The notes below the pieces were generated by a model that saw only the letters and a list, made by a program, of their open reading frames with translations, was not told the origin of the DNA and ran no database searches. This document shows, piece by piece, positions 1 to 55,446 of a stretch of 55,446 nucleotides of DNA (positions are counted from its first letter, which is position 1; the number at the start of each line of letters is the position of its first letter). A program made the position numbers and the translations under genes. The stretch spans positions 1-55,446 of the forward strand of contig JAHJJD010000129.1 in NCBI GenBank assembly GCA_018822845.1, given 5' to 3'. Origin of the DNA: Gammaproteobacteria bacterium (GTDB lineage Bacteria; Pseudomonadota; Gammaproteobacteria; Thiotrichales; Thiotrichaceae).

Positions 1-971
1 AAACCGTTGGACGGATCAGGCAGTCTGGACGGCGTAAGCGGGATTAGCTGGTCTTCAGTCAATTTCACGAAGGCTGAAAGATGATCAAGAATAATTCCAA
101 TGGACTGTTCGGAAGCTGGGGAACAAGGGAGAATATTGGTTCTAGCTAGCTGCTCCCGCCACGCGGCAAACCGTTGCACATGGTAAACACTTGAAAGATT
201 ACGCAGGATCATCTCAACCCGCTCAAGTCCTACCACACACTCGGCAAACACCGTATCCGCCGGAATCAACAAGCCATCATCCGCCACATAATTCTCAATA
301 AACAGCGAATTGGAAATCTCCACAAACCTCCCGCACCGACAGGAGCCAATCGCCCTTTCTGCACTTTCACAGCTTGGGCAGGCGACTTCAGGTCGCTCAT
401 AAAACACCTCCGTATGCGGCCCACACTTTTTGCCATCGCTGGCAATCTGCCCCGTCGAACGCTGCCGCCAGAAACAATGGTGCTGATCCAGCCCCACCAA
501 CCGTTCTTCCGCAACCCCCAACGCTTTCCAGCATTGGTAACTGGCTTCATCCCGCCCAAATTCCACGTCATCCAGATACGTCACCCACAAACGTTCCTGT
601 TCCAGCCCCAACACCTCGGTCAGGAAATGCCACAAACGCGGCAACACCGTTTCCCGCTCACTGCACCCAATATGAAATGCAGCCGACATATGAAACAGGC
701 TCAGGCGTGTCGGGTCTTCCCCCACCTGCTTCATATCAAAATGCCGGAAACACGGCTGGGTAAAGGCAAACTTCCCCCCTGTCTCCTCCACGATCTTTTC
801 CAGGTCATTCTCAACCTGGATCAAACCGGCACTCATGACAAACGACATGGGTACAGAATCATGCAACAGGGAGGAAGGCGGTAAACGGGCAAAGCCATCC
901 CGCTCGTGCAAGGCGAGAAACGCCTCACTAATGGCTTGACAGTCCCATGTGATGGGTTGTGCTGGGGTCAT
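1..971 (-). CDS. Alanyl-tRNA synthetase-like protein, catalytic domain (partial, runs off the left edge)
   Basis: Reading the minus strand from an ATG at 971 gives an open frame with no stop up to base 1 (about 323 codons). It resembles the class II catalytic core of alanyl-tRNA synthetase: an N-terminal FLALHERDGF..PPSSLL stretch like the AlaRS start, a motif-2-like FTQPCFRH with the arginine kept, CGPHTEVFYE matching the AlaRS CGPCxEIFYD signature, RFVEISNSLF like the RFxEIWNxVF segment, and VVGLERVEMILRN like the motif 3 GMGLERxxxVLQ. The HHTFFEMLGNFSFG segment of true AlaRS is changed to LSLFHMSAAFHIG, and a CPSC..CRC insertion after the CGPH motif could bind zinc. It is therefore more likely a paralogue than the housekeeping enzyme; what it aminoacylates or adenylates cannot be told. 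No strong Shine-Dalgarno precedes the start. The C-terminal part lies outside the window. Confidence 0.8.
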   Translation of the reverse strand, partial: MTPAQPITWDCQAISEAFLALHERDGFARLPPSSLLHDSVPMSFVMSAGLIQVENDLEKIVEETGGKFAFTQPCFRHFDMKQVGEDPTRLSLFHMSAAFHIGCSERETVLPRLWHFLTEVLGLEQERLWVTYLDDVEFGRDEASYQCWKALGVAEERLVGLDQHHCFWRQRSTGQIASDGKKCGPHTEVFYERPEVACPSCESAERAIGSCRCGRFVEISNSLFIENYVADDGLLIPADTVFAECVVGLERVEMILRNLSSVYHVQRFAAWREQLARTNILPCSPASEQSIGIILDHLSAFVKLTEDQLIPLTPSRLPDPSNG

Positions 972-1030
972 TTGGCAAGTCCCGTGGGTAAGGGGCAGAC
1001 AGGTTGATTAATTCACCTAATCTTTATGTT

Positions 1031-1060
1031 GTTATAGCAATTTGTCATGCTTTTTGACAA
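1031..1060 (-). promoter_or_regulatory. Probable promoter of the AlaRS-like gene, overlapping an inverted repeat
   Basis: On the minus strand TTGTCA (1060-1055) and TATAAC (1036-1031) are separated by 18 bases, a good sigma-70 arrangement about 60 bases before the start at 971. The -35 hexamer is one arm of the inverted repeat TTGTCA/TGACAA (1042-1047 and 1055-1060), so a repressor could sit over it. The rest of 972-1199 is AT-rich and holds no gene. Confidence 0.45.
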
Positions 1061-1199
1061 TAGGTAAATCAAGAATAACAAAGAATAAAATAAACGAGCA
1101 TCTTGTAAATCAAAAACAATTCCTGCCAAAGGTGCAACACCCCGTCAAGCCAGAGCCGCTATACTTGAATTTACCATCAATAATAATCAGGCGGTTCCC

Positions 1200-2462
1200 A
1201 TGACCAGCGAATTCACCACTTTCTACCATCTCGCTGTCGCCCTCGCCCTCGGGCTGCTGATCGGCATTGAACGCGGCTGGAAAAGGCGTGACGCCGAGGA
1301 AGGCCAGCGCATCGCCGGGTTGCGTACCTTCGGTCTGCTGGGTTTGCTGGGCGGCTGCACGGCGCTGCTGACCAACTACATCGGCGCAATCACCATCGGG
1401 CTGATCTTTGTCGGGCTGGCTGGCAGTCTGGCGGCGATTTACGTGATCAACCTGCGCAGCCAGAGTACGGTGGATGCCAGCATCACCAGCCTGATTGCCG
1501 CATTGCTGGTATACGTGTTCGGCCTGATGGCGGGCAACGGCATGTTGGCGGAAGCTGCCGCCGCCGCAGTCGTCACCACGGTTTTACTGGAATACAAACC
1601 GCAATTGCACCGCTGGGTTCAGACGCTTCAGGAACATGAATTACAGGCCGGAACCAAACTGTTGCTGATTTCCGCCGTCGTGCTGCCGCTGCTGCCCAAT
1701 CAGGGCTATGGCCCGTGGCAGGCGCTGAACCCGTATGAAATCTGGTGGATGGTGGTGCTGATCGCCGCCATTTCCTTCGCTGGTTACTTCGCCCTCAAGC
1801 TGGGCGGGGCGCGCAAGGGCGCAGTGTTGACCGGCCTGCTCAGCGGGCTGGTGTCGTCGACTGCCCTGACCCTGCATTTTTCCCGCCTGTCGCGCAAGGA
1901 ACCGGAGATGGTTCCCATGCTGGCGACCGGTATCCTGCTGGCTTGCGGCACCATGTTTCCGCGCATGTTGCTGGTGGCAAGCCTGCTCAACCGGGAAATA
2001 TTCGGCTTCCTGCTGGTTCCTGCTGCCGTCATGGCGGTGCTGACCTATGTGCCTGCGCTGGTTTACTGGCGGATGTTTTCCGGCATCCAGGGCGAACCGC
2101 GTGCCAACCTGCACAATCCGCTGGAACTCAAGACGGCCATTCTGTTCGGCATATTGCTGGCGGTCATCATGCTATTGGGAAAGGGGTTGCAGGAATGGTT
2201 CGGGGAGTTGGGCATCCTGTTACTGGCGATGGCTTCGGGGGTAGCGGATGTGGACGCCATCACCCTGTCGCTTGCCCGCATGAGCATCAATCAACTGTCG
2301 CTGCAAACGGCTACTCAGGGAATCATCCTGGCTGCTGCCGTCAACTCGCTGGTGAAAGCAGGCATTGCCACCGCCATTGGTGGCTGGGGTATCGGCCTGC
2401 GGGTAGGTGTGCCATTGCTGCTGACAGCAGTTAGCGGCGTGGCTGTTTGCTACTTTTCATGA
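1200..2462 (+). CDS. MgtC/DUF4010 family integral membrane protein
   Basis: The 420-residue product is almost wholly hydrophobic, with roughly a dozen membrane segments. The N-terminal part carries the MgtC/SapB-like ALGLLIGIERGWKRR and RIAGLRTFGLLGLLG segments; the C-terminal part is DUF4010-like, with LLSGLVSSTALTLHF and ASGVADVDAITLSLA. MgtC proteins are linked with magnesium limitation, but for the two-domain family the transported or sensed substrate is unknown. A possible -10 (TATACT, 1159-1164) lies upstream. It is transcribed toward nnr, 61 bases away, and may be a separate unit. Family assignment is firm, function is not. Confidence 0.85.
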   Translation: MTSEFTTFYHLAVALALGLLIGIERGWKRRDAEEGQRIAGLRTFGLLGLLGGCTALLTNYIGAITIGLIFVGLAGSLAAIYVINLRSQSTVDASITSLIAALLVYVFGLMAGNGMLAEAAAAAVVTTVLLEYKPQLHRWVQTLQEHELQAGTKLLLISAVVLPLLPNQGYGPWQALNPYEIWWMVVLIAAISFAGYFALKLGGARKGAVLTGLLSGLVSSTALTLHFSRLSRKEPEMVPMLATGILLACGTMFPRMLLVASLLNREIFGFLLVPAAVMAVLTYVPALVYWRMFSGIQGEPRANLHNPLELKTAILFGILLAVIMLLGKGLQEWFGELGILLLAMASGVADVDAITLSLARMSINQLSLQTATQGIILAAAVNSLVKAGIATAIGGWGIGLRVGVPLLLTAVSGVAVCYFS

Positions 2463-2523
2463 GGAAAAACGGCTGGTTTATGCATAAGCTCTATGGAGTA
2501 TGGTCAGAAAAGGATGGCTTGGC

Positions 2524-3996
2524 ATGACAGCAGTGACAGACAGGGTTTTTACAACGGCGCAGGTGCGGGAACTGGATCGGGTGGCAATTCAGGAACACGG
2601 CATTCCGGGCTATACGCTGATGTTGCGTGCCGGGCAGGCCACCTTCGACCTCATCCGGAAACGCTGGCCTGAGGCAAAATCCCTGTGTGTGCTGTGCGGC
2701 GCAGGCAATAACGGCGGGGATGGCTACGTCATTGCCAAACTGGCCTTGCAGGCAGGCTGGCAGGTAAGTGTGCTGGCACTGGGTGATGTCCTGCGTCTGG
2801 GGGATGACGCCCAGCAAGCCTACAGCGACTTTCAAGTGGCAGGTGGGCGGGCCAAGCCATTCGACGGTGAACTGCCTGCCAGCGAGGTGCTGGTAGACGC
2901 TCTGTTCGGCACCGGCCTTACCCGCGATGTGGAAGGCATTTATGCCGACGCGATCAGGCAAATCAACCAGCATCCAGCACCTGTCGTGGCGGTGGATATT
3001 CCTTCCGGCCTCAATGCCGACACCGGCAACCCCTGCGGCTGCGCCGTCAGCGCCAACCTCACCGTCACGTTCATCGGCTGGAAAGCGGGCTTGCTGACCG
3101 GTAGCGCGCGTGATTATTGCGGCGAAATCTGCTTTGCCCGGCTGGACGTGCCGGATGCCGTCTACACCCAGGTTCCCGCCCACATGCACAAACTGGGCAT
3201 GCATACCTTGCAAACCTGCCTGCCGCCACGTCAACGCACTACGCACAAGGGAAGCTGCGGCCATGCCCTGCTGGTCGGGGGCGCACCCGGCATGAGCGGT
3301 GCCATCCGTCTGGCCGGGGAGGCTGCCTTGCGCGCAGGCAGTGGGCTGGTTTCCATCGCCACCCATTCGGAACATGCACCATTGCTCAACCTGACCCGTC
3401 CGGAACTGATGGTGAATGCCGTCGATTCCCCCGTGCATCTGCGCCATCTGCTGCAAAAGATGGATGCGCTTGGCATCGGCCCCGGCATGGGGCAAACTGC
3501 CTGGTCGCGTGGCCTGCTGACCATGGTGCAGAATGCCGATATGCCCAAGGTGCTGGATGCTGACGCCCTCAACCTGCTGGCACAAACCCCGGTCAGGCGT
3601 GACGACTGGATATTGACGCCGCACCCCGCTGAAGCTGCCCGCCTGCTGGCCTGCGAAACAGCCGATGTGGAACGCGACCGTATCGCCGCCGCCCGCCGCC
3701 TGCAACGCGAGTACGGTGGCGTCATCGTGCTGAAAGGTGCCGGAACCGTAGTCGCTTGCGCCGCAACCGTCGCCCTGTGCCCGGCAGGCAACCCCGGCAT
3801 GGCCTCCGGCGGAATGGGCGATGTACTCACCGGAATTATTGCAGGCTTGCTGGCTCAAGGGCTAGGATTGGCACAAGCTGCCGAAACAGGTGTTTACGCC
3901 CATGCGCTGGCAGCCGACAAGGCAGCGGCCAATGGCGAACGCGGGCTGCTGGCAAGCGATGTACTGGCCTGTTTGCGGGAAACGGTAAACCCATGA
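2524..3996 (+). CDS. nnr: Bifunctional NAD(P)HX epimerase/dehydratase
   Basis: The 490-residue product repairs hydrated NAD(P)H: the N-terminal YjeF domain (about 1-210, with GNNGGDGYVIA and VDALFGTGL) epimerises NAD(P)HX, and the C-terminal ribokinase-like domain (about 225-485, with GGAPGMSGA, LDADALNLLA, LTPHPAEAARLL and GGMGDVLTG) is the ADP-dependent dehydratase. Full length for the family. I chose the ATG at 2524 because AGGA (2511-2514) lies nine bases before it, whereas the in-frame ATG at 2500 has no usable site. The stop overlaps the tsaE start (ATGA), so the two are translationally coupled, as in many gammaproteobacteria (E. coli yjeF-yjeE). Confidence 0.95.
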   Translation: MTAVTDRVFTTAQVRELDRVAIQEHGIPGYTLMLRAGQATFDLIRKRWPEAKSLCVLCGAGNNGGDGYVIAKLALQAGWQVSVLALGDVLRLGDDAQQAYSDFQVAGGRAKPFDGELPASEVLVDALFGTGLTRDVEGIYADAIRQINQHPAPVVAVDIPSGLNADTGNPCGCAVSANLTVTFIGWKAGLLTGSARDYCGEICFARLDVPDAVYTQVPAHMHKLGMHTLQTCLPPRQRTTHKGSCGHALLVGGAPGMSGAIRLAGEAALRAGSGLVSIATHSEHAPLLNLTRPELMVNAVDSPVHLRHLLQKMDALGIGPGMGQTAWSRGLLTMVQNADMPKVLDADALNLLAQTPVRRDDWILTPHPAEAARLLACETADVERDRIAAARRLQREYGGVIVLKGAGTVVACAATVALCPAGNPGMASGGMGDVLTGIIAGLLAQGLGLAQAAETGVYAHALAADKAAANGERGLLASDVLACLRETVNP

Positions 3997-4406
3997 CTGA
4001 ACACTTACACATCCGGGATGAGGCAGCAATGCTGGCGTTGGGGGCTGAGCTTGCGCGCCGTTTCCCCAACGGTGGTTTGATTACCCTGCACGGCGATTTG
4101 GGTGCAGGTAAAACCACCCTGGTGCGCGGCCTTTTGCGGGAACTGGGTCATGCTGGTGTCGTCAAAAGCCCGACCTATACGCTGGTCGAGCCTTATCACG
4201 CAAACGGGCGGGACATTTTCCATTTCGACCTTTATCGCGTAGCGGATCCTGAAGAACTCGAATATATGGGCATCCGCGATTATTTACGGCCAGATGCCCT
4301 CTGTCTGGTGGAATGGCCCGAAAAAGCGGGCGATATATTACCCAAACCCGATTTGCAGGTGTTCATTCAGCATGCCGCTACCGAACGTCGGGTAGAATTG
4401 CATTAA
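3993..4406 (+). CDS. tsaE: tRNA threonylcarbamoyladenosine biosynthesis ATPase TsaE
   Basis: This 137-residue cytoplasmic P-loop protein is the ATPase that works with TsaB and TsaD to place threonylcarbamoyl on A37 of ANN-decoding tRNAs. GDLGAGKTT (Walker A), VKSPTYTLVEPY, FDLYRVADPEELEYMG and LCLVEWPEKA are all hallmarks, and the length is typical. It overlaps nnr by four bases. TsaC, which makes the threonylcarbamoyl-AMP donor, is encoded at 7061-7624 in this window. An AT-rich 173-base gap separates tsaE from the amidase gene; I see no clear terminator in it. Confidence 0.96.
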   Translation: MTEHLHIRDEAAMLALGAELARRFPNGGLITLHGDLGAGKTTLVRGLLRELGHAGVVKSPTYTLVEPYHANGRDIFHFDLYRVADPEELEYMGIRDYLRPDALCLVEWPEKAGDILPKPDLQVFIQHAATERRVELH

Positions 4407-4579
4407 TATCGTATTTTCATTAAGTTACACGACCTTCATCAAAAAACACTTGAAAATTTTCCGATATGGTTCAATACTAAATAAAAGCACACAAAATTTT
4501 CATTTGACAGTGGCTCGACGGGCAACGCTGCTGCTTTCCTTTGCCCTTGCCACAGGCAACTGTTTGAGAGATTTAGGTC

Positions 4580-5803
4580 ATGAATAGTAATAATGTGGCC
4601 AGGAGAAACTTCCTGTTAAAACTGGGTTCACTGGCTGGTGTCATGGCTGCCGGGCTGGTTTCCCCCAGAGCTTTTTCTGCCGATCAGGGTCGGGTTACCG
4701 GCGCAAACCTGGAAGGCAGTGCCAGCAACCTGACGTTTTCCCTGTCGCTGAATCAGCCGGTCGAATACAAGGCGTTCACCCTGGCGCAGCCTGATCGCGT
4801 GGTCATCGACCTGATGGATACGCGCCTGGCGGGCAAACTGAAAAACGGCGCACATGACCGGCCACCGGTCAAGGCTATCCGTTACGCTGAACGTGAAGAC
4901 GGTCGCCTGCGGGTGGTGCTGGATGCGGTGGAAGAAGTCTCCGTCAAAGCCAGCATGAAGGGCAATACCCTGAATGTATCACTCAAACCAACCGGTCGTG
5001 GCAGCACTGGCGGCAAACCAGACAAACCATCTGGCAAGTCCTCGACCAGCAAGAAGAAAAGCAAGGAAAAGCCCGTCACCAGTGAACCGGCGCGTGGCAA
5101 ATTCATCGTGGTGATTGACCCCGGCCACGGTGGTAAGGATCCCGGCGCAACCGGCCCCGGTGGTACCCGCGAGAAGGATGTCGTCCTGCAAATCGCACGT
5201 CGCCTGAAGACACAGATTGACAAGGAACGCGGCATGAAAGCCATTCTGACGCGCGATTCCGACAAGTTCATTCCCTTGATGCAGCGCATTGATATTGCGC
5301 ATAAAAACAAGGCTGACCTGTTCATTTCCGTGCATGCTGACGCCAACCGCAATTCAAGTGTCAGCGGCTCTTCCGTTTATATCCTGTCAGAAACCGGTGC
5401 ATCCAGCGAAGCTGCCCGTCTGATGGCGGAAAGCGAGAACGCTTACGAACTGAAATTTGGCGATCGGCGTCTAAGCAATACCCGCAGCCAACTCGCTTCC
5501 GTACTGCTGGATTTAAGCCAGAACGCCATGATCGACCGCAGCCTGAATCTGGCTAAAGGTGTGCTGGGCGAGTTGTCCAAGGTCAACAACCCCCTGCGTC
5601 GGCGGGTGGAAAGTGCCCGTTTCGTGGTGTTGCGTTCGCCAGACATCCCTTCCATGCTGGTGGAAACCGCTTTCATCAGTAATCCGACTGAAGAAAAACG
5701 CCTGCGTACAGCGGAATATCAGCAAAAACTGGCGAATGCCGTGTTCAAGGGCGTCAAACGTTATCAGGTCGCCTATGCCAACAGTGGCAATGCAAACACC
5801 TGA
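4580..5803 (+). CDS. Tat-exported N-acetylmuramoyl-L-alanine amidase (AmiC/AmiB family)
   Basis: The 407-residue periplasmic enzyme cleaves the amide bond between MurNAc and the peptide stem, for septum splitting. It starts with a twin-arginine signal (RRNFLLKLGSLAGVMAAG), followed by an AMIN domain (about 35-140) for septal targeting, a Ser/Lys-rich linker (about 145-170) and an Amidase_3 domain (about 172-397). Zinc ligands and catalytic residues are visible in IDPGHGGKDPGA, LFISVHADAN and MLVETAFISN. A Tat signal plus AMIN resembles E. coli AmiC, while the position after tsaE matches amiB; no LysM domain is present. Its transcript probably ends at the hairpin at 5846-5875. Confidence 0.94.
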   Translation: MNSNNVARRNFLLKLGSLAGVMAAGLVSPRAFSADQGRVTGANLEGSASNLTFSLSLNQPVEYKAFTLAQPDRVVIDLMDTRLAGKLKNGAHDRPPVKAIRYAEREDGRLRVVLDAVEEVSVKASMKGNTLNVSLKPTGRGSTGGKPDKPSGKSSTSKKKSKEKPVTSEPARGKFIVVIDPGHGGKDPGATGPGGTREKDVVLQIARRLKTQIDKERGMKAILTRDSDKFIPLMQRIDIAHKNKADLFISVHADANRNSSVSGSSVYILSETGASSEAARLMAESENAYELKFGDRRLSNTRSQLASVLLDLSQNAMIDRSLNLAKGVLGELSKVNNPLRRRVESARFVVLRSPDIPSMLVETAFISNPTEEKRLRTAEYQQKLANAVFKGVKRYQVAYANSGNANT

Positions 5804-5843
5804 CAGACAAACAGGTTTCAAATTTTAGAGGTGGATCTCTCTG

Positions 5844-7013
5844 TTAGCCGGGGCAAGCTCCCGGCTTCTTTTTGTCTGTGGCATCGGCCCGATATGGCGA
5901 ATGCTGATTGACCGAACGCATGTAATCCGCCACCGAATTCTTTTCATATGCCGAATGACGTTCTACCGCCTGGCGGAAGGTTTCCTCCCGCAACCAGTGG
6001 GCAGAGCGGGTCAGGGTGGGAATGAAACCGCGCGGCACCTTGTGTTCCCCCTGCGCGCCCGGCTCGAACACCTGCAAGCCGTGGTGGATACAGTACTCAA
6101 TCCCCTGATAAAAGCATGCCTCGAAATGCAGGCTGTCGAAATATTCCGTACACCCCCAGTACCGCCCGTATAAACGGGTATCGCTGCGGAACATCAGTGA
6201 ACCGGCAATACATTCCCCTGCACGGTCATCCGCCATGACCAGCAGCACCCGGTCGCCCAGCGCCTGCCCCATTTCGCGGAAAAATCCCTCATTCATGGTT
6301 GGGATGCCCCACTTGTTTTCAAACGTGAGCCGGTAGAAATAAGTGAAACGCTCCCAGTCGGCAGCCGTTGCCGTATGCCCGTCCAGTTGGCGCAGTGTCA
6401 CGCCAGCTTCCACCACTTTGCGGCGTTCCTGACGCACATTCTTGCGCTTTTTGGCGCTCAGGGCGGCGAGGAAATCATCAAAACTACGGTAATCGGCATT
6501 GAGCCAGTGAAACTGGCAATCGTGGCGGATGGTCAACCCCTGTTGCGCCATCCAGTCAAGCTGGTCAGCAGGCGGAAACAGGCAATGGAAACTGCTCGCC
6601 TCCAGCGCTTCCGCCAGTTGCATGACGGCGGACAGCAGCAGCGGGAACAGCTCCGCTTCCCGCCCGGCCTGTGCCAGCAAGCGCTGCCCACTGACTGGCG
6701 AATACGGAATGGCTGACAGCAATTTGGGGAAATACTGCATGCCCTGCCGTTTATAAGCTTCCGCCCAGGCATGGTCGAACACGAATTCGCCGTAGGAATT
6801 GTATTTCTCGTACAAGGGCATGGCAGCAATCAGGATGCCGTGTTCATAAACAGCGATATGCCGTGGCAGCCAGCCGAATTCCTCGCCCACACAGCCGTTA
6901 TGCTCCAGCGCGGCCAGCCATTCGTGGCGCAGGAACGGGTTACCGTCCTGGATCAGGGCGTTCCACTGGCTGGCGGGTATGTTATCAAGTGAATCGTGTA
7001 TCTGGATTTGCAT
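5844..7013 (-). CDS. GNAT-fold acyltransferase of the COG3146 / DUF482 family
   Basis: The 389-residue product matches the COG3146 family (annotated loosely as 'peptidoglycan biosynthesis protein' or N-acyltransferase), with NPFLRHEWLAALE near the N terminus, YSPVSGQRLL, KRKNVRQERRKV in the middle and a GNAT/FemX-like C-terminal half (GECIAGSLMFRSD, ARYWG-like LYGRYWGCTEY, FEACFYQGIEY). FemX-like proteins transfer aminoacyl groups, but the substrate of this family is unknown. I chose the ATG at 7013; an in-frame TTG at 7037 is possible. The lysine-rich tail KKKPGACPG is encoded by the opposite-strand terminator hairpin. It lies 47 bases downstream of tsaC on the same strand. Confidence 0.85.
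   Translation of the reverse strand: MQIQIHDSLDNIPASQWNALIQDGNPFLRHEWLAALEHNGCVGEEFGWLPRHIAVYEHGILIAAMPLYEKYNSYGEFVFDHAWAEAYKRQGMQYFPKLLSAIPYSPVSGQRLLAQAGREAELFPLLLSAVMQLAEALEASSFHCLFPPADQLDWMAQQGLTIRHDCQFHWLNADYRSFDDFLAALSAKKRKNVRQERRKVVEAGVTLRQLDGHTATAADWERFTYFYRLTFENKWGIPTMNEGFFREMGQALGDRVLLVMADDRAGECIAGSLMFRSDTRLYGRYWGCTEYFDSLHFEACFYQGIEYCIHHGLQVFEPGAQGEHKVPRGFIPTLTRSAHWLREETFRQAVERHSAYEKNSVADYMRSVNQHSPYRADATDKKKPGACPG
5846..5875 (+). terminator. Rho-independent terminator of the amidase gene
   Basis: AGCCGGG (5846-5852) pairs with CCCGGCT (5860-5866) around a seven-base loop, followed by TTCTTTTTGT on the plus strand. The hairpin lies inside the last codons of the convergent acyltransferase gene, whose stop is at 5844-5846. 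Confidence 0.85.
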
Positions 7014-7060
7014 GGAGCCATTGTTCACACCTGTCAATCAGGATGCAAGCAGGATTAGCA

Positions 7061-7624
7061 TCAGGAAGGGCGCACGATTTCCCCTGTCAGCCCATGGCGG
7101 ATTTCGGTGGGCTTGTCCTGCGAACCCAGCGGTGCATCCAGAATGCAATCCGGCTGGTTGCCCAACAGTTTCCAGACATCCTGTGCGCTGCGAAGAGGGG
7201 GCTGTCCAGCGATATTGGCGCTGGTGGAAACGAGTGGGTGGCCGAGTTGCTGGCACAACTCCCGGCAAGCAGGGTGGGCAGTGACGCGCACTGCCAGGGT
7301 GTCGTGATTGCCACGGATCAGCGGGGAAACGTTCGGGGAGGCGGGCAACAGCCAGGTAACAGGACCGGGCCAGGTTGGCAGGATGCGCGCCAGCAGCACT
7401 GCGTCCAGCGGCAGCAGCCACGGTTCCAGTTGGGTAAGGTCGGAAGCGATCAGGATCAGCCCCTTGTCGGCGGGGCGGTGCTTGATGGCCAGAAGGCGCT
7501 GCACGGCGATCAGGCTTGCCGGGTTGCAGCCCAGGCCAAACACGGCTTCCGTCGGATAAGCAAGCACGCCACCCTGGCGTATGGTGTGGATGGCGGCTTG
7601 CAGATCGCGGGTGAGCGGATTCAT
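7061..7624 (-). CDS. tsaC: L-threonylcarbamoyladenylate synthase TsaC
   Basis: The 187-residue YrdC-domain protein makes threonylcarbamoyl-AMP from threonine, bicarbonate and ATP, the donor for tRNA t6A37. Typical segments are GGVLAYPTEAVFGLGC, the KHRPADKGL nucleotide/bicarbonate region, WPGPVTWLLP and the STSAN motif. Length equals the short TsaC form (about 190 residues), without the Sua5 domain. Its ATG lies two bases after the topA stop, so the two are almost certainly co-transcribed; a topA-tsaC order is seen in related bacteria. TsaE of the same pathway is encoded 3 kb away on the other strand. Confidence 0.95.
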   Translation of the reverse strand: MNPLTRDLQAAIHTIRQGGVLAYPTEAVFGLGCNPASLIAVQRLLAIKHRPADKGLILIASDLTQLEPWLLPLDAVLLARILPTWPGPVTWLLPASPNVSPLIRGNHDTLAVRVTAHPACRELCQQLGHPLVSTSANIAGQPPLRSAQDVWKLLGNQPDCILDAPLGSQDKPTEIRHGLTGEIVRPS

Positions 7625-7626
7625 CC

Positions 7627-10089
7627 CTAACTCGAAGTCTTTTTACGGACTGTTGTCTTCTTGCTCGTTTTCGCCTTGGCAGCCGTTGACTTGGTTGTTT
7701 TCGCTGTGGCTGCTTTGGGGGCGGCCTTTTTCGCAGGCTTGGCAGGTTTTTCCGCCTCGCTACCGGTAGCTTCAGCTTTTTTCGTCGCTTTTTTGACGCT
7801 TTTGGCTTCTGCTGCTACCGCCAGCAGCGCTACACATTCTTCCAGGGTCATGCTGTCAGGCTCACGATCCTTGGGCAGGCGTGCCTGAATTTTGCTGCGC
7901 TTGACCACCTGATTGAGGTATGGCCCCCAACGGCCTTTGAGGATCTGGATGCCATTACCGAAGTCACGCAGGACACGCTCCTTGTCCTTCTGGATTTTTT
8001 CGGCAATCAGCTCCAGCGCCCGTTCCAGCGTGATGGTGTGCGGGTCGTCTTCCTTTTTGAGGGATGCAAACTGATCGCCGAATTTGACGTAGGGGCCGAA
8101 ACGCCCGACGTTGGCACTGATAGCTTTGCCGTCTGCGGTTTCACCCACATGGCGCGGCAGTTTGAACAGTTCCAGCGCCTCTTCCAGCGTCACGTTATCC
8201 AGCTTCATGCCGGGGCGCAGGCTGGCGAAAACCGGCTTTTCCTCATCATCGCGGGTACCAATCTGTACCATCGGCCCGTAACGCCCCAAGCGCACGGAAA
8301 CCGGCTTGCCGGATGCCGGGTCAGTACCCAGTTCACGCGACTGAAGCACGTCGCTGCGGTTGACGCTCTCCATCTTTTCATCCACCAGTTGGTGGAACGG
8401 ACGCCAGAACTCGTCCATCACCGGTACCCATTCCTTTTCCCCGCGCGAAATGGCGTCGAGCTGGTCTTCCAGGTTAGCGGTGAAATCGTAATCAACGTAC
8501 TGGGTGAAATGCTCGGTCAGGAAGCGGTTGACGATGCGCCCGATGTCGGTCGGGATGAAACGGCGGCTTTCCAGCTCCACATACTCACGCGACAGCAGGG
8601 TGGAAATAATGCTGGCGTAGGTGGATGGGCGACCAATGCCATATTCTTCCAGCGCCTTAACCAGCGAGGCTTCGGAATAGCGTGGTGGTGGCTCGGTGAA
8701 ATGCTGCTCAGGCAGGATGTCGTGCAGGGTAATGGTTTCGCCTTCCGTCAGTGGCGGCAGCGGGCTTTCCTTCTCGCTGGCGCGGTCATCCAGCCCTTCT
8801 TCGTACACCAGCAAAAAGCCGGGGTCGCGGATGGTGGAGCCGGAGGCGCGGAAGAAACTGCCAGTTTCGGCATTCAGGTCAGCCGACACCGTATCCAGCG
8901 TAGCGTAGAGCATCTGGCAGGCAACTGTACGCTTCCAGATCAGTTCGTACAGTTTGAACTGCTCCTCGCTCAGGTGGTTCTTCACCTGCTCAGGTGCACG
9001 CAGGGCGGAAGTCGGGCGTACTGCTTCGTGGGCTTCCTGCGCATTCTTGGATTTGGTTTTGTAGAAGTTGGGCTTTTCAGGCAGTTTTGCTGCGCCGTAA
9101 CGTTGCCCGATCAGCTCACGCAATTCTGCAATGGCCTCATTCGCCAGACTCACCGAGTCGGTACGCATGTAGGTGATCAGGCCGACCGGGCCACTGCCAA
9201 GGTCAATGCCTTCATACAGTTGCTGGGCGACCCGCATGGCGCGCTGGGTAGAAAAACGCAGCTTGCGCACCGCTTCCTGTTGCAGGGTGGAAGTGGTGAA
9301 CGGCGGTGCGGGGTAACGCTTGCGCTGCTTCTTTTCCACCTTGCTGACCAGCAATTTGCCATTGGCGGATGCCAGCAAACGCTCACGCACGGCAGTCGCC
9401 TGTGTTTCATTATTAATATCGAACTGGTCGAGCTTGTTGCCATCCAGCGTATGCAGGCGGGCAGTGAAGGCTTGTGCATCCTTTTCGTTCTGCGCCGTCA
9501 TCGTCCAGTATTCCTGGCGGACGAAACGCTCGATTTCCTCCTCGCGCTCGACGATCAGGCGCAAGGCAGGGCTTTGCACACGCCCGGCAGACAGGCTGGG
9601 CTTGATCTTGCGCCACAACAGCGGGGAAAGGTTGAAACCAACCAGATAATCCAGCGCCCGGCGCGCCTGCTGCGCATCAATCAGGTCGTGGGCAAGGCCA
9701 CGCGGATGCTGAATCGCTTCCTGGATGGCACGCTTGGTAATTTCGTGGAAAACGACCCGCTGAACCGTTTTGCCTTCCAGTGCGCCACGCTCTTTCAATA
9801 ATTCGTACAGATGCCAGGAAATGGCCTCGCCTTCGCGATCCGGGTCAGTTGCGAGATAAAGGGTGTCGGCTTTCTTCAGCGCACGGGCGATCGCGTCGAC
9901 ATGACGCTGGTTGCGGTCGATGATTTCATAGCGCATGTCATACCCGTTGTCGGGGTCGACAGCGCCTTCCTTGGGCACCAGATCACGTACATGCCCATAG
10001 GAGGCCAGTACTTCAAACCCCTTGCCGAGGTACTTTTGGATCGTTTTTCCCTTCGCCGGAGATTCGACGATAACCAGATTCTCGCTCAT
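7627..10089 (-). CDS. topA: DNA topoisomerase I, zinc-finger-free form with Lys/Ala-rich tail
   Basis: The 820-residue type IA topoisomerase relaxes negative supercoils. The TOPRIM domain is at the N terminus (VIVESPAKGKTIQKYLG, ATDPDREGEAISWHL); the catalytic tyrosine is in GLITYMRTDSVSL (about residue 310). After the toroid domain come repeated C-terminal topoisomerase repeats (RLGRYGPMVQIG, NVGRFGPYVKFG, LKGRWGPYLN) in place of the Cys4 zinc ribbons of E. coli TopA; no Cys4 cluster is visible. The last ~55 residues are rich in Lys, Ala and Thr, like histone H1 tails, and probably add nonspecific DNA binding. It is followed by tsaC at a two-base gap. Confidence 0.97.
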   Translation of the reverse strand: MSENLVIVESPAKGKTIQKYLGKGFEVLASYGHVRDLVPKEGAVDPDNGYDMRYEIIDRNQRHVDAIARALKKADTLYLATDPDREGEAISWHLYELLKERGALEGKTVQRVVFHEITKRAIQEAIQHPRGLAHDLIDAQQARRALDYLVGFNLSPLLWRKIKPSLSAGRVQSPALRLIVEREEEIERFVRQEYWTMTAQNEKDAQAFTARLHTLDGNKLDQFDINNETQATAVRERLLASANGKLLVSKVEKKQRKRYPAPPFTTSTLQQEAVRKLRFSTQRAMRVAQQLYEGIDLGSGPVGLITYMRTDSVSLANEAIAELRELIGQRYGAAKLPEKPNFYKTKSKNAQEAHEAVRPTSALRAPEQVKNHLSEEQFKLYELIWKRTVACQMLYATLDTVSADLNAETGSFFRASGSTIRDPGFLLVYEEGLDDRASEKESPLPPLTEGETITLHDILPEQHFTEPPPRYSEASLVKALEEYGIGRPSTYASIISTLLSREYVELESRRFIPTDIGRIVNRFLTEHFTQYVDYDFTANLEDQLDAISRGEKEWVPVMDEFWRPFHQLVDEKMESVNRSDVLQSRELGTDPASGKPVSVRLGRYGPMVQIGTRDDEEKPVFASLRPGMKLDNVTLEEALELFKLPRHVGETADGKAISANVGRFGPYVKFGDQFASLKKEDDPHTITLERALELIAEKIQKDKERVLRDFGNGIQILKGRWGPYLNQVVKRSKIQARLPKDREPDSMTLEECVALLAVAAEAKSVKKATKKAEATGSEAEKPAKPAKKAAPKAATAKTTKSTAAKAKTSKKTTVRKKTSS

Positions 10090-10209
10090 TATTTATACGT
10101 ACAAGCAGGCAGCCTGTATCCTGATTTATCACAAGGCCGCATTTTATCCCCTGAACGGAGGCAAAAGTAAAGTTCTGTGCGCCGCGAGTAATGAAATAAG
10201 TCTCCGGGG

Positions 10210-10575
10210 TTACCCGTGCAGGTGCAAACTGCCCTTGTGTTCAAACAGCTTGTGCAGACGCATGAAACTGTCCTGATCATTTGCTGGCACTGCTGCGGAA
10301 GCTTCAATGAAAACATCAACGGAAGCTGTTTGCATTACCCGCTCTGACGCTTTTCTTTCGTCCTGGTAATAAATGTGCAACAGGTATTCAGGTGTGGTAT
10401 GCAAAGCTTTGGCAAGTTTGCAGAGTGTGGAAATTTTGGCTTCTCCAACGTCGGCGTTCAACAGTTTGTGCCATGCCTGACGTGTCAGACCGGAACGTTC
10501 CGCAGCCTTGGTTGGCCCCATGTTCAGGGTAGCCATACGATTTTTCAGATAGTTGGCAAAGTCTATGGATGACAT
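10210..10575 (-). CDS. Small helix-turn-helix regulator, paralogue of the next gene
   Basis: The 121-residue product has an N-terminal XRE-like HTH (about residues 1-68): AAERSGLTRQAWHKLL is the two-helix core, followed by KISTLCKLAKALHTTPEYLL. The C-terminal half has no domain I recognise. The HTH aligns well with that of the gene at 10688-11314 (MSS-D-A-Y--R--TL, SG-(S/T)RQ-WHKLL-A-V-EA--STL-K-A--L-T-P), so the two arose by duplication. A perfect 15-base inverted repeat lies 20 bases upstream of the start and is a natural autoregulation site. Target genes are unknown. Confidence 0.8.
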   Translation of the reverse strand: MSSIDFANYLKNRMATLNMGPTKAAERSGLTRQAWHKLLNADVGEAKISTLCKLAKALHTTPEYLLHIYYQDERKASERVMQTASVDVFIEASAAVPANDQDSFMRLHKLFEHKGSLHLHG

Positions 10576-10594
10576 GTCTCGTACTCCCTCAAGT

Positions 10595-10627
10595 GTTTGA
10601 CATCACACTTGCAGTGTGATGTCAAAC
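10595..10627. promoter_or_regulatory. Perfect 15-bp inverted repeat, candidate operator
   Basis: GTTTGACATCACACT (10595-10609) is repeated perfectly inverted as AGTGTGATGTCAAAC (10613-10627) with a TGC spacer, immediately upstream of the HTH gene starting at 10575. The arms include TTGACA-like hexamers on both strands. No T-run follows, so an operator is more likely than a terminator. Confidence 0.6.
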
Positions 10628-10687
10628 AAGGGGTAACGACAATGTGGAAATTTCCATATTGCCCAGTCTGCATAATTCAACCAGAAT

Positions 10688-11314
10688 TTATGCAGACTGG
10701 GAGACGTTTACCATGCAGTAAAGACTGCTTAATTCAGGGAACACGGCTTCGCCCTTGTCATTGACGATTTGCCAGCGTGATACAGCCGTACCTGCCGTAG
10801 CAGGCGCGCGCATTCTTGCACGGATACGGGTATGTTCACCCGGCAGGGTTTCAATAATGGGCACCCGCTGATGGACAGGGGAAAGGAATTGCTGGCCTGC
10901 GGGCGGCTCGTTTTCATCTACGCACTGGAGGAACCAGTTACGCCATGTTTCCGTACCGAGATTGACCACTTCCCAGATTTTTTCAAACTCCTGACCGGCA
11001 CGTACTTCGGTGTTATCCGGGTAGGTGACGTCGGCGATGAAACCGCTGGCAAGTTTTCTGGCGGTACTGGAAAAATTTGAACCGTGGGTGAAATCCTTGC
11101 CGTGAAAATAAACACGCAACATGTTCAGAGGATGCGTATCCAGCGTGCCAGCTACCTTTACCAAGGTAGACAACCTGGCCTCATCCACTTCTGCACGTAG
11201 CAGTTTGTGCCATGTCTGGCGGGAAATACCTGAATGTTCGGCGGCAGCCACCGTGGTAAGTCCCAATGTTTTCAAACGCTTACGAATATAGCCTGCCAAG
11301 TCTGCTGATGACAT
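10688..11314 (-). CDS. HTH regulator fused to an NBR1-type Ig-like domain
   Basis: The 208-residue product begins with an XRE-like HTH (about 1-70, AAEHSGISRQTWHKLL core), followed by a domain from about 85 to 203 that fits the NBR1 Ig-like fold: FIADVTYPDNTEVRAGQEF, KIWEVVNLGTETWRNW, a TLPGEHTRIRARMRAPATAG segment and VSRWQIVNDKGEAVFP. In eukaryotes this domain occurs in the autophagy receptor NBR1 and in ILRUN; bacterial copies exist but their role is poorly known. In a cytoplasmic regulator it could bind a protein or a peptide partner (inference). No signal peptide. The gene lies 112 bases upstream of its shorter paralogue on the same strand, with repeated GTTWAC sites upstream. Confidence 0.78.
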   Translation of the reverse strand: MSSADLAGYIRKRLKTLGLTTVAAAEHSGISRQTWHKLLRAEVDEARLSTLVKVAGTLDTHPLNMLRVYFHGKDFTHGSNFSSTARKLASGFIADVTYPDNTEVRAGQEFEKIWEVVNLGTETWRNWFLQCVDENEPPAGQQFLSPVHQRVPIIETLPGEHTRIRARMRAPATAGTAVSRWQIVNDKGEAVFPELSSLYCMVNVSQSA

Positions 11315-11355
11315 AATTCTCCTTGACTCCCAATTGTTTCAACTGACAACGTGTA

Positions 11356-11480
11356 GTTTACAGTAGTTAACAAAAAAATCACAAAAAAAGCTGCTCACGT
11401 TAACCGCCGTTTACAAATTATCTGCTATCTTGGTTTAAAAATCACGTTTTAATGGGGAATGTACGGTTAAGCGGTTAAAC
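11356..11480. repeat. Cluster of GTTWAC-type half-sites
   Basis: GTTTAC-N4-GTTAAC lies at 11356-11371 and GTTAAC-N4-GTTTAC at 11399-11414; a related pair GGTTAA/GGTTAAAC is at 11465-11480. The ten-base periodicity within pairs places both half-sites on one DNA face. They sit between the divergent HTH-NBR1 gene and the porin-like gene and are likely binding sites for one of the HTH proteins (inference). Confidence 0.45.
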
Positions 11481-11484
11481 AGGG

Positions 11485-11584
11485 GAACTGTACCTTCTCC
11501 AACCTCTTCCATGTGTCAGTCAGACTCCCTCAACTGACCCTTACTGGCACTGGATAGCCGACCCGCATGGGTCGGCTTTTTTTT
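11485..11584 (+). ncRNA. Possible small RNA ending at an intrinsic terminator
   Basis: A plus-strand terminator (11556-11584) lies in front of the barrel-protein gene although no plus-strand gene precedes it. Just upstream is a second hairpin, GTCAGT/ACTGAC (about 11516-11537). Together they look like the end of a short transcript or of an attenuated leader. The 5' end shown is arbitrary; I see no strong promoter. Confidence 0.3.
11556..11584 (+). terminator. Rho-independent terminator
   Basis: AGCCGACCC (11556-11564) pairs with GGGTCGGCT (11569-11577) across a GCAT loop and is followed by eight T residues. Confidence 0.85.
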
Positions 11585-11633
11585 ACATATTGCGCTATTA
11601 TTAGTTTTTTCTATCTAATGGAGCCTTTGTGAT

Positions 11634-12281
11634 ATGACCGCACGTACACTTTCAATTACTTTCATTTCCACCGCCCTGCTGGCAATGGCTACCCATACCG
11701 TCCAGGCCGATACTGCGGTTGCTGGCAAGGTCGGCACACTGGGCCTTGGTGTGGAAGCCATCAAGCCGCTGGAAAAAGTTGATCTGCGCTTCGGGGTCAA
11801 CAAGCTGGATTATGACCACAACGATACACTGGATGGCACCAACTATAATGTTGATCTCGGACTGCAAACGGTTACTGCTCTGGTTGACTGGCATCCAAAG
11901 CAAAACGGCTTCTTTGTCAGCGGCGGGGCAATGATAAATGACAACAAGCTGACAGCATCTGCAACTGCTGTTGGCACAGAAGACATTGGTGGGGCAAACC
12001 CTAATGCTGGTGTCACCATCAGCTCCGGGATCAGTTTTGATGATGTGTCTCCTTATTTGGGTATTGGTTACCGCAAAAGCGGACACAAAGGGTGGGGGTT
12101 CACGGCAGAAGCCGGGGTACTTTACCAAGGCACTCCCGATGTCAGCCTCACCACTAGCGATGCTAATTTTAACACCAATCAGGCAGACAATATTGCGCAA
12201 GAGGAAGCGAACATCCGCAATGATCTTGATGCGTTGAAATACATGCCGGTCGTCTCAATTGGTGCGGTTTATAACTTCTAA
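11634..12281 (+). CDS. Outer-membrane beta-barrel protein with signal peptide
   Basis: The 215-residue product has a cleavable signal peptide (ending near THTVQADT) and then alternating amphipathic strands typical of a small barrel: KVDLRFGVNKLDYD, TVTALVDWHP, GFFVSGGAMI, PYLGIGYR and a C-terminal strand VVSIGAVYNF ending in Phe, the BamA recognition pattern. It resembles OmpW-like or porin-like eight-stranded proteins; the exact family is not clear. GGAG (11620-11623) precedes the ATG. An acidic, Asn/Asp-rich segment (about 175-200) is probably an extracellular loop. Function unknown. Confidence 0.75.
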   Translation: MTARTLSITFISTALLAMATHTVQADTAVAGKVGTLGLGVEAIKPLEKVDLRFGVNKLDYDHNDTLDGTNYNVDLGLQTVTALVDWHPKQNGFFVSGGAMINDNKLTASATAVGTEDIGGANPNAGVTISSGISFDDVSPYLGIGYRKSGHKGWGFTAEAGVLYQGTPDVSLTTSDANFNTNQADNIAQEEANIRNDLDALKYMPVVSIGAVYNF

Positions 12282-12399
12282 CTGATTTTGTGAATCCACT
12301 TTCCATAGAATTTATACATCAAGCAACCATTGATTTACTTTGCTTATGATAGACTATTTTGAGGTTTCTCCCTTACTGACTAACGCATAGGAGCAAAAC

Positions 12400-12570
12400 A
12401 TGCTGAACAAGTCCTTCTTCCTGGTGATTCTCCTTACACTGTCGTCACCACTCCTGACCTCTTGTGGCGGAGGTAGCAGCTCTAACACACCTACGGCCAG
12501 TTCCGATGTGAGCATTGAGGCCGGTAAATCCCTTACACCAGAGAACGTTTCTATCGTTACCGCACAGTAA
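12400..12570 (+). CDS. 56-residue lipoprotein
   Basis: A short frame from ATG 12400 to TAA 12570, preceded by AGGAG (12389-12393). It encodes a signal sequence (KSFFLVILLTLSS) and a lipobox LLTSC followed by GGGSSS, giving a mature lipoprotein of only about 36 residues ending IVTAQ. It lies 14 bases before the 692-residue secreted protein gene and is likely co-transcribed with it. The same Cys-Gly-Gly-Gly start occurs in the lipoprotein at 21429. Nothing else in it suggests a function; it may anchor or chaperone the neighbour (inference). Confidence 0.72.
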   Translation: MLNKSFFLVILLTLSSPLLTSCGGGSSSNTPTASSDVSIEAGKSLTPENVSIVTAQ

Positions 12571-12584
12571 CAAGGAGATACCCA

Positions 12585-14663
12585 ATGCACCATTCACAAT
12601 CACTCATATCGGTGGCAGCCTTTTTGCTGGCCCTGCCAGCTTTCGCTGCCCCACCAGCCAACTCCCCGTACAACACAGATAACGTGGATAAGTTCGTCCA
12701 TGAACAGTCCGCCGCAGCATTCAAAGATGTAGAGGAAACCCTGTGTTACGTTGGGCAAATGAAGGGGGAAAGCTTCATTAACCAAGGCGTCTACAAAGCA
12801 TTGATTGATAACAACCTCTGCGAGAGTGGCGAGACCCAAGGCCAAAGCAGCAACGGCAGTAACACTACAGCAAACAGTAATGCGCCAGAATATGAACCTG
12901 TCACCGTCAATGTGACCCAGGCAGGTACCACTGACCCTGTTGTTGGCAGTGTCTGGGTTCATCCAGAAGACCTTAATGGGGCGGCCATGCCCGCCAAACT
13001 GACGACAACAGCAACCCCCAGCGACACCAACCCATGGGGAATATTCAGCCTGAACTGGGGTTTCACTGGCATGCAGGGCTTTATCCAAACGTCCAAAGAT
13101 GCACAAAACCGGAACATTCTCCAATACACTGACAGTTTCAGCGAGGGAGCCTTTTCCGAAAACAGGCTTGCATCGTTGTTGAAGACCGGGGAAACAAGCG
13201 GCAAGGGCAGCATATCAGACGGGACGCACAGTTTTGACATTGCCTTCGATGAAAACCACTTCCTGCGCAGCAAGGACAACGACCAGCAATGTTTTGCCCG
13301 TAAGGAGTACACTTCCAATGTGTGGCGTTACGGCTTGTATGATGCAACAAGCGGTGAGCGCATTACGCGCAACAGCGGCTTCCCGATCAAGAAAGGTGAT
13401 GACTGGGGCTGGGCTGGCTATTGGGGCGTGTGGTTGCCGGGGGATGCCAACGTACAAACGGGCGAGACCGTGCAACGCGCATCCTTCGATGGCACAACAG
13501 GGCAAAGTTACACTGTTTTCAAGGCAGAGGGGAAGCTGACCAAGCACAGTAAAGTCGAAGCAACGCTTGGTGAGATCAAGGGCATCCCTCTCGAAGTACA
13601 TGTCTTTGATGGTCAAAATGCTGACATGTACCAAGTGGAGTGGAATGGCAGCGGGTTCACCAAAACCCACCAGTTGCAGTGTGGTGGTGAAGGGCAGAAT
13701 TTCCGTTGTGACTGGAAAGATGCCTCCGGCACCCTGACATTTGGCCAAAACGATTATGACCTTGCAGGCTATTCACCTGCCTTGGGCGGCAATGTGCGTA
13801 TCCCCCTGCGTGCTGACGACGGTAACCTGGTTACGCTCAGTGACGCTAGCGGCATCATTTTGCATACAGAGGATATTGTGCTGCCTGGTGATACTGTCCC
13901 AACCGACCTGAAGTGCTTAGACAACTGTATCAGCGCTGCGGATGGCTCCGCCTCTCCTGGACAAGGTTACTACCAAGCCCAAGCCCCTGCCACCGTTGCC
14001 ACTGCATATACCTTTGACGCGACCGATATGCTGCTTAAGCAAGGAGGAGCTGCGGTTACGCCAACCCCTTCCTGGGGCAACAACCAAAACCTGCGGACAG
14101 GTGCGCTGGTCACCGATGCCCAACTGAATAACTTGACATGCGATTGGGACAGCAATTCCACTTGTGCCTGGAAAGCGTGGGATTTGGATACCTTCTACAC
14201 ATGGGAAACCGGCACGGAGTCCTGGAACCATCTGGTCTTGTTGACTGATCAGGCAGACAATCCGGTTGAGTTCGACCCACCATTACTGGTGCAATACACC
14301 CACACCAATGGCAGCAAGTTCCGTCTGGAATACAACGGCTTCGGGGACTTGCATGGCATACCCGGCAAATGCGTGGATCCTGGAACCAACGAAGAGACTG
14401 AGTGCGGCCCTGGCACCCATTACATCTCCAAGTTCAACATTGCTGACGGCGCAACAGTAACCGGCTCAGACAGTAAGTCTTATCTGGTCAAATGGTTGGG
14501 AGTAGAGCAGCGCATGAAGAAAACCGACCTGGCGAATTGTTCCGGCCTAAGCCTTGAAAGCCTGGCATTACCCAGCATCAGCAGTTGGCAAGACCCGAAT
14601 ATTGGCGCTGAGCCGACGGTGAATGCGCCACCCAAGGTCATCGGTGGTGTTATCCAGCAATAA
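12585..14663 (+). CDS. Large secreted protein of unknown function
   Basis: The 692-residue product has a Sec signal peptide (cleavage near LPAFAAPP) and no membrane segment after it, so it is periplasmic or released. It is rich in Trp, Gly, Asn and Thr and carries a DWGWAGYWGVWLPGDA motif near residue 270, which I associate with uncharacterised secreted proteins of marine and sulfur gammaproteobacteria. Several paired cysteines (CLDNC; CDWDSNSTC; C-DPGTNEETEC) suggest disulfides. Fold looks beta-rich. An AAGGAG site (12572-12577) precedes the start, and the upstream neighbour is a tiny lipoprotein. A strong terminator follows at 14691. I do not recognise a named family. Confidence 0.8.
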   Translation: MHHSQSLISVAAFLLALPAFAAPPANSPYNTDNVDKFVHEQSAAAFKDVEETLCYVGQMKGESFINQGVYKALIDNNLCESGETQGQSSNGSNTTANSNAPEYEPVTVNVTQAGTTDPVVGSVWVHPEDLNGAAMPAKLTTTATPSDTNPWGIFSLNWGFTGMQGFIQTSKDAQNRNILQYTDSFSEGAFSENRLASLLKTGETSGKGSISDGTHSFDIAFDENHFLRSKDNDQQCFARKEYTSNVWRYGLYDATSGERITRNSGFPIKKGDDWGWAGYWGVWLPGDANVQTGETVQRASFDGTTGQSYTVFKAEGKLTKHSKVEATLGEIKGIPLEVHVFDGQNADMYQVEWNGSGFTKTHQLQCGGEGQNFRCDWKDASGTLTFGQNDYDLAGYSPALGGNVRIPLRADDGNLVTLSDASGIILHTEDIVLPGDTVPTDLKCLDNCISAADGSASPGQGYYQAQAPATVATAYTFDATDMLLKQGGAAVTPTPSWGNNQNLRTGALVTDAQLNNLTCDWDSNSTCAWKAWDLDTFYTWETGTESWNHLVLLTDQADNPVEFDPPLLVQYTHTNGSKFRLEYNGFGDLHGIPGKCVDPGTNEETECGPGTHYISKFNIADGATVTGSDSKSYLVKWLGVEQRMKKTDLANCSGLSLESLALPSISSWQDPNIGAEPTVNAPPKVIGGVIQQ

Positions 14664-14690
14664 TTGATACTTTTAATTCTTCCCTATATA

Positions 14691-14718
14691 GACCCCGCCA
14701 ACGTGCGGGGTCTTTTTT
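14691..14718 (+). terminator. Rho-independent terminator of the secreted-protein operon
   Basis: GACCCCGC (14691-14698) pairs with GCGGGGTC (14705-14712) and is followed by six T residues. Confidence 0.9.
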
Positions 14719-14744
14719 GGAATGAATAACATACTATTCACCAC

Positions 14745-14777
14745 TTGTTAAAAGCATGAATTTGCACTATATATAAT
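14745..14777 (+). promoter_or_regulatory. Promoter of the hipBA operon
   Basis: TTGTTA (14745-14750) and TATATA (14768-14773) are 17 bases apart; an overlapping TATAAT lies at 14772-14777. Transcription would begin near 14780-14784, at or just before the first codons, so the message is probably leaderless. The flanking TGCA-N10-TGCA (14763-14780) is a possible HipB operator. Confidence 0.5.
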
Positions 14778-14779
14778 GC

Positions 14780-15046
14780 ATGGAAATGCAAAATCTCGGC
14801 GCGAACATCCGCGCAGCACGTAAAGAGCGTAACCTCACCCAGACTGACCTGAGCGGTATGCTCGGCATGAGCCGCGCCACCCTCTCCGGCATTGAAAATG
14901 GCACTGTCCCGGAAGTCGGCATCCGCAAAGTCATGGCGCTCTGCTCCGCCCTGGGACTGGAGCTGACCATACAAGCCATTTCCCCACGCCGCCCGACCCT
15001 GCACACGCTGGTCGATGAAGCCACGCAACGCAAAGCAGGGAAGTAA
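14780..15046 (+). CDS. hipB: HipB-type antitoxin, HTH repressor
   Basis: The 88-residue product is an XRE-family DNA-binding protein: RAARKERNLTQTDLSGMLGMSRATLSGIENG is condensed here as the classic five-helix HTH (about residues 10-65), followed by a hydrophobic dimer strand (LGLELTIQAIS). Two in-frame ATGs exist, at 14780 and 14786; the second fits a start of transcription near 14784. It is followed by the toxin gene after a two-base gap. By family knowledge it neutralises HipA and represses the operon. Confidence 0.85.
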   Translation: MEMQNLGANIRAARKERNLTQTDLSGMLGMSRATLSGIENGTVPEVGIRKVMALCSALGLELTIQAISPRRPTLHTLVDEATQRKAGK

Positions 15047-15048
15047 CC

Positions 15049-16308
15049 ATGGGAAAGCACCCGCAAACAGATCAGGGCAGGCTCGACATTTTCGTACAGG
15101 GGGGGCACAGTGGCACACTCGGGCGTAGCGCAGTCAAGGCTCATACCTATGTGTTCGGCTATCTGCCGGACGCCCGCCCGCAGCAGGCAGTTTCCCTCAC
15201 CATGCCAGTGATGCCGGATCAGTACGGTTATCAGCAGGGCGTCCACCCGGTCTTCCAGATGAACCTGCCGGAAGGTGAGTTGCGCGAACTGCTGCGCAAC
15301 CGTTTCCAGAAAACCGTGCAGAATTTCGACGATCTGGCGCTGCTGGGCATTGTCGGGCATTCGCAGATCGGGCGTATCCGCATCGCCCCGGCGGGCGGCG
15401 AACCGGATGTCATGCCGCTGCAAAACATGCAGGAACTGCGCGCCTATACCGGTACGGAAGACCTGTTTGCCGACCTGATGCAGCGTTACGCCAGCCATTC
15501 CGGCATTTCCGGTGTGCAGCCCAAGGTGCTGGTGCGCGACGCCGAAACCGTCTCCGCCGCCGCACAACTGGAGCAGATCAGCTACCGGGATTCCACCCAC
15601 ATCGTCAAAGCGTGGAATCCGGAACGTTTCCCGCAACTGGCTGCCAACGAATACTTCTGCATGCAGGCCGCGCGCAAGGCCGGGCTGGAAACGCCGGATG
15701 TGGAACTCGCCGCGCAAGGCCGCCTGTTGATCGTCAAGCGCTTCGACCTTGATGGCAAGGGCGGTTATCTGGGTTTCGAGGATTTTTGCGTGCTCAACGG
15801 TTTGGCGACGGATGACAAATACGTCGGCAGCTATCAGGATATTGCCACCCGCATCCGCCAATTCGTTTCCCCCCAGCGGGCACATGAGGCGCTGGAACAG
15901 TTTTTCCTGTCGCTGGCGCTGAGCTGCGCGGTACGCAACGGCGACGCCCACCTGAAAAATTTCGGTGTGCTGTACGATGATCCAGAGGGCGAGGTGCGGC
16001 TCGCGCCCGCCTTCGACATTGTTTCCACCACGCCCTACATTCCCAACGACACGCTGGCGCTGTTGTTTGGTGGCAGTAAAAGTTTCCCGGAACGTAAAAC
16101 CCTGTTGATCTTTGCCCGCCAGTTCTGCAACATCAACGAGCGCCGCGCCAGCCGCCTGCTGGAATGGGTTGCCCATGGACTGGATGCAACCTTGCCGGAA
16201 TTACAGGCATACCAGCGCGATAACCCCGAATTCGCCATGATCGGTGAACGGATGCAGGCTGTATGGAAACAGGGAATCGCCGCCATCATGGGCGCAGATT
16301 CAGAATGA
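15049..16308 (+). CDS. hipA: HipA-family serine/threonine kinase toxin
   Basis: The 419-residue product has the HipA N-terminal subdomain (about 5-110, with HSGTLGRS and MPVMPDQYGY) and the kinase domain. Key elements are intact: HIVKAW (ATP-binding lysine), NEYFCMQAARKAGLETPDV, LLIVKRFDL, the catalytic NGDAHLKNFG and the metal-binding PAFDIVST. E. coli HipA phosphorylates glutamyl-tRNA synthetase and causes persistence; related HipA kinases use other targets, so the substrate here is open. The start follows hipB by two bases. A lipoprotein gene follows after eight bases, apparently in the same operon. Confidence 0.9.
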   Translation: MGKHPQTDQGRLDIFVQGGHSGTLGRSAVKAHTYVFGYLPDARPQQAVSLTMPVMPDQYGYQQGVHPVFQMNLPEGELRELLRNRFQKTVQNFDDLALLGIVGHSQIGRIRIAPAGGEPDVMPLQNMQELRAYTGTEDLFADLMQRYASHSGISGVQPKVLVRDAETVSAAAQLEQISYRDSTHIVKAWNPERFPQLAANEYFCMQAARKAGLETPDVELAAQGRLLIVKRFDLDGKGGYLGFEDFCVLNGLATDDKYVGSYQDIATRIRQFVSPQRAHEALEQFFLSLALSCAVRNGDAHLKNFGVLYDDPEGEVRLAPAFDIVSTTPYIPNDTLALLFGGSKSFPERKTLLIFARQFCNINERRASRLLEWVAHGLDATLPELQAYQRDNPEFAMIGERMQAVWKQGIAAIMGADSE

Positions 16309-16316
16309 GGTGAGTT

Positions 16317-17126
16317 ATGAGCAGGTTGAAACCATTGGCATGGATAGGCTGGTGCATTGTGCTACTGACATTGCCGGGTTGTGACGGGCCAAGCGATCTG
16401 GCCAATGAAACACAGTCTCCTGTAGAGGTGCTGGAAACCAATATCCAGCCGCTGGCGCTCGAAGACAGTGCCGCCCAGACCCGCTACGGCAAGGTCGAAA
16501 TCACCCGCAGCACCCCCGATATGCCACCCGACACCCTGACCCTGGATGGCAAGGAAGTCTTCCGTGACGAAGGTTTCTACATTGCCCTGCATCATTACAT
16601 CCAGCAGGAAAAGCGTGATCTGGTGCTGTTCAGTTCCAACTGTGGCGGCAGCGGCTGCCCGGAAAACCACTTCCAGTTGCTGGTGCTCGAAAATGACGCC
16701 CAGCCGCAACTGGTCTCACATGGTGACTTCTACGGCTTGCCTGATGATTTGGGCGTGCAGGCGGATGGCCTGAAAATCCTGCTGGATCTGGGTTTCGAGG
16801 CGGGCAAGCACAAAAGCGCAGTGCTGGAAGGCAATAGCCTGAGCATCGTGCTGAAAACTGTCCCCAAGGAATACCTTGGCGATGAAAATTGCCAGTGGCT
16901 ACACACGGATGGCCTCACCGCCTGTATTGAATACCGCGACATAGATGCAAAATGCGCAGACCCGCAAGCCGGGTTTGCCGGTTATCTGATGCGCGGCGTG
17001 GCGGGTATGGCGGACTTCCCTGGTTTTACCGCCGATGCTTTCAACCAGTATTGCGTTGATGCCTGCATGAGTGGCAAGCCTGCCCCTTTCGACGCCTTTG
17101 CCACTGCTGTGTGTAGCAAACCCTGA
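16317..17126 (+). CDS. Putative lipoprotein of unknown function
   Basis: The 269-residue product has a signal sequence with lipobox LTLPGC (Cys at about 22), so it is a predicted membrane-anchored periplasmic lipoprotein. The mature part is mixed alpha/beta with several cysteines (NCGGSGC; CQW; CIEY; C near the end), suggesting disulfides. I do not recognise a family. It is preceded by GAGGTGAG and begins eight bases after hipA, so it shares the hipBA transcript unless a promoter lies within hipA. It ends one base before the convergent radical SAM gene. Confidence 0.75.
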   Translation: MSRLKPLAWIGWCIVLLTLPGCDGPSDLANETQSPVEVLETNIQPLALEDSAAQTRYGKVEITRSTPDMPPDTLTLDGKEVFRDEGFYIALHHYIQQEKRDLVLFSSNCGGSGCPENHFQLLVLENDAQPQLVSHGDFYGLPDDLGVQADGLKILLDLGFEAGKHKSAVLEGNSLSIVLKTVPKEYLGDENCQWLHTDGLTACIEYRDIDAKCADPQAGFAGYLMRGVAGMADFPGFTADAFNQYCVDACMSGKPAPFDAFATAVCSKP

Positions 17127-17127
17127 T

Positions 17128-18636
17128 TCAGACGTGGCGCAACTGCCGCCGGTTGGCATTGAGATTGCGTTCCGGCGGGCTATTGCGGCGGAATTCACTC
17201 AGGAATGGCACTGCGCCTTTCTGCCCGGTGTGGGCGTAATCCTCCAGCAGGGCGGCTTCCAGTTCTGCCTGCCCGATTCCCAGCACAGCTTGCCCGCCTT
17301 CATGCACCAGCACGAACAGGCGCGGCAGGGCAATCTTGTGGGTCTGCTGCGCATGCGTATAAATCCATTCCGCCAGTTTCCAGAAGCGCGCGAACGGTTC
17401 GTCACCCAGCAATAAGGGCAGTGTTTGTTCAAAACGTCCGGAATTGCCGATCATATCCCAGTAGCGGGCGAAGCGGTTCATCTGCTGCATGGTATGGAAG
17501 TCGGCCCGATCCGTGCGCAGGATGTTGTACGGCGGCAACGGGTTATACACCATGGCGAAATCCTGCGTATGGCGGCTGATGGGTGCACCGCGCAAGCGCT
17601 TGAGGATGCCAAGCTGGATTTCATACGGCCCGAGCGCCATCAATCGGTCGAAACCCTCGCCAAAACTCGGCAAATCTTCCCCCGGCAAGCCGAAAATCAG
17701 GTCGGTATGCAAATGCGCATGGGAATGCTCCCGTAGCCAGCGGATATTTTCTGCCGATTTGGTATTGTCCTGTTTGCGGCTGATCAGTGCCTGTACTGCC
17801 GGGTTGAAGGTCTGGATGCCAATCTCGAATTGCAGCGCACCGGGTGGAAAACGGGTAATGCGTTCCTTGAGCGCTTCCGGCAGATGGTCGGGAATCAACT
17901 CGAAATGCAGGAAAGTTTCCGCATCCAGCCGTTGCAGAAAGAAATCCAGAATCGCGATGGTGGTCTGGATTTTGAGGTTGAAGGTGCGGTCGACAAAGCG
18001 GAACTGGCGTAGCCCGCGCTGCCACAGCACATCCATTTCGTCCAGAAAACGCTGTAATTCAAACGGGTAAGCCGTCTTGTCGAGTGCTGACAGACAGAAT
18101 TCGCACTTGAACGGACAGCCACGTGAGGCTTCCACGTAGATGGCGCGGGTGCGCAGATCGTCATCGGTGTAATGGCGGTAAGGCAATGCCAGTTGTGCCA
18201 GCGGAACCTGTTCCCCGGCAATTACCTTGTCGAGCGGCTGTTGCCTGTTGAGCAACTGTTCGCACAGACGGCGGAAGCTGACATCACCGGGGCCGGTAAT
18301 CACGTAATCCGCCAGCGCTACAATCGCTTGCTGGTTGGTTTCATGACTGACTTCGGGGCCACCCAGAATGATTTTCACATCCGGTGCAAGACTTTTCAGC
18401 AGGGCGACCAGTTGCGTCGTTTCCGTCACATTCCAGATATAGACGCCCAGACCGATAATGCGCGGGTTTGATGCCAGCAATTGCTCGGCGATGTCCAGTG
18501 GGCGCATGGCGATGGTGAATTCCATGATTTGCGCCCGCGCCTGTAAATCACCCAGATTGGCGTACAGGTAACGTAGCCCAAGCGATGCATGGGTATAGCG
18601 GGCATTCAGGGTGGCAAGGGCAATATCGGGTTTCAT
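17128..18636 (-). CDS. B12-binding radical SAM protein with DUF4080
   Basis: The 502-residue product has an N-terminal cobalamin-binding-like Rossmann region (about 1-145, LGVYIWNVTETTQLV and ILGGPEVSHE), a radical SAM core with the iron-sulfur motif GCPFKCEFCLSALDK (CxxxCxxC) near residue 175, and a C-terminal DUF4080 region. Family members are annotated as B12-binding radical SAM enzymes with unknown substrates; oxygen-sensitive chemistry such as methylation or ring rearrangement is typical of the superfamily. The gene stands alone on its strand, convergent with the lipoprotein gene. A Fur-box-like sequence lies 49 bases upstream. Confidence 0.9.
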   Translation of the reverse strand: MKPDIALATLNARYTHASLGLRYLYANLGDLQARAQIMEFTIAMRPLDIAEQLLASNPRIIGLGVYIWNVTETTQLVALLKSLAPDVKIILGGPEVSHETNQQAIVALADYVITGPGDVSFRRLCEQLLNRQQPLDKVIAGEQVPLAQLALPYRHYTDDDLRTRAIYVEASRGCPFKCEFCLSALDKTAYPFELQRFLDEMDVLWQRGLRQFRFVDRTFNLKIQTTIAILDFFLQRLDAETFLHFELIPDHLPEALKERITRFPPGALQFEIGIQTFNPAVQALISRKQDNTKSAENIRWLREHSHAHLHTDLIFGLPGEDLPSFGEGFDRLMALGPYEIQLGILKRLRGAPISRHTQDFAMVYNPLPPYNILRTDRADFHTMQQMNRFARYWDMIGNSGRFEQTLPLLLGDEPFARFWKLAEWIYTHAQQTHKIALPRLFVLVHEGGQAVLGIGQAELEAALLEDYAHTGQKGAVPFLSEFRRNSPPERNLNANRRQLRHV

Positions 18637-18684
18637 GCATGGATTCTAGCAACATTCCCCGCCCAGGTATCCAGATGAACAGCA

Positions 18685-18703
18685 GGGAATGATAATCATC
18701 GTC
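18685..18703. promoter_or_regulatory. Fur-box-like site
   Basis: GGGAATGATAATCATCGTC matches 15 of 19 positions of the classical Fur box, with the perfect core ATGATAATCAT. It lies upstream of the radical SAM gene and suggests iron control of that iron-sulfur enzyme. Confidence 0.5.
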
Positions 18704-18904
18704 GATAGCCATGGTCTCGATAAAATCAAATTATGAATATTTATTGTCAACAATATTCTCTAACAAAAAGATTTTTAAGGGGAAATTTTTAATCGGCATC
18801 AAATCAGAGCCACCTTTTGCCAGGAAAAATCTTTCAAAAAAATGACATTTGCGATTTGGTCGACTACACTCCAACCGTCGTATGTTGTTGTTTGCTTGAG
18901 CTTA

Positions 18905-19010
18905 TTCAGGAAGCATACCGAAAAGCACAGGTACATGACTGCACGCGGGAAGCGAAAGGATGCGCATTTCCGTCAGGCAGGTAGCCATTTTCCCGTAGAG
19001 AGACCATTGA
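18905..19010 (+). promoter_or_regulatory. Possible structured RNA leader upstream of the 3D-domain gene
   Basis: The 549-base gap 18637-19185 is mostly AT-rich, but 18905-19010 is a GC-richer island with nested pairings: CTGC (18938) with GCAG (18977), ACG-GGAA with TTTCCGT inside it, GCG with CGC at the tip, and alternatively CGGGAA with TTCCCG. This looks like a folded 5' leader. It contains CCGTCAGGCAGGTAGCC, loosely like part of the ydaO (c-di-AMP) riboswitch core, but the match is too incomplete to assign. The rest of the gap shows nothing else I can support. Confidence 0.25.
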
Positions 19011-19185
19011 AATGTGTAAACAATTGACCAAAACAAAAACCTGTTTTCCTGTTACCACTTGTCAGAAAAATAGCCAAAAGCTTCCATTAGCATATAAGTA
19101 TGTGCTAACTTTCGACCCCATCCTTCAATCATACCTGTAAATTCTTACTAATACCCTTATATATCAACTACTTAGGTAAAACATC

Positions 19186-19575
19186 ATGTTTACTGTAACT
19201 CGTTTTCTGGCCGTGGTTGCGCTCGCCATTAGCATGGCAGGGACAGCTTCCGCAGGAAAAGAGCGGTCAAACAGCCTTAAGGTTACCGCTACAGCCTACA
19301 ACTCGCTTTCGTCACAGACGGATGGAACTCCTAACATCGCCGCATGGGGCGACCGCTTACGGCCTGGCATGAAAGCCATTGCCATTTCCCGCGACCTGCT
19401 CAAACAGCACGGTCTGTCTCGTGGAGACAAGGTCAGGATCAGTGGCCTTAAAGGGGAATATGTCGTACTGGACAAGATGCACTCCCGCTGGCGCAAAAAG
19501 ATCGATATCTACATGGGTAAAGATCGTCGTGCTGCCAGGCACTGGGGGCGTCGCAAAGTCACCATCCACTGGTAA
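19186..19575 (+). CDS. Secreted 3D-domain (RlpA/MltA-like double-psi barrel) protein
   Basis: The 129-residue product has a signal peptide (cleavage near ASAGKE) and a single small domain with VTATAYNSLSSQTDGTPNIAAWGD, cited here only by its TAYNS start, then LRPGMKAIAISRDLL and the closing DKMHSRWRKKIDIYMG, which together mark the '3D' domain named for its three conserved aspartates. Such domains occur in lytic transglycosylases and resuscitation factors, so a peptidoglycan-related role in the periplasm is likely. It stands alone, with AGGT before the ATG and a strong terminator after it. Confidence 0.82.
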   Translation: MFTVTRFLAVVALAISMAGTASAGKERSNSLKVTATAYNSLSSQTDGTPNIAAWGDRLRPGMKAIAISRDLLKQHGLSRGDKVRISGLKGEYVVLDKMHSRWRKKIDIYMGKDRRAARHWGRRKVTIHW

Positions 19576-19603
19576 ATGACGGAATCGGTTGAAGGAAACT
19601 CTC

Positions 19604-19630
19604 AAGCCCGCTTTATGCGGGCTTTTTTCT
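19604..19630 (+). terminator. Rho-independent terminator after the 3D-domain gene
   Basis: AAGCCCGC (19604-19611) pairs with GCGGGCTT (19617-19624) across TTTAT, followed by a T-rich run. Confidence 0.9.
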
Positions 19631-19657
19631 TTTATGGGACGGGCTTATGATGCGCCC

Positions 19658-20848
19658 ATGCAAATCCGTGATCATGTTGATGTCATTATTATTGGGGCTG
19701 GCGCTGCTGGCCTGATGTGCGCTGCCGAATCTGGCAAGCTTGGGCGGCGTGTGCTGGTGCTCGACAAGGCCGACAAGATTGGCAAGAAAATCCTCATTTC
19801 CGGTGGCGGGCGTTGCAACTTCACCAACCTGCATGTCAACCCAGCTGCGTACCTGTCGCAGAACCCCCATTTTTGCAAATCCGCGTTGGCGCGTTACACC
19901 CCGCAGGATTTCCTCAACCTGATGCGCAAACACAGACTGAGCTGGCACGAAAAAACCCTTGGGCAACTTTTCTGCGACCAGAAAGCACCCGCTGTGGTGG
20001 ATATGTTATGGGCTGAGTGCCAGGAGGCAGGCGTGGCGCTACGCCTGAATACGGATGTGGCAAGCGTCAGCCGCGATGGGGAAGGTTTTCACCTGCATAC
20101 AACCCATGGGCAGTTCACCGCCAGGTCGCTGGTTATTGCCACAGGCGGCCCCTCCATCCCACGCATGGGTGCAACCGATTTCGGGGTACGGGTAGCAAAA
20201 CAGTTTGGCCTGAAAAGCATCCCGTTTTCCCCCGCGCTGGTTCCTTTCACCTTCACGCAGGCTATGCTGGATGGCTTGTTCGCTGGTCTGGCTGGCGTCA
20301 GTACGGAAGTCACAGTCAGTTGCGGGGAAGGCTTTTTCCGCGAAAACATGCTGTTTACCCATCGTGGCCTGAGCGGGCCTGCGATGTTGCAGATTTCCTC
20401 CTACTGGCAAAAAGGCGAGGCGGTGGAAATTAACCTGCTGCCAGGCAGGGATGTGCTGGAATGGCTGCGCTCCCTGCAAAAGCAACGCCCAAAGGCAGAG
20501 CTGAAAACGGTGCTGGCCGAAGCCCTGCCCAACCGGCTGGCGCAACGGCTATGCGAAACCCTGTTTCCCAACCGTCCTCTTGGTCAGTACGGCGACCAGC
20601 AACTGCAATCCATCGCCCAACAATTACAGGCATGGGAACTGACGCCCGCAGGCACTGAGGGCATGCGCACGGCAGAAGTAAGTCTGGGTGGGGTGGATAC
20701 GCGCGAGCTTTCCTCCAAAACCATGGAGGCGCGCAAGGTTGCGGGGCTTTATTTCATCGGGGAAACAGTCGATGTGACTGGCTGGCTGGGGGGGTACAAC
20801 TTTCAGTGGGCCTGGGCGTCTGGTTGGTGTGCGGGGCAGTATGCTTGA
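19658..20848 (+). CDS. HI0933/YhiN-family flavoprotein
   Basis: The 396-residue product has an N-terminal FAD-binding dinucleotide fold (VDVIIIGAGAAGLMCA) followed by GKKILISGGGRCNFTN, the signature of the HI0933/YhiN family, then LVIATGGPSIPRMGATDFG, LFTHRGLSGPAMLQISSYW and the C-terminal GLYFIGETVDVTGWLGGYN. The reaction is not established; members are annotated as NAD(P)/FAD-dependent oxidoreductases. I chose ATG 19658; upstream in-frame ATGs at 19589 and 19634 are unlikely because the terminator of the previous gene lies between or against them. Confidence 0.93.
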   Translation: MQIRDHVDVIIIGAGAAGLMCAAESGKLGRRVLVLDKADKIGKKILISGGGRCNFTNLHVNPAAYLSQNPHFCKSALARYTPQDFLNLMRKHRLSWHEKTLGQLFCDQKAPAVVDMLWAECQEAGVALRLNTDVASVSRDGEGFHLHTTHGQFTARSLVIATGGPSIPRMGATDFGVRVAKQFGLKSIPFSPALVPFTFTQAMLDGLFAGLAGVSTEVTVSCGEGFFRENMLFTHRGLSGPAMLQISSYWQKGEAVEINLLPGRDVLEWLRSLQKQRPKAELKTVLAEALPNRLAQRLCETLFPNRPLGQYGDQQLQSIAQQLQAWELTPAGTEGMRTAEVSLGGVDTRELSSKTMEARKVAGLYFIGETVDVTGWLGGYNFQWAWASGWCAGQYA

Positions 20849-20850
20849 AT

Positions 20851-20890
20851 AGCCCCTCTCCCCTTGAGGGAGAGGGGTTGGGGTGAGGGG
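20851..20890. repeat. REP-like palindromic repeat
   Basis: CCCCTCTCCC (20853-20862) faces GGGAGAGGGG (20868-20877), followed by GTTGGGGTGAGGGG. This composition is typical of REP elements in gammaproteobacterial intergenic regions. It separates the convergent flavoprotein and DsrC/TusE genes and may stabilise or end both messages. Confidence 0.7.
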
Positions 20891-20892
20891 GC

Positions 20893-21192
20893 TTACACAC
20901 AACCGGTTGGTTTGGGCAGTCCGCCGTATTTGGTGATTGGTTTCATCGGGCCGGTCTTCCACTGGGCAAACAACACTTTTTGATCCATGTTGATGTATTT
21001 GGAAAACTTGCGGATCGGTGGCACCACAGCCTGGTCATCGAAGTATTCGCGGGCTTTCATGATCTGTTCCCACTGTTCGTCGGTCAGCTCGACGCCATCG
21101 GTCTCAGCCATTGCACGACCGATTTCAGGCGTCCAGTCATCCATGCTCAACAGGTAGCCGTCACCATCGCGGGCGGGCAGTTCAATACTCAT
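20893..21192 (-). CDS. tusE: DsrC/TusE-family sulfur carrier protein with one C-terminal cysteine
   Basis: The 99-residue protein matches the DsrC/TusE/DsvC family: GDGYLLSMDDWTPEIGRAMA, LTDEQWEQIMKAREYF, VPPIRKFSKYI and the end GGLPKPTGCV. The penultimate cysteine that carries persulfide is present, but the second cysteine ten residues earlier, required for the trisulfide chemistry of true DsrC, is replaced (a Tyr/Lys there). It is thus TusE-like or one of the DsrC paralogues of sulfur oxidisers. The start at ATG 21192 follows GAGGAGA; an upstream extension to 21333 in the same frame is not needed. A hairpin lies in its leader (21250-21282). Confidence 0.88.
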   Translation of the reverse strand: MSIELPARDGDGYLLSMDDWTPEIGRAMAETDGVELTDEQWEQIMKAREYFDDQAVVPPIRKFSKYINMDQKVLFAQWKTGPMKPITKYGGLPKPTGCV

Positions 21193-21249
21193 AATGTATC
21201 TCCTCAAAATGCCTAGTAATTTAATCAGGTATTGCAATGAAATGATAAA

Positions 21250-21282
21250 ATGCCCATGTGTGTCAATATTCACACTGGGCAT
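21250..21282 (-). promoter_or_regulatory. Hairpin in the leader of the DsrC/TusE gene
   Basis: ATGCCCATGTGTG (21250-21262) pairs with CACACTGGGCAT (21271-21282) apart from one bulged base. On the minus strand it is followed by TTTTATCATTT, so it could act as an attenuator ahead of the gene starting at 21192, or be an operator. Confidence 0.4.
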
Positions 21283-21428
21283 GGGTCTAAACACATATAC
21301 AACTCCGCCGACTTGGGTGAAATAGAAATCCAAATAGTTTTATTGATTTATCAATAGATATTACTTATAGATAATGGCTTGAGGCCCGCTTGCGGCAGTA
21401 ACTTATGACAGCAGAGGGAGACAATGCC

Positions 21429-23009
21429 ATGCGAATCAAATCAGCCCATTACATTTTGTTGGGATGTTCCATCATGCTCGCCAGTTGTGGCGGCGGGGGC
21501 AGTGCAACAAGCAGCGACACAACCAGTCGCGATACTTCCGCTTTTCCAGTCAGCCTGATGGTGGCAGCACCCACCGACGTGGAAACCGTGGGTTCACGCC
21601 TTGCTGATGGGGCTGCGGCCAGAAGCAGTGCGGCGAGGATTACCTATGCCTCCGCCTTGCAGCGTATTGACGCCTTGCTGGATGGTACCACGCCATTACG
21701 CAATATATTTACACCCGAGCTTTTTTACCGTTTGGCCAGTAATGCTGGCTGCTATGGTCCTGAACTCAAGTATCAAAATAATCCTGACGGCGCGACGCCA
21801 AATAATGGCACGTTGCCGACAGGCGATCTCGGTATCTGGCAGGAAACCGACCCCACCACCGGCCACGCCTGTGTCGCAGCCCAACTGAACAGCCGCATGA
21901 AGGGTATGCGTGACCGTTCCATGGCTGGCCTGATGGTACTGGCCAGCATGATTGACCGGGTGTATGCAGTCGGGGGAACGCTTCCCGCATCCGGCAGCAG
22001 CACCAACCTGACGGCGGCCATGACGGCCCTCGGCATCCCTGATGTCACTTTCAATTCCATGATTCTGGGGAAAGACAGCGGTGGCAAGTGGAACTATACG
22101 GTTGATTTCACCTACACCCGCAGCGGCACGCCATACAGTGTGAAAATGCAGGTGACGCATAATCCGAATACAAGCACTTCTTACAACGGCGTTATCCAAT
22201 ATCAGGTACAGGACACGTTCACTGGCGGCAACTGCCCATCCAGTGCTGCTACCCGTCAGGGCAGCGTGGTGTATGAACGGGTATCCGCTGATGAAATGAA
22301 AGTTGAAGCCCGCGAAGCTGATTTCTGTAGCCACGGAGCCATGAGCGGCAGTTATCTGGCGGATGGTCGGCTTGATCCCGCCGACAAATACAATGCAGGC
22401 ACCAACCCGGATGGATGGGGCAACAACTTCAACCAGTTGGGCGCGGAATACAAGCTTTCCAACCTGAGCGGCAAGTATGCCTATAGTTGGCAGGCAGGGC
22501 CGGGGGATTCCCACAGTCGCGTCTTCAACATGGGGGTCAACGACCTTGATCCACTGGATGGGGAAGCATGGTTTGGCTTCGGGGTGCCGGTGGATACCCC
22601 GTCAGGCATAGGCACGGTTGGCCAGATCAAGGGCATGATCTGTAACTGGGCGGGGCCGGGTGGCAGCCATGCAGAACAGGAATATGCCCAGCGGCAGTTT
22701 TTCCGGTACAACAGCACGTCCGGCAAGGTTGAGGTCGCCACAGGCGGTTCCGACATTACCTATGCCCCTACTAATGCCTGCACTTATGACGGTAGCGGCA
22801 CATTCCAGTATGACCGGGATTTGAGCGGCACGCTGGATGCAAGCACAGTCGATGTTGCTACTGTCAAAACCGGCGCTTCGGGAGCCAGCGAACTTGAGTT
22901 TGACCTGTTCCCGGCGGCAGGAACCCCGTATTCGGTCATGACTATCGAAGATGCTGTGGCTACCAGGGGGTACACCCAGCCTGATACGCCGCTTTCGCCG
23001 CTGCCTTGA
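21429..23009 (+). CDS. Large lipoprotein of unknown function
   Basis: The 526-residue product has a lipoprotein signal (LLGCSIMLASC) and a mature Cys-Gly-Gly-Gly-Gly start with a Ser/Thr linker. The rest is a soluble, Gly/Asp-rich domain without membrane segments; NPDGWGNNFNQLG, KYAYSWQAGPGDSHS and MICNWAGPGGSH are the most distinctive stretches. I do not recognise a family. The GAGGGAG site (21414-21420) points to ATG 21429 rather than the in-frame ATG at 21405. The gene stands alone, divergent from the DsrC/TusE gene. The C-terminal DRDLSGTLDASTVDVATV resembles a degenerate calcium loop, but only weakly. Confidence 0.78.
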   Translation: MRIKSAHYILLGCSIMLASCGGGGSATSSDTTSRDTSAFPVSLMVAAPTDVETVGSRLADGAAARSSAARITYASALQRIDALLDGTTPLRNIFTPELFYRLASNAGCYGPELKYQNNPDGATPNNGTLPTGDLGIWQETDPTTGHACVAAQLNSRMKGMRDRSMAGLMVLASMIDRVYAVGGTLPASGSSTNLTAAMTALGIPDVTFNSMILGKDSGGKWNYTVDFTYTRSGTPYSVKMQVTHNPNTSTSYNGVIQYQVQDTFTGGNCPSSAATRQGSVVYERVSADEMKVEAREADFCSHGAMSGSYLADGRLDPADKYNAGTNPDGWGNNFNQLGAEYKLSNLSGKYAYSWQAGPGDSHSRVFNMGVNDLDPLDGEAWFGFGVPVDTPSGIGTVGQIKGMICNWAGPGGSHAEQEYAQRQFFRYNSTSGKVEVATGGSDITYAPTNACTYDGSGTFQYDRDLSGTLDASTVDVATVKTGASGASELEFDLFPAAGTPYSVMTIEDAVATRGYTQPDTPLSPLP

Positions 23010-23064
23010 CGCTCCGCTGCTTACATTTGAGCATAGACAACAACCGTTCATCAAAAATAAATAT

Positions 23065-23085
23065 CCCCCGCCTTGCGGCAGGGGG
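23065..23085. terminator. Hairpin after the lipoprotein gene
   Basis: CCCCCGCC (23065-23072) pairs with GGC-A-GGGGG (23077-23085). No T-run follows on the plus strand; on the minus strand an A/T-rich tail follows. The rest of the 23010-23411 gap holds a weak imperfect repeat (GTGACAC..ACCT, around 23292-23335) but no gene I can support. Confidence 0.4.
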
Positions 23086-23411
23086 TATAAATAGAGTCGA
23101 GACAGGGCAAGGCGCTTTATTGTTATTGATGATTAAGCCTGCTCTCTACCTCTTGGGGCTTGCTGGTAAATTTCTTTTTGTTTCGTCGTTCTGACACTTT
23201 CTGAGAGTCTATGGTGCAACCCTCGTGCCAATCCGATTCAAAACTCACAATGCATTGATTTAACTTGAATAGCCGTGTCTATATCCAAATGTGACACACC
23301 TCAGGTGGATGGAATAACTGTAGAAAAGTGACACCTGTGGCAGCCCGGTAATGACAAAGTTGCCAAGCGGAGTATCATTTACCTGAGTTCGTCTGACAGA
23401 AGGAATAGCCC

Positions 23412-23741
23412 ATGATCCGCTTTACCAGCCCCGCCGGAGCCAGTGTTTCAATGTTTGACAAGGACGCCAAAGCGCTGATCCGCATGATGGGTCACAGCGG
23501 TGCGATTCCCAGCGCCATTCGTGCCGAAGACATTGCTTCCGCCCTGGGTAAGCTGGAAGCTGCCTTGCAATCCGAGGAGGCCAGGGCAACAGAAACCAAA
23601 CAGGAACATCCGTTGCAAGACGGCGCTGAGGAAAAGGCGGTAGCCGTCAATGTCCGTGCTTACCCTCTCGTTCAATTGTTGAAAGCGGCGGCGGAAAAGC
23701 AGAAAAACGTGATGTGGGAGCAGGATCGCGCATTCTTCTAG
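23412..23741 (+). CDS. DUF1840 family protein
   Basis: The 109-residue cytoplasmic protein matches DUF1840: an N-terminal FTSPAGASVSMFDKDAKALI segment, a central IPSAIRAEDIASALGKLEAAL, a variable charged linker, and the conserved C-terminal RAYPLVQLLKAAAEKQKNVMWE. Members are small beta/gammaproteobacterial proteins of unknown function. AAGGAATAG precedes the ATG. It lies 121 bases before the cohesin-like gene; no evidence links the two. Confidence 0.85.
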   Translation: MIRFTSPAGASVSMFDKDAKALIRMMGHSGAIPSAIRAEDIASALGKLEAALQSEEARATETKQEHPLQDGAEEKAVAVNVRAYPLVQLLKAAAEKQKNVMWEQDRAFF

Positions 23742-23862
23742 CCAGCATGGCAAACACGCCCAAAAGATGTTGCCAATAATCCGTATTTGCCTGAACTCAT
23801 AAACTCTGTTAATTTCTGAAGCGACATCGGAATCATAACAATAATGTGAGTGAACGGGATTC

Positions 23863-25143
23863 ATGAAATATCTCGCCCAGAGTGTCTGGATGGTGATGCT
23901 GAGTGTCGCCATCAGTGTGGCCGCCGAAGCTGCACAAATCGTCACCCCGTCCCAAAGCAGCCTGTCCACCGGGGCAGAGGCTTTTGTATTTACGCCTGTG
24001 TATACAATATCCAGCCCGCAAACCGCCACATTGACTGGCTTGGGACTACGCATTCATTTCAACTCCAGTGCTGTGCAGTTCAACGGTGTTACCAGCCCGT
24101 ATGCGTATGGCCTGCAACCCGTGGGAACGATAACGGCAGATACGGAAGATTTCGACGCCGACCCCCTGACAGACAGCTATTTCGTGGTGGGCTGGGTTGA
24201 CCTGACAGCCCGCTGGCCGGGTACGGGCATGGTGCCACTGAATTTGCTGGCGGCTTCCTTTCAGCCCCAAGCCGGTTTTACTGGCATAACCCACATCCGC
24301 ACCACCGCGACGGTAACGGCGGATGCGGCAGCTTTCCAGAGTACGCCCATGACTGTGACGCTGACGGGGAGTCCGCCTGCTGTACAGGTGCGGGCTTTCC
24401 TGCAAGGCTCATATGTAATGCTTGACGGCAAGATGCGTGACAGTTTGCGGGAAAGTGGTGTGTTGCCAGCAAGCCAGCCTTATGCAGGCTTTGGTTACAA
24501 CGGCAGCGAAACGGCCTCGCCTGCGCTGCTGGCTATGACGGGGAACGATGCGCCAGTCGACTGGGTGCTGGTGGAATTGCGTGACAGTACGAATCCGCAA
24601 ACTATCGTGGCCACCCATGCAGCCCTGTTGCAACGCGACGGGGATGTGGCAAGTGCTGCCGACGGTGCAACAACACTCACATTTACCGGCATTGCGCCCG
24701 GCAGTTATTACCTCGCCTTGCGTCATCGTAACCATCTTGGCGTTATGAGTGCAGCGCCAGTGGTGTTTTCCGGCGCGCCTGTTCTGGTGGATTTCACCGC
24801 CGCAACAACCGCTGTTTATGGCAGCACCGATATTCGCCTGCCAGCCGCCAGTGTGCGCATGCTGCCCAGTGGCGATGCCAACAATGATAGCAAGCTGATT
24901 GCGGATGGCCCTGAAAACGACAAGAACACCGTGCTCGCCGTGGTAATGGTTGATGCAGGAAATAGTGAAATCAACACCAATTTCCAGGCCAGTGGCTATA
25001 AGGTCACTGACCTGAATATGGATGGCAAAACCGTGTTTGCCGGGCCGGGCAATGACGTCAATATCCTGCTGGGTAATGTCCTGCTGCACAGCGCCAACAC
25101 CACCAGCAGCACCAATTACATCGTGCGCGGGAGCATGCCATGA
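23863..25143 (+). CDS. Secreted protein with cohesin-like domain and C-terminal calcium-loop module
   Basis: The 426-residue product has a signal peptide (1-23) and then a domain at about 25-168 that reads like a cohesin fold: an opening with VFTPVYTISSPQTATLTGLG, LRIHFNSSAVQFNGV, and closing strands LLAASFQPQAGFTG and MTVTLTGS. Residues 175-325 form a second beta-rich module (RAFLQGSYVMLDGKM, LPASQPY, PGSYYLALRHRNHLGVMS) known from secreted adhesin-type proteins. The end (335-410) has two calcium-loop-like repeats, GDANNDSKLIADGPENDKN and DLNMDGKTVFAGPGNDVN, of dockerin-like type. The stop overlaps the start of the protease gene by four bases (ATGA), so the two are made together and probably act together outside the cell. 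Confidence 0.75.
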   Translation: MKYLAQSVWMVMLSVAISVAAEAAQIVTPSQSSLSTGAEAFVFTPVYTISSPQTATLTGLGLRIHFNSSAVQFNGVTSPYAYGLQPVGTITADTEDFDADPLTDSYFVVGWVDLTARWPGTGMVPLNLLAASFQPQAGFTGITHIRTTATVTADAAAFQSTPMTVTLTGSPPAVQVRAFLQGSYVMLDGKMRDSLRESGVLPASQPYAGFGYNGSETASPALLAMTGNDAPVDWVLVELRDSTNPQTIVATHAALLQRDGDVASAADGATTLTFTGIAPGSYYLALRHRNHLGVMSAAPVVFSGAPVLVDFTAATTAVYGSTDIRLPAASVRMLPSGDANNDSKLIADGPENDKNTVLAVVMVDAGNSEINTNFQASGYKVTDLNMDGKTVFAGPGNDVNILLGNVLLHSANTTSSTNYIVRGSMP

Positions 25144-26900
25144 TCAAACGTATCCCCTGTTTCTTTATACCCTTGTTGCTATTAGTGATGACGGGGGTGC
25201 AGGCGGCGGAGCAGCACGGCAAGACAGGGCCGGAAACTTTCCAGGGCGATGTCGTCCAGCGCATCAAACCAGCATTACATCTTGCACCCGCCAGCACCAA
25301 TGCGCAGCGAAGAAGCGCTCAGGTGACAGCGGATGCCAGTTTTACCCTGCCTGCGCTGTCGACGGACGAAATCAGCCAGTTGCAGAATGCCTCGCAGGAA
25401 AAGGCTTACCGCGTGGGCATTGGCCGCACCCTGCCTGCCAATCTGGGGGAATGGATCGACCTTTCCACCTGGAATTGGTCGGCTGTCAGCGGCGGGCGGG
25501 CAGCACGTTTCACCCTGACATCCAGTGGTGCGGCGCGGTTGCGGGCGCAATTGCAAACCGGCCAGTGGCCAGTCGGGGTGGAATTGCACAGCTATTCACC
25601 TGCCAACCCCACCGATGTATCCGGCCCCTACGGCGAACCAGCCAACCTGTTCTGGACGCCGACAGTAAAAGGCGACACGCTGGCACTGGAACTGTTCCTG
25701 CCGGATGGGATTCAACCCCAGAATGTGCAGCTTGCGATTCCGCAGCTCTCACACCTGATTGTCGACCCGGCGGCTTCCACCCTGAAAAATACCAGCATTT
25801 ACAAGGCTGACACCGACTACTCCAGTTGCCAGGTCGACATTGCCTGCGCTGATGCCAGTTGGCAGGAAACCGGCGAGGCCGTGGCACGCTATGTGTTTAC
25901 CGATACCGACGGATACAGCTATTTGTGTTCCGGCACGCTGCTGACGGACAAGGATACCTATACCCAGATTCCCTACTTCCTTACTGCTGCACACTGCGTC
26001 AGCAATGCGGCAGCGGCGGGGAGCATGGATTTTTTCTGGCATTACCAGAACACCAGTTGCGGTGGCAGTGGCGCTACCCCGGTACAATCCAGCGGTGGCG
26101 CGCAATTGCTGGCTACCCGCGCGGAACTCGACTCCACGCTCGTCCAGTTGAACAACAATCCACCGGTCGGAGTTACGCTATCCGGCTGGACGCTTACGCC
26201 CCTGAGCAGCAACCAGGCCATTACCGGCATTCACCACGCATTGGGCGGGCCAAAACGCTATTCCACAGGAAACTTCGACACACGGGTGCGGATTGAGGCA
26301 TCTTCCGCTGGTTTTGCCGTCATTCCCGACAGCAACGGGGATTTCTCGGCTGTGACCTGGAATAAGGGCATCACCGCCCCCGGTAGTAGCGGCTCTGGCG
26401 TATGGGTGGTGGAAAACGGCGTGCATTACCTCAACGGCTCGCTGCTGGGCGGCTCGTCGGATTGCGCGAATACGGATTCACCCGACGAATACAGCCGTTT
26501 CGAACGTTTCTACCCTTATGTCAGCAGTTGGGTGGATACTCCCGGAACGCCCCCTTCCCTCCATCTGCTGAATACCAACAACCCGCCAACGGCTTTGCGG
26601 GAGGGCGTGATCATCACACGTTACCTACAAGGAACACGCGGCAATGCGCTGCTACAGGATGTTACCAGTATCAGCGTCAATACGGTTGAGCTGGAAAATG
26701 CGCTGGCTGCACTGGTTCCCGTACTCGACATCGACGCTGACGGCAATACAGATGCGGGAACGGATGGAATGCTGCTGATCCGCTACCTGCTTGGCTTGCA
26801 GGGTGCGCCATTGCTGGCAGGGCTGGATCTGACAGGCTCAGGCCGAACCAGCGCGGCGGATATTCAGGCTTATATCGAAACGCTACTGGCGCAGTCCTGA
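25140..26900 (+). CDS. Secreted trypsin-fold serine protease with C-terminal dockerin-like module
   Basis: The 586-residue product has a signal peptide (1-23), a pro-region to about 225, and a chymotrypsin-fold protease resembling lysyl endopeptidases: YFLTAAHCVS (His285), ELDSTLVQLN (Asp331) and APGSSGSGVWV (Ser417), so the triad is intact. Cysteines around it (CSGTLL, CGGSG, SSDCANTD) suggest disulfides. The end carries a dockerin-like pair: LDIDADGNTDAGTDGMLLIRYLLG (cited by its DIDADGNTD loop, about 530-538) and DLTGSGRTSAADIQAYIETLL. A further, loop-less copy (REGVIITRYLQGTRGNALLQ, 487-506) precedes it. It overlaps the cohesin-like gene by four bases. Confidence 0.85.
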   Translation: MIKRIPCFFIPLLLLVMTGVQAAEQHGKTGPETFQGDVVQRIKPALHLAPASTNAQRRSAQVTADASFTLPALSTDEISQLQNASQEKAYRVGIGRTLPANLGEWIDLSTWNWSAVSGGRAARFTLTSSGAARLRAQLQTGQWPVGVELHSYSPANPTDVSGPYGEPANLFWTPTVKGDTLALELFLPDGIQPQNVQLAIPQLSHLIVDPAASTLKNTSIYKADTDYSSCQVDIACADASWQETGEAVARYVFTDTDGYSYLCSGTLLTDKDTYTQIPYFLTAAHCVSNAAAAGSMDFFWHYQNTSCGGSGATPVQSSGGAQLLATRAELDSTLVQLNNNPPVGVTLSGWTLTPLSSNQAITGIHHALGGPKRYSTGNFDTRVRIEASSAGFAVIPDSNGDFSAVTWNKGITAPGSSGSGVWVVENGVHYLNGSLLGGSSDCANTDSPDEYSRFERFYPYVSSWVDTPGTPPSLHLLNTNNPPTALREGVIITRYLQGTRGNALLQDVTSISVNTVELENALAALVPVLDIDADGNTDAGTDGMLLIRYLLGLQGAPLLAGLDLTGSGRTSAADIQAYIETLLAQS

Positions 26901-26907
26901 ATAAAAA

Positions 26908-26931
26908 AAGCCCGACTCAAAGGCCGGGCTT
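26908..26931. terminator. Hairpin after the protease gene
   Basis: AAGCCCG (26908-26914) pairs with CGGGCTT (26925-26931). The A-tract precedes it, so its classical T-tract is on the minus strand; it can still close the plus-strand message. A second inverted repeat, CGCTATG/CATAGCG (26934-26940 and 26970-26976), follows. The remainder of the 26901-27216 gap is AT-rich and shows no gene. Confidence 0.5.
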
Positions 26932-27216
26932 CCCGCTATGAACCATGACAGACCTAGCAATATCTGCCATAGCGACTACCCTCACTAGCGGTTGGAAAAG
27001 CAGAATCAGACTTGCGGGAAATGTTCGTTAAAGCAAATGTGCACATAAAATTGAGAAATGTCAACAAGTAGTTGATATTAAAAATATTATTATTCTCTAA
27101 CGTTGCACCGCACAAAAGCAGTCGAATGCCAAAAGGCTTGTCAGTCTGGAGGGTATGCCTGTATAAACCTTCATTCTACCTCCGTGTAATTCCCGTTTAT
27201 CAGAAGCCACAGCGAC

Positions 27217-28356
27217 ATGTACGAATATATTGATGATCCCGCCAAACTGGCCGCACTGCTCACCCGGCTGGACAAGGCAGAGTGGGTAACGCTGGATACC
27301 GAATTCATCCGCGAAAAAACCTATTACCCGCGCCTATGCCTGATCCAGATTGCCAGTTCCGACACACTGGCCTGCATTGATCCACTGCAAATCGGCGACC
27401 TTACGCCTTTCATCGACTGGTTAAATGAACCTCAGCGCCTGAAAGTGTTGCACGCCGCCTGGCAGGATATGGAAATCTTCCACCACCTCGGTGACAAGGT
27501 TCCTGCGCCCCTTTTTGATACCCAGGTAGCAGCCGCTGTACTCGGGCTGGGCGACCAACTGGGTTATGCGCGTCTGGTAGAACAACTGCTGGGGATTCCC
27601 CTCGACAAATCCCAGTCACGTACCGACTGGTCACGCCGCCCGTTAAGCAGCAAGCAACTGGAATATGCCATCGACGACGTGCGTCATCTGCGCGATGTTT
27701 ATCTGCTGCTGCGCGAACAACTGGAAAAACTTGGGCGTTTGCACTGGCTCGACAAGCCTTTCCAAAAACTGGCTGACCCTGCCACCTATGCCGTCAACCC
27801 ACGCACGGTGTGGGAGCGGGTCAAGAATGTGCAAATCCTCAAGCCGCGCCAACTCGCTATCCTGCGTGAACTGGCGGCATGGCGGGAAGAGCGCGCTTTG
27901 CACAAGAACATTCCGCGCCGCTGGATCATTTCCGACGAAATACTGGTGGATCTGGCACGCATGAAGCTCAACACGCCCGATTCCATGCACCAGATTCGGG
28001 GTTTGACCGGTGAGCAGATTGATCGCTACGCCAGGGAGTGGCTGGACTGCATTGCCCGCGCCAAAGCCCTGCCGGAAAGCGAATGGCCGCAACTGCCACG
28101 CCGCCGTAAACTGACGCCGGAAATGAGCGTGGTCACCGACCTGCTGATGACTTTGCTCAACCAGATCGCCGACGAAAACGGCATTTCCGCGCAGATGGTG
28201 GCCACCCGCCAGCAAGTCGAAAAAATGCTGGAAGAAGGCCGTACCACCCTTTCCGACGACTGGCGCGGCGCGTTGGTCAACGAGCTGTTTACCGAGGTGC
28301 TGAATGGAAAAACCTGCATCCGCGTGCGTAATCAGCAAGTAGTGGTGGAAAGCTGA
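27217..28356 (+). CDS. rnd: Ribonuclease D
   Basis: The 379-residue 3'-5' exoribonuclease trims tRNA and other stable RNA 3' ends. The DEDD catalytic residues are visible: VTLDTEFIREKTYYPRLCLIQ (Exo I, cited by DTEF), VLHAAWQDMEIF (Exo II) and QLEYAIDDVRHLRDVY (Exo III). Two HRDC-like helical domains follow (about 205-290 and 295-370). Length and order are standard for E. coli RNase D. It stands before hisB, 46 bases away, in the same direction, but function does not link them. Confidence 0.95.
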   Translation: MYEYIDDPAKLAALLTRLDKAEWVTLDTEFIREKTYYPRLCLIQIASSDTLACIDPLQIGDLTPFIDWLNEPQRLKVLHAAWQDMEIFHHLGDKVPAPLFDTQVAAAVLGLGDQLGYARLVEQLLGIPLDKSQSRTDWSRRPLSSKQLEYAIDDVRHLRDVYLLLREQLEKLGRLHWLDKPFQKLADPATYAVNPRTVWERVKNVQILKPRQLAILRELAAWREERALHKNIPRRWIISDEILVDLARMKLNTPDSMHQIRGLTGEQIDRYAREWLDCIARAKALPESEWPQLPRRRKLTPEMSVVTDLLMTLLNQIADENGISAQMVATRQQVEKMLEEGRTTLSDDWRGALVNELFTEVLNGKTCIRVRNQQVVVES

Positions 28357-28402
28357 TATTGTTACTATTCCGGGTAAGAATTCCTGTATTTGAAGGCTGT
28401 TT

Positions 28403-28996
28403 ATGACCGAACGTACCGCCAGCGTGGAACGCAACACGCTCGAAACCCAAATCCGTGTCAGCATCAATCTCGATGGCACGGGCAAATCCCGCTTTGACAC
28501 CGGCATCCCGTTTCTGGAGCACATGCTGGATCAGGTCGCGCGCCACGGCATGATCGACCTGGATATCGAATGCAAGGGCGACAAACATATCGACGACCAC
28601 CACAGCGTGGAAGATATTGGTATTACCCTGGGGCAGGCGTTCGCCAAAGCCGTGGGTGACAAGAAAGGCATCCGCCGTTACGGGCACGCCTATGTGCCGC
28701 TGGATGAGGCGCTGTCGCGCGTGGTGATCGACTTTTCCGGCAGGCCAGGGCTGGAACACCAGGCCGACTACCTGCGTTCGCACATCGGCCAGTTCGACAC
28801 CGACCTGTTTTACGAATTCTTCCAGGGCTTTGTGAATCATGCGCTGGTGACGCTGCACGTCGACAACCTGAAAGGGCGTAATGCGCACCACATTGCCGAA
28901 ACCATTTTCAAGGCGTTCGGACGTGCGCTGCGCATGGCACTGGAACCCGATCCGCGCATGGCGGGCATCATGCCTTCCACCAAAGGGAGCCTGTGA
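28403..28996 (+). CDS. hisB: Imidazoleglycerol-phosphate dehydratase
   Basis: The 197-residue monofunctional enzyme dehydrates imidazole glycerol phosphate to imidazole acetol phosphate, the sixth step of histidine synthesis. Manganese-binding motifs are intact: [24 protein letters not shown] and [16 protein letters not shown]. There is no N-terminal phosphatase domain, unlike the bifunctional E. coli HisB. The stop overlaps the hisH start (TGATG), so the pair is coupled. hisA and hisF are not in the window. Confidence 0.97.
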
Positions 28997-29634
28997 TGCA
29001 AAAAATCGCCATCATCGACTACAACATGGGCAATCTGCACTCGGTGGAACGCGCTGTGTCACACGCAGCAGGCGGCAATGCCACAGTTGCGATCACTTCC
29101 GACCCCGACATGATCATGCAGGCTGACCGGGTAGTGTTTCCGGGGCAAGGTGCGGCGCGTGACTGCATGCGCGAACTGGAAACGCGCGGCATGGCCGAAG
29201 TGGTGCGCGAAGTCATCCAGACCAAGCCGTTCCTCGGTATTTGCATGGGGATGCAGGTGTTGATGCAGCATTCCGAGGAAAACGGTGGCATCGAATGTCT
29301 GGGGTTGTACCAAGGCAATGTGCGCTATTTCGGCAACGTGCATCAGGAAATCGGTGTGCGCTTGAAGATTCCGCAAATGGGCTGGAACCAGATCTGGCAG
29401 CAGGTGGAACATCCGCTGTGGAACGGCATCAAGGATGGCGCGCGTTTCTATTTCGTGCACAGCTACTACGTTGAGCCGATCACGCCGGACTTGATTGCCG
29501 GGTCGACGGAATACGGCATCAGCTATGCGTCGGCGATTGCGAAAGACAACGTGTTTGCGATTCAGGCGCATCCGGAAAAGTCGGCGGATGATGGGTTGAA
29601 ACTGCTGGAAAACTTCGTTAACTGGCAACCATGA
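28996..29634 (+). CDS. hisH: Imidazole glycerol phosphate synthase, glutaminase subunit
   Basis: The 212-residue class I glutamine amidotransferase supplies ammonia to HisF. The nucleophile is in FLGICMGMQVL (Cys in GICMG), the His-Glu pair in IQAHPEKSADDG, and the N terminus reads IAIIDYNMGNLHSVERA. I chose the ATG at 28996, which overlaps the hisB stop by one base; a GTG one codon earlier is possible. About 12 residues of the VPGQGAA-type loop (FPGQGAARDCM) are typical. The partner HisF must be elsewhere. Confidence 0.96.
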   Translation: MQKIAIIDYNMGNLHSVERAVSHAAGGNATVAITSDPDMIMQADRVVFPGQGAARDCMRELETRGMAEVVREVIQTKPFLGICMGMQVLMQHSEENGGIECLGLYQGNVRYFGNVHQEIGVRLKIPQMGWNQIWQQVEHPLWNGIKDGARFYFVHSYYVEPITPDLIAGSTEYGISYASAIAKDNVFAIQAHPEKSADDGLKLLENFVNWQP

Positions 29635-29809
29635 CATTTTACTGCACGCGAATTGCGCAATAACAAGCTGATGGTGCAAACGATGGAACACCGGTTATTT
29701 GCAGACTGAGCGTAAAGGTAAGGGTAATGCCAGCAGGAATGTGGAAAAAAATCCGCCTTCCTGCCCATTGGCTATACTGACAGCGAAACCCCAATGACAG
29801 GAGGTCACT

Positions 29810-30922
29810 GTGGCGCATCCTGACTTTCCTTTGTTCCGCTGGCTGCTGCTGGCGGTTGTTTTGGTGCTGTTATTTGCCTTGCCAGCCCCCGTCGCTGCTG
29901 AGGTGAAAGCGGTGAAAATCGTTGGTGGGCTGGATCATCCCTGGAGCATGGTATTCCTGCCTGATGGTGAAATCCTTGTCAGCGAACGCCCCGGCACGTT
30001 ACGCCGCATCCACAACGGCGAATTGCTCAAAGCGCCCGTCAGTGGCCTGCCGGAGATTGAAGAACACGGCCAGGGTGGCCTGCTGGGGCTTGCCTTGCAT
30101 CCGCAGTTTGCTGCCAACCGCTGGCTGTATTTCGCCTACGCAGGCCAGGGCAAAGGTGGCTACAGCACCCATCTGGCGCGCGGGCAGTATCAGGATGGCG
30201 CACTCAGTAAAGTACAAACCCTGTTTGAAGCTACCCCGAAATCATTTGCCGGGCAGCATTTCGGCGGGCGGATTGTGTTCGACCGCGCGGGTTATCTCTA
30301 CCTCACCCTCGGTGACCGGGGCGAGCGTGACAATGCCCAAATGCTGGAAAACCATGCGGGCAGCCTGATCCGCCTGCACGATGACGGGCGCATTCCTGCC
30401 GACAATCCGTTCGCCAACACCCCCGCAGCCAAACCGGAGATCTACAATTACGGCCACCGCAACATGCAGGGTATCGCGCTACACCCCCAAACTGGTCAGA
30501 TATGGACATGCGAACATGGCCCGCAGGGTGGCGATGAAATCAATATCGAACGTGCCAAAGCCAACTACGGCTGGCCGGTCATCACTTACGGCGAAGAATA
30601 CGGTGGCGGTGACGTCGGCACGGGCATCACCGCAAAGGAGGGCATGGAACAGCCAGTACTGTACTGGACGCCATCGATTGCCCCTTCCGGGATGACGTTC
30701 TACAGCGGGGACAAATATCCCGGCTGGCAGGGCAGCCTGTTGGTCGGCTCACTCAAGTTTGAGCGGGTTTCGCGCGTCACGCTGGATGGCGATCGTTTCG
30801 TTTCCGAGGAAAACCTGCTGGATCATGCCATTGGCCGTATCCGCGACATCCAGCAAGCCCCTGATGGCTATCTGTACGTGCTGACCGATGAGGGCAACGG
30901 CGGTCTTTACCGGCTGGAGTAA
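29810..30922 (+). CDS. PQQ-dependent aldose sugar dehydrogenase-like protein
   Basis: The 370-residue product starts at a GTG (29810) five bases after a perfect AGGAGG. A signal peptide ends near PVAAEV, so it is periplasmic. The rest is a six-bladed propeller of the GSDH/YliI family: LDHPWSMVFLPDGEILVSER, HGQGGLLGLALHPQF, HFGGRIVFDRAGYLYLTLGD (cited in part), NYGHRNMQGIALHP and MEQPVLYWTPSIAPSGMTFY. The family oxidises aldose sugars with PQQ; the physiological sugar is unknown, and PQQ supply is not shown in this window. Confidence 0.9.
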   Translation: MAHPDFPLFRWLLLAVVLVLLFALPAPVAAEVKAVKIVGGLDHPWSMVFLPDGEILVSERPGTLRRIHNGELLKAPVSGLPEIEEHGQGGLLGLALHPQFAANRWLYFAYAGQGKGGYSTHLARGQYQDGALSKVQTLFEATPKSFAGQHFGGRIVFDRAGYLYLTLGDRGERDNAQMLENHAGSLIRLHDDGRIPADNPFANTPAAKPEIYNYGHRNMQGIALHPQTGQIWTCEHGPQGGDEINIERAKANYGWPVITYGEEYGGGDVGTGITAKEGMEQPVLYWTPSIAPSGMTFYSGDKYPGWQGSLLVGSLKFERVSRVTLDGDRFVSEENLLDHAIGRIRDIQQAPDGYLYVLTDEGNGGLYRLE

Positions 30923-30948
30923 ACGGGGAAACTGGCGGTGGCCGCGCA

Positions 30949-31103
30949 CATCACTCCCGCCAGTTCGCCAGCTCCGTCACGATCAGGTTGATGATCTCGC
31001 GCACTGGGGTAATGTTCCGGGTTGATACTTGATGCCAGTGTAACGGGTGATATTTCAGAGGTTGAAAGTTACATCCAGTTCGTAAGAATGAATATTTCCG
31101 GAG
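30949..31103 (-). pseudogene. Possible C-terminal remnant of a minus-strand gene
   Basis: On the minus strand, an open stretch after a TGA ends with a coding-like tail containing KYHPLHWHQVSTRNITP and REIINLIVTELANWRE before a TGA at 30949-30951. It has no start codon and no neighbour to belong to. It faces the same way as the truncated ATP-grasp gene beyond the methyltransferase and could be its lost 3' end, but it may be unrelated. I do not recognise its family. Confidence 0.3.
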
Positions 31104-31113
31104 TCATAATCTG

Positions 31114-31141
31114 TTGACATTTTGAGCGCTTTAATTATAAT
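31114..31141 (+). promoter_or_regulatory. Consensus sigma-70 promoter of the methyltransferase gene
   Basis: TTGACA (31114-31119) and TATAAT (31136-31141) are both perfect matches, 16 bases apart, about 50 bases before the GTG start at 31193. Confidence 0.7.
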
Positions 31142-31192
31142 CATTTATGTTCTTGATTGGCTTTTTATCAACACGAACCATGAGAAGAAATA

Positions 31193-32353
31193 GTGGGTGC
31201 CTTAATTAAATCATTGTCTTTAAACTCTTCTTTTGAGTTATTTGCGTTGTCTACTGCCATAATTGTCATTATATTTTTAATGATAATCTATATAATTGCT
31301 TTTGTTCAAGGACGAGAGGTTTCTTTTTGGCCTCTTCGCATAGGAAGTCGCCCTAAAAATAATAGCAAAGATAAAAGCCTTCATTGCTTTCCAAATGTAT
31401 CAGAGTCCTCTGATTTAAATCGAGGTAAGTCTACTCAAGAAGGTTCACTTTTTGAGGGTTTGAAAGTTAATTTGCTGAGCAATTCCAGATTGCCACAAAT
31501 ACCAACTCCATCCACTTATAATCCTGTTTATCCAAATGAATCATACCGTTTAAGGGTTCAAGGAGATGCACATCGCGATTTAGATGTCAGAGCTTTCAAG
31601 AGATCCCTTGAGTTATTAAGAAATAAAGAGAATATTATTGCTTTAGATATTGGCTGTGGATCAGGCTACGTGACTAAAGATAGATTCGATAGCTTTGAAA
31701 ATTTTAAGAAAATATTTGGCATCGATAATAGTCATTCCGCAATTAATGAGGCATTAAAGATTAAAGATGAAAGATATACGTTTGCTGTTATTGATATTGA
31801 AAGCCCCTCCTTCAAAGATAGTATTTTTAAATTAAAAGGCGCAGAAAGTGGAGTTGACTTTATTTTTAGCAGCTTTACTCTGCATCATTTGAGTGATCCT
31901 ATTTCCATACTTAAAACACTTAAGGAAATATTAAAGCCAACAGGTGTTCTTGTAATTAGGAGTCCAGATGATGGTTCAAAAATTTGCTATCCAGATAACG
32001 ATATTATGGAGAAAATAATTGACGTAAGTAGCAATGCAAAAGGAATTTCAGATAGATTTCATGGGCGCAAAGCTTACTTCCAATTAAAATCATCAGGATT
32101 TAATTATATTGATAGCCTTTATAGTATAACGGATACTGTTGGTCGTTCTTCAGAGGAAAGGTTGAAAATATTTGATGAAAGCTTTTCCTATCGATCTGAT
32201 TATGTGAAACGGCAATTAGAATCCGGGGATGAGTCAGCAAGGGAGAATTATAATTGGCTTATTGATGCCTTAAAATATTTGAGAAAAAGATTTTATTCTG
32301 ATGATCTTATGTATTATATGGAGGTACAGTACGTATTAATAGCGCAAAGATAA
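31193..32353 (+). CDS. Membrane-anchored SAM-dependent methyltransferase (horizontally acquired)
   Basis: The 386-residue product starts at GTG 31193 after GAAGAAA. One transmembrane helix (about 15-38, ALSTAIIVIIFLMIIYIIAF) is followed by a short GREVSFWPLRIGSRP motif, a polar linker, and a class I methyltransferase domain from about 135 (motif I IIALDIGCGSGYVTKD, then FGIDNS, VDFIFSSFTLHHLSDP and LKEILKPTGVLVIRSPD). The substrate is unknown. The gene is far more AT-rich than its surroundings and uses A/T-ending codons, so it was transferred in. Its end overlaps the 3' end of the truncated ATP-grasp gene on the other strand. Confidence 0.82.
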   Translation: MGALIKSLSLNSSFELFALSTAIIVIIFLMIIYIIAFVQGREVSFWPLRIGSRPKNNSKDKSLHCFPNVSESSDLNRGKSTQEGSLFEGLKVNLLSNSRLPQIPTPSTYNPVYPNESYRLRVQGDAHRDLDVRAFKRSLELLRNKENIIALDIGCGSGYVTKDRFDSFENFKKIFGIDNSHSAINEALKIKDERYTFAVIDIESPSFKDSIFKLKGAESGVDFIFSSFTLHHLSDPISILKTLKEILKPTGVLVIRSPDDGSKICYPDNDIMEKIIDVSSNAKGISDRFHGRKAYFQLKSSGFNYIDSLYSITDTVGRSSEERLKIFDESFSYRSDYVKRQLESGDESARENYNWLIDALKYLRKRFYSDDLMYYMEVQYVLIAQR

Positions 32354-33094
32354 GAGTGTAGGACTACTGACATAACTAATTGTGTCTTTGTGCAGGTTGA
32401 TGTTGTAATTGTAGTCATAGCCGCCGATAAAGGTTTCGACCTTGACCCGATGGCCGACGAAACGGACTTGGGCAGCCTGCACATCCTGTTCGCTGTGACA
32501 GATCGCTACGCCATCACCACCGCCGGAGGGGGCCGCCAGCTTGATGACGAACGGCAGTTCCCATTCCTCACGCCAGCATTTACCCGCAAAGGTTGCAGCG
32601 TCATACACCTTGTAGGGAATACAGTGTGAGGAAATCTCCGCCATGCACCCCTTGTCATTGAGCTGCACAATCACCTCAGGATTTGCCAGATAATAGTGAT
32701 CGCTGGCAATCTGGTCGGGCGGATAAGGGTGCGGAACTACCAGTTTCGACTCGGGGTGGTTGCCGAGAAATTCCAGATAGGTATGCCCGCCTGCGTATTG
32801 CACCACCTCGCCCATTTGCCCACCGAAATGTTCGCGGAAAAAGCCATGCCACCAGTCGTTCAGGTCACGGGCAGGATCAACTACACCCTCCTTGACCAGC
32901 GTGGTGGCTTCGCCCCCGATCAGCAGGAAACGCGCTGTCTGACAGGTCAGGTACTGGGTGGAGCGGCAGTAGTAATAATGGCAGTTGCCGGGCTGGTCAT
33001 AGTCGGCGTAATAGGGGTAACGCGGCATGTGGATGCCATTGATGCCTGTGGCATAGGCGTCGCTGACGGTGCAGCCGGTATAACGTTCAAGCAT
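32336..33094 (-). pseudogene. Truncated ATP-grasp protein gene
   Basis: The frame encodes 252 residues. The first ~234 look native: an N-terminal domain (YYYCRSTQYLTCQTARFLL, GHTYLEFLGNHPESKLVVPH) and the start of an ATP-grasp domain (LPFVIKLAAPSGGGDGVAIC, VKVETFIGGYDYNYNINLH). After that the sequence changes to an unrelated AT-rich tail (KDTISYVSSPTLLSLRY), so the catalytic C-terminal half with the metal-binding Asp/Glu/Asn residues is missing. The break near 32395 coincides with the edge of the methyltransferase island. ATP-grasp enzymes join carboxylates to amines or thiols; this copy is probably inactive. Confidence 0.65.
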
Positions 33095-33267
33095 GGTGGC
33101 GCGTTACCTTGTAAGGATGGGGCATATCGTGGAAATGCGGGGAGCGGTAACACGTTAACAAAACATTGCTTCAATGATATGACAACAGCTGCCTGTCAAG
33201 GCTCTGGCGAAATCTATCATTCCATCAATAAATTTGATTATCCAAGATAAAATTTTTTATTGATTCC

Positions 33268-33281
33268 TTGACCTGCATCAA
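33268..33281 (+). promoter_or_regulatory. FNR/ANR-like box upstream of soeABC
   Basis: TTGACCTGCATCAA fits TTGAT-N4-ATCAA at nine of ten positions. Possible -10 elements follow (TACACT 33294, TATTTC 33301), placing the box near the -41 region of a start around 33313. This suggests redox-responsive control of sulfite oxidation. Confidence 0.45.
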
Positions 33282-33336
33282 GCACTATCGGACTACACTG
33301 TATTTCAGTAATTCCTTATTTAGTTACATACTGATT

Positions 33337-36237
33337 ATGACTACCCAGACAAACCAGGCAACCGAGATCAAAAGCACCACGTGCTATATGTGCGCGTGTC
33401 GTTGTGGCATCAACGTTCACCTCAAGAATGGCGAGGTGAAATACATTGAGGGCAACCCGGATCATCCGCTCAACAAGGGCGTGATCTGCGCGAAAGGCTC
33501 CTCCGGCATCATGAAGCAGTATTCCCCTGCGCGTCTGACCACGCCGCTGCGCCGCAAGGCCAATGCGACCCGTGGCGAAGGCCAGTTCGAGCCGATTAGC
33601 TGGGAAGAAGCTTTCGACACGCTGGAAACCCGCCTCAAGCACATCCGTGCAACCGACCCGAAAAAGTTCGGCCTGTTCACCGGACGTGACCAGATGCAGG
33701 CGTTGACCGGTTTGTTCGCCAAGCAGTTCGGCACACCCAACTACGCAGCACACGGCGGTTTCTGCTCGGTCAATATGGCAGCGGGCATGATTTACACCAT
33801 CGGTGGTTCCTTCTGGGAATTCGGTGGCCCTGACCTGCACCACGCCAAACTGTTTGTGATGATCGGCACGGCGGAAGACCACCATTCCAACCCACTGAAA
33901 ATCGAGCTGGGCGAGTTCAAGCGCAACGGCGGGCGCATGATTGCGATCAACCCGGTGCGTACTGGTTATGCTGCGGTAGCTGACGAGTGGATTCCGATCC
34001 GCCCCGGCACCGACGGCGCATTGTTGCTGGCGATTACCCGCGAAATCATTGAGCAGGGGCTGTACGACCGCGACTTCGTGGTGAATTACACCAACGGCCC
34101 GGAACTGGTCAATATGGACCCGAAAAGCAGCGAATACGGCATGTTCCTGCGCTTTGAAGTGCCGCTGGAAGAAGGCTGTTTTGACCCGCAAAACAAGCTG
34201 TGGTGGGATCGCGACCTCAACAAGCCGATTTCCACCCATACCCCCGGTGCTGACCCGTTCCTGATCGGCGAATTCAAACTGAAAGATGGCACACCCGTGA
34301 AGCCATCCTTCCAGTTGCTGCGCGAGCGGGTGGAAGCCTACACCCCGGAATGGGCGGAAGGCATTACCGGCATCCCCGCAGCCACCATCAAGCGTCTGGC
34401 GCACGAGATGGGCATTACCGCGCGTGACCAGAAAATCGAACTGCCGATTGCCTGGACTGACGTTTGGGGCAATGAGCACGAATCCGTCACCGGCAACCCG
34501 GTGGCATTCCATGCCATGCGTGGGCTGGCGGCGCATTCCAACGGTTTCCAGAGCATTCGCGCGCTCAGCATCCTGATGTCGCTGCTGGGCACTATTGACC
34601 GTCCGGGCGGCTTCCGCCACAAAGCACCGTATCCGCGCCCGATTCCGCCTTGCCCAAAAACGCCGACTTCCCCGGATGATGTGAAACCCAACACCCCGCT
34701 GGAAGGTATGCCGCTGGGCTGGCCTGCCGACCCGGATGACTTGTTCGTCGATGAAAAAGGCGAACCGGTGCGCATCGACAAGGGTTTCTCATGGGAATAC
34801 CCGCTCTCCGTGCATGGCCTGATGCACAACGTTATCACCAATGCGTGGCGCGGCGACCCGTACAAGCTCGACACCCTGCTGATCTTCATGGCGAACATGG
34901 CGTGGAACTCGTCCATGAACACCACCGAAGTGCGCAAGATGCTGGCGGACAAGGATGAAACGGGTGAGTACAAGATTCCGTTCCTGGTAGTATGCGATGC
35001 GTTCCATTCGGAAATGACCGCCTTTGCCGACCTGATCCTGCCGGATACCACTTATCTGGAACGTTACGATGTCATGTCGATGCTGGACCGCCCGATTTCC
35101 GAATACGACGGCCCGGTGGATTCGGTGCGGATTCCGATCCTGCCGCCGACTGGTGACTGCAAGCCGTTCCAGGAAGTGCTGATTGAGCTGGCTACGCGCA
35201 TGAAGTTCCCGGCATTCGTCGATGGCGAAGGCAAGCGCAAGTTCCGCGATTACCCGGATTTCATCATCAACTTTGAAACCGCCCCAGGTTCCGGCATCGG
35301 CTTCCTCAGTGGCTGGCGTGGCCAGAGCGGGGAAAAGACCATGCGCGGCGCACCCAACCCCAACCAGTGGGAACAGTACGCCAAGAACAACTGCATGCAT
35401 CACCATGTGATGCCCAAGTCTTACCAGTACATGCGCAACTGGAACATGGGCTACCTGCAATGGGCGAAGGCCAACGGTATGACCCGTCACGCCGAACCGA
35501 TCAATATCCACCTGTATTCCGAGGTGCTGCACAAATTCCGCCGCGCCGCCCAGGGTGTGTCGCACGGCAAGCAGCCACCTGAGCGCCTGCGTAAACGGGT
35601 GGAACGTTTCTTCGACGCGCTGCCGTTCTATTACGAGCCGCTCGAAAACGAGATGATCAACAAGAACGATTTCCCACTCAGCGCCCTCACCCAGCGCCCG
35701 ATGGCGATGTACCACTCGTGGGATTCGCAGAATGCGTGGTTGCGCCAGATTCATGCGCACAACTACCTGCACATGCACCCGAGCGTGGGCGAGAAATACG
35801 GCTTTGAAGATGGCGACTGGGTATGGGCGGAATCCGTGCATGGCCGGGTGCGTTGTCAGGCGCGTTACTCGCAATCCGTCGAGCCGAACACGGTGTGGAC
35901 GTGGAACGCCATCGGCAAGGCATCCGGTGCGTGGGGTCTGGAAAAGGACGCCAACGAATGCCAGCGCGGTTTCCTGCTCAACCACCTCATCGGCGAAGAG
36001 CTGCCCAACCAGCCGCAAGGCCAGCACTATTCCAACTCCGACCCGCTGACCGGTCAGGCGGCCTGGTTCGATGTGCGGGTGAAAGTCTACAAGGCGGACA
36101 AGAAGGAACAAGGCTCCACCTTCCCGCAATTCCCGACCCAGCCGCGTTACCCCGGCATGGCCAAGCCGGTGGGCAAATGGCAGACCTTCATCGGCGGTTC
36201 CGGCCTGTTCAAGAATCGGTTCAAAGGGGGCAAGTAA
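33337..36237 (+). CDS. soeA: Sulfite dehydrogenase (quinone) molybdopterin subunit SoeA
   Basis: The 966-residue protein is a complex iron-sulfur molybdoenzyme catalytic subunit. The N terminus has CYMCACRCGINVHL...VICAKG, the CxxCxxxC-x27-C motif for a [4Fe-4S] cluster, then molybdopterin-binding regions (LFTGRDQMQALTG, GGSFWEFGGPDLHHAKLF, LPDTTYLERYDV) and the C-terminal molydopterin dinucleotide-binding domain (LHMHPSVGEKYGFEDGDWV). There is no Tat signal, so it faces the cytoplasm, as known for SoeA, which oxidises sulfite to sulfate. I chose ATG 33337; the upstream 23 codons to 33268 contain the FNR-like box. Followed by soeB after one base. PsrA/PhsA-like alternatives normally carry a Tat signal. 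Confidence 0.88.
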   Translation: MTTQTNQATEIKSTTCYMCACRCGINVHLKNGEVKYIEGNPDHPLNKGVICAKGSSGIMKQYSPARLTTPLRRKANATRGEGQFEPISWEEAFDTLETRLKHIRATDPKKFGLFTGRDQMQALTGLFAKQFGTPNYAAHGGFCSVNMAAGMIYTIGGSFWEFGGPDLHHAKLFVMIGTAEDHHSNPLKIELGEFKRNGGRMIAINPVRTGYAAVADEWIPIRPGTDGALLLAITREIIEQGLYDRDFVVNYTNGPELVNMDPKSSEYGMFLRFEVPLEEGCFDPQNKLWWDRDLNKPISTHTPGADPFLIGEFKLKDGTPVKPSFQLLRERVEAYTPEWAEGITGIPAATIKRLAHEMGITARDQKIELPIAWTDVWGNEHESVTGNPVAFHAMRGLAAHSNGFQSIRALSILMSLLGTIDRPGGFRHKAPYPRPIPPCPKTPTSPDDVKPNTPLEGMPLGWPADPDDLFVDEKGEPVRIDKGFSWEYPLSVHGLMHNVITNAWRGDPYKLDTLLIFMANMAWNSSMNTTEVRKMLADKDETGEYKIPFLVVCDAFHSEMTAFADLILPDTTYLERYDVMSMLDRPISEYDGPVDSVRIPILPPTGDCKPFQEVLIELATRMKFPAFVDGEGKRKFRDYPDFIINFETAPGSGIGFLSGWRGQSGEKTMRGAPNPNQWEQYAKNNCMHHHVMPKSYQYMRNWNMGYLQWAKANGMTRHAEPINIHLYSEVLHKFRRAAQGVSHGKQPPERLRKRVERFFDALPFYYEPLENEMINKNDFPLSALTQRPMAMYHSWDSQNAWLRQIHAHNYLHMHPSVGEKYGFEDGDWVWAESVHGRVRCQARYSQSVEPNTVWTWNAIGKASGAWGLEKDANECQRGFLLNHLIGEELPNQPQGQHYSNSDPLTGQAAWFDVRVKVYKADKKEQGSTFPQFPTQPRYPGMAKPVGKWQTFIGGSGLFKNRFKGGK

Positions 36238-36238
36238 T

Positions 36239-36970
36239 ATGACCCAGTTAGCGTTAGTCATTGACCTGAACGTCTGCGTGGGCTGTAGTGCCTGCGTCAC
36301 TTCCTGCAAGGAATGGAACACCTCCGGCGAAAGCGGCGGCGGGATGTCAGACAAGAACCCGTATGGCAAAGACCCGACGGGCACGTTCTTCAACCGCGTG
36401 CAAACCTTTGAAGTAGGCGAATACCCGAAAGTGGAAACCGTGCACTTCCCGAAAAGTTGCCTGCACTGCGAAGACCCGCCGTGCGTACCAGTATGCCCGA
36501 CGGGTGCGAGTTACAAGCGCAAGGAAGACGGCATTGTGCTGGTCGATTACGACAAGTGCATCGGCTGCAAGTACTGTTCGTGGGCTTGCCCTTACGGCGC
36601 ACGCGAAATCGACGAAAAGCAGAAGGTGATGAAGAAATGCACCCTGTGCGTCGACCGCATTTACGACATGAGCCTGCCGGAAGAGCGCCGCAAGCCGTCC
36701 TGCGTCCTCGCTTGCCCCACCAGCGCCCGCCTGTTTGGCGATGTGCATGACCCGGATTCGGAAGTATCCACGGCGATTGCGGAACGCGGAGGCTACCAGT
36801 TGATGCCGGAATGGGGCACGCGCCCGTCCAACCATTACCTGCCACGGCGCAAGACCAAGGCGCATGTAACGGAAGAAGCCCTGCATCGCATTGATAACCC
36901 GTTGAAGAAAGAAGAGCAGCGCACGCCGGTCAGCTCCGACCTGCCAACGCTGGACGACTTCCTGTTCTAA
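36239..36970 (+). CDS. soeB: Sulfite dehydrogenase iron-sulfur subunit SoeB
   Basis: The 243-residue ferredoxin-like subunit relays electrons from SoeA to the membrane subunit. Four [4Fe-4S] cysteine clusters are visible: CVGCSACVTSCKEWN, CLHCEDPPCVPVCPTGA, CIGCKYCSWACPYGA and CTLCVDR with CVLACPTSARLFGD. It has no signal peptide, matching cytoplasmic SoeA. The gene starts one base after the soeA stop and lies 14 bases before soeC, so the three form an operon. Confidence 0.92.
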   Translation: MTQLALVIDLNVCVGCSACVTSCKEWNTSGESGGGMSDKNPYGKDPTGTFFNRVQTFEVGEYPKVETVHFPKSCLHCEDPPCVPVCPTGASYKRKEDGIVLVDYDKCIGCKYCSWACPYGAREIDEKQKVMKKCTLCVDRIYDMSLPEERRKPSCVLACPTSARLFGDVHDPDSEVSTAIAERGGYQLMPEWGTRPSNHYLPRRKTKAHVTEEALHRIDNPLKKEEQRTPVSSDLPTLDDFLF

Positions 36971-36984
36971 GGAGATTAGGTTTT

Positions 36985-37959
36985 ATGCATCCTGCATTTT
37001 CGGTTATTTTTCTGACGACGCTGATCGGTGCGGGTCAGGGTCTGTTTCTGGCGCTGTATACCGGTCAGGTTTACAACACTTTCGGGGTGGTTGGCGATGC
37101 TGCACCTAGCAGCCTGTATATTGCCGGTACTTTTCTGGTGCTGGTCCTGATGGGGCTGGGGCTGTTTGCGTCCTTCTTCCATCTGGGGCGGCCTGAACGG
37201 GCGTGGCGGGCAGCTACCAAGTGGAAAACCTCCTGGCTGGCGCGCGAAGTCATTGTGTTGCCTGCGTTCAGTGGTATGGCGTTCATCTGGGGGGCACTGC
37301 ACTATTTCAATATTGACCCGGTGCTGGTTACGACCGGCACGGTGGACATCAGCTTGAGCCTGGTCGTGGGGCTGCTGGCAGGTTTGCTGGCACTGTTGCT
37401 GTATCTGTGCACCGGGATGATTTACGCCGCGATCAAGTTCATCCAGGAATGGGCTTCGCCGCTGACGGTGATTAATTACACCCTGCTGGGACTGGCTTCC
37501 GGCTTTTCGCTGGCGGCGGCGCTGGCGGCGTGGTTTGGCAGCAGCCTGACCAATGCGTATGCGGGCTGGACACTGGTGTTCACGCTGGTGGGTTTCGGTA
37601 CGCGCATGTTTTCGCTGTACCGCAATGGCCGCATCAAGCGCAAGAGTACCGCCTGCACCGCAATTGGGGTGCGTCACCCGAAGATTCGCCAGATTTCACA
37701 GGGGGCGATGGGTGGCTCGTTCAATACCCGCGAGTTCTTCCACCACAAGAGTCCGCAGTTTGTGCAGACCGTCAAGGTGTTTTTCCTGATTACGGTTTTC
37801 ATTGTGCCGATAACGCTGGTGGTGATTGGCTGGTCGAACCACCTGTTTACCCTGCTGGCAGCGGCTGCACTGGTGCAGTATGTTGGCTTGCTGGCGGAAC
37901 GCTGGTTCTTCTTTGCACAGGCCAACCATCCGCAGAATCTGTACTATCAGGCGACTTGA
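36985..37959 (+). CDS. soeC: Sulfite dehydrogenase membrane anchor SoeC (DmsC/NrfD type)
   Basis: The 324-residue integral membrane protein has about eight hydrophobic helices and matches the DmsC anchor family (FSVIFLTTLIGAGQGLFLAL near the start, FFHLGRPERAWRAATKWKTSW after the second helix, RWFFFAQANHPQNLYYQ at the end). It takes electrons from SoeB into the quinone pool. GGAG precedes the ATG. The operon closes at the terminator at 37986-38008. Confidence 0.9.
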   Translation: MHPAFSVIFLTTLIGAGQGLFLALYTGQVYNTFGVVGDAAPSSLYIAGTFLVLVLMGLGLFASFFHLGRPERAWRAATKWKTSWLAREVIVLPAFSGMAFIWGALHYFNIDPVLVTTGTVDISLSLVVGLLAGLLALLLYLCTGMIYAAIKFIQEWASPLTVINYTLLGLASGFSLAAALAAWFGSSLTNAYAGWTLVFTLVGFGTRMFSLYRNGRIKRKSTACTAIGVRHPKIRQISQGAMGGSFNTREFFHHKSPQFVQTVKVFFLITVFIVPITLVVIGWSNHLFTLLAAAALVQYVGLLAERWFFFAQANHPQNLYYQAT

Positions 37960-37985
37960 TCGCATTCTGATAGTACAGATGAAAA

Positions 37986-38008
37986 CGCCCGCAAATGCGG
38001 GCGCTTTT
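37986..38008 (+). terminator. Rho-independent terminator of soeABC
   Basis: CGCCCGC (37986-37992) pairs with GCGGGCG (37997-38003) across AAAT, followed by CTTTT. Confidence 0.8.
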
Positions 38009-38057
38009 GTTAGTATGCAGGCACTTCTTTCCAGCAACACAACAGACAAGGTTTACC

Positions 38058-38594
38058 GTGGCAATCAAACCAACCATCTACAAAGCCAGAATTGCATTAT
38101 CGGATATGGAACGGGGTTACTATGACGCCCTGAACCTGACCATTGCCCAGCATCCCTCCGAAACCCTTGAGCGCATGATGGTGCGGATTCTGGCCTACTG
38201 CCTCAATGCTCAGGAAGGGATTGAGCTGACCAAAGGGCTGGAAGATGTTGAAGAACCGGCAGTCTGGGTACGCACTATGGATGAGCAGATAGCGCTGTGG
38301 ATTGATCTGGGTGAACCCACCCCGGAACGGGTAAAAAAGGCTACCCATCGGGCGAAAAAAGTGTGTGTCTACAGCTTTAACAGCAAGTCGGATGTCTGGT
38401 GGTCACAAAATGCGAACAAGTTCAGCCAACTGGATGCCTCGTTTTACCGCATCCCGTGGGAGGAGGCGGAAGCACTGGCCGCGCTGGTAAATCGCACCAT
38501 GGATTTGTCGGTTACGATTACCGGCGATTCCGCCTATGTCGCAGGTGATAATGGTGAGGTGGAGGTGCAGTGGGAAGTGTTGCAGGCGCGGTAG
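38058..38594 (+). CDS. yaeQ: YaeQ family protein
   Basis: The 178-residue cytoplasmic protein matches YaeQ along its whole length: KPTIYKARIALSDMERGYYD, LTIAQHPSETLERMMVRILA, GLEDVEEPAVWVR and a C-terminal LSVTITGDSAYVA. YaeQ has a PD-(D/E)xK nuclease-like fold; its role in E. coli (once linked with RfaH suppression) is unsettled. It starts at GTG 38058 after AAGG (38048-38051). It ends eight bases before the convergent methyltransferase gene. Confidence 0.93.
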   Translation: MAIKPTIYKARIALSDMERGYYDALNLTIAQHPSETLERMMVRILAYCLNAQEGIELTKGLEDVEEPAVWVRTMDEQIALWIDLGEPTPERVKKATHRAKKVCVYSFNSKSDVWWSQNANKFSQLDASFYRIPWEEAEALAALVNRTMDLSVTITGDSAYVAGDNGEVEVQWEVLQAR

Positions 38595-38602
38595 TCTGCT
38601 GC

Positions 38603-39871
38603 TCAAGCAAATTTCAGTTCCTGCTGTACTGGCATCCCTGCTGGCATTACTTCAGGCTCCCCGCAAAGCCGGTTCAAAAAATCCACCACTGACAAACCTA
38701 GCTCATACGCCATGTTCGCAGGAACGGCATTTCCAATCTGTTTATATTGCGAAGTTAATGCCCCCTTGAATTGCCAATCATCCGGGAAAGTCTGGATGCG
38801 GGCATATTCACGCACAGTGAATGGGCGGGTTTCTTCGGGGTGGCAGCGTTCAGTCTGTTTCTGGGCAGGTGCGCACGTTAATGTGAGGCAGGGCTCATCC
38901 CAATGCATCCGTCGAGCCATGCCGGTTTTGCCGCCACCGAGATAAAAGCTTTGCATCATGTAGGTCTTTTGCACATCTTCCGGCAAATCACGCCAGTAAC
39001 CTCCGGGGGGGACTTGCGCCATCACGGCTGCCTTTTTTGCGGGGTAACCTTGCCCAGCCGAAACAGGCGCATCGCAGGGAAATAGTTCGCCTGCTTTCAA
39101 CGCATCTTTGAGTGTGTATATCTTTTGGTAGGGGCGGGGCCAGTGGAATTTTACCAAGCCAGCAAGGTCGTTGCGGATGCCGACCAGCAACAAACGTTCG
39201 CGCTTCTGTGGTACGCGGTAAAAGATGGCTTTCATCAGGTGCGGTTCAAGCAGCGCATAGCCGAGTTCGTCAATGACGGAACGGATGTTTTCCAGCGTCC
39301 TGCCATTGTCGTGGTTGAGAAGGCCACGCACGTTTTCCGCCATGAACAGTTTGGGGTTGGTTTCCTTGACGGCACGGGCAAACTCGAAGAACAGTGTGCC
39401 ACGGGCATCTTCAAAGCCCATTTTTTTGCCTGCATAGCTGAATGCCTGGCAGGGAAAACCACCTGTCAATACATCAATCTGGTTGTGGTAGGGGGTGAAA
39501 TCCAGTTTGCCAATATCACCACATTGCACATTCCAGTGGGGGCGGTTGGCCTTGAGGGTGTCGCAGGCAGACTTGTCGATTTCGTTGAGCAGCACAGTAT
39601 TCAGCCCTGCCTTTTCCAGCCCAATTGCCAAGCCACCTGCACCCGCGAACAGTTCAATGGTTTTGTAGGTATGGTCTGGGGTAATTTCCGGGCGTTTGGA
39701 ATCATCAAAGATGAAGCGCAATTCCTCAAACTGCCGCAGTTGATCCTTGTTATAGAAGCGGTAGTTATTCATGGGGTTGCGTGTGGAAAGCAGCTTTCCG
39801 CTGTTATCCCAGCGGCGCAGCGTTTCTTTCGAGACACCCAACATATCGGCAACTTGTGCTACAGAATACAT
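38603..39871 (-). CDS. DNA cytosine-5 methyltransferase with N-terminal MerR-type HTH
   Basis: The 422-residue product begins with a MerR-like winged helix (MYSVAQVADMLGVSKETLRR, about 1-70) and continues as a C5 methyltransferase: motif I TIELFAGAGGLAIGLEKAG, motif IV GGFPCQAFS with the catalytic Cys, motif VI AENVRG, motif VIII, and motif X near the end (QIGNAVPANMAYELG). The MerR part may let the enzyme repress its own or the nuclease gene, as N-terminal HTHs do in M.SsoII and M.EcoRII (family knowledge). The partner nuclease at 40443 suggests a GGNCC-type target; this is inferred, not shown by the sequence. Confidence 0.92.
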   Translation of the reverse strand: MYSVAQVADMLGVSKETLRRWDNSGKLLSTRNPMNNYRFYNKDQLRQFEELRFIFDDSKRPEITPDHTYKTIELFAGAGGLAIGLEKAGLNTVLLNEIDKSACDTLKANRPHWNVQCGDIGKLDFTPYHNQIDVLTGGFPCQAFSYAGKKMGFEDARGTLFFEFARAVKETNPKLFMAENVRGLLNHDNGRTLENIRSVIDELGYALLEPHLMKAIFYRVPQKRERLLLVGIRNDLAGLVKFHWPRPYQKIYTLKDALKAGELFPCDAPVSAGQGYPAKKAAVMAQVPPGGYWRDLPEDVQKTYMMQSFYLGGGKTGMARRMHWDEPCLTLTCAPAQKQTERCHPEETRPFTVREYARIQTFPDDWQFKGALTSQYKQIGNAVPANMAYELGLSVVDFLNRLCGEPEVMPAGMPVQQELKFA

Positions 39872-39977
39872 ATCTAACCTTAAACAACCTTACACATGGT
39901 TATTATAGATGAAGACAAGGAAATTTGACTATAAAACAGGTAAGAAGTGTTGATTTAGGCTGATTAGTGGAAACATC

Positions 39978-40442
39978 ATGATTGACCGCATCGACCAAGC
40001 TACCCGCTCACGCACAATGGCTGCAATCCGAAGCCGTGATACAAAACCGGAAAAATGGGTGCGCTCCGAGTTACACAAACAAGGTTTCCGCTTCCGACTG
40101 CACAACAAAAAACTACCCGGCTCCCCTGACCTCGTGTTGCGCAAGTACAATGCTGTCATATTCGTCAATGGCTGCTTCTGGCATCAACACCAAAACTGTA
40201 AAGTGGCACATATTCCCGAAACACGGCGGGAATTTTGGGAAAGGAAATTTGCCCGGAATGTGGCACGTGACCAAAAAGTGCTTTACCAACTCAAGGTGAT
40301 GGGCTGGCGGGCAGCGGTGGTTTGGGAGTGTGGCCTGAAAAAGGGAATGCGTGAAGGTAGCCTTCATCGCTTGGTTACATGGCTACACAGTGACAATGAA
40401 TATCTTGAAATGCCCGTCTATGCTGAATTCAGCGAACAGTGA
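39978..40442 (+). CDS. vsr: Very short patch repair endonuclease
   Basis: The 154-residue Vsr nicks next to T:G mismatches that arise by deamination of 5-methylcytosine. DQATRSRTMAAIRSRDTKPE, LPGSPDLVLRKYNAVIFVNG (catalytic Asp) and CFWHQHQNC...P.T..EFW are classic. It lies 106 bases from the methyltransferase start on the opposite strand and is tail-to-tail, without gap, with the endonuclease gene. Its presence supports an active cytosine methylation system. Confidence 0.96.
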   Translation: MIDRIDQATRSRTMAAIRSRDTKPEKWVRSELHKQGFRFRLHNKKLPGSPDLVLRKYNAVIFVNGCFWHQHQNCKVAHIPETRREFWERKFARNVARDQKVLYQLKVMGWRAAVVWECGLKKGMREGSLHRLVTWLHSDNEYLEMPVYAEFSEQ

Positions 40443-41144
40443 TCAGCCAAATGCCTTGTGGAAAAAATGCTTGGCAAACTCACGGTCAGCGAATCGGTAC
40501 TCTGAACAACCTTCAATCACATCCGGCAAAGACGCAAATAACTGTGCCAATGCATCAGGCACGCCTGTTGCCAAAGCATAGAAGCTGTAACCGTCAATCT
40601 GGCGAACCAGTTGGTTGGCTGGGCGTGATTTTCCTTTGGTATTATCTGGCGGGATGAACTCTTTGTCGTAACGGGCACGAGATTTTGGGAGAATTTCAAC
40701 ATAATAGGCAGTAAACCCCTTATATTGATGCCCTTTCGTCATCACGCACGTCTCAAGTTGATCATAAACCTTCACCTTGTCAGACCCTTTGACCGTATTA
40801 TATTTATTCTTGATTTCAGCAATGATCTTACGGTTCATTGATACAATATCCACTACGCTTCCAGTTTCAAGGTCATTCCAACCATTCAGTGAGCCAAGAA
40901 TTTTCTGGTGGAAAGCGCCAACTTGATTCTGAAGCGTTTTCTGCGCTTGCCGCCTTTTTTCACCAATAGTCCAAGTTTCTTGGTCAACTTGAAAACCAGA
41001 CATCTCAAACAACAGGGCGAAGGGGTCAATGACATTCCTGCTGAAGTTTTTGGTCGCTTTTTTCTGAGCATCATCTGCTGTTACCAATAGGTGTTTGACT
41101 GCCTGAAGAAGAGCCTCGTCTGAAATGAAACTGAGCATGGGCAT
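40443..41144 (-). CDS. Type II restriction endonuclease, Eco47II-like
   Basis: The 233-residue product resembles the Eco47II/Sau96I family (recognition GGNCC): the start LSFISDEALLQAVKHLL, NVIDPFALLFEMSG, and a PD-(D/E)xK-type core VVDIVSMNRKIIAEIKNKYN with Asp, Glu and Lys in the right order. An RPANQLVRQIDGYSFYAL segment follows. Specificity is taken from family resemblance and the neighbouring C5 methyltransferase. It is transcribed toward vsr. The 318-base region 41145-41462 upstream holds no gene I can support. Confidence 0.8.
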   Translation of the reverse strand: MPMLSFISDEALLQAVKHLLVTADDAQKKATKNFSRNVIDPFALLFEMSGFQVDQETWTIGEKRRQAQKTLQNQVGAFHQKILGSLNGWNDLETGSVVDIVSMNRKIIAEIKNKYNTVKGSDKVKVYDQLETCVMTKGHQYKGFTAYYVEILPKSRARYDKEFIPPDNTKGKSRPANQLVRQIDGYSFYALATGVPDALAQLFASLPDVIEGCSEYRFADREFAKHFFHKAFG

Positions 41145-41462
41145 GGGGGAACCTTAAAAAGAGCCTAAAAACTTCTGAGTGAATGGTGTCTAAAATACAG
41201 GATTAGCTTGAGGAAGGCACGCCCACCAATAGGAAAACCTCCTGCCTTGAGTGACAATCGGGAAGGAAGCCGATAAACGCTAGATGGTGGTGGCAAACCT
41301 ACGTCCCAACATTTCTATACAAATCCATTGTTAGAAAATTTAATTGTATGGTTCTGAAATATTCCAGTCCATCACTCAACTCCCTGAAATCAGTAAGCCA
41401 ACCTGCATGTCACCTCAAAGCACAGTAAGCTTTCCAAATACCACCCCATCAGGAGTACCCCC

Positions 41463-42095
41463 ATGTTCGGAATGTTCAAGCAAGTCGAGATGCCCGACCC
41501 GCAAGCTGCCCTGCCGGGTCGCGCTGAAGCCATGTCGGTCGAAAACCGCCATTTCGTCAACGGCAATCCGATCCAGCCACCGTTTCCGCCGGGTATGCAA
41601 CAGGCCATGTTCGGGCTGGGCTGTTTCTGGGGGGCGGAACGCAAATTCTGGCAAGTGCCCGGCGTCTACACCACCGCCGTCGGTTACGCCGCCGGTTACA
41701 CCCCCAACCCCACTTACCGCGAAGTTTGCACCGGCATGACGGGCCACAACGAAGTGGTGCTGGTCGTGTTTGATCCGGCCAAAGTCAGTTATGCGGAATT
41801 GCTGAAAGTGTTCTGGGAAGCCCACAACCCCACCGAGGGGATGCGTCAGGGCAATGATGTGGGCACCCAGTACCGTTCCGGCATCTACACTTTTTCAGCG
41901 GAACAGAAAGCTGCCACCGAAGCCAGCCACGCCAGCTATCAGGCGGCGCTGGCCAAGGCCGGTTACAAGACCATCACCACCGAAATCCTCGCTGCTCCCG
42001 AGTTCTATTACGCCGAGGATTACCACCAGCAATATCTGGCGAAAAACCCCGGCGGTTACTGCGGGCTGGGCGGAACGGGTGTGACCTGCGCATAA
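41463..42095 (+). CDS. msrA: Peptide methionine sulfoxide reductase A
   Basis: The 210-residue enzyme reduces S-methionine sulfoxide in proteins. The catalytic cysteine is in [14 protein letters not shown], followed by [45 protein letters not shown] and the C-terminal [14 protein letters not shown] with resolving cysteines. The N-terminal extension of about 45 residues ([16 protein letters not shown]) is common in the longer MsrA form. AGGAG (41451-41455) sets the ATG. Its 3' end overlaps the convergent hydrolase gene by 40 bases. Confidence 0.96.
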
Positions 42096-42907
42096 ACTGG
42101 CCGCCTCGCCAGAATCGCCGCAAGCGCATGGCCGTCTTTCACCCCAAGGAAATGCGAGCCATCGATCGGCCAGACTTCCGAACGCCCGGCCAAGGCGTAC
42201 ACCTTGTTCATGTTCTGGCTGTAGATTGGCACAAAGAAATCGAAAAGGTCCGGGTTCAACTGGTTATCCCGCATAATGGAAACGTAGCGGATAGCCGGAT
42301 GCGGTTGGTGGTTCAGCCAGTACAGGAAACGCCCCGGCTCCTCGATGCGCATGTCGCGGTACAAATCTTCGGCATCATCCATCCACTTGCCGAAACCCAT
42401 TTCGCTGGCGAACAGCCCCATTGGCGTATCATTGGCAAGGCAGGCCATGTCTGCGGCAGGCGTTCCCACATGTGGGGAGGCAATGGTCACCAGCGCTTCC
42501 ACTGGCACATTGGCGAAGCGTACCAGCCAGCCGCGTGCTGCCAAACCACCCGCAGAATGCCCGACCAGGGTCAGCGGCTCGCCCCGTTCCACGTAAATGC
42601 GTTGCAGGTGGGCATTGAGCATTTGCGCCTGAAGCATGACCGGTGCACGGGCGGGCAAATCCACCGTGTAGAAAACTTTTTCCGGGTGGCCATTGAGGCG
42701 CTGCATATTCCAGGGGCCATTGGGCGTCATGAGGAAATTGCCTCCATCTACCCAGCCTGCCTGTTGTAGTCCAGGGGTCACGCCATCCATGCGCCAGTCC
42801 ATGCCCTTACCCTGTAGGCCGTGGATCAGTACGGCAGTTTGCGCCCACAGGGTGGTGGGAAATAACACTATTGCAGATAGCAGCACTATCCAATGCAAGG
42901 TTTTCAT
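42056..42907 (-). CDS. Secreted alpha/beta hydrolase, lipase-like
   Basis: The 283-residue product has a signal peptide ([15 protein letters not shown]) and an alpha/beta hydrolase fold: [18 protein letters not shown] with the oxyanion segment, the nucleophile elbow [30 protein letters not shown] and a late His in [18 protein letters not shown]. It is a probable periplasmic or secreted triacylglycerol-type lipase or esterase. GGAGGTTGAC before the ATG at 42907 sets the start. Substrate not determined. Confidence 0.82.
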
Positions 42908-42981
42908 GTCAACCTCCATTCTAACGGTTACTGTATTTTAGCTAATTCTAATATTTGGATATTACTGTATTGGGTTTGACC

Positions 42982-43665
42982 ATGACAATCCGTTGCATTG
43001 CATTTGATCTGGATGACACATTGTGGGCTTGCAAACCGGTGATCCGGCAGGCTGAACAGCGTTTTTACGAATGGCTGGAAAAGCACTACCCGCGCATCAC
43101 AGATAGCCACTCACCGGATGAATTGATCCATAATCGTGTGGCTTACATGCAGGGACGCCCCGAGTTGCATTATAATCTGACACGCCTGCGCAAGGACTGG
43201 ATGACCGCGCTGGCCGCACAGCATGATTATCCGGAAACACTGGTGGAGCCGGGTTTCGAGGTGTTCTGGCTGGCACGCAATGAAGTCACCCTGTTCGACG
43301 GGGCGCGGGAAGTCCTGCAATCACTGGCAGAATGTTTCGTCACGGGCGTGATCAGTAATGGCAATGCCAACGTCCACCATATCGGCATAGGCCATTTGTT
43401 CCAGTTTGTGCACAGTGCGGAAGAGGCGGGGGTTGCCAAACCGCATCCGGACATTTTCCATCAGGCGCTGGCCAAGGCAGGGGTTGCCCCGCATCAGGCC
43501 GTATACGTCGGCGATGATCCGGTGAGGGACATCCAGGGTGCGGCAGATGCCGGTTTGCGTACAATCTGGTACAATCCTGCCGGTATGGACTGGCCGGGGG
43601 GGAAAGGGCCAGACGCTACCATTACACAGCTTGCAGAACTGGCAACTGCCATTGCGCACTTATAG
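42982..43665 (+). CDS. HAD-family phosphatase (YigB-like)
   Basis: The 227-residue cytoplasmic hydrolase has HAD motifs in order: CIAFDLDDTLW (motif I, nucleophile Asp), FVTGVISNGNAN (motif II), AKPHPDIFHQA (motif III lysine) and AVYVGDDPVRDIQGA (motif IV). The small cap lies between motifs I and II. It resembles E. coli YigB, which dephosphorylates FMN-type and sugar phosphates; the substrate is open. I chose ATG 42982; an upstream in-frame ATG at 42955 lacks a ribosome site. It precedes relA by about 107 bases. Confidence 0.85.
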   Translation: MTIRCIAFDLDDTLWACKPVIRQAEQRFYEWLEKHYPRITDSHSPDELIHNRVAYMQGRPELHYNLTRLRKDWMTALAAQHDYPETLVEPGFEVFWLARNEVTLFDGAREVLQSLAECFVTGVISNGNANVHHIGIGHLFQFVHSAEEAGVAKPHPDIFHQALAKAGVAPHQAVYVGDDPVRDIQGAADAGLRTIWYNPAGMDWPGGKGPDATITQLAELATAIAHL

Positions 43666-43772
43666 AAAACTACAACGACACTCGACAAGGGCTTCACTGG
43701 TCGCGATACAACGATTCTTTAATCGACCATCAAGCTATCATGGACGAAGGCACAGGAGGATATGAAGCTGAT

Positions 43773-45926
43773 ATGCAACACAGCCAGACCGCCAACACCG
43801 AATCCCGTACCCGGCATGCCTGGATTGAGCGTTTTTGGGTTTCCGAAGACGAGCAAGACTTGTACCTGCTGGGGCAGATCATTGACTCCATCCTGAAATT
43901 CCCGCCACCTGCCGACCTCTTGCAACCATCCTGTCTGGATGTGGCCGAAATCCTGCGTCATCTGGATTCAGACCAGCCGACGCTGATTGCGGCGTTACTG
44001 TCCGATGACCGGTTCTCTACCTTGCTGCCCCTGAATGAGGCCGAAAAGTTTTACGGCGCGCCAGTCAGGCAGTTACTGGAAAACGTGCGTGACCTGCAAG
44101 GCTTTCGCGAGTGCGTGGACAACGTTGACCCGACCCCGCATGAACGTGCCGAACACCTGCGCCACATGATCCGTGCCGTACTCGGCAACCCGCGTTCCGT
44201 ACTGATCAAGCTGGCCTGGAACCTGCAATACCTGCGGCTGCTGTCACGTCAGGAGATCGGTGAGCAGCACCGCTGCGTGGCGCGCCTGACCATGGAATCC
44301 TACGCGCCGTGGGCCAACCGTCTCGGCGTCAGCCAGATCAAGTGGGAGATGGAAGACCTTGCGTTCCGCTTCCTGCAACCCGACACCTACAGATCCATCG
44401 CCCGGTCACTGGCAGGCAAGCGCATTGAGCGTGAGCAGTTCATCGCCGATTTCACCGCCCTGTTGCGGCAATTACTGGCGGAATACGGTATCAAAGCCGA
44501 GGTTTACGGTCGGCCCAAACACATTTACAGCATCTGGAAAAAGAAAAGCCGTAAGGAACTGGATGATGTCAGCGGGTTGTACGATCTGCGGGCTGTGCGC
44601 GTCATCGTGGACGACATCAACACCTGTTATAACGTGCTGGGGTTGGTGCATGACAAGTGGGCGCACATCCCTGAGGAATACGACGACTACATTGCCAACC
44701 GCAAACCGAATGGCTACCAGTCGATTCATACTGTCGTGATGGGGCCACAGGGCAAGCACGTCGAAATCCAGATTCGTACCCGCGAAATGCACCGTTTCGC
44801 CGAACTGGGGATAGCCGCCCACTGGCGTTACAAGGAAGGCGGCAAATACAACCAGGCCATTGAGCGCGCCATCAACAGTTCCCGACGGATGCTGGAATCT
44901 GGCGAATCCGATTCCGACCTGTTGGAAGATTTCCGCACGGAAACGCTGGACGAGCGCGTTTTCGTCGTCACCCCCAAAGGGCAGATGATTGACCTGCCGG
45001 AAGGTTCCACGCCGATTGATTTCGCTTACCATGTCCACACCAGCGTCGGCCACCGCTGCCGGGGAGCCAAGGTCAACGGCAATATCGTGCCGCTGAATTT
45101 CAAGCTGTTTAACGGCGCGCAGGTCGAAATCATTACCGGCAAGGAGGAAAAGCCACGGCAGGACTGGCTGGTCAAGGAGCTGGGTTTCGTCCGATCCGGC
45201 AGCACCCGGCAGAAAGTCCGCCAATGGTTCAGCCAGCAAAATCACGAGCAGAACTGCAAGGATGGCGAGCGTATCATCGAAAGGGAACGCCACCTGCTCA
45301 ACCTTGCCAAGCTGGATTACGCCGAACTGGCCAAGCAGTTCAACCGGAGCACTGAACGTGAATTCCTGATTGCTGTTGGCAAGAATGAAATAACGACTGC
45401 GCAGATTCGCCAGTCACTGGTACGCTCACATGAACCGGAATTCAAGTTCCGCAAGAGCAAGGCTGCCGAAACAGGTTTCAGTGACATTGAGGTGCAGGGT
45501 GTCACCAAGCTGTTTACGCAAATGGCGAAATGCTGCCACCCGGTCAATGGCGACCCCATCATCGGCTACCTGTCGCAAGGCCGTGGCGTCATCGTGCACC
45601 GGGCAGATTGCCCCGAACTGGCCTATTTGCGCAAGGAACGCGAGGAACGCATCATCGAAGTGGCCTGGGGCAGCCATGCTGCCGCCTACATCAGCGACAT
45701 CACGGTTTCGACCTACAACAAGTCGGGGGTGCTGGGGGAAATCGCCACGCTGCTGGCAAGGGAAAAGATCAATATCCAGAGCCTGCACACGCGCGAAACC
45801 AACGATTCCTGTTTCGCGATCATGGATATTGCCTTGGAAATCAAGGATGTGGATCAACTTGGCGACATTCTGGAAAAGCTGTTGCAGCTTTCCTCGGTCA
45901 TGGACGTACAGCGCAAGGGCGTCTAG
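43773..45926 (+). CDS. relA: GTP pyrophosphokinase (ppGpp synthetase) RelA
   Basis: The 717-residue ribosome-associated enzyme makes (p)ppGpp on amino acid starvation. An N-terminal HD-like domain lacks the HDxxED catalytic set (TLIAALLSDDRFS stands where it should be), so it is a synthetase-only RelA, not SpoT. The synthetase (EVYGRPKHIYSIWKKKSRKE; IQIRTREMHRFAELG), TGS (VVTPKGQMIDLPEG..IDFAYHVHTSVGH), zinc-finger-like CCHP and ACT (NKSGVLGEIATLL) domains follow in order. AGGAGGA (43754-43760) favours ATG 43773 over 43740. The TAG stop overlaps the gspC stop on the other strand (CTAG). Confidence 0.95.
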   Translation: MQHSQTANTESRTRHAWIERFWVSEDEQDLYLLGQIIDSILKFPPPADLLQPSCLDVAEILRHLDSDQPTLIAALLSDDRFSTLLPLNEAEKFYGAPVRQLLENVRDLQGFRECVDNVDPTPHERAEHLRHMIRAVLGNPRSVLIKLAWNLQYLRLLSRQEIGEQHRCVARLTMESYAPWANRLGVSQIKWEMEDLAFRFLQPDTYRSIARSLAGKRIEREQFIADFTALLRQLLAEYGIKAEVYGRPKHIYSIWKKKSRKELDDVSGLYDLRAVRVIVDDINTCYNVLGLVHDKWAHIPEEYDDYIANRKPNGYQSIHTVVMGPQGKHVEIQIRTREMHRFAELGIAAHWRYKEGGKYNQAIERAINSSRRMLESGESDSDLLEDFRTETLDERVFVVTPKGQMIDLPEGSTPIDFAYHVHTSVGHRCRGAKVNGNIVPLNFKLFNGAQVEIITGKEEKPRQDWLVKELGFVRSGSTRQKVRQWFSQQNHEQNCKDGERIIERERHLLNLAKLDYAELAKQFNRSTEREFLIAVGKNEITTAQIRQSLVRSHEPEFKFRKSKAAETGFSDIEVQGVTKLFTQMAKCCHPVNGDPIIGYLSQGRGVIVHRADCPELAYLRKEREERIIEVAWGSHAAAYISDITVSTYNKSGVLGEIATLLAREKINIQSLHTRETNDSCFAIMDIALEIKDVDQLGDILEKLLQLSSVMDVQRKGV

Positions 45927-46939
45927 AACGACAGCGGCAAGGTGATTTGCTGTCCACCACGGGTGATGCCCAGCGTCACCTGTGAGGCACTGGCCGCACC
46001 TTGCAGGGCTTGCATCCCGGCAGCAGGGCTATCCAGTACGGAGCCATTTACTGTCGTCACAATATCCCCCGGTTGCAAACCCAACTGGTTGAATACAGCA
46101 ACATTGCTGCCAGGCTGCAACTTGAATCCGATGAATTTGCCATCAACCTCATAGGGCTGCGGGCTGGCCACTTCCAGCAGGCGCATGTTGTTATTGAGGA
46201 CTTCCTTGCGGAATTCAGCCAGATTGGCGGCACCTTCAGCGGGTGGGGCTTCGCCGGTTAACGGGTTGACTTCCATGTTGGCTGCTTCAGAAACAGTCTG
46301 GACATCGGGTGGGATGGGATCTTCCACTACGATGTCGGGAGCGCCCATGTAGGCAGGGTTGTCCATGACCGGCAACTCAGGCTGGTAATCAGCCTGGGGG
46401 GCATCCATAAAGCCACCACCAGCCGTTGGGCCTGCGCCACCACCACTGGTCTCTGGTTTGGGTAATTCCAGTTTCTCCAGATTGCCGTTACGCCGCAGGG
46501 CGACATAAGTGGCGAAAACTTCCTCCAGTACTGCACCGGAATTGCCAATGGTTTCGCCCACAAAGTAAACCTGTTGTTGGCCACCTTCCTCAATGACGGC
46601 TTGTCCACGCTTGCCCGGCAGTGAATAGACCCCTTGCAGTTTCAGCGCCAGTTGGGTGTTCTGGATGGCTGCGGGTTTGGGCGCAACCGCGTTGCCCGGC
46701 TCATGCTTGCCGAACAGGTGGTAGCTGGCGATCTTTTCCCCCAAGTCCTGCATAACGGAGGAGTTCTGCTCGACAGGCTGTGAAGGGTCGCCACCCGGTA
46801 AATGCGGTTCTGCTGGAAATAGCGCCCAGGTCAGGCGCGCCAGCAGGAATCCGCAAATAATCACCAGCCCGAAACTCACATAGTCAGGTGAGCGTTCCAG
46901 CGCGCGGTCAAACCAGCGGTTTTGTCGAATGTTATGCAT
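45923..46939 (-). CDS. gspC: Type II secretion inner-membrane protein, GspC-like
   Basis: The 338-residue product has a short cytoplasmic N terminus, one transmembrane helix (about 22-41, VSFGLVIICGFLLARLTWAL), a periplasmic HR domain (SYHLFGKHEPGNAV, LALKLQGVYSLP..AVIEEGGQQQVYFVG) and a C-terminal PDZ domain (about 255-335, GFKLQPGSNVAVFNQLGLQP, GDIVTTVNGSVLD). This is the GspC architecture, linking GspD to the inner-membrane platform. It is longer than usual because of a Gly/Pro-rich linker (about 170-230). It stands alone rather than in a gsp operon, 22 bases downstream of the epimerase gene. Confidence 0.85.
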   Translation of the reverse strand: MHNIRQNRWFDRALERSPDYVSFGLVIICGFLLARLTWALFPAEPHLPGGDPSQPVEQNSSVMQDLGEKIASYHLFGKHEPGNAVAPKPAAIQNTQLALKLQGVYSLPGKRGQAVIEEGGQQQVYFVGETIGNSGAVLEEVFATYVALRRNGNLEKLELPKPETSGGGAGPTAGGGFMDAPQADYQPELPVMDNPAYMGAPDIVVEDPIPPDVQTVSEAANMEVNPLTGEAPPAEGAANLAEFRKEVLNNNMRLLEVASPQPYEVDGKFIGFKLQPGSNVAVFNQLGLQPGDIVTTVNGSVLDSPAAGMQALQGAASASQVTLGITRGGQQITLPLSF

Positions 46940-46961
46940 TCCAACGGCCCTTCAGCTTGTC

Positions 46962-47978
46962 TTATACCTTGTAGTATTCCCGATACCACTCGATGAAGCG
47001 GCGAGTTCCTTCCTCAACGGACATACTGGGACGATAACCCACATCCTGCACCAAAGCATCCACATCCGCATAGGTATCAGGTACATCACCCGGTTGTAGC
47101 GGCAGCAAGTTCAGTTCGGCCTTCATTCCCAGCGCATTTTCAATCGCCCGAATATAATCCATCAACTCTACCGGTTGTTGATTGCCGATATTATAGACCC
47201 GCCAAGGCGCTTTACTGGTGCCAGGGTCGGGTTCCATCCCACTCCATTCGGGGTTGGGGCTGGCGGTATGGTCGAGGGTGCGGATCACGCCTTCCACAAT
47301 GTCGTCAATGTAGGTGAAATCACGGCGGTGCTTGCCGTAATTGAATACATCAATCGGCTTGCCTGCCAGAATCGCCTTGGTAAATTTGAACATCGCCATA
47401 TCCGGGCGACTCCACGGGCCATACACCGTGAAGAAACGCAAACCTGTGGTTGGCAAGCCATACAGGTGCGAATAGGTATGCGCCATCAATTCGTTGGCTT
47501 TCTTGGAAGCGGCGTACAGCGATAACGGGTGATCCACATTGTCATGCACCGAAAACGGCATGGATTCGTTCGCGCCGTACACGGAACTGGAGGATGCATA
47601 CACCAGATGCTTCACGCCGTTATGGCGGCAGCCTTCCAGAATGTGCCCGAACCCAACCAGATTGCTGTCGATGTAAGCCAGCGGGTTTTCGATGGAATAG
47701 CGCACCCCGGCCTGCGCGGCGAGGTTGACCACCGCATCCAGCCCTTCCTCGGCAAACAGTTTGGCCATACCTTCACGGTCAGCCAGATCGAGACGGATGA
47801 ACTTGAACTTGCCTTCACCTGCTACCTCAATGACGCGCTGCAAACGGCGCTCTTTCAGCGTGACATCGTAATAGTCGTTGAAATTGTCGATGCCGACGAC
47901 TTCATCGCCGCGCTCCAGCAGTTGCAGGGCGAGGTGCATACCGATGAAACCGGCCACCCCCGTGATCAATACGCGCAT
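46962..47978 (-). CDS. NAD-dependent sugar-nucleotide epimerase, UDP-glucuronate 4-epimerase type
   Basis: The 338-residue short-chain dehydrogenase has the NAD-binding [20 protein letters not shown], a Ser in YASSSSVYG and the catalytic YAASK, and the family-typical [36 protein letters not shown] and [12 protein letters not shown]. These match UDP-glucuronate 4-epimerases that make UDP-galacturonate for LPS or capsule. It is transcribed before gspC. An array of REP-like repeats separates it from purC. Confidence 0.9.
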
Positions 47979-47990
47979 AAATTCTCCTGT

Positions 47991-48087
47991 AAGAAACCCC
48001 TCCTAACCTCCCCTTATCAGGGGAGGGACAAGAAAGTGTCGCCTCTTCACTCCTCCCCTGATAAGGGGAGGCCGGGAGGGGTTTCTT
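47991..48087. repeat. Paired REP-like elements in inverted orientation (BIME-like)
   Basis: AAGAAACCCCTCC (47991-48003) recurs inverted as GGAGGGGTTTCTT (48075-48087). Inside each arm is a CCTCCCCTTATCAGGGGAGG-type palindrome (48007-48026 and 48050-48071). This is a typical bacterial interspersed palindromic arrangement, between the purC stop and the epimerase start. Confidence 0.75.
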
Positions 48088-48091
48088 CATC

Positions 48092-48991
48092 TTATTTGGT
48101 TAATAAGTCAGCCACTTCGCGGTACTTGGCTGCTGTTTTTTCTACGATTTCGGCAGGTAGTTCCGGCCCCGGTGCTACCTTCCCCCAATCCAGCGTCTCT
48201 AAATAATCCCGCACAAACTGTTTGTCAAAGGATGGCGGACTAATGCCGGGTTTGTACTGATCGGCTGGCCAGAAACGCGAGGAATCCGGCGTCAGGATTT
48301 CATCGATCAGTACCAGTTTGCCATCCGCATCCAGCCCGAACTCAAATTTTGTATCGGCAATGATGATGCCACGCTTAAGGGCGTATTCGGCAGCGCGGTT
48401 ATACAGCTCCAGACTCACACTGCGCACCTGTTCGGCCAGTTCCGCACCGATTTGCGCCTGCATTTCAGCGAAACTGATGTTGATGTCGTGCGTGCCCATT
48501 TCAGCCTTGGTGGAAGGGGTGAAAATTGTCTCAGGCAAACGATCCGCCATTTGCAGGCCAGCAGGCAATTCGATGCCGCAAACGGCACCGGTTTGCTGGT
48601 AATCCTTCCAGCCGGAACCGATCAGGTAGCCGCGCACGATGGCTTCCACCGGCAATGGTTTGAGACGCTTGACGATGATGCTGCGGCCTTGCAGTCTGGC
48701 TTTCTCTGCTTCGTTCAATGGCAGGTCATCCAGTGTCATGCCGCTCAGATGGTTGGGAATTACATCCTGCAACAGGCCAAACCAGAAATTGGCGACCTGG
48801 GTGAGGATGACGCCCTTCTGTGGAATCGGCGTGGGCATGATGACATCGAAAGCCGACAGGCGATCAGTCGTGACAATCAGCATGTGCTGCTCATCAACGG
48901 CGTAAATGTCCCGGACTTTGCCGCGCGCGATCAGGGGAAGGGAGGAAATGTCCGTCTCGAAAACGGTCGCAGGAGTGCTGGTTGTATTCAT
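48092..48991 (-). CDS. purC: Phosphoribosylaminoimidazole-succinocarboxamide synthase
   Basis: The 299-residue enzyme joins CAIR and aspartate to form SAICAR in purine synthesis. Family features are [69 protein letters not shown] and [16 protein letters not shown]. The length matches the long SAICAR synthase form (about 300 residues), not the 237-residue E. coli form. It is divergent from purE, 74 bases away, so the two promoters share a short region. Confidence 0.97.
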
Positions 48992-49065
48992 TGGTGACTG
49001 TTAGTTAGTGCGAAAGTGTACATCACGGTATAATATCAGATTTTGAAGAAAACAAGGGTAGCATC

Positions 49066-49566
49066 ATGACTCAACCCGGCCAGGTGGTAGTGGGGGTTGT
49101 CATGGGCAGCAACAGCGACTGGAACGTGATGTCCAAGGCCGTCGAGCAACTGGAGAAATTCGGTGTTGCTCACGAATATCGTGTCGTTTCTGCCCACCGT
49201 ACACCGGATTTACTGTTTGAATACGCTGAAAGCGCCCGCGAGCGTGGCCTGAAATGCATCATTGCGGGTGCAGGCGGCGCTGCGCACCTGCCCGGCATGC
49301 TGGCGGCGAAAACGACTGTGCCGGTGTTGGGTGTGCCCGTTACTACCCGTGCGCTGAGCGGTGTGGATTCCCTGTATTCCATCGTGCAAATGCCCAAAGG
49401 CGTACCCGTTGCCACCTTTGCGATTGGTGAAGCGGGTGCGGCAAATGCAGCCTTGTTTGCGATTGCGATGTTGGCGAACGAAAACCCTGCACTTGCGGAA
49501 AAGCTGGCGCAATTCCGTGAAGAACAACGGCAACATGCGATGAACATGCCGCTCCCTCCTGAATAA
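49066..49566 (+). CDS. purE: N5-carboxyaminoimidazole ribonucleotide mutase
   Basis: The 166-residue class I PurE converts N5-CAIR to [52 protein letters not shown] and [18 protein letters not shown] are diagnostic. PurK, its partner, normally follows directly; here a histidine kinase gene lies between (49583-51898). The kinase starts 17 bases after the purE stop. Confidence 0.97.
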
Positions 49567-49582
49567 CGCAGAGCAGACAGCG

Positions 49583-51898
49583 GTGCAAGCCAACCTGTTC
49601 CAGCTTGTAGTGCTGTATTGCTTGTGGCTGATCCCGATGGGGGTTGGTGCAACGCAGCCCACTACCCTGACCGACCAGCAGCCCAGTATCCTTCTCGACA
49701 CGCATCTGGATTTTTTGCATGACCCTGGCGGGAAGCTGACTAGTACCGAGGTAGCTTCCCGCCTTTATGCCAATCAATTCAGCAATACGGGGGAAGCAGC
49801 ATTCAGTCCAGGATTTACTGAGGATGTTTTTTGGCTAAGGGTACATGTCGACAACCAATCCAGCCACTGGCAACGCTGGTATTTACAAGTCTTGAACATG
49901 ACGGAAGCCCCCGTGGAGGCTTACTGGCAAACCGCCACAACACTGGCTCAACTACAAACCGAACCCTATTTCCTGTATTACACCTACCCATTACCACTGA
50001 CAACGCCGGGAAAACACACCCTGTACGTGCGTGTTCAGAATAAAGGTGACGCACTGAGCTGTGTGCTGCGTTTCAGTCAGGCAGAACACCGCTCAAACAT
50101 TCGCCTAATCGTTTTTTTTGCCCTCATGAGCGGTGGATTATTGGCGTTGGGTGTTTATAACCTGTTGCTGTTTGCCAGTCTGCGGGAAAGTAGTTACGGT
50201 TGGTTGGGTGTGGCAATTTTGGGGGCAACACTGGAACTGAACCGCAATACCGGCGGGCTATTGCACGAATACCTTGGTGTCTTCCCTGATTATCAACACC
50301 TGTACACCAGTTTTGGCTATATTGCTGCATTGGGATCGGCGAAATTCATTCGCCAACTATTGGGTACGCCGCGCCATACACCATTGATTGATCTAGGGTT
50401 ACGGGGAATGTTATGGGTATCAGTCGCCTGTCTGCTCAATATCCTCTGGTTGCCTTATGCCTCGATTTGGTTCAACGCCATATTCATTGTGATTGGCTTG
50501 TTGATCCTGTTGGCAACGCTACGCTTGAGGTATTTGCAGGTATACGTGAATCCCAAGTTGTCTTGGGGACTGTGGGTTCTGGTGTTGGGTGTTATTCTCC
50601 CTATTCTGAGTTCATTTGGTATACCGTCGCTGATAAAAGAACGATTTTCGCCAACAGAACTGAGTGATGCACTATTTTCGCTAACGATACTCAGTATTGC
50701 ACTCTTTGTCTTGATGTTGTCACTGGCGCAAGCTGATCATGTACGCCGTTTGCGTGAGGAGGCGGCAAGTGCGAATGCGGCGAATAAGGCGAAGGGCGAT
50801 TTCCTCACCACCATGAGCCATGAGTTGCGTACCCCGATGAATGCGGTGGTGGGTGCGGGTCTGTTGTTACAGGATACCGCCCTGACACCGCAGCAACGCA
50901 GCTACGTTGATAAGCTGGAGATTGCTGCCCGCCACATGCTGACCCTGATTGGCGATATTCTGGATATTACCCGTATTGAGCGGCAGGCATTGCGTCTGGA
51001 ACAAATTCCGTTTGATCTCAAAGCCGTAGCCACGGAGCTGGAAACCTTGTTTGTGGGGCAAGCAGCCGCTAAAGGCTTGGCATTCAGCATTTACGCACCG
51101 GCGGATTCCGTTTGGTTGCAGGGTGACCCGACACGCTTGAAACAAATCCTGATGAACTTGCTGGGTAATGCCATCAAGTTTACCGAACGCGGCAGTGTCG
51201 AGTGTACGCTGGTGGTGGGCAAGAAAAGTGGGGATGGGCTTCCCGTAACGTTTAGCGTCACCGATAGCGGCATCGGCATTACCCCGCAACAGCAGGTACA
51301 TTTATTCCGGCCATTTTCACAAGCAGATAGCTCAACCTCGCGGCGGTACGGGGGTAGCGGTTTGGGGCTTGCCATCAGTGCGCAATTGGTGCAACAGATG
51401 GGCGGGGAACTGGAATTAGCCAGCCATGAAGGTAAAGGTAGCCGTTTTTTCTTTACCCTGGATTTTGCGCTATCAGAGACTCCTCTTGTAGAAGCGATCC
51501 CTGCTAGCGATTATTTACTACCAGCGCCTACCCAGGGTGTTCACCTTTTATTGGTGGATGATGATGAGTTAAATCGTTTTTTCGCTAATGAATTGCTGAA
51601 AACGTTTGGGTTAGCCGTAACAACCGTTGCCAGCGGACAGGCTGCATTGGCATTCTTGCGTCAGCAAACGGTTGATCTGGTGTTTATGGATGTGAGTATG
51701 CCGGAGATGGATGGTTACGCAACGACACGACGCATTCGTGAATTCAAGTCAAGCCATGAATTGCCGATTATCGCGCTAACTGCTCACGTGATGGCGGGAA
51801 TAGATGAACAATGCTTTGCGGCAGGCATGAATGATTACCTACCCAAACCTTTCGATAAAGCGCAATTGCAACAAGTGTTGCAACGCTGGCTGCGTTGA
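49583..51898 (+). CDS. Hybrid sensor histidine kinase with 7TMR-DISM sensor
   Basis: The 771-residue inner-membrane protein starts at GTG 49583. A signal sequence (1-23) is followed by a periplasmic 7TMR-DISM extracellular domain (about 30-165), seven transmembrane helices (about 174-382), a HisKA dimer domain with the phosphorylated His413 in MSHELRTPMN, an ATPase domain (NLLGNAIKFTERG, DSGIGI, GGSGLGLAI) and a receiver domain with Asp703 in DLVFMDVSMPEMDGY. DISM domains often bind carbohydrates. No separate response regulator lies nearby, so a downstream Hpt protein elsewhere is expected. It sits inside the purE-purK unit. Confidence 0.93.
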   Translation: MQANLFQLVVLYCLWLIPMGVGATQPTTLTDQQPSILLDTHLDFLHDPGGKLTSTEVASRLYANQFSNTGEAAFSPGFTEDVFWLRVHVDNQSSHWQRWYLQVLNMTEAPVEAYWQTATTLAQLQTEPYFLYYTYPLPLTTPGKHTLYVRVQNKGDALSCVLRFSQAEHRSNIRLIVFFALMSGGLLALGVYNLLLFASLRESSYGWLGVAILGATLELNRNTGGLLHEYLGVFPDYQHLYTSFGYIAALGSAKFIRQLLGTPRHTPLIDLGLRGMLWVSVACLLNILWLPYASIWFNAIFIVIGLLILLATLRLRYLQVYVNPKLSWGLWVLVLGVILPILSSFGIPSLIKERFSPTELSDALFSLTILSIALFVLMLSLAQADHVRRLREEAASANAANKAKGDFLTTMSHELRTPMNAVVGAGLLLQDTALTPQQRSYVDKLEIAARHMLTLIGDILDITRIERQALRLEQIPFDLKAVATELETLFVGQAAAKGLAFSIYAPADSVWLQGDPTRLKQILMNLLGNAIKFTERGSVECTLVVGKKSGDGLPVTFSVTDSGIGITPQQQVHLFRPFSQADSSTSRRYGGSGLGLAISAQLVQQMGGELELASHEGKGSRFFFTLDFALSETPLVEAIPASDYLLPAPTQGVHLLLVDDDELNRFFANELLKTFGLAVTTVASGQAALAFLRQQTVDLVFMDVSMPEMDGYATTRRIREFKSSHELPIIALTAHVMAGIDEQCFAAGMNDYLPKPFDKAQLQQVLQRWLR

Positions 51899-51965
51899 TG
51901 CGTCGTGCTGCACTTTGCGGTATCCTTCGCGCTTGTTTTACCTTATTGACAGACCCTGAAGCTTG

Positions 51966-53093
51966 ATGACACTACTTCCTGGATCAACCATCGGCATGCT
52001 CGGCGGCGGGCAGCTAGGGCGCATGTTCACCGTTGCCGCCCGCACCCTCGGCTATCGCGTGATAGTGCTGGAACCCGACCTGCATAGCCCTGCCGCACAG
52101 TTTGCTGACGAACACATCATTGCGCCCTACGATGACCAGACCGCGCTGGCGCTGTTTGGCAAGGCGTGCGATGTCGTCACCACCGAATTTGAAAACATTC
52201 CCGCTGCCACGCTGGAATTCCTCGCCCAATATTGCCCGGTGCGCCCCTCCGCCAACGCGGTGAAAATGGCGCAGGATCGTATTGTGGAAAAGGAATTTGT
52301 GCGTTCCTGCGGATTATCCCCGGTTCCGTTTGCCACCATCCGCACACCAGCGGATATTGCCGCCGCGCAAGGTTCTGTGACCTACCCAGCCATCCTCAAA
52401 ACGGCCCGTTTCGGTTACGACGGCAAGGGGCAGGTTACGGTGAAGTCGGCACAGGAGGCTGAAGCGGCCTTCGCCGAACTCGGCCAGGTGGATTGTGTGC
52501 TGGAACAGCGCGTCGAGCTGGAACGTGAAATTTCCGTCATCCTCGCCCGCAGTACCCGTGGCGAAGTACGCTGTTTCCCGGTAGCGGAAAATGAACACCG
52601 CAATGGCATCCTGCACCAGACCATCGTCCCGGCGCGGATCGACAGCAAGCTGGCGGAAGCCGCACAGACAGCCTCTGCCCGTATGGCGGAACAACTGGCA
52701 TTTGTCGGCGTAATGGCGGTGGAATTTTTCCTTACCAGACAGGGTGAGTTGCTGGTCAACGAAATGGCACCCCGCACCCACAACAGCGGGCATTACACAC
52801 TGGACGCCTGCATTACCTCGCAATTCGAGCAGCAGGTGCGCATGGTATGTGAACTGCCGTTCGGCGATACCCGCCTGCTTTCCCCGGTCGTCATGGTTAA
52901 CCTGCTGGGCGACGTCTGGCATGATGCGCAACCGGACTGGCTGGCGCTGCTGCAAAGCGCGAATACCAAACTACACTTGTACGGCAAACGCGAAGCCCGC
53001 GTGGGTCGCAAGATGGGGCATTACTGCACGCTGGCAGCGGATACCGATTCCGCCATTCAGGAAGCGGAACATATATTTCAACAATTGCAATAA
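51966..53093 (+). CDS. purK: N5-carboxyaminoimidazole ribonucleotide synthase
   Basis: The 375-residue ATP-grasp enzyme carboxylates AIR with bicarbonate and ATP to N5-CAIR, which PurE then converts. Its features are IGMLGGGQLGRMFTVAA, VVTTEFENIPA, ILKTARFGYDGKGQV, ERVELEREISVI-like VELEREISVILARS, and NEMAPRTHNSGHYTLDAC. I start it at ATG 51966; an in-frame TTG immediately before is less likely. It follows the kinase after 67 bases and precedes sirB by 19. Confidence 0.96.
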   Translation: MTLLPGSTIGMLGGGQLGRMFTVAARTLGYRVIVLEPDLHSPAAQFADEHIIAPYDDQTALALFGKACDVVTTEFENIPAATLEFLAQYCPVRPSANAVKMAQDRIVEKEFVRSCGLSPVPFATIRTPADIAAAQGSVTYPAILKTARFGYDGKGQVTVKSAQEAEAAFAELGQVDCVLEQRVELEREISVILARSTRGEVRCFPVAENEHRNGILHQTIVPARIDSKLAEAAQTASARMAEQLAFVGVMAVEFFLTRQGELLVNEMAPRTHNSGHYTLDACITSQFEQQVRMVCELPFGDTRLLSPVVMVNLLGDVWHDAQPDWLALLQSANTKLHLYGKREARVGRKMGHYCTLAADTDSAIQEAEHIFQQLQ

Positions 53094-53112
53094 TTTATCG
53101 AGGTAACACCGC

Positions 53113-53487
53113 ATGGATACAAACATTCTCATCATCAAGGTACACGCGATCATTGCCTTGCTGTCGGTCGCTATTTACCTGATTCGCGGCTTCTGGATGC
53201 TGACCAACAACCCGGCGGTGGCAAACAAGGGGGCGCTGGCGGGTGCTTCGCTTGCCATGCTGATCCTGCTGGGAACCGGTTTGTGGCTGGCTTTCACCGG
53301 TACTCACGGCATTGATAATTTCACCATTGCCAAAGCCGTTGGTCTGGTGGCTTATGTTATTCTGGGTGTGGTTGCGCTGAAACCGGGTTTGAACAAACCT
53401 GCGGCGATCGTGCTGTGGCTGGCTGGTCTAGGCGCGTTTGCGTATACTTTCCTGTTTGCCAAAGACATGGCTCCGGCGTTTATCTAA
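53113..53487 (+). CDS. SirB-family small membrane protein
   Basis: The 124-residue product has four hydrophobic helices (IIALLSVAIYLIRGFWML; ASLAMLILLGTGLWLAF; AKAVGLVAYVILGVVAL; AIVLWLAGLGAFAYTFLF) and matches the SirB2-like family, named for regulation of invasion genes in Salmonella but of unknown biochemical role. GAGGTAAC precedes the ATG. The stop overlaps the next ATG by one base (TAATG), so it is coupled with the methyltransferase. Confidence 0.85.
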   Translation: MDTNILIIKVHAIIALLSVAIYLIRGFWMLTNNPAVANKGALAGASLAMLILLGTGLWLAFTGTHGIDNFTIAKAVGLVAYVILGVVALKPGLNKPAAIVLWLAGLGAFAYTFLFAKDMAPAFI

Positions 53488-54080
53488 TGGCTGATATTCC
53501 TTATTCTAAAAGTCTGCACGACGATATCCGCTTTGAAACGGAGTTGTGTGGGCAGCGCTTTACCTTCCTTTCCACGTGGGGGATTTTTTCCCCGCGCGAG
53601 ATTGATGACGGCACTGACCTGCTGCTGAAGTACCTGAAAATCAACCCGACCGATGACTGTTTCGATCTCGGTTGTGGTTACGGCCCTGTTGGCCTGGTGA
53701 TGGCGAAACTTGCCCCGCAAGGCCAGACGCTGATGGTAGACAAGGATTTCATGGCAGTGGAATACGCCAACCGTAACGCCCAACTGAACAAGCTGCCGAA
53801 TGCCAGAGCCATACTAAGCAATGGCTTCCAGCATATCGACAAGGATGCACGTTTCGATGTGATTGCTTCCAACATCCCGGCGAAAGTGGGCAAGGAAATG
53901 ATGAGTATCCTGCTGCACGACATGAAGAAACACCTCAAGCCGGGTGGGCGGGTGTACCTCGTCACCATCAATGGCTTGCGTGAATACATGAAGCGCAACC
54001 TCAAGGAAACCTTCGGCAATTTCGACAAGCTGAAACAAGGGCAGGCGTATACGGTTTCCTACGCGGAGAAGCATTCGTAG
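53487..54080 (+). CDS. RsmC-like SAM-dependent methyltransferase
   Basis: The 197-residue product has a small methyltransferase fold: FSPREIDDGTDLLLKYL, the SAM-binding CFDLGCGYGPVGLVMAKLAP, MVDKDFMAVEYANRNA, and FDVIASNIPAKVGKE where RsmC-type enzymes have NPPF (here NIPA). It resembles the catalytic domain of 16S rRNA G1207 methyltransferase, though the altered motif makes another substrate possible. ATG 53487 overlaps the sirB stop; its own TAG lies inside the 54077-54104 palindrome. Confidence 0.85.
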   Translation: MADIPYSKSLHDDIRFETELCGQRFTFLSTWGIFSPREIDDGTDLLLKYLKINPTDDCFDLGCGYGPVGLVMAKLAPQGQTLMVDKDFMAVEYANRNAQLNKLPNARAILSNGFQHIDKDARFDVIASNIPAKVGKEMMSILLHDMKKHLKPGGRVYLVTINGLREYMKRNLKETFGNFDKLKQGQAYTVSYAEKHS

Positions 54081-54104
54081 AGACGCAAGATTTTGCGTCT
54101 CTAC
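54077..54104. repeat. 12-bp palindrome spanning a stop codon
   Basis: GTAGAGACGCAA (54077-54088) pairs perfectly with TTGCGTCTCTAC (54093-54104) around GATT. It carries the stop of the methyltransferase gene and lies between two convergent genes. AGAGACGCAA-type palindromes recur in some bacterial genomes and may be mobile; it may also end transcription. Confidence 0.6.
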
Positions 54105-54116
54105 AGAAAAAGAGAA

Positions 54117-55115
54117 CTAGCGTACAGCTGCCAGCACTTCCTGATGCATTTCCTTGCCCAAGCGTGCGCCGAATACCGTAACGATGCGTGACGCAGCAAG
54201 GCTGGCCAACTTGCCTGCCTGTGCGTTATCCATCCCTTGCGTGACGCCGTAGAGGAATGCACCTGCAAACATGTCGCCCGCGCCGTTGGTGTCGACTGCT
54301 TCCACCCGGTTGGCGGCAATTTCGGTACGGCCTGTTTCATCCACCACCAACGCACCCTTGCTACCCAACGTAATCACCAGCTTGCGGGTAAACGGGCTGA
54401 TTGCAGCAATCGCTTCTTCCAGATCATCCTTGCCGGTGAACGTGGCAATTTCTTCCTCATTGCAGAACAGGATGTCCACACCGTCGCCCAGCATTTCGTC
54501 GATGCCGCTGCGGAAGTATTTCACCATCGATGGGTCGGAAAATGTCATGGCTGTTTTGACGCCGTGTTCCGCAGCAACCTGCCGTGCCTTCAGCACCGCA
54601 GCCCGCGACATGTCGGAAGTTACCAGATAACCCTCAACATACAGGTAGTGTGCCAGCCGTAGTTCATCCAGATGCAACTCGGCTTCGGAAAAGTCGGCGG
54701 TAATGCCAAGGAAGGTATTCATGGTGCGCTCGGCATCTGGCGTGACCATTACCATGCACTTGCCGGTAACACCTTCACTGTTGCAACGTACCTGATCCAG
54801 CGCAGTTTTGACTCCCGCAGCGTGCAGGTCGTGCATGTAGAATTCGCCGGTTTCGTCATTCGCTACCTTGCAGGCGTAGAAAGCGTTGCCACCAAACTGG
54901 CTGACCGCCACAATGCTGTTGGCGGCGGAACCGCCACTGGCGCGTTTTTTCAGGCCAAAGGTTTCGGTCAGGCCAGCCAGCAGGCGTTGCTGGGTGGCTT
55001 CATCAATCAGGGTCATCATGCCTTTTTCGATGCCGTGCGCTGTGAGGAACTCATCCGTTACCTCGAATTCCTTGTCTACCAGCGCGTTACCGATGCCGTA
55101 TACGTCGTATTTCAT
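54117..55115 (-). CDS. PfkB-family carbohydrate/nucleoside kinase, adenosine kinase-like
   Basis: The 332-residue cytoplasmic kinase has the PfkB fold: the N-terminal YGIGNALVDKEFEV, GGSAANSIVAVSQFGG, the C-terminal signature AVDTNGAGDMFAGAFLYG and FCNEEEIATFTG. It resembles adenosine kinases of Gammaproteobacteria and related sugar kinases, so adenosine or a ribose-like sugar is likely but not certain. A second PfkB signature and the catalytic Asp (GAGD) are intact. The paired DnaA boxes lie upstream. Confidence 0.85.
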   Translation of the reverse strand: MKYDVYGIGNALVDKEFEVTDEFLTAHGIEKGMMTLIDEATQQRLLAGLTETFGLKKRASGGSAANSIVAVSQFGGNAFYACKVANDETGEFYMHDLHAAGVKTALDQVRCNSEGVTGKCMVMVTPDAERTMNTFLGITADFSEAELHLDELRLAHYLYVEGYLVTSDMSRAAVLKARQVAAEHGVKTAMTFSDPSMVKYFRSGIDEMLGDGVDILFCNEEEIATFTGKDDLEEAIAAISPFTRKLVITLGSKGALVVDETGRTEIAANRVEAVDTNGAGDMFAGAFLYGVTQGMDNAQAGKLASLAASRIVTVFGARLGKEMHQEVLAAVR

Positions 55116-55171
55116 GTAGTCCTCGTTTTACCTTATGCCTGAAGGGGGGGATTTTACCGTGATCAACAGAA

Positions 55172-55192
55172 TTATCCACCAAGTTATCCACA
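55172..55192. promoter_or_regulatory. Two DnaA boxes
   Basis: TTATCCACC (55172-55180) and the perfect consensus TTATCCACA (55184-55192) lie in tandem, 12 bases apart, upstream of the PfkB gene. Further GGATAA-like sequences follow (55193, 55209). The neighbouring genes are not those of a typical origin, so DnaA-dependent control or DnaA titration is more likely than oriC. Confidence 0.55.
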
Positions 55193-55295
55193 GGATAACC
55201 AATTCGATGGATAAATGTCCGAAAGCGCGAAAAAACTGACATTATGAATATTCGCCAAACAGGTATCATAAATTTATCCGTCCATCCAACAAAAA

Positions 55296-55358
55296 ATGCC
55301 GCTTAGGAACGTGCACGAAACAATATCCTAAAGTTTGTATAGCCCCCGCAAGCGGCAT
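55296..55358. repeat. Long inverted repeat at the right edge, possible structured RNA or element end
   Basis: ATGCCGCTT (55296-55304) pairs with AAGCGGCAT (55350-55358), with an inner TTAGGA/TCCTAA pairing. On the minus strand it is followed by TTTTTTG, so it could end a transcript from the right. The 55116-55446 stretch holds no gene I can support; the remainder beyond 55358 could belong to a structured RNA or mobile-element end cut by the window. Confidence 0.3.
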
Positions 55359-55446
55359 GTCGCTATCCTCGTGGTTTGAGCCTCCAGCCGGTGATATGAA
55401 CAGTGATATGCCCGTACCCCCTTGAAATTGAGCAGTCGATGCAACG

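Follow-up and report, generated by a model that had tools for sequence, protein, structure and literature searches.

The window (the whole stretch of DNA analysed, 55,446 nucleotides) belongs to a Thiothrix-like sulfur bacterium and carries two overlapping genes on its forward strand, on which all features described here lie. ORF A (P0001; 23863..25143, 426 aa) encodes a probably secreted protein consisting of a cohesin-like module and a C-terminal module, with relatives at loci L033–L043. ORF B (P0002; 25140..26900, 586 aa) encodes a probably secreted, lysyl-endopeptidase-like protease with a dockerin-like tail. The stop codon of ORF A and the start codon of ORF B share the motif ATGA at 25140..25143 (4-nt overlap; ORF spacing compared at 16 loci). 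The ORF coordinates agreed with those of the preliminary description, and the stop–start overlap supported the translational coupling that it had proposed. Predicted regulatory sites were uninformative, with four promoter-like and four terminator-like sites between positions 23000 and 27300 against 2.7 and 4.3 expected, respectively.

A signal peptide was read by eye at about residues 1–22 of ORF B (25140..25205). It is followed by a propeptide (residues 24–227; 25209..25820), of which residues 47–206 matched the lysyl endopeptidase propeptide 9omd_I (E 1.6e-13, phmmer against the PDB), and by the protease domain (residues 228–464; 25821..26531), which matched lysyl endopeptidase 9omd_A in the same type of search (E 2.6e-32). 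This match supported the earlier claim of a trypsin-fold protease. In addition to the propeptide (9omd), ORF B shares with Achromobacter protease I (API; 1arb, 4nsy, 9omd) six aligned cysteines, residues H285, D331 and S417 at the positions of the API catalytic triad, and D449 at the position of Asp225 of the S1 pocket. It differs from API in having Leu for His210 and Glu for Trp169 (hand-counted on the alignment) and in its added C-terminal dockerin-like module.

Cohesin-like and dockerin-like modules

The module described earlier as cohesin-like (module N hereafter) covers residues 25–168 of ORF A (23935..24366), behind a signal peptide read by eye at about residues 1–24 (23863..23934). The cohesin model PF00963 (Pfam cut-off, 24.1 bits) did not match ORF A at E ≤ 10, and hence not at its curated cut-off, and matched nothing in the whole genome of the host. 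Therefore, the cohesin-like label of the window module rests on its relatives, through which the earlier assignment was supported. PF00963 matched 13 of the 52 rows of the N family at E ≤ 0.01 (best, 3e-6; the other 39 rows without a match), and the best relative protein, a 346-aa protein with two cohesins at locus L048, scored 42.4 bits. An HMM built from the 42 rows outside the Thiothrix family scored residues 17–167 of ORF A at 121.8 bits; when P0001 was shuffled 2000 times, this HMM listed no shuffled version at E ≤ 10. Our own HMM gave the module of ORF A 216 bits. Across the 17 genomes reached via N loci or family handles, PF00963 matched nine at E ≤ 0.001 and five above the cut-off, and three of the places above the cut-off coincided in position with N modules (L080, L089 and L094), assuming that the contigs are the same. 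In genomes G028, G033 and G301, the N profile matched and PF00963 found nothing. Among 14 control genomes, PF00963 matched in two at E ≤ 10.

A profile search of the PDB with the N alignment (A4) returned no match, and the same search with far relatives (A7) returned a weak scaffoldin cohesin alone (5lxv, E 0.09). A profile comparison of N with a cohesin fragment scored better than shuffles, but with probabilities of only 17% and 25% over 44 columns. By sequence, N is homologous to cohesins at the family level, and it may adopt their nine-stranded jelly-roll fold. The acidic loop of N (residues 93–104; 24139..24174), in which D93, D98 and T103 were kept in all 52 rows and D104 in 48 of 52 (alignment A5), might bind calcium.

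The dockerin-like module of ORF B (module D; residues 485–586, 26592..26897) consists of two repeats, and its earlier assignment was borne out by the Dockerin_1 model PF00404 (Pfam cut-off, 22.9 bits). At residues 530–583, this model scored 22.0 bits in the whole protein, below the cut-off, but exceeded it with residues 468–586 alone (25.9 bits) and in the genome scan (26.5 bits). It matched five of the 25 rows of the D alignment at E ≤ 0.01, and elsewhere in the host genome it found one sub-threshold place (13.9 bits). In the control genomes, it matched nine of 14 at E ≤ 1 and exceeded the cut-off in two. The second repeat has an intact acidic loop of 13 residues (26727..26765), in which D530, D532, D534 and D542 were kept in 16, 16, 15 and 16 of 16 rows; the first repeat, as read from the window sequence, is degenerate and lacks the first Asp. 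The usual dockerin calcium loop has 12 residues. The best PDB matches of the dockerin profile were dockerins, although weak (1ohz_B, E 0.032), with calmodulins intermixed and following.

Co-occurrence of the modules and the C-terminal half of ORF A

The profiles built here found N and D once each in the host genome, in the adjacent overlapping genes. Among 63 family genomes, 22 had both modules, one had N only, two had D only and 38 had neither (Fisher p 1.1e-13, ignoring kinship and the shared operon). The N-only genome was G023. Of the D-only genomes, G004 kept the protease–dockerin ORF and a remnant of the C-terminal module while missing N, and the contig of G025 starts inside the probable partner gene. 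Twelve of the 16 genus genomes carried a single copy of each module, and three lacked both. Of 274 genomes drawn from across the class, three contained N and four contained D; the sole N genome outside the family (G301) had D on the same contig, approximately 8.5 kb away, and G144 lacked N but had a weak D (23.7 bits). At the 66 named loci with N, the fetched stretch contained no D in 22 cases, and in 25 cases the sole D lay in the same ORF as N. Thus, much of the association across named loci reflects physical linkage.

The other D-bearing proteins beside N proteins carried unrelated passengers. At L142, D is carried by a reprolysin-type metalloprotease beside an N protein whose tail is Gly-rich, hydrophobic and basic; at L048, a D-bearing haem peroxidase adjoins cohesin proteins; and at L065, D-bearing CAP and FG-GAP proteins adjoin an N protein with IPTL-CTERM. 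In Ca. Thiothrix singaporensis (L041 = L057), a 1018-aa stretch reads as a single ORF, but we did not accept it as a true fusion. Further copies of the C-terminal module in this genome are interrupted at about that position or contain in-frame stop codons, and the L041 stretch includes ambiguous bases, so a sequencing error is likelier.

These distributions bear on whether N and D are partners at all. Both could instead be calcium-stabilised accessory modules, each binding something else on the surface, for instance a glycan or the C-terminal module of a giant protein. In favour of this, cohesin-like folds and carbohydrate-binding modules are related, D was not nearby at the 22 N loci mentioned above, and the host genome encodes the C-terminal module at full length five more times, which offers possible other ligands. 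However, the two modules are rare in the class and mostly coincide, D occurs on unrelated passengers beside N proteins, and the host genome holds one of each by our profiles. We therefore consider this alternative unlikely, though it is the strongest of those weighed, and we infer, as the preliminary description had suggested, that ORF A and ORF B form a pair.

The C-terminal half of ORF A is a module (residues 173–426; 24379..25140) common to the C-termini of giant proteins. It contains two Asp-rich loop regions (alignment A3), at residues 337–356 (24871..24930) and 382–401 (25006..25065). The calcium-loop module previously attributed to ORF A thus exists, but it differs from the dockerin module, as the dockerin HMM did not find the C-terminal module. 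A PDB profile search gave no credible match for it. The module is reused on giant adhesin-like proteins. The sorting motif IPTL-CTERM (TIGR04174; cut-off, 20.5) was absent from ORF A, and two of ten scanned N proteins ended in this motif above the cut-off (L044, 22.7; L065, 28.3). From these sequences, the Thiothrix C-terminal module appears to stand where the cohesin proteins of some relatives have a sorting signal and, by analogy, might attach ORF A to the surface. The presence of exosortase as the cause of the anchor type was not cleanly supported: PF09721 was absent from the host genome, present in 16 of the 63 family genomes, and without a match in G019, although the partner protein there ends in IPTL-CTERM.

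The C-terminal half of the protease partner varied by genus, being the C-terminal module, Calx-beta with IPTL-CTERM (L044) or Calx-beta with dockerin repeats (L045). Such variation is more in keeping with an anchor than with an inhibitor. ORF A could otherwise act on the protease as a chaperone or inhibitor, or be its preferred substrate, serving zymogen control and not surface tethering; proteases are commonly coexpressed with inhibitors or foldases, and ORF A is the first gene of a translationally coupled pair. Nevertheless, ORF B carries a propeptide of its own, with a match to a solved lysyl endopeptidase propeptide, which, together with the variable C-terminal half of its partner, makes such a role improbable. 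Among the 21 genomes with the protease ORF at loci fetched for N or D, 20 had D in the same ORF and 19 had N adjacent. That D is a mere export or stability tag in an accidental gene order is very improbable given this adjacency and the position of D close to the N-terminus of proteins at L046, L048, L087 and L103, even though D sits at the protease C-terminus and dockerin-like repeats are present on many exported proteins.

Proposed surface tethering and relation to known systems

We favour, as the likely interpretation, a minimal non-cellulosomal cohesin–dockerin pair with one plug and one socket, by which a secreted protease is tethered to the cell surface. ORF A would be exported, and its C-terminal module would keep it on the cell exterior, at the outer membrane or the sheath, where it would display a single cohesin-like module. 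ORF B would be exported as a zymogen and lose its propeptide, probably via cleavage after Lys, to yield a mature secreted serine protease that probably prefers lysine. Its dockerin-like module would then dock, with calcium required, onto the cohesin-like module of ORF A, and because of this binding the protease would be retained at the surface instead of being lost to the medium. Its physiological role could be the processing of surface proteins or the supply of amino acids.

As in the clostridial cellulosome, the two module families are, by sequence and at the family level, cohesin (PF00963) and type I dockerin (PF00404), with the dockerin on the enzyme and the cohesin on a non-catalytic protein. 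In contrast to it, the present pair has one cohesin and not a scaffoldin array, a Gram-negative host, a protease as cargo and a 13-residue dockerin loop. No glycoside hydrolase or CBM family was found in P0001 or P0002, neither ORF has a cellulase, and the single N and D in the genome differ from a multi-cohesin scaffoldin with dockerin-bearing cellulases, by which a cellulosome is defined.

The preliminary description had taken a proteolytic version in a sulfur gammaproteobacterium to be new. The pair is not new in principle, because non-cellulosomal systems and dockerin-bearing peptidases are already in print. According to PMC9012536, which cites Peer et al. 2009, non-cellulosomal cohesins and dockerins are known in diverse bacteria and archaea; the archaea it describes likewise have no large scaffoldins and their modules are stated to bind, although cargo and lineage differ from ours. 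Dockerin-bearing peptidases with cohesin scaffolds have been proposed for Cloacimonadota, where, in PMC8542988, the cellulosome-like complex of Ca. Stygibacter has dockerins on peptidases (S8/S53, C25), a C-terminal domain for surface attachment and MAGs with inferred sulfur oxidation, and, like our pair, is inferred from genomes only. The scaffoldin of that complex is 3,755 aa long and carries tandem cohesins and CBMs (PMC8542988), whereas in the present pair one protein has a single cohesin and the other is a protease of the lysyl endopeptidase type. PMC12997984 similarly describes dockerin-bearing peptidases in the Limousia mucinolysome, proposed there with cohesin scaffolds, and also pairwise complexes of Clostridium perfringens, in which secreted proteins are linked by cohesin and dockerin; their cargo is mostly glycoside hydrolases and their hosts are Firmicutes.

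Candidate members were seen in the Thiothrix family and, going by contig labels, in Porticoccaceae/SAR92 and other gammaproteobacteria as well as in Planctomycetes and Verrucomicrobia. More tentatively, and with somewhat less than even confidence, the pair could represent a widespread, so far unrecognised Gram-negative surface-assembly system, in which anchored cohesins receive enzymes that are not cellulolytic, among them proteases, haem peroxidases, di-haem oxidoreductases and lipases, and in which, in Thiothrix, a lineage-specific C-terminal module also present on giant adhesin-like proteins took over anchoring from the sorting signal.

If the pair binds, its two small modules, present once each in most genus genomes, would provide a simple test system and new affinity pairs for protein engineering, and the C-terminal module would become a candidate surface-anchoring module for giant Thiothrix proteins. 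Binding would also mean that a distinct cohesin subfamily, mostly missed by the Pfam model, connects diverse exported proteins of marine and sulfur-oxidising gammaproteobacteria, and that cultured Gram-negative bacteria use cohesin and dockerin, as one plug and one socket, to keep a protease at their surface.

Co-occurrence and adjacency of the two modules

The gene pair comprises ORF A (P0001; 23863-25143, + strand, 426 aa), encoding a cohesin-like protein, and ORF B (P0002; 25140-26900, + strand, 586 aa), encoding a protease with a dockerin-like tail. The two are joined by an ATGA stop-start overlap, and each starts with a signal-peptide-like segment when read by eye. The stretch 21405-23009 holds a lipoprotein-like ORF of 534 aa (by eye, a Cys followed by GGGGS), which had no Pfam match and only weak NCBIfam similarity to a BGTF surface domain (17.4 bits vs. 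a cut-off of 40).

The pair proved real and conserved. Exactly one cohesin-like module (N) and one dockerin-like module (D) were found in 12 of the 16 genus genomes including its own; three had neither and one (G004) had D only. A 69-aa remnant of the C-terminal module of ORF A adjoins the protease in G004, so that N was probably lost there. Among 63 family genomes, module profiles detected both modules in 22, N alone in one and D alone in two, giving totals of 24 with D and 23 with N; the other 38 had neither (Fisher p 1.1e-13, uncorrected for kinship and shared operon). The protease was present in 21 genomes; its ORF included D in 20 of them and adjoined N in 19, although this is a biased census of the protease, taken from loci fetched for N or D. 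The preliminary description had suggested that the two products bind each other, and these sequence comparisons lend strong support to such a pairing. Among 16 loci, the ORFs overlapped by 4 nt in seven and were separated by 8-11 nt in six and by 80 nt in one; the larger overlaps in the other two probably reflect the start codon chosen. One contig (G025) begins inside a gene, probably the partner gene. At another locus (L043 4111-5369, G001), the partner gene lies in two ORFs (259 aa and 204 aa), which looks like a frameshift.

Both modules were rare across the class: of 274 genomes drawn, three had N and four had D. D was carried by the own genome, G019, G301 and G144, the last with a weak D and without N. 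G301 was the sole N genome outside the family, with D on the same contig ca. 8.5 kb away.

Identity of the modules and the protease

P0001 matched no Pfam family at E ≤ 10, and its genome had no match to PF00963 (Cohesin). The case for N (residues 25-168) as a putative cohesin is transitive, passing through its relatives. A scan of genome contigs yielded 67 named loci, biased towards relatives keeping the search pattern, which was seeded on the Thiothrix-family alignment; N was present by HMM in 66. Of these, 19 had D in an ORF apart from N, 25 had it only within the N-bearing ORF and 22 lacked it. An HMM built from 42 rows outside the family scored 121.8 bits on P0001 17-167, whereas 2000 shuffled versions of P0001 gave no listed match at E ≤ 10. 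PF00963 was matched at E ≤ 0.01 by 13 of the 52 N rows. At the genome level, it matched in 9/17 genomes, above the cut-off in 5/17, and was silent in G028, G033 and G301, though the N profile matches there. A protein with two N modules at locus L048 reached 42.4 bits against PF00963 (cut-off 24.1), and its sole PDB match at E ≤ 10 was the scaffoldin cohesin 4uyp_A (E 0.0052). In profile comparison with a fragment of 4uyp_A, scores were 25.2 and 26.2 vs. shuffle maxima of 18.7 and 18.1 (150 shuffles each), but the alignments spanned 44 columns and the probabilities were 17% and 25%. These low probabilities, and the three genomes in which PF00963 is silent, slightly lower the confidence in the overall reading. 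The marks of the N subfamily are an acidic loop (D93, D98 and T103 in 52/52 rows), W111 (51/52), W118 (48/52) and P119 (52/52). Resembling multi-cohesin scaffolds, proteins of ca. 2000 aa at L074, L075 and L085 (contigs labelled bacterium or Pirellulaceae) have four N modules and four dockerin-like stretches. Contigs labelled Prochlorococcus (L086, L095, L120-L122) bear N similar to that of marine gammaproteobacterial contigs, with D also in L086, L095 and L121; contamination or transfer is possible.

D (P0002 485-586) consists of two repeats. PF00404 (Dockerin_1; cut-off 22.9) scored 25.9 bits on P0002 468-586, 26.5 in the genome scan and 22.0 on the whole protein; a second place in the genome reached only 13.9. 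In the D alignment, D530, D532 and D542 (module positions 46, 48 and 58) were present in 16/16 rows and D534 (position 50) in 15/16. Both repeats share a conserved Arg-Tyr-Leu motif, its Leu being present in 15/16 rows in the first repeat. PF00404 was matched at E ≤ 0.01 by 5/25 D rows, and dockerins topped a PDB profile search with D, with weak scores.

The protease matched lysyl endopeptidase 9omd_A (P0002 228-464, E 2.6e-32) and Achromobacter protease I (API, 1arb; 228-454, E 1.7e-14) in the PDB search, and residues 47-206 matched the lysyl endopeptidase propeptide 9omd_I (E 1.6e-13). H285, D331 and S417 form the aligned catalytic triad, and the six Cys of the protease domain align with those of API. 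With API numbers counted by hand, D449 aligned with Asp225, and His210 and Trp169 are replaced by Leu and Glu, respectively. Of 20 protease ORFs examined, 16 allowed the beginning of the mature enzyme to be placed, and 11 of these 16 carried a Lys within ten residues before the first Cys, as expected for self-processing after Lys; L034, L042, L045, L136 and L140 had none there. In G009 (L039 5333-8031), the protease-dockerin gene seems to be broken up: a 473-aa protease ORF is followed, after ca. 2.3 kb, by a separate ORF with the dockerin-like part; the break is likely an insertion.

C-terminal tails and other dockerin-bearing proteins

The scan for sorting signals covered ten N proteins from other genera or lineages. 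Two of them, L044 (22.7) and L065 (28.3), had IPTL-CTERM above the cut-off; scores were below it in L138, L139 and L046, with no call in the other five; IPTL was visible by eye without a call in L135 and L137. The L044 protein, which has Calx-beta domains, is the partner of the same protease type, and the L045 partner combines Calx-beta with C-terminal dockerin repeats. In Thiothrix, a module of ca. 255 aa (ORF A residues 173-426, 24379-25140) stands in this position, and the same module ends giant proteins. Pfam and NCBIfam gave no match to it and the PDB no credible one, and it occurred in 2/274 class genomes, both of the Thiothrix family. The own genome gave seven matches, ORF A and a short fragment among them, and G017 gave 25. 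Besides ORF A, five proteins of the own genome carry the module in full length, and the four of these scanned contained cadherin, RCC1, TSP3, DUF11 or Big_9 domains. This exchange of tails between lineages points to a possible role of the module in surface attachment, specific to its lineage. It is carried at L050, L052, L053 and L054, and the giant proteins that it ends bear repeats of the cadherin, RCC1 or TSP3 type.

Other proteins carrying D near N proteins were, at L048, an animal-type haem peroxidase; at L142, a reprolysin-type metalloprotease together with a DUF1800 protein; at L065, CAP and FG-GAP proteins; and at L087 and L103, di-haem oxidoreductases. At L146, D accompanied a GDSL lipase domain, with no N in the fetched stretch. 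Eight of the ten D proteins scanned had a non-dockerin Pfam match at E ≤ 0.001; their matches named no glycoside hydrolase family and included one Laminin_G_3 domain (L146). L142 is telling: its metalloprotease, unrelated to that of the window, adjoins an N protein whose tail, read by eye, is Gly-rich with a hydrophobic segment and a basic end; NCBIfam made no call on this tail. The L048 peroxidase (618-4763, 1381 aa) has N-terminal dockerin-like repeats and adjoins the protein with two Pfam-level cohesin modules (4931-5970), in which a dockerin repeat also begins at the contig end.

Relation to known cohesin-dockerin systems

Excerpts of published work describe cohesin and dockerin domains in diverse bacteria and archaea without presumed cellulose degradation, with archaeal versions that bind (PMC9012536), a proposed complex with dockerin-bearing peptidases in Cloacimonadota (PMC8542988), dockerin-bearing peptidases in Limousia (PMC12997984) and an S8-peptidase-like domain within a scaffoldin (PMC11557425). 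The excerpt of PMC12997984 also refers to C. perfringens complexes built on cohesin and dockerin, and states that no cellulosome systems outside Firmicutes have been described so far. Full-text searches, with most subscription papers outside their coverage, found nothing for dockerin with Thiothrix or with SAR92. Papers naming cohesin and dockerin together with gammaproteobacteria exist, and adding protease left a single metagenome survey; cohesin and dockerin with exosortase led to work on methanotrophic archaea, and lysyl endopeptidase with dockerin returned the enzyme as a reagent. The N-D protease pair thus seems undescribed in the full-text literature covered by these searches. The novelty first claimed for a proteolytic version is not supported at the level of principle, where the pair belongs with known non-cellulosomal cohesin-dockerin systems. 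It is a variant with a new arrangement, which unites one putative receptor, one lysyl-endopeptidase-type protease and a putative lineage-specific anchor in a Gram-negative host.
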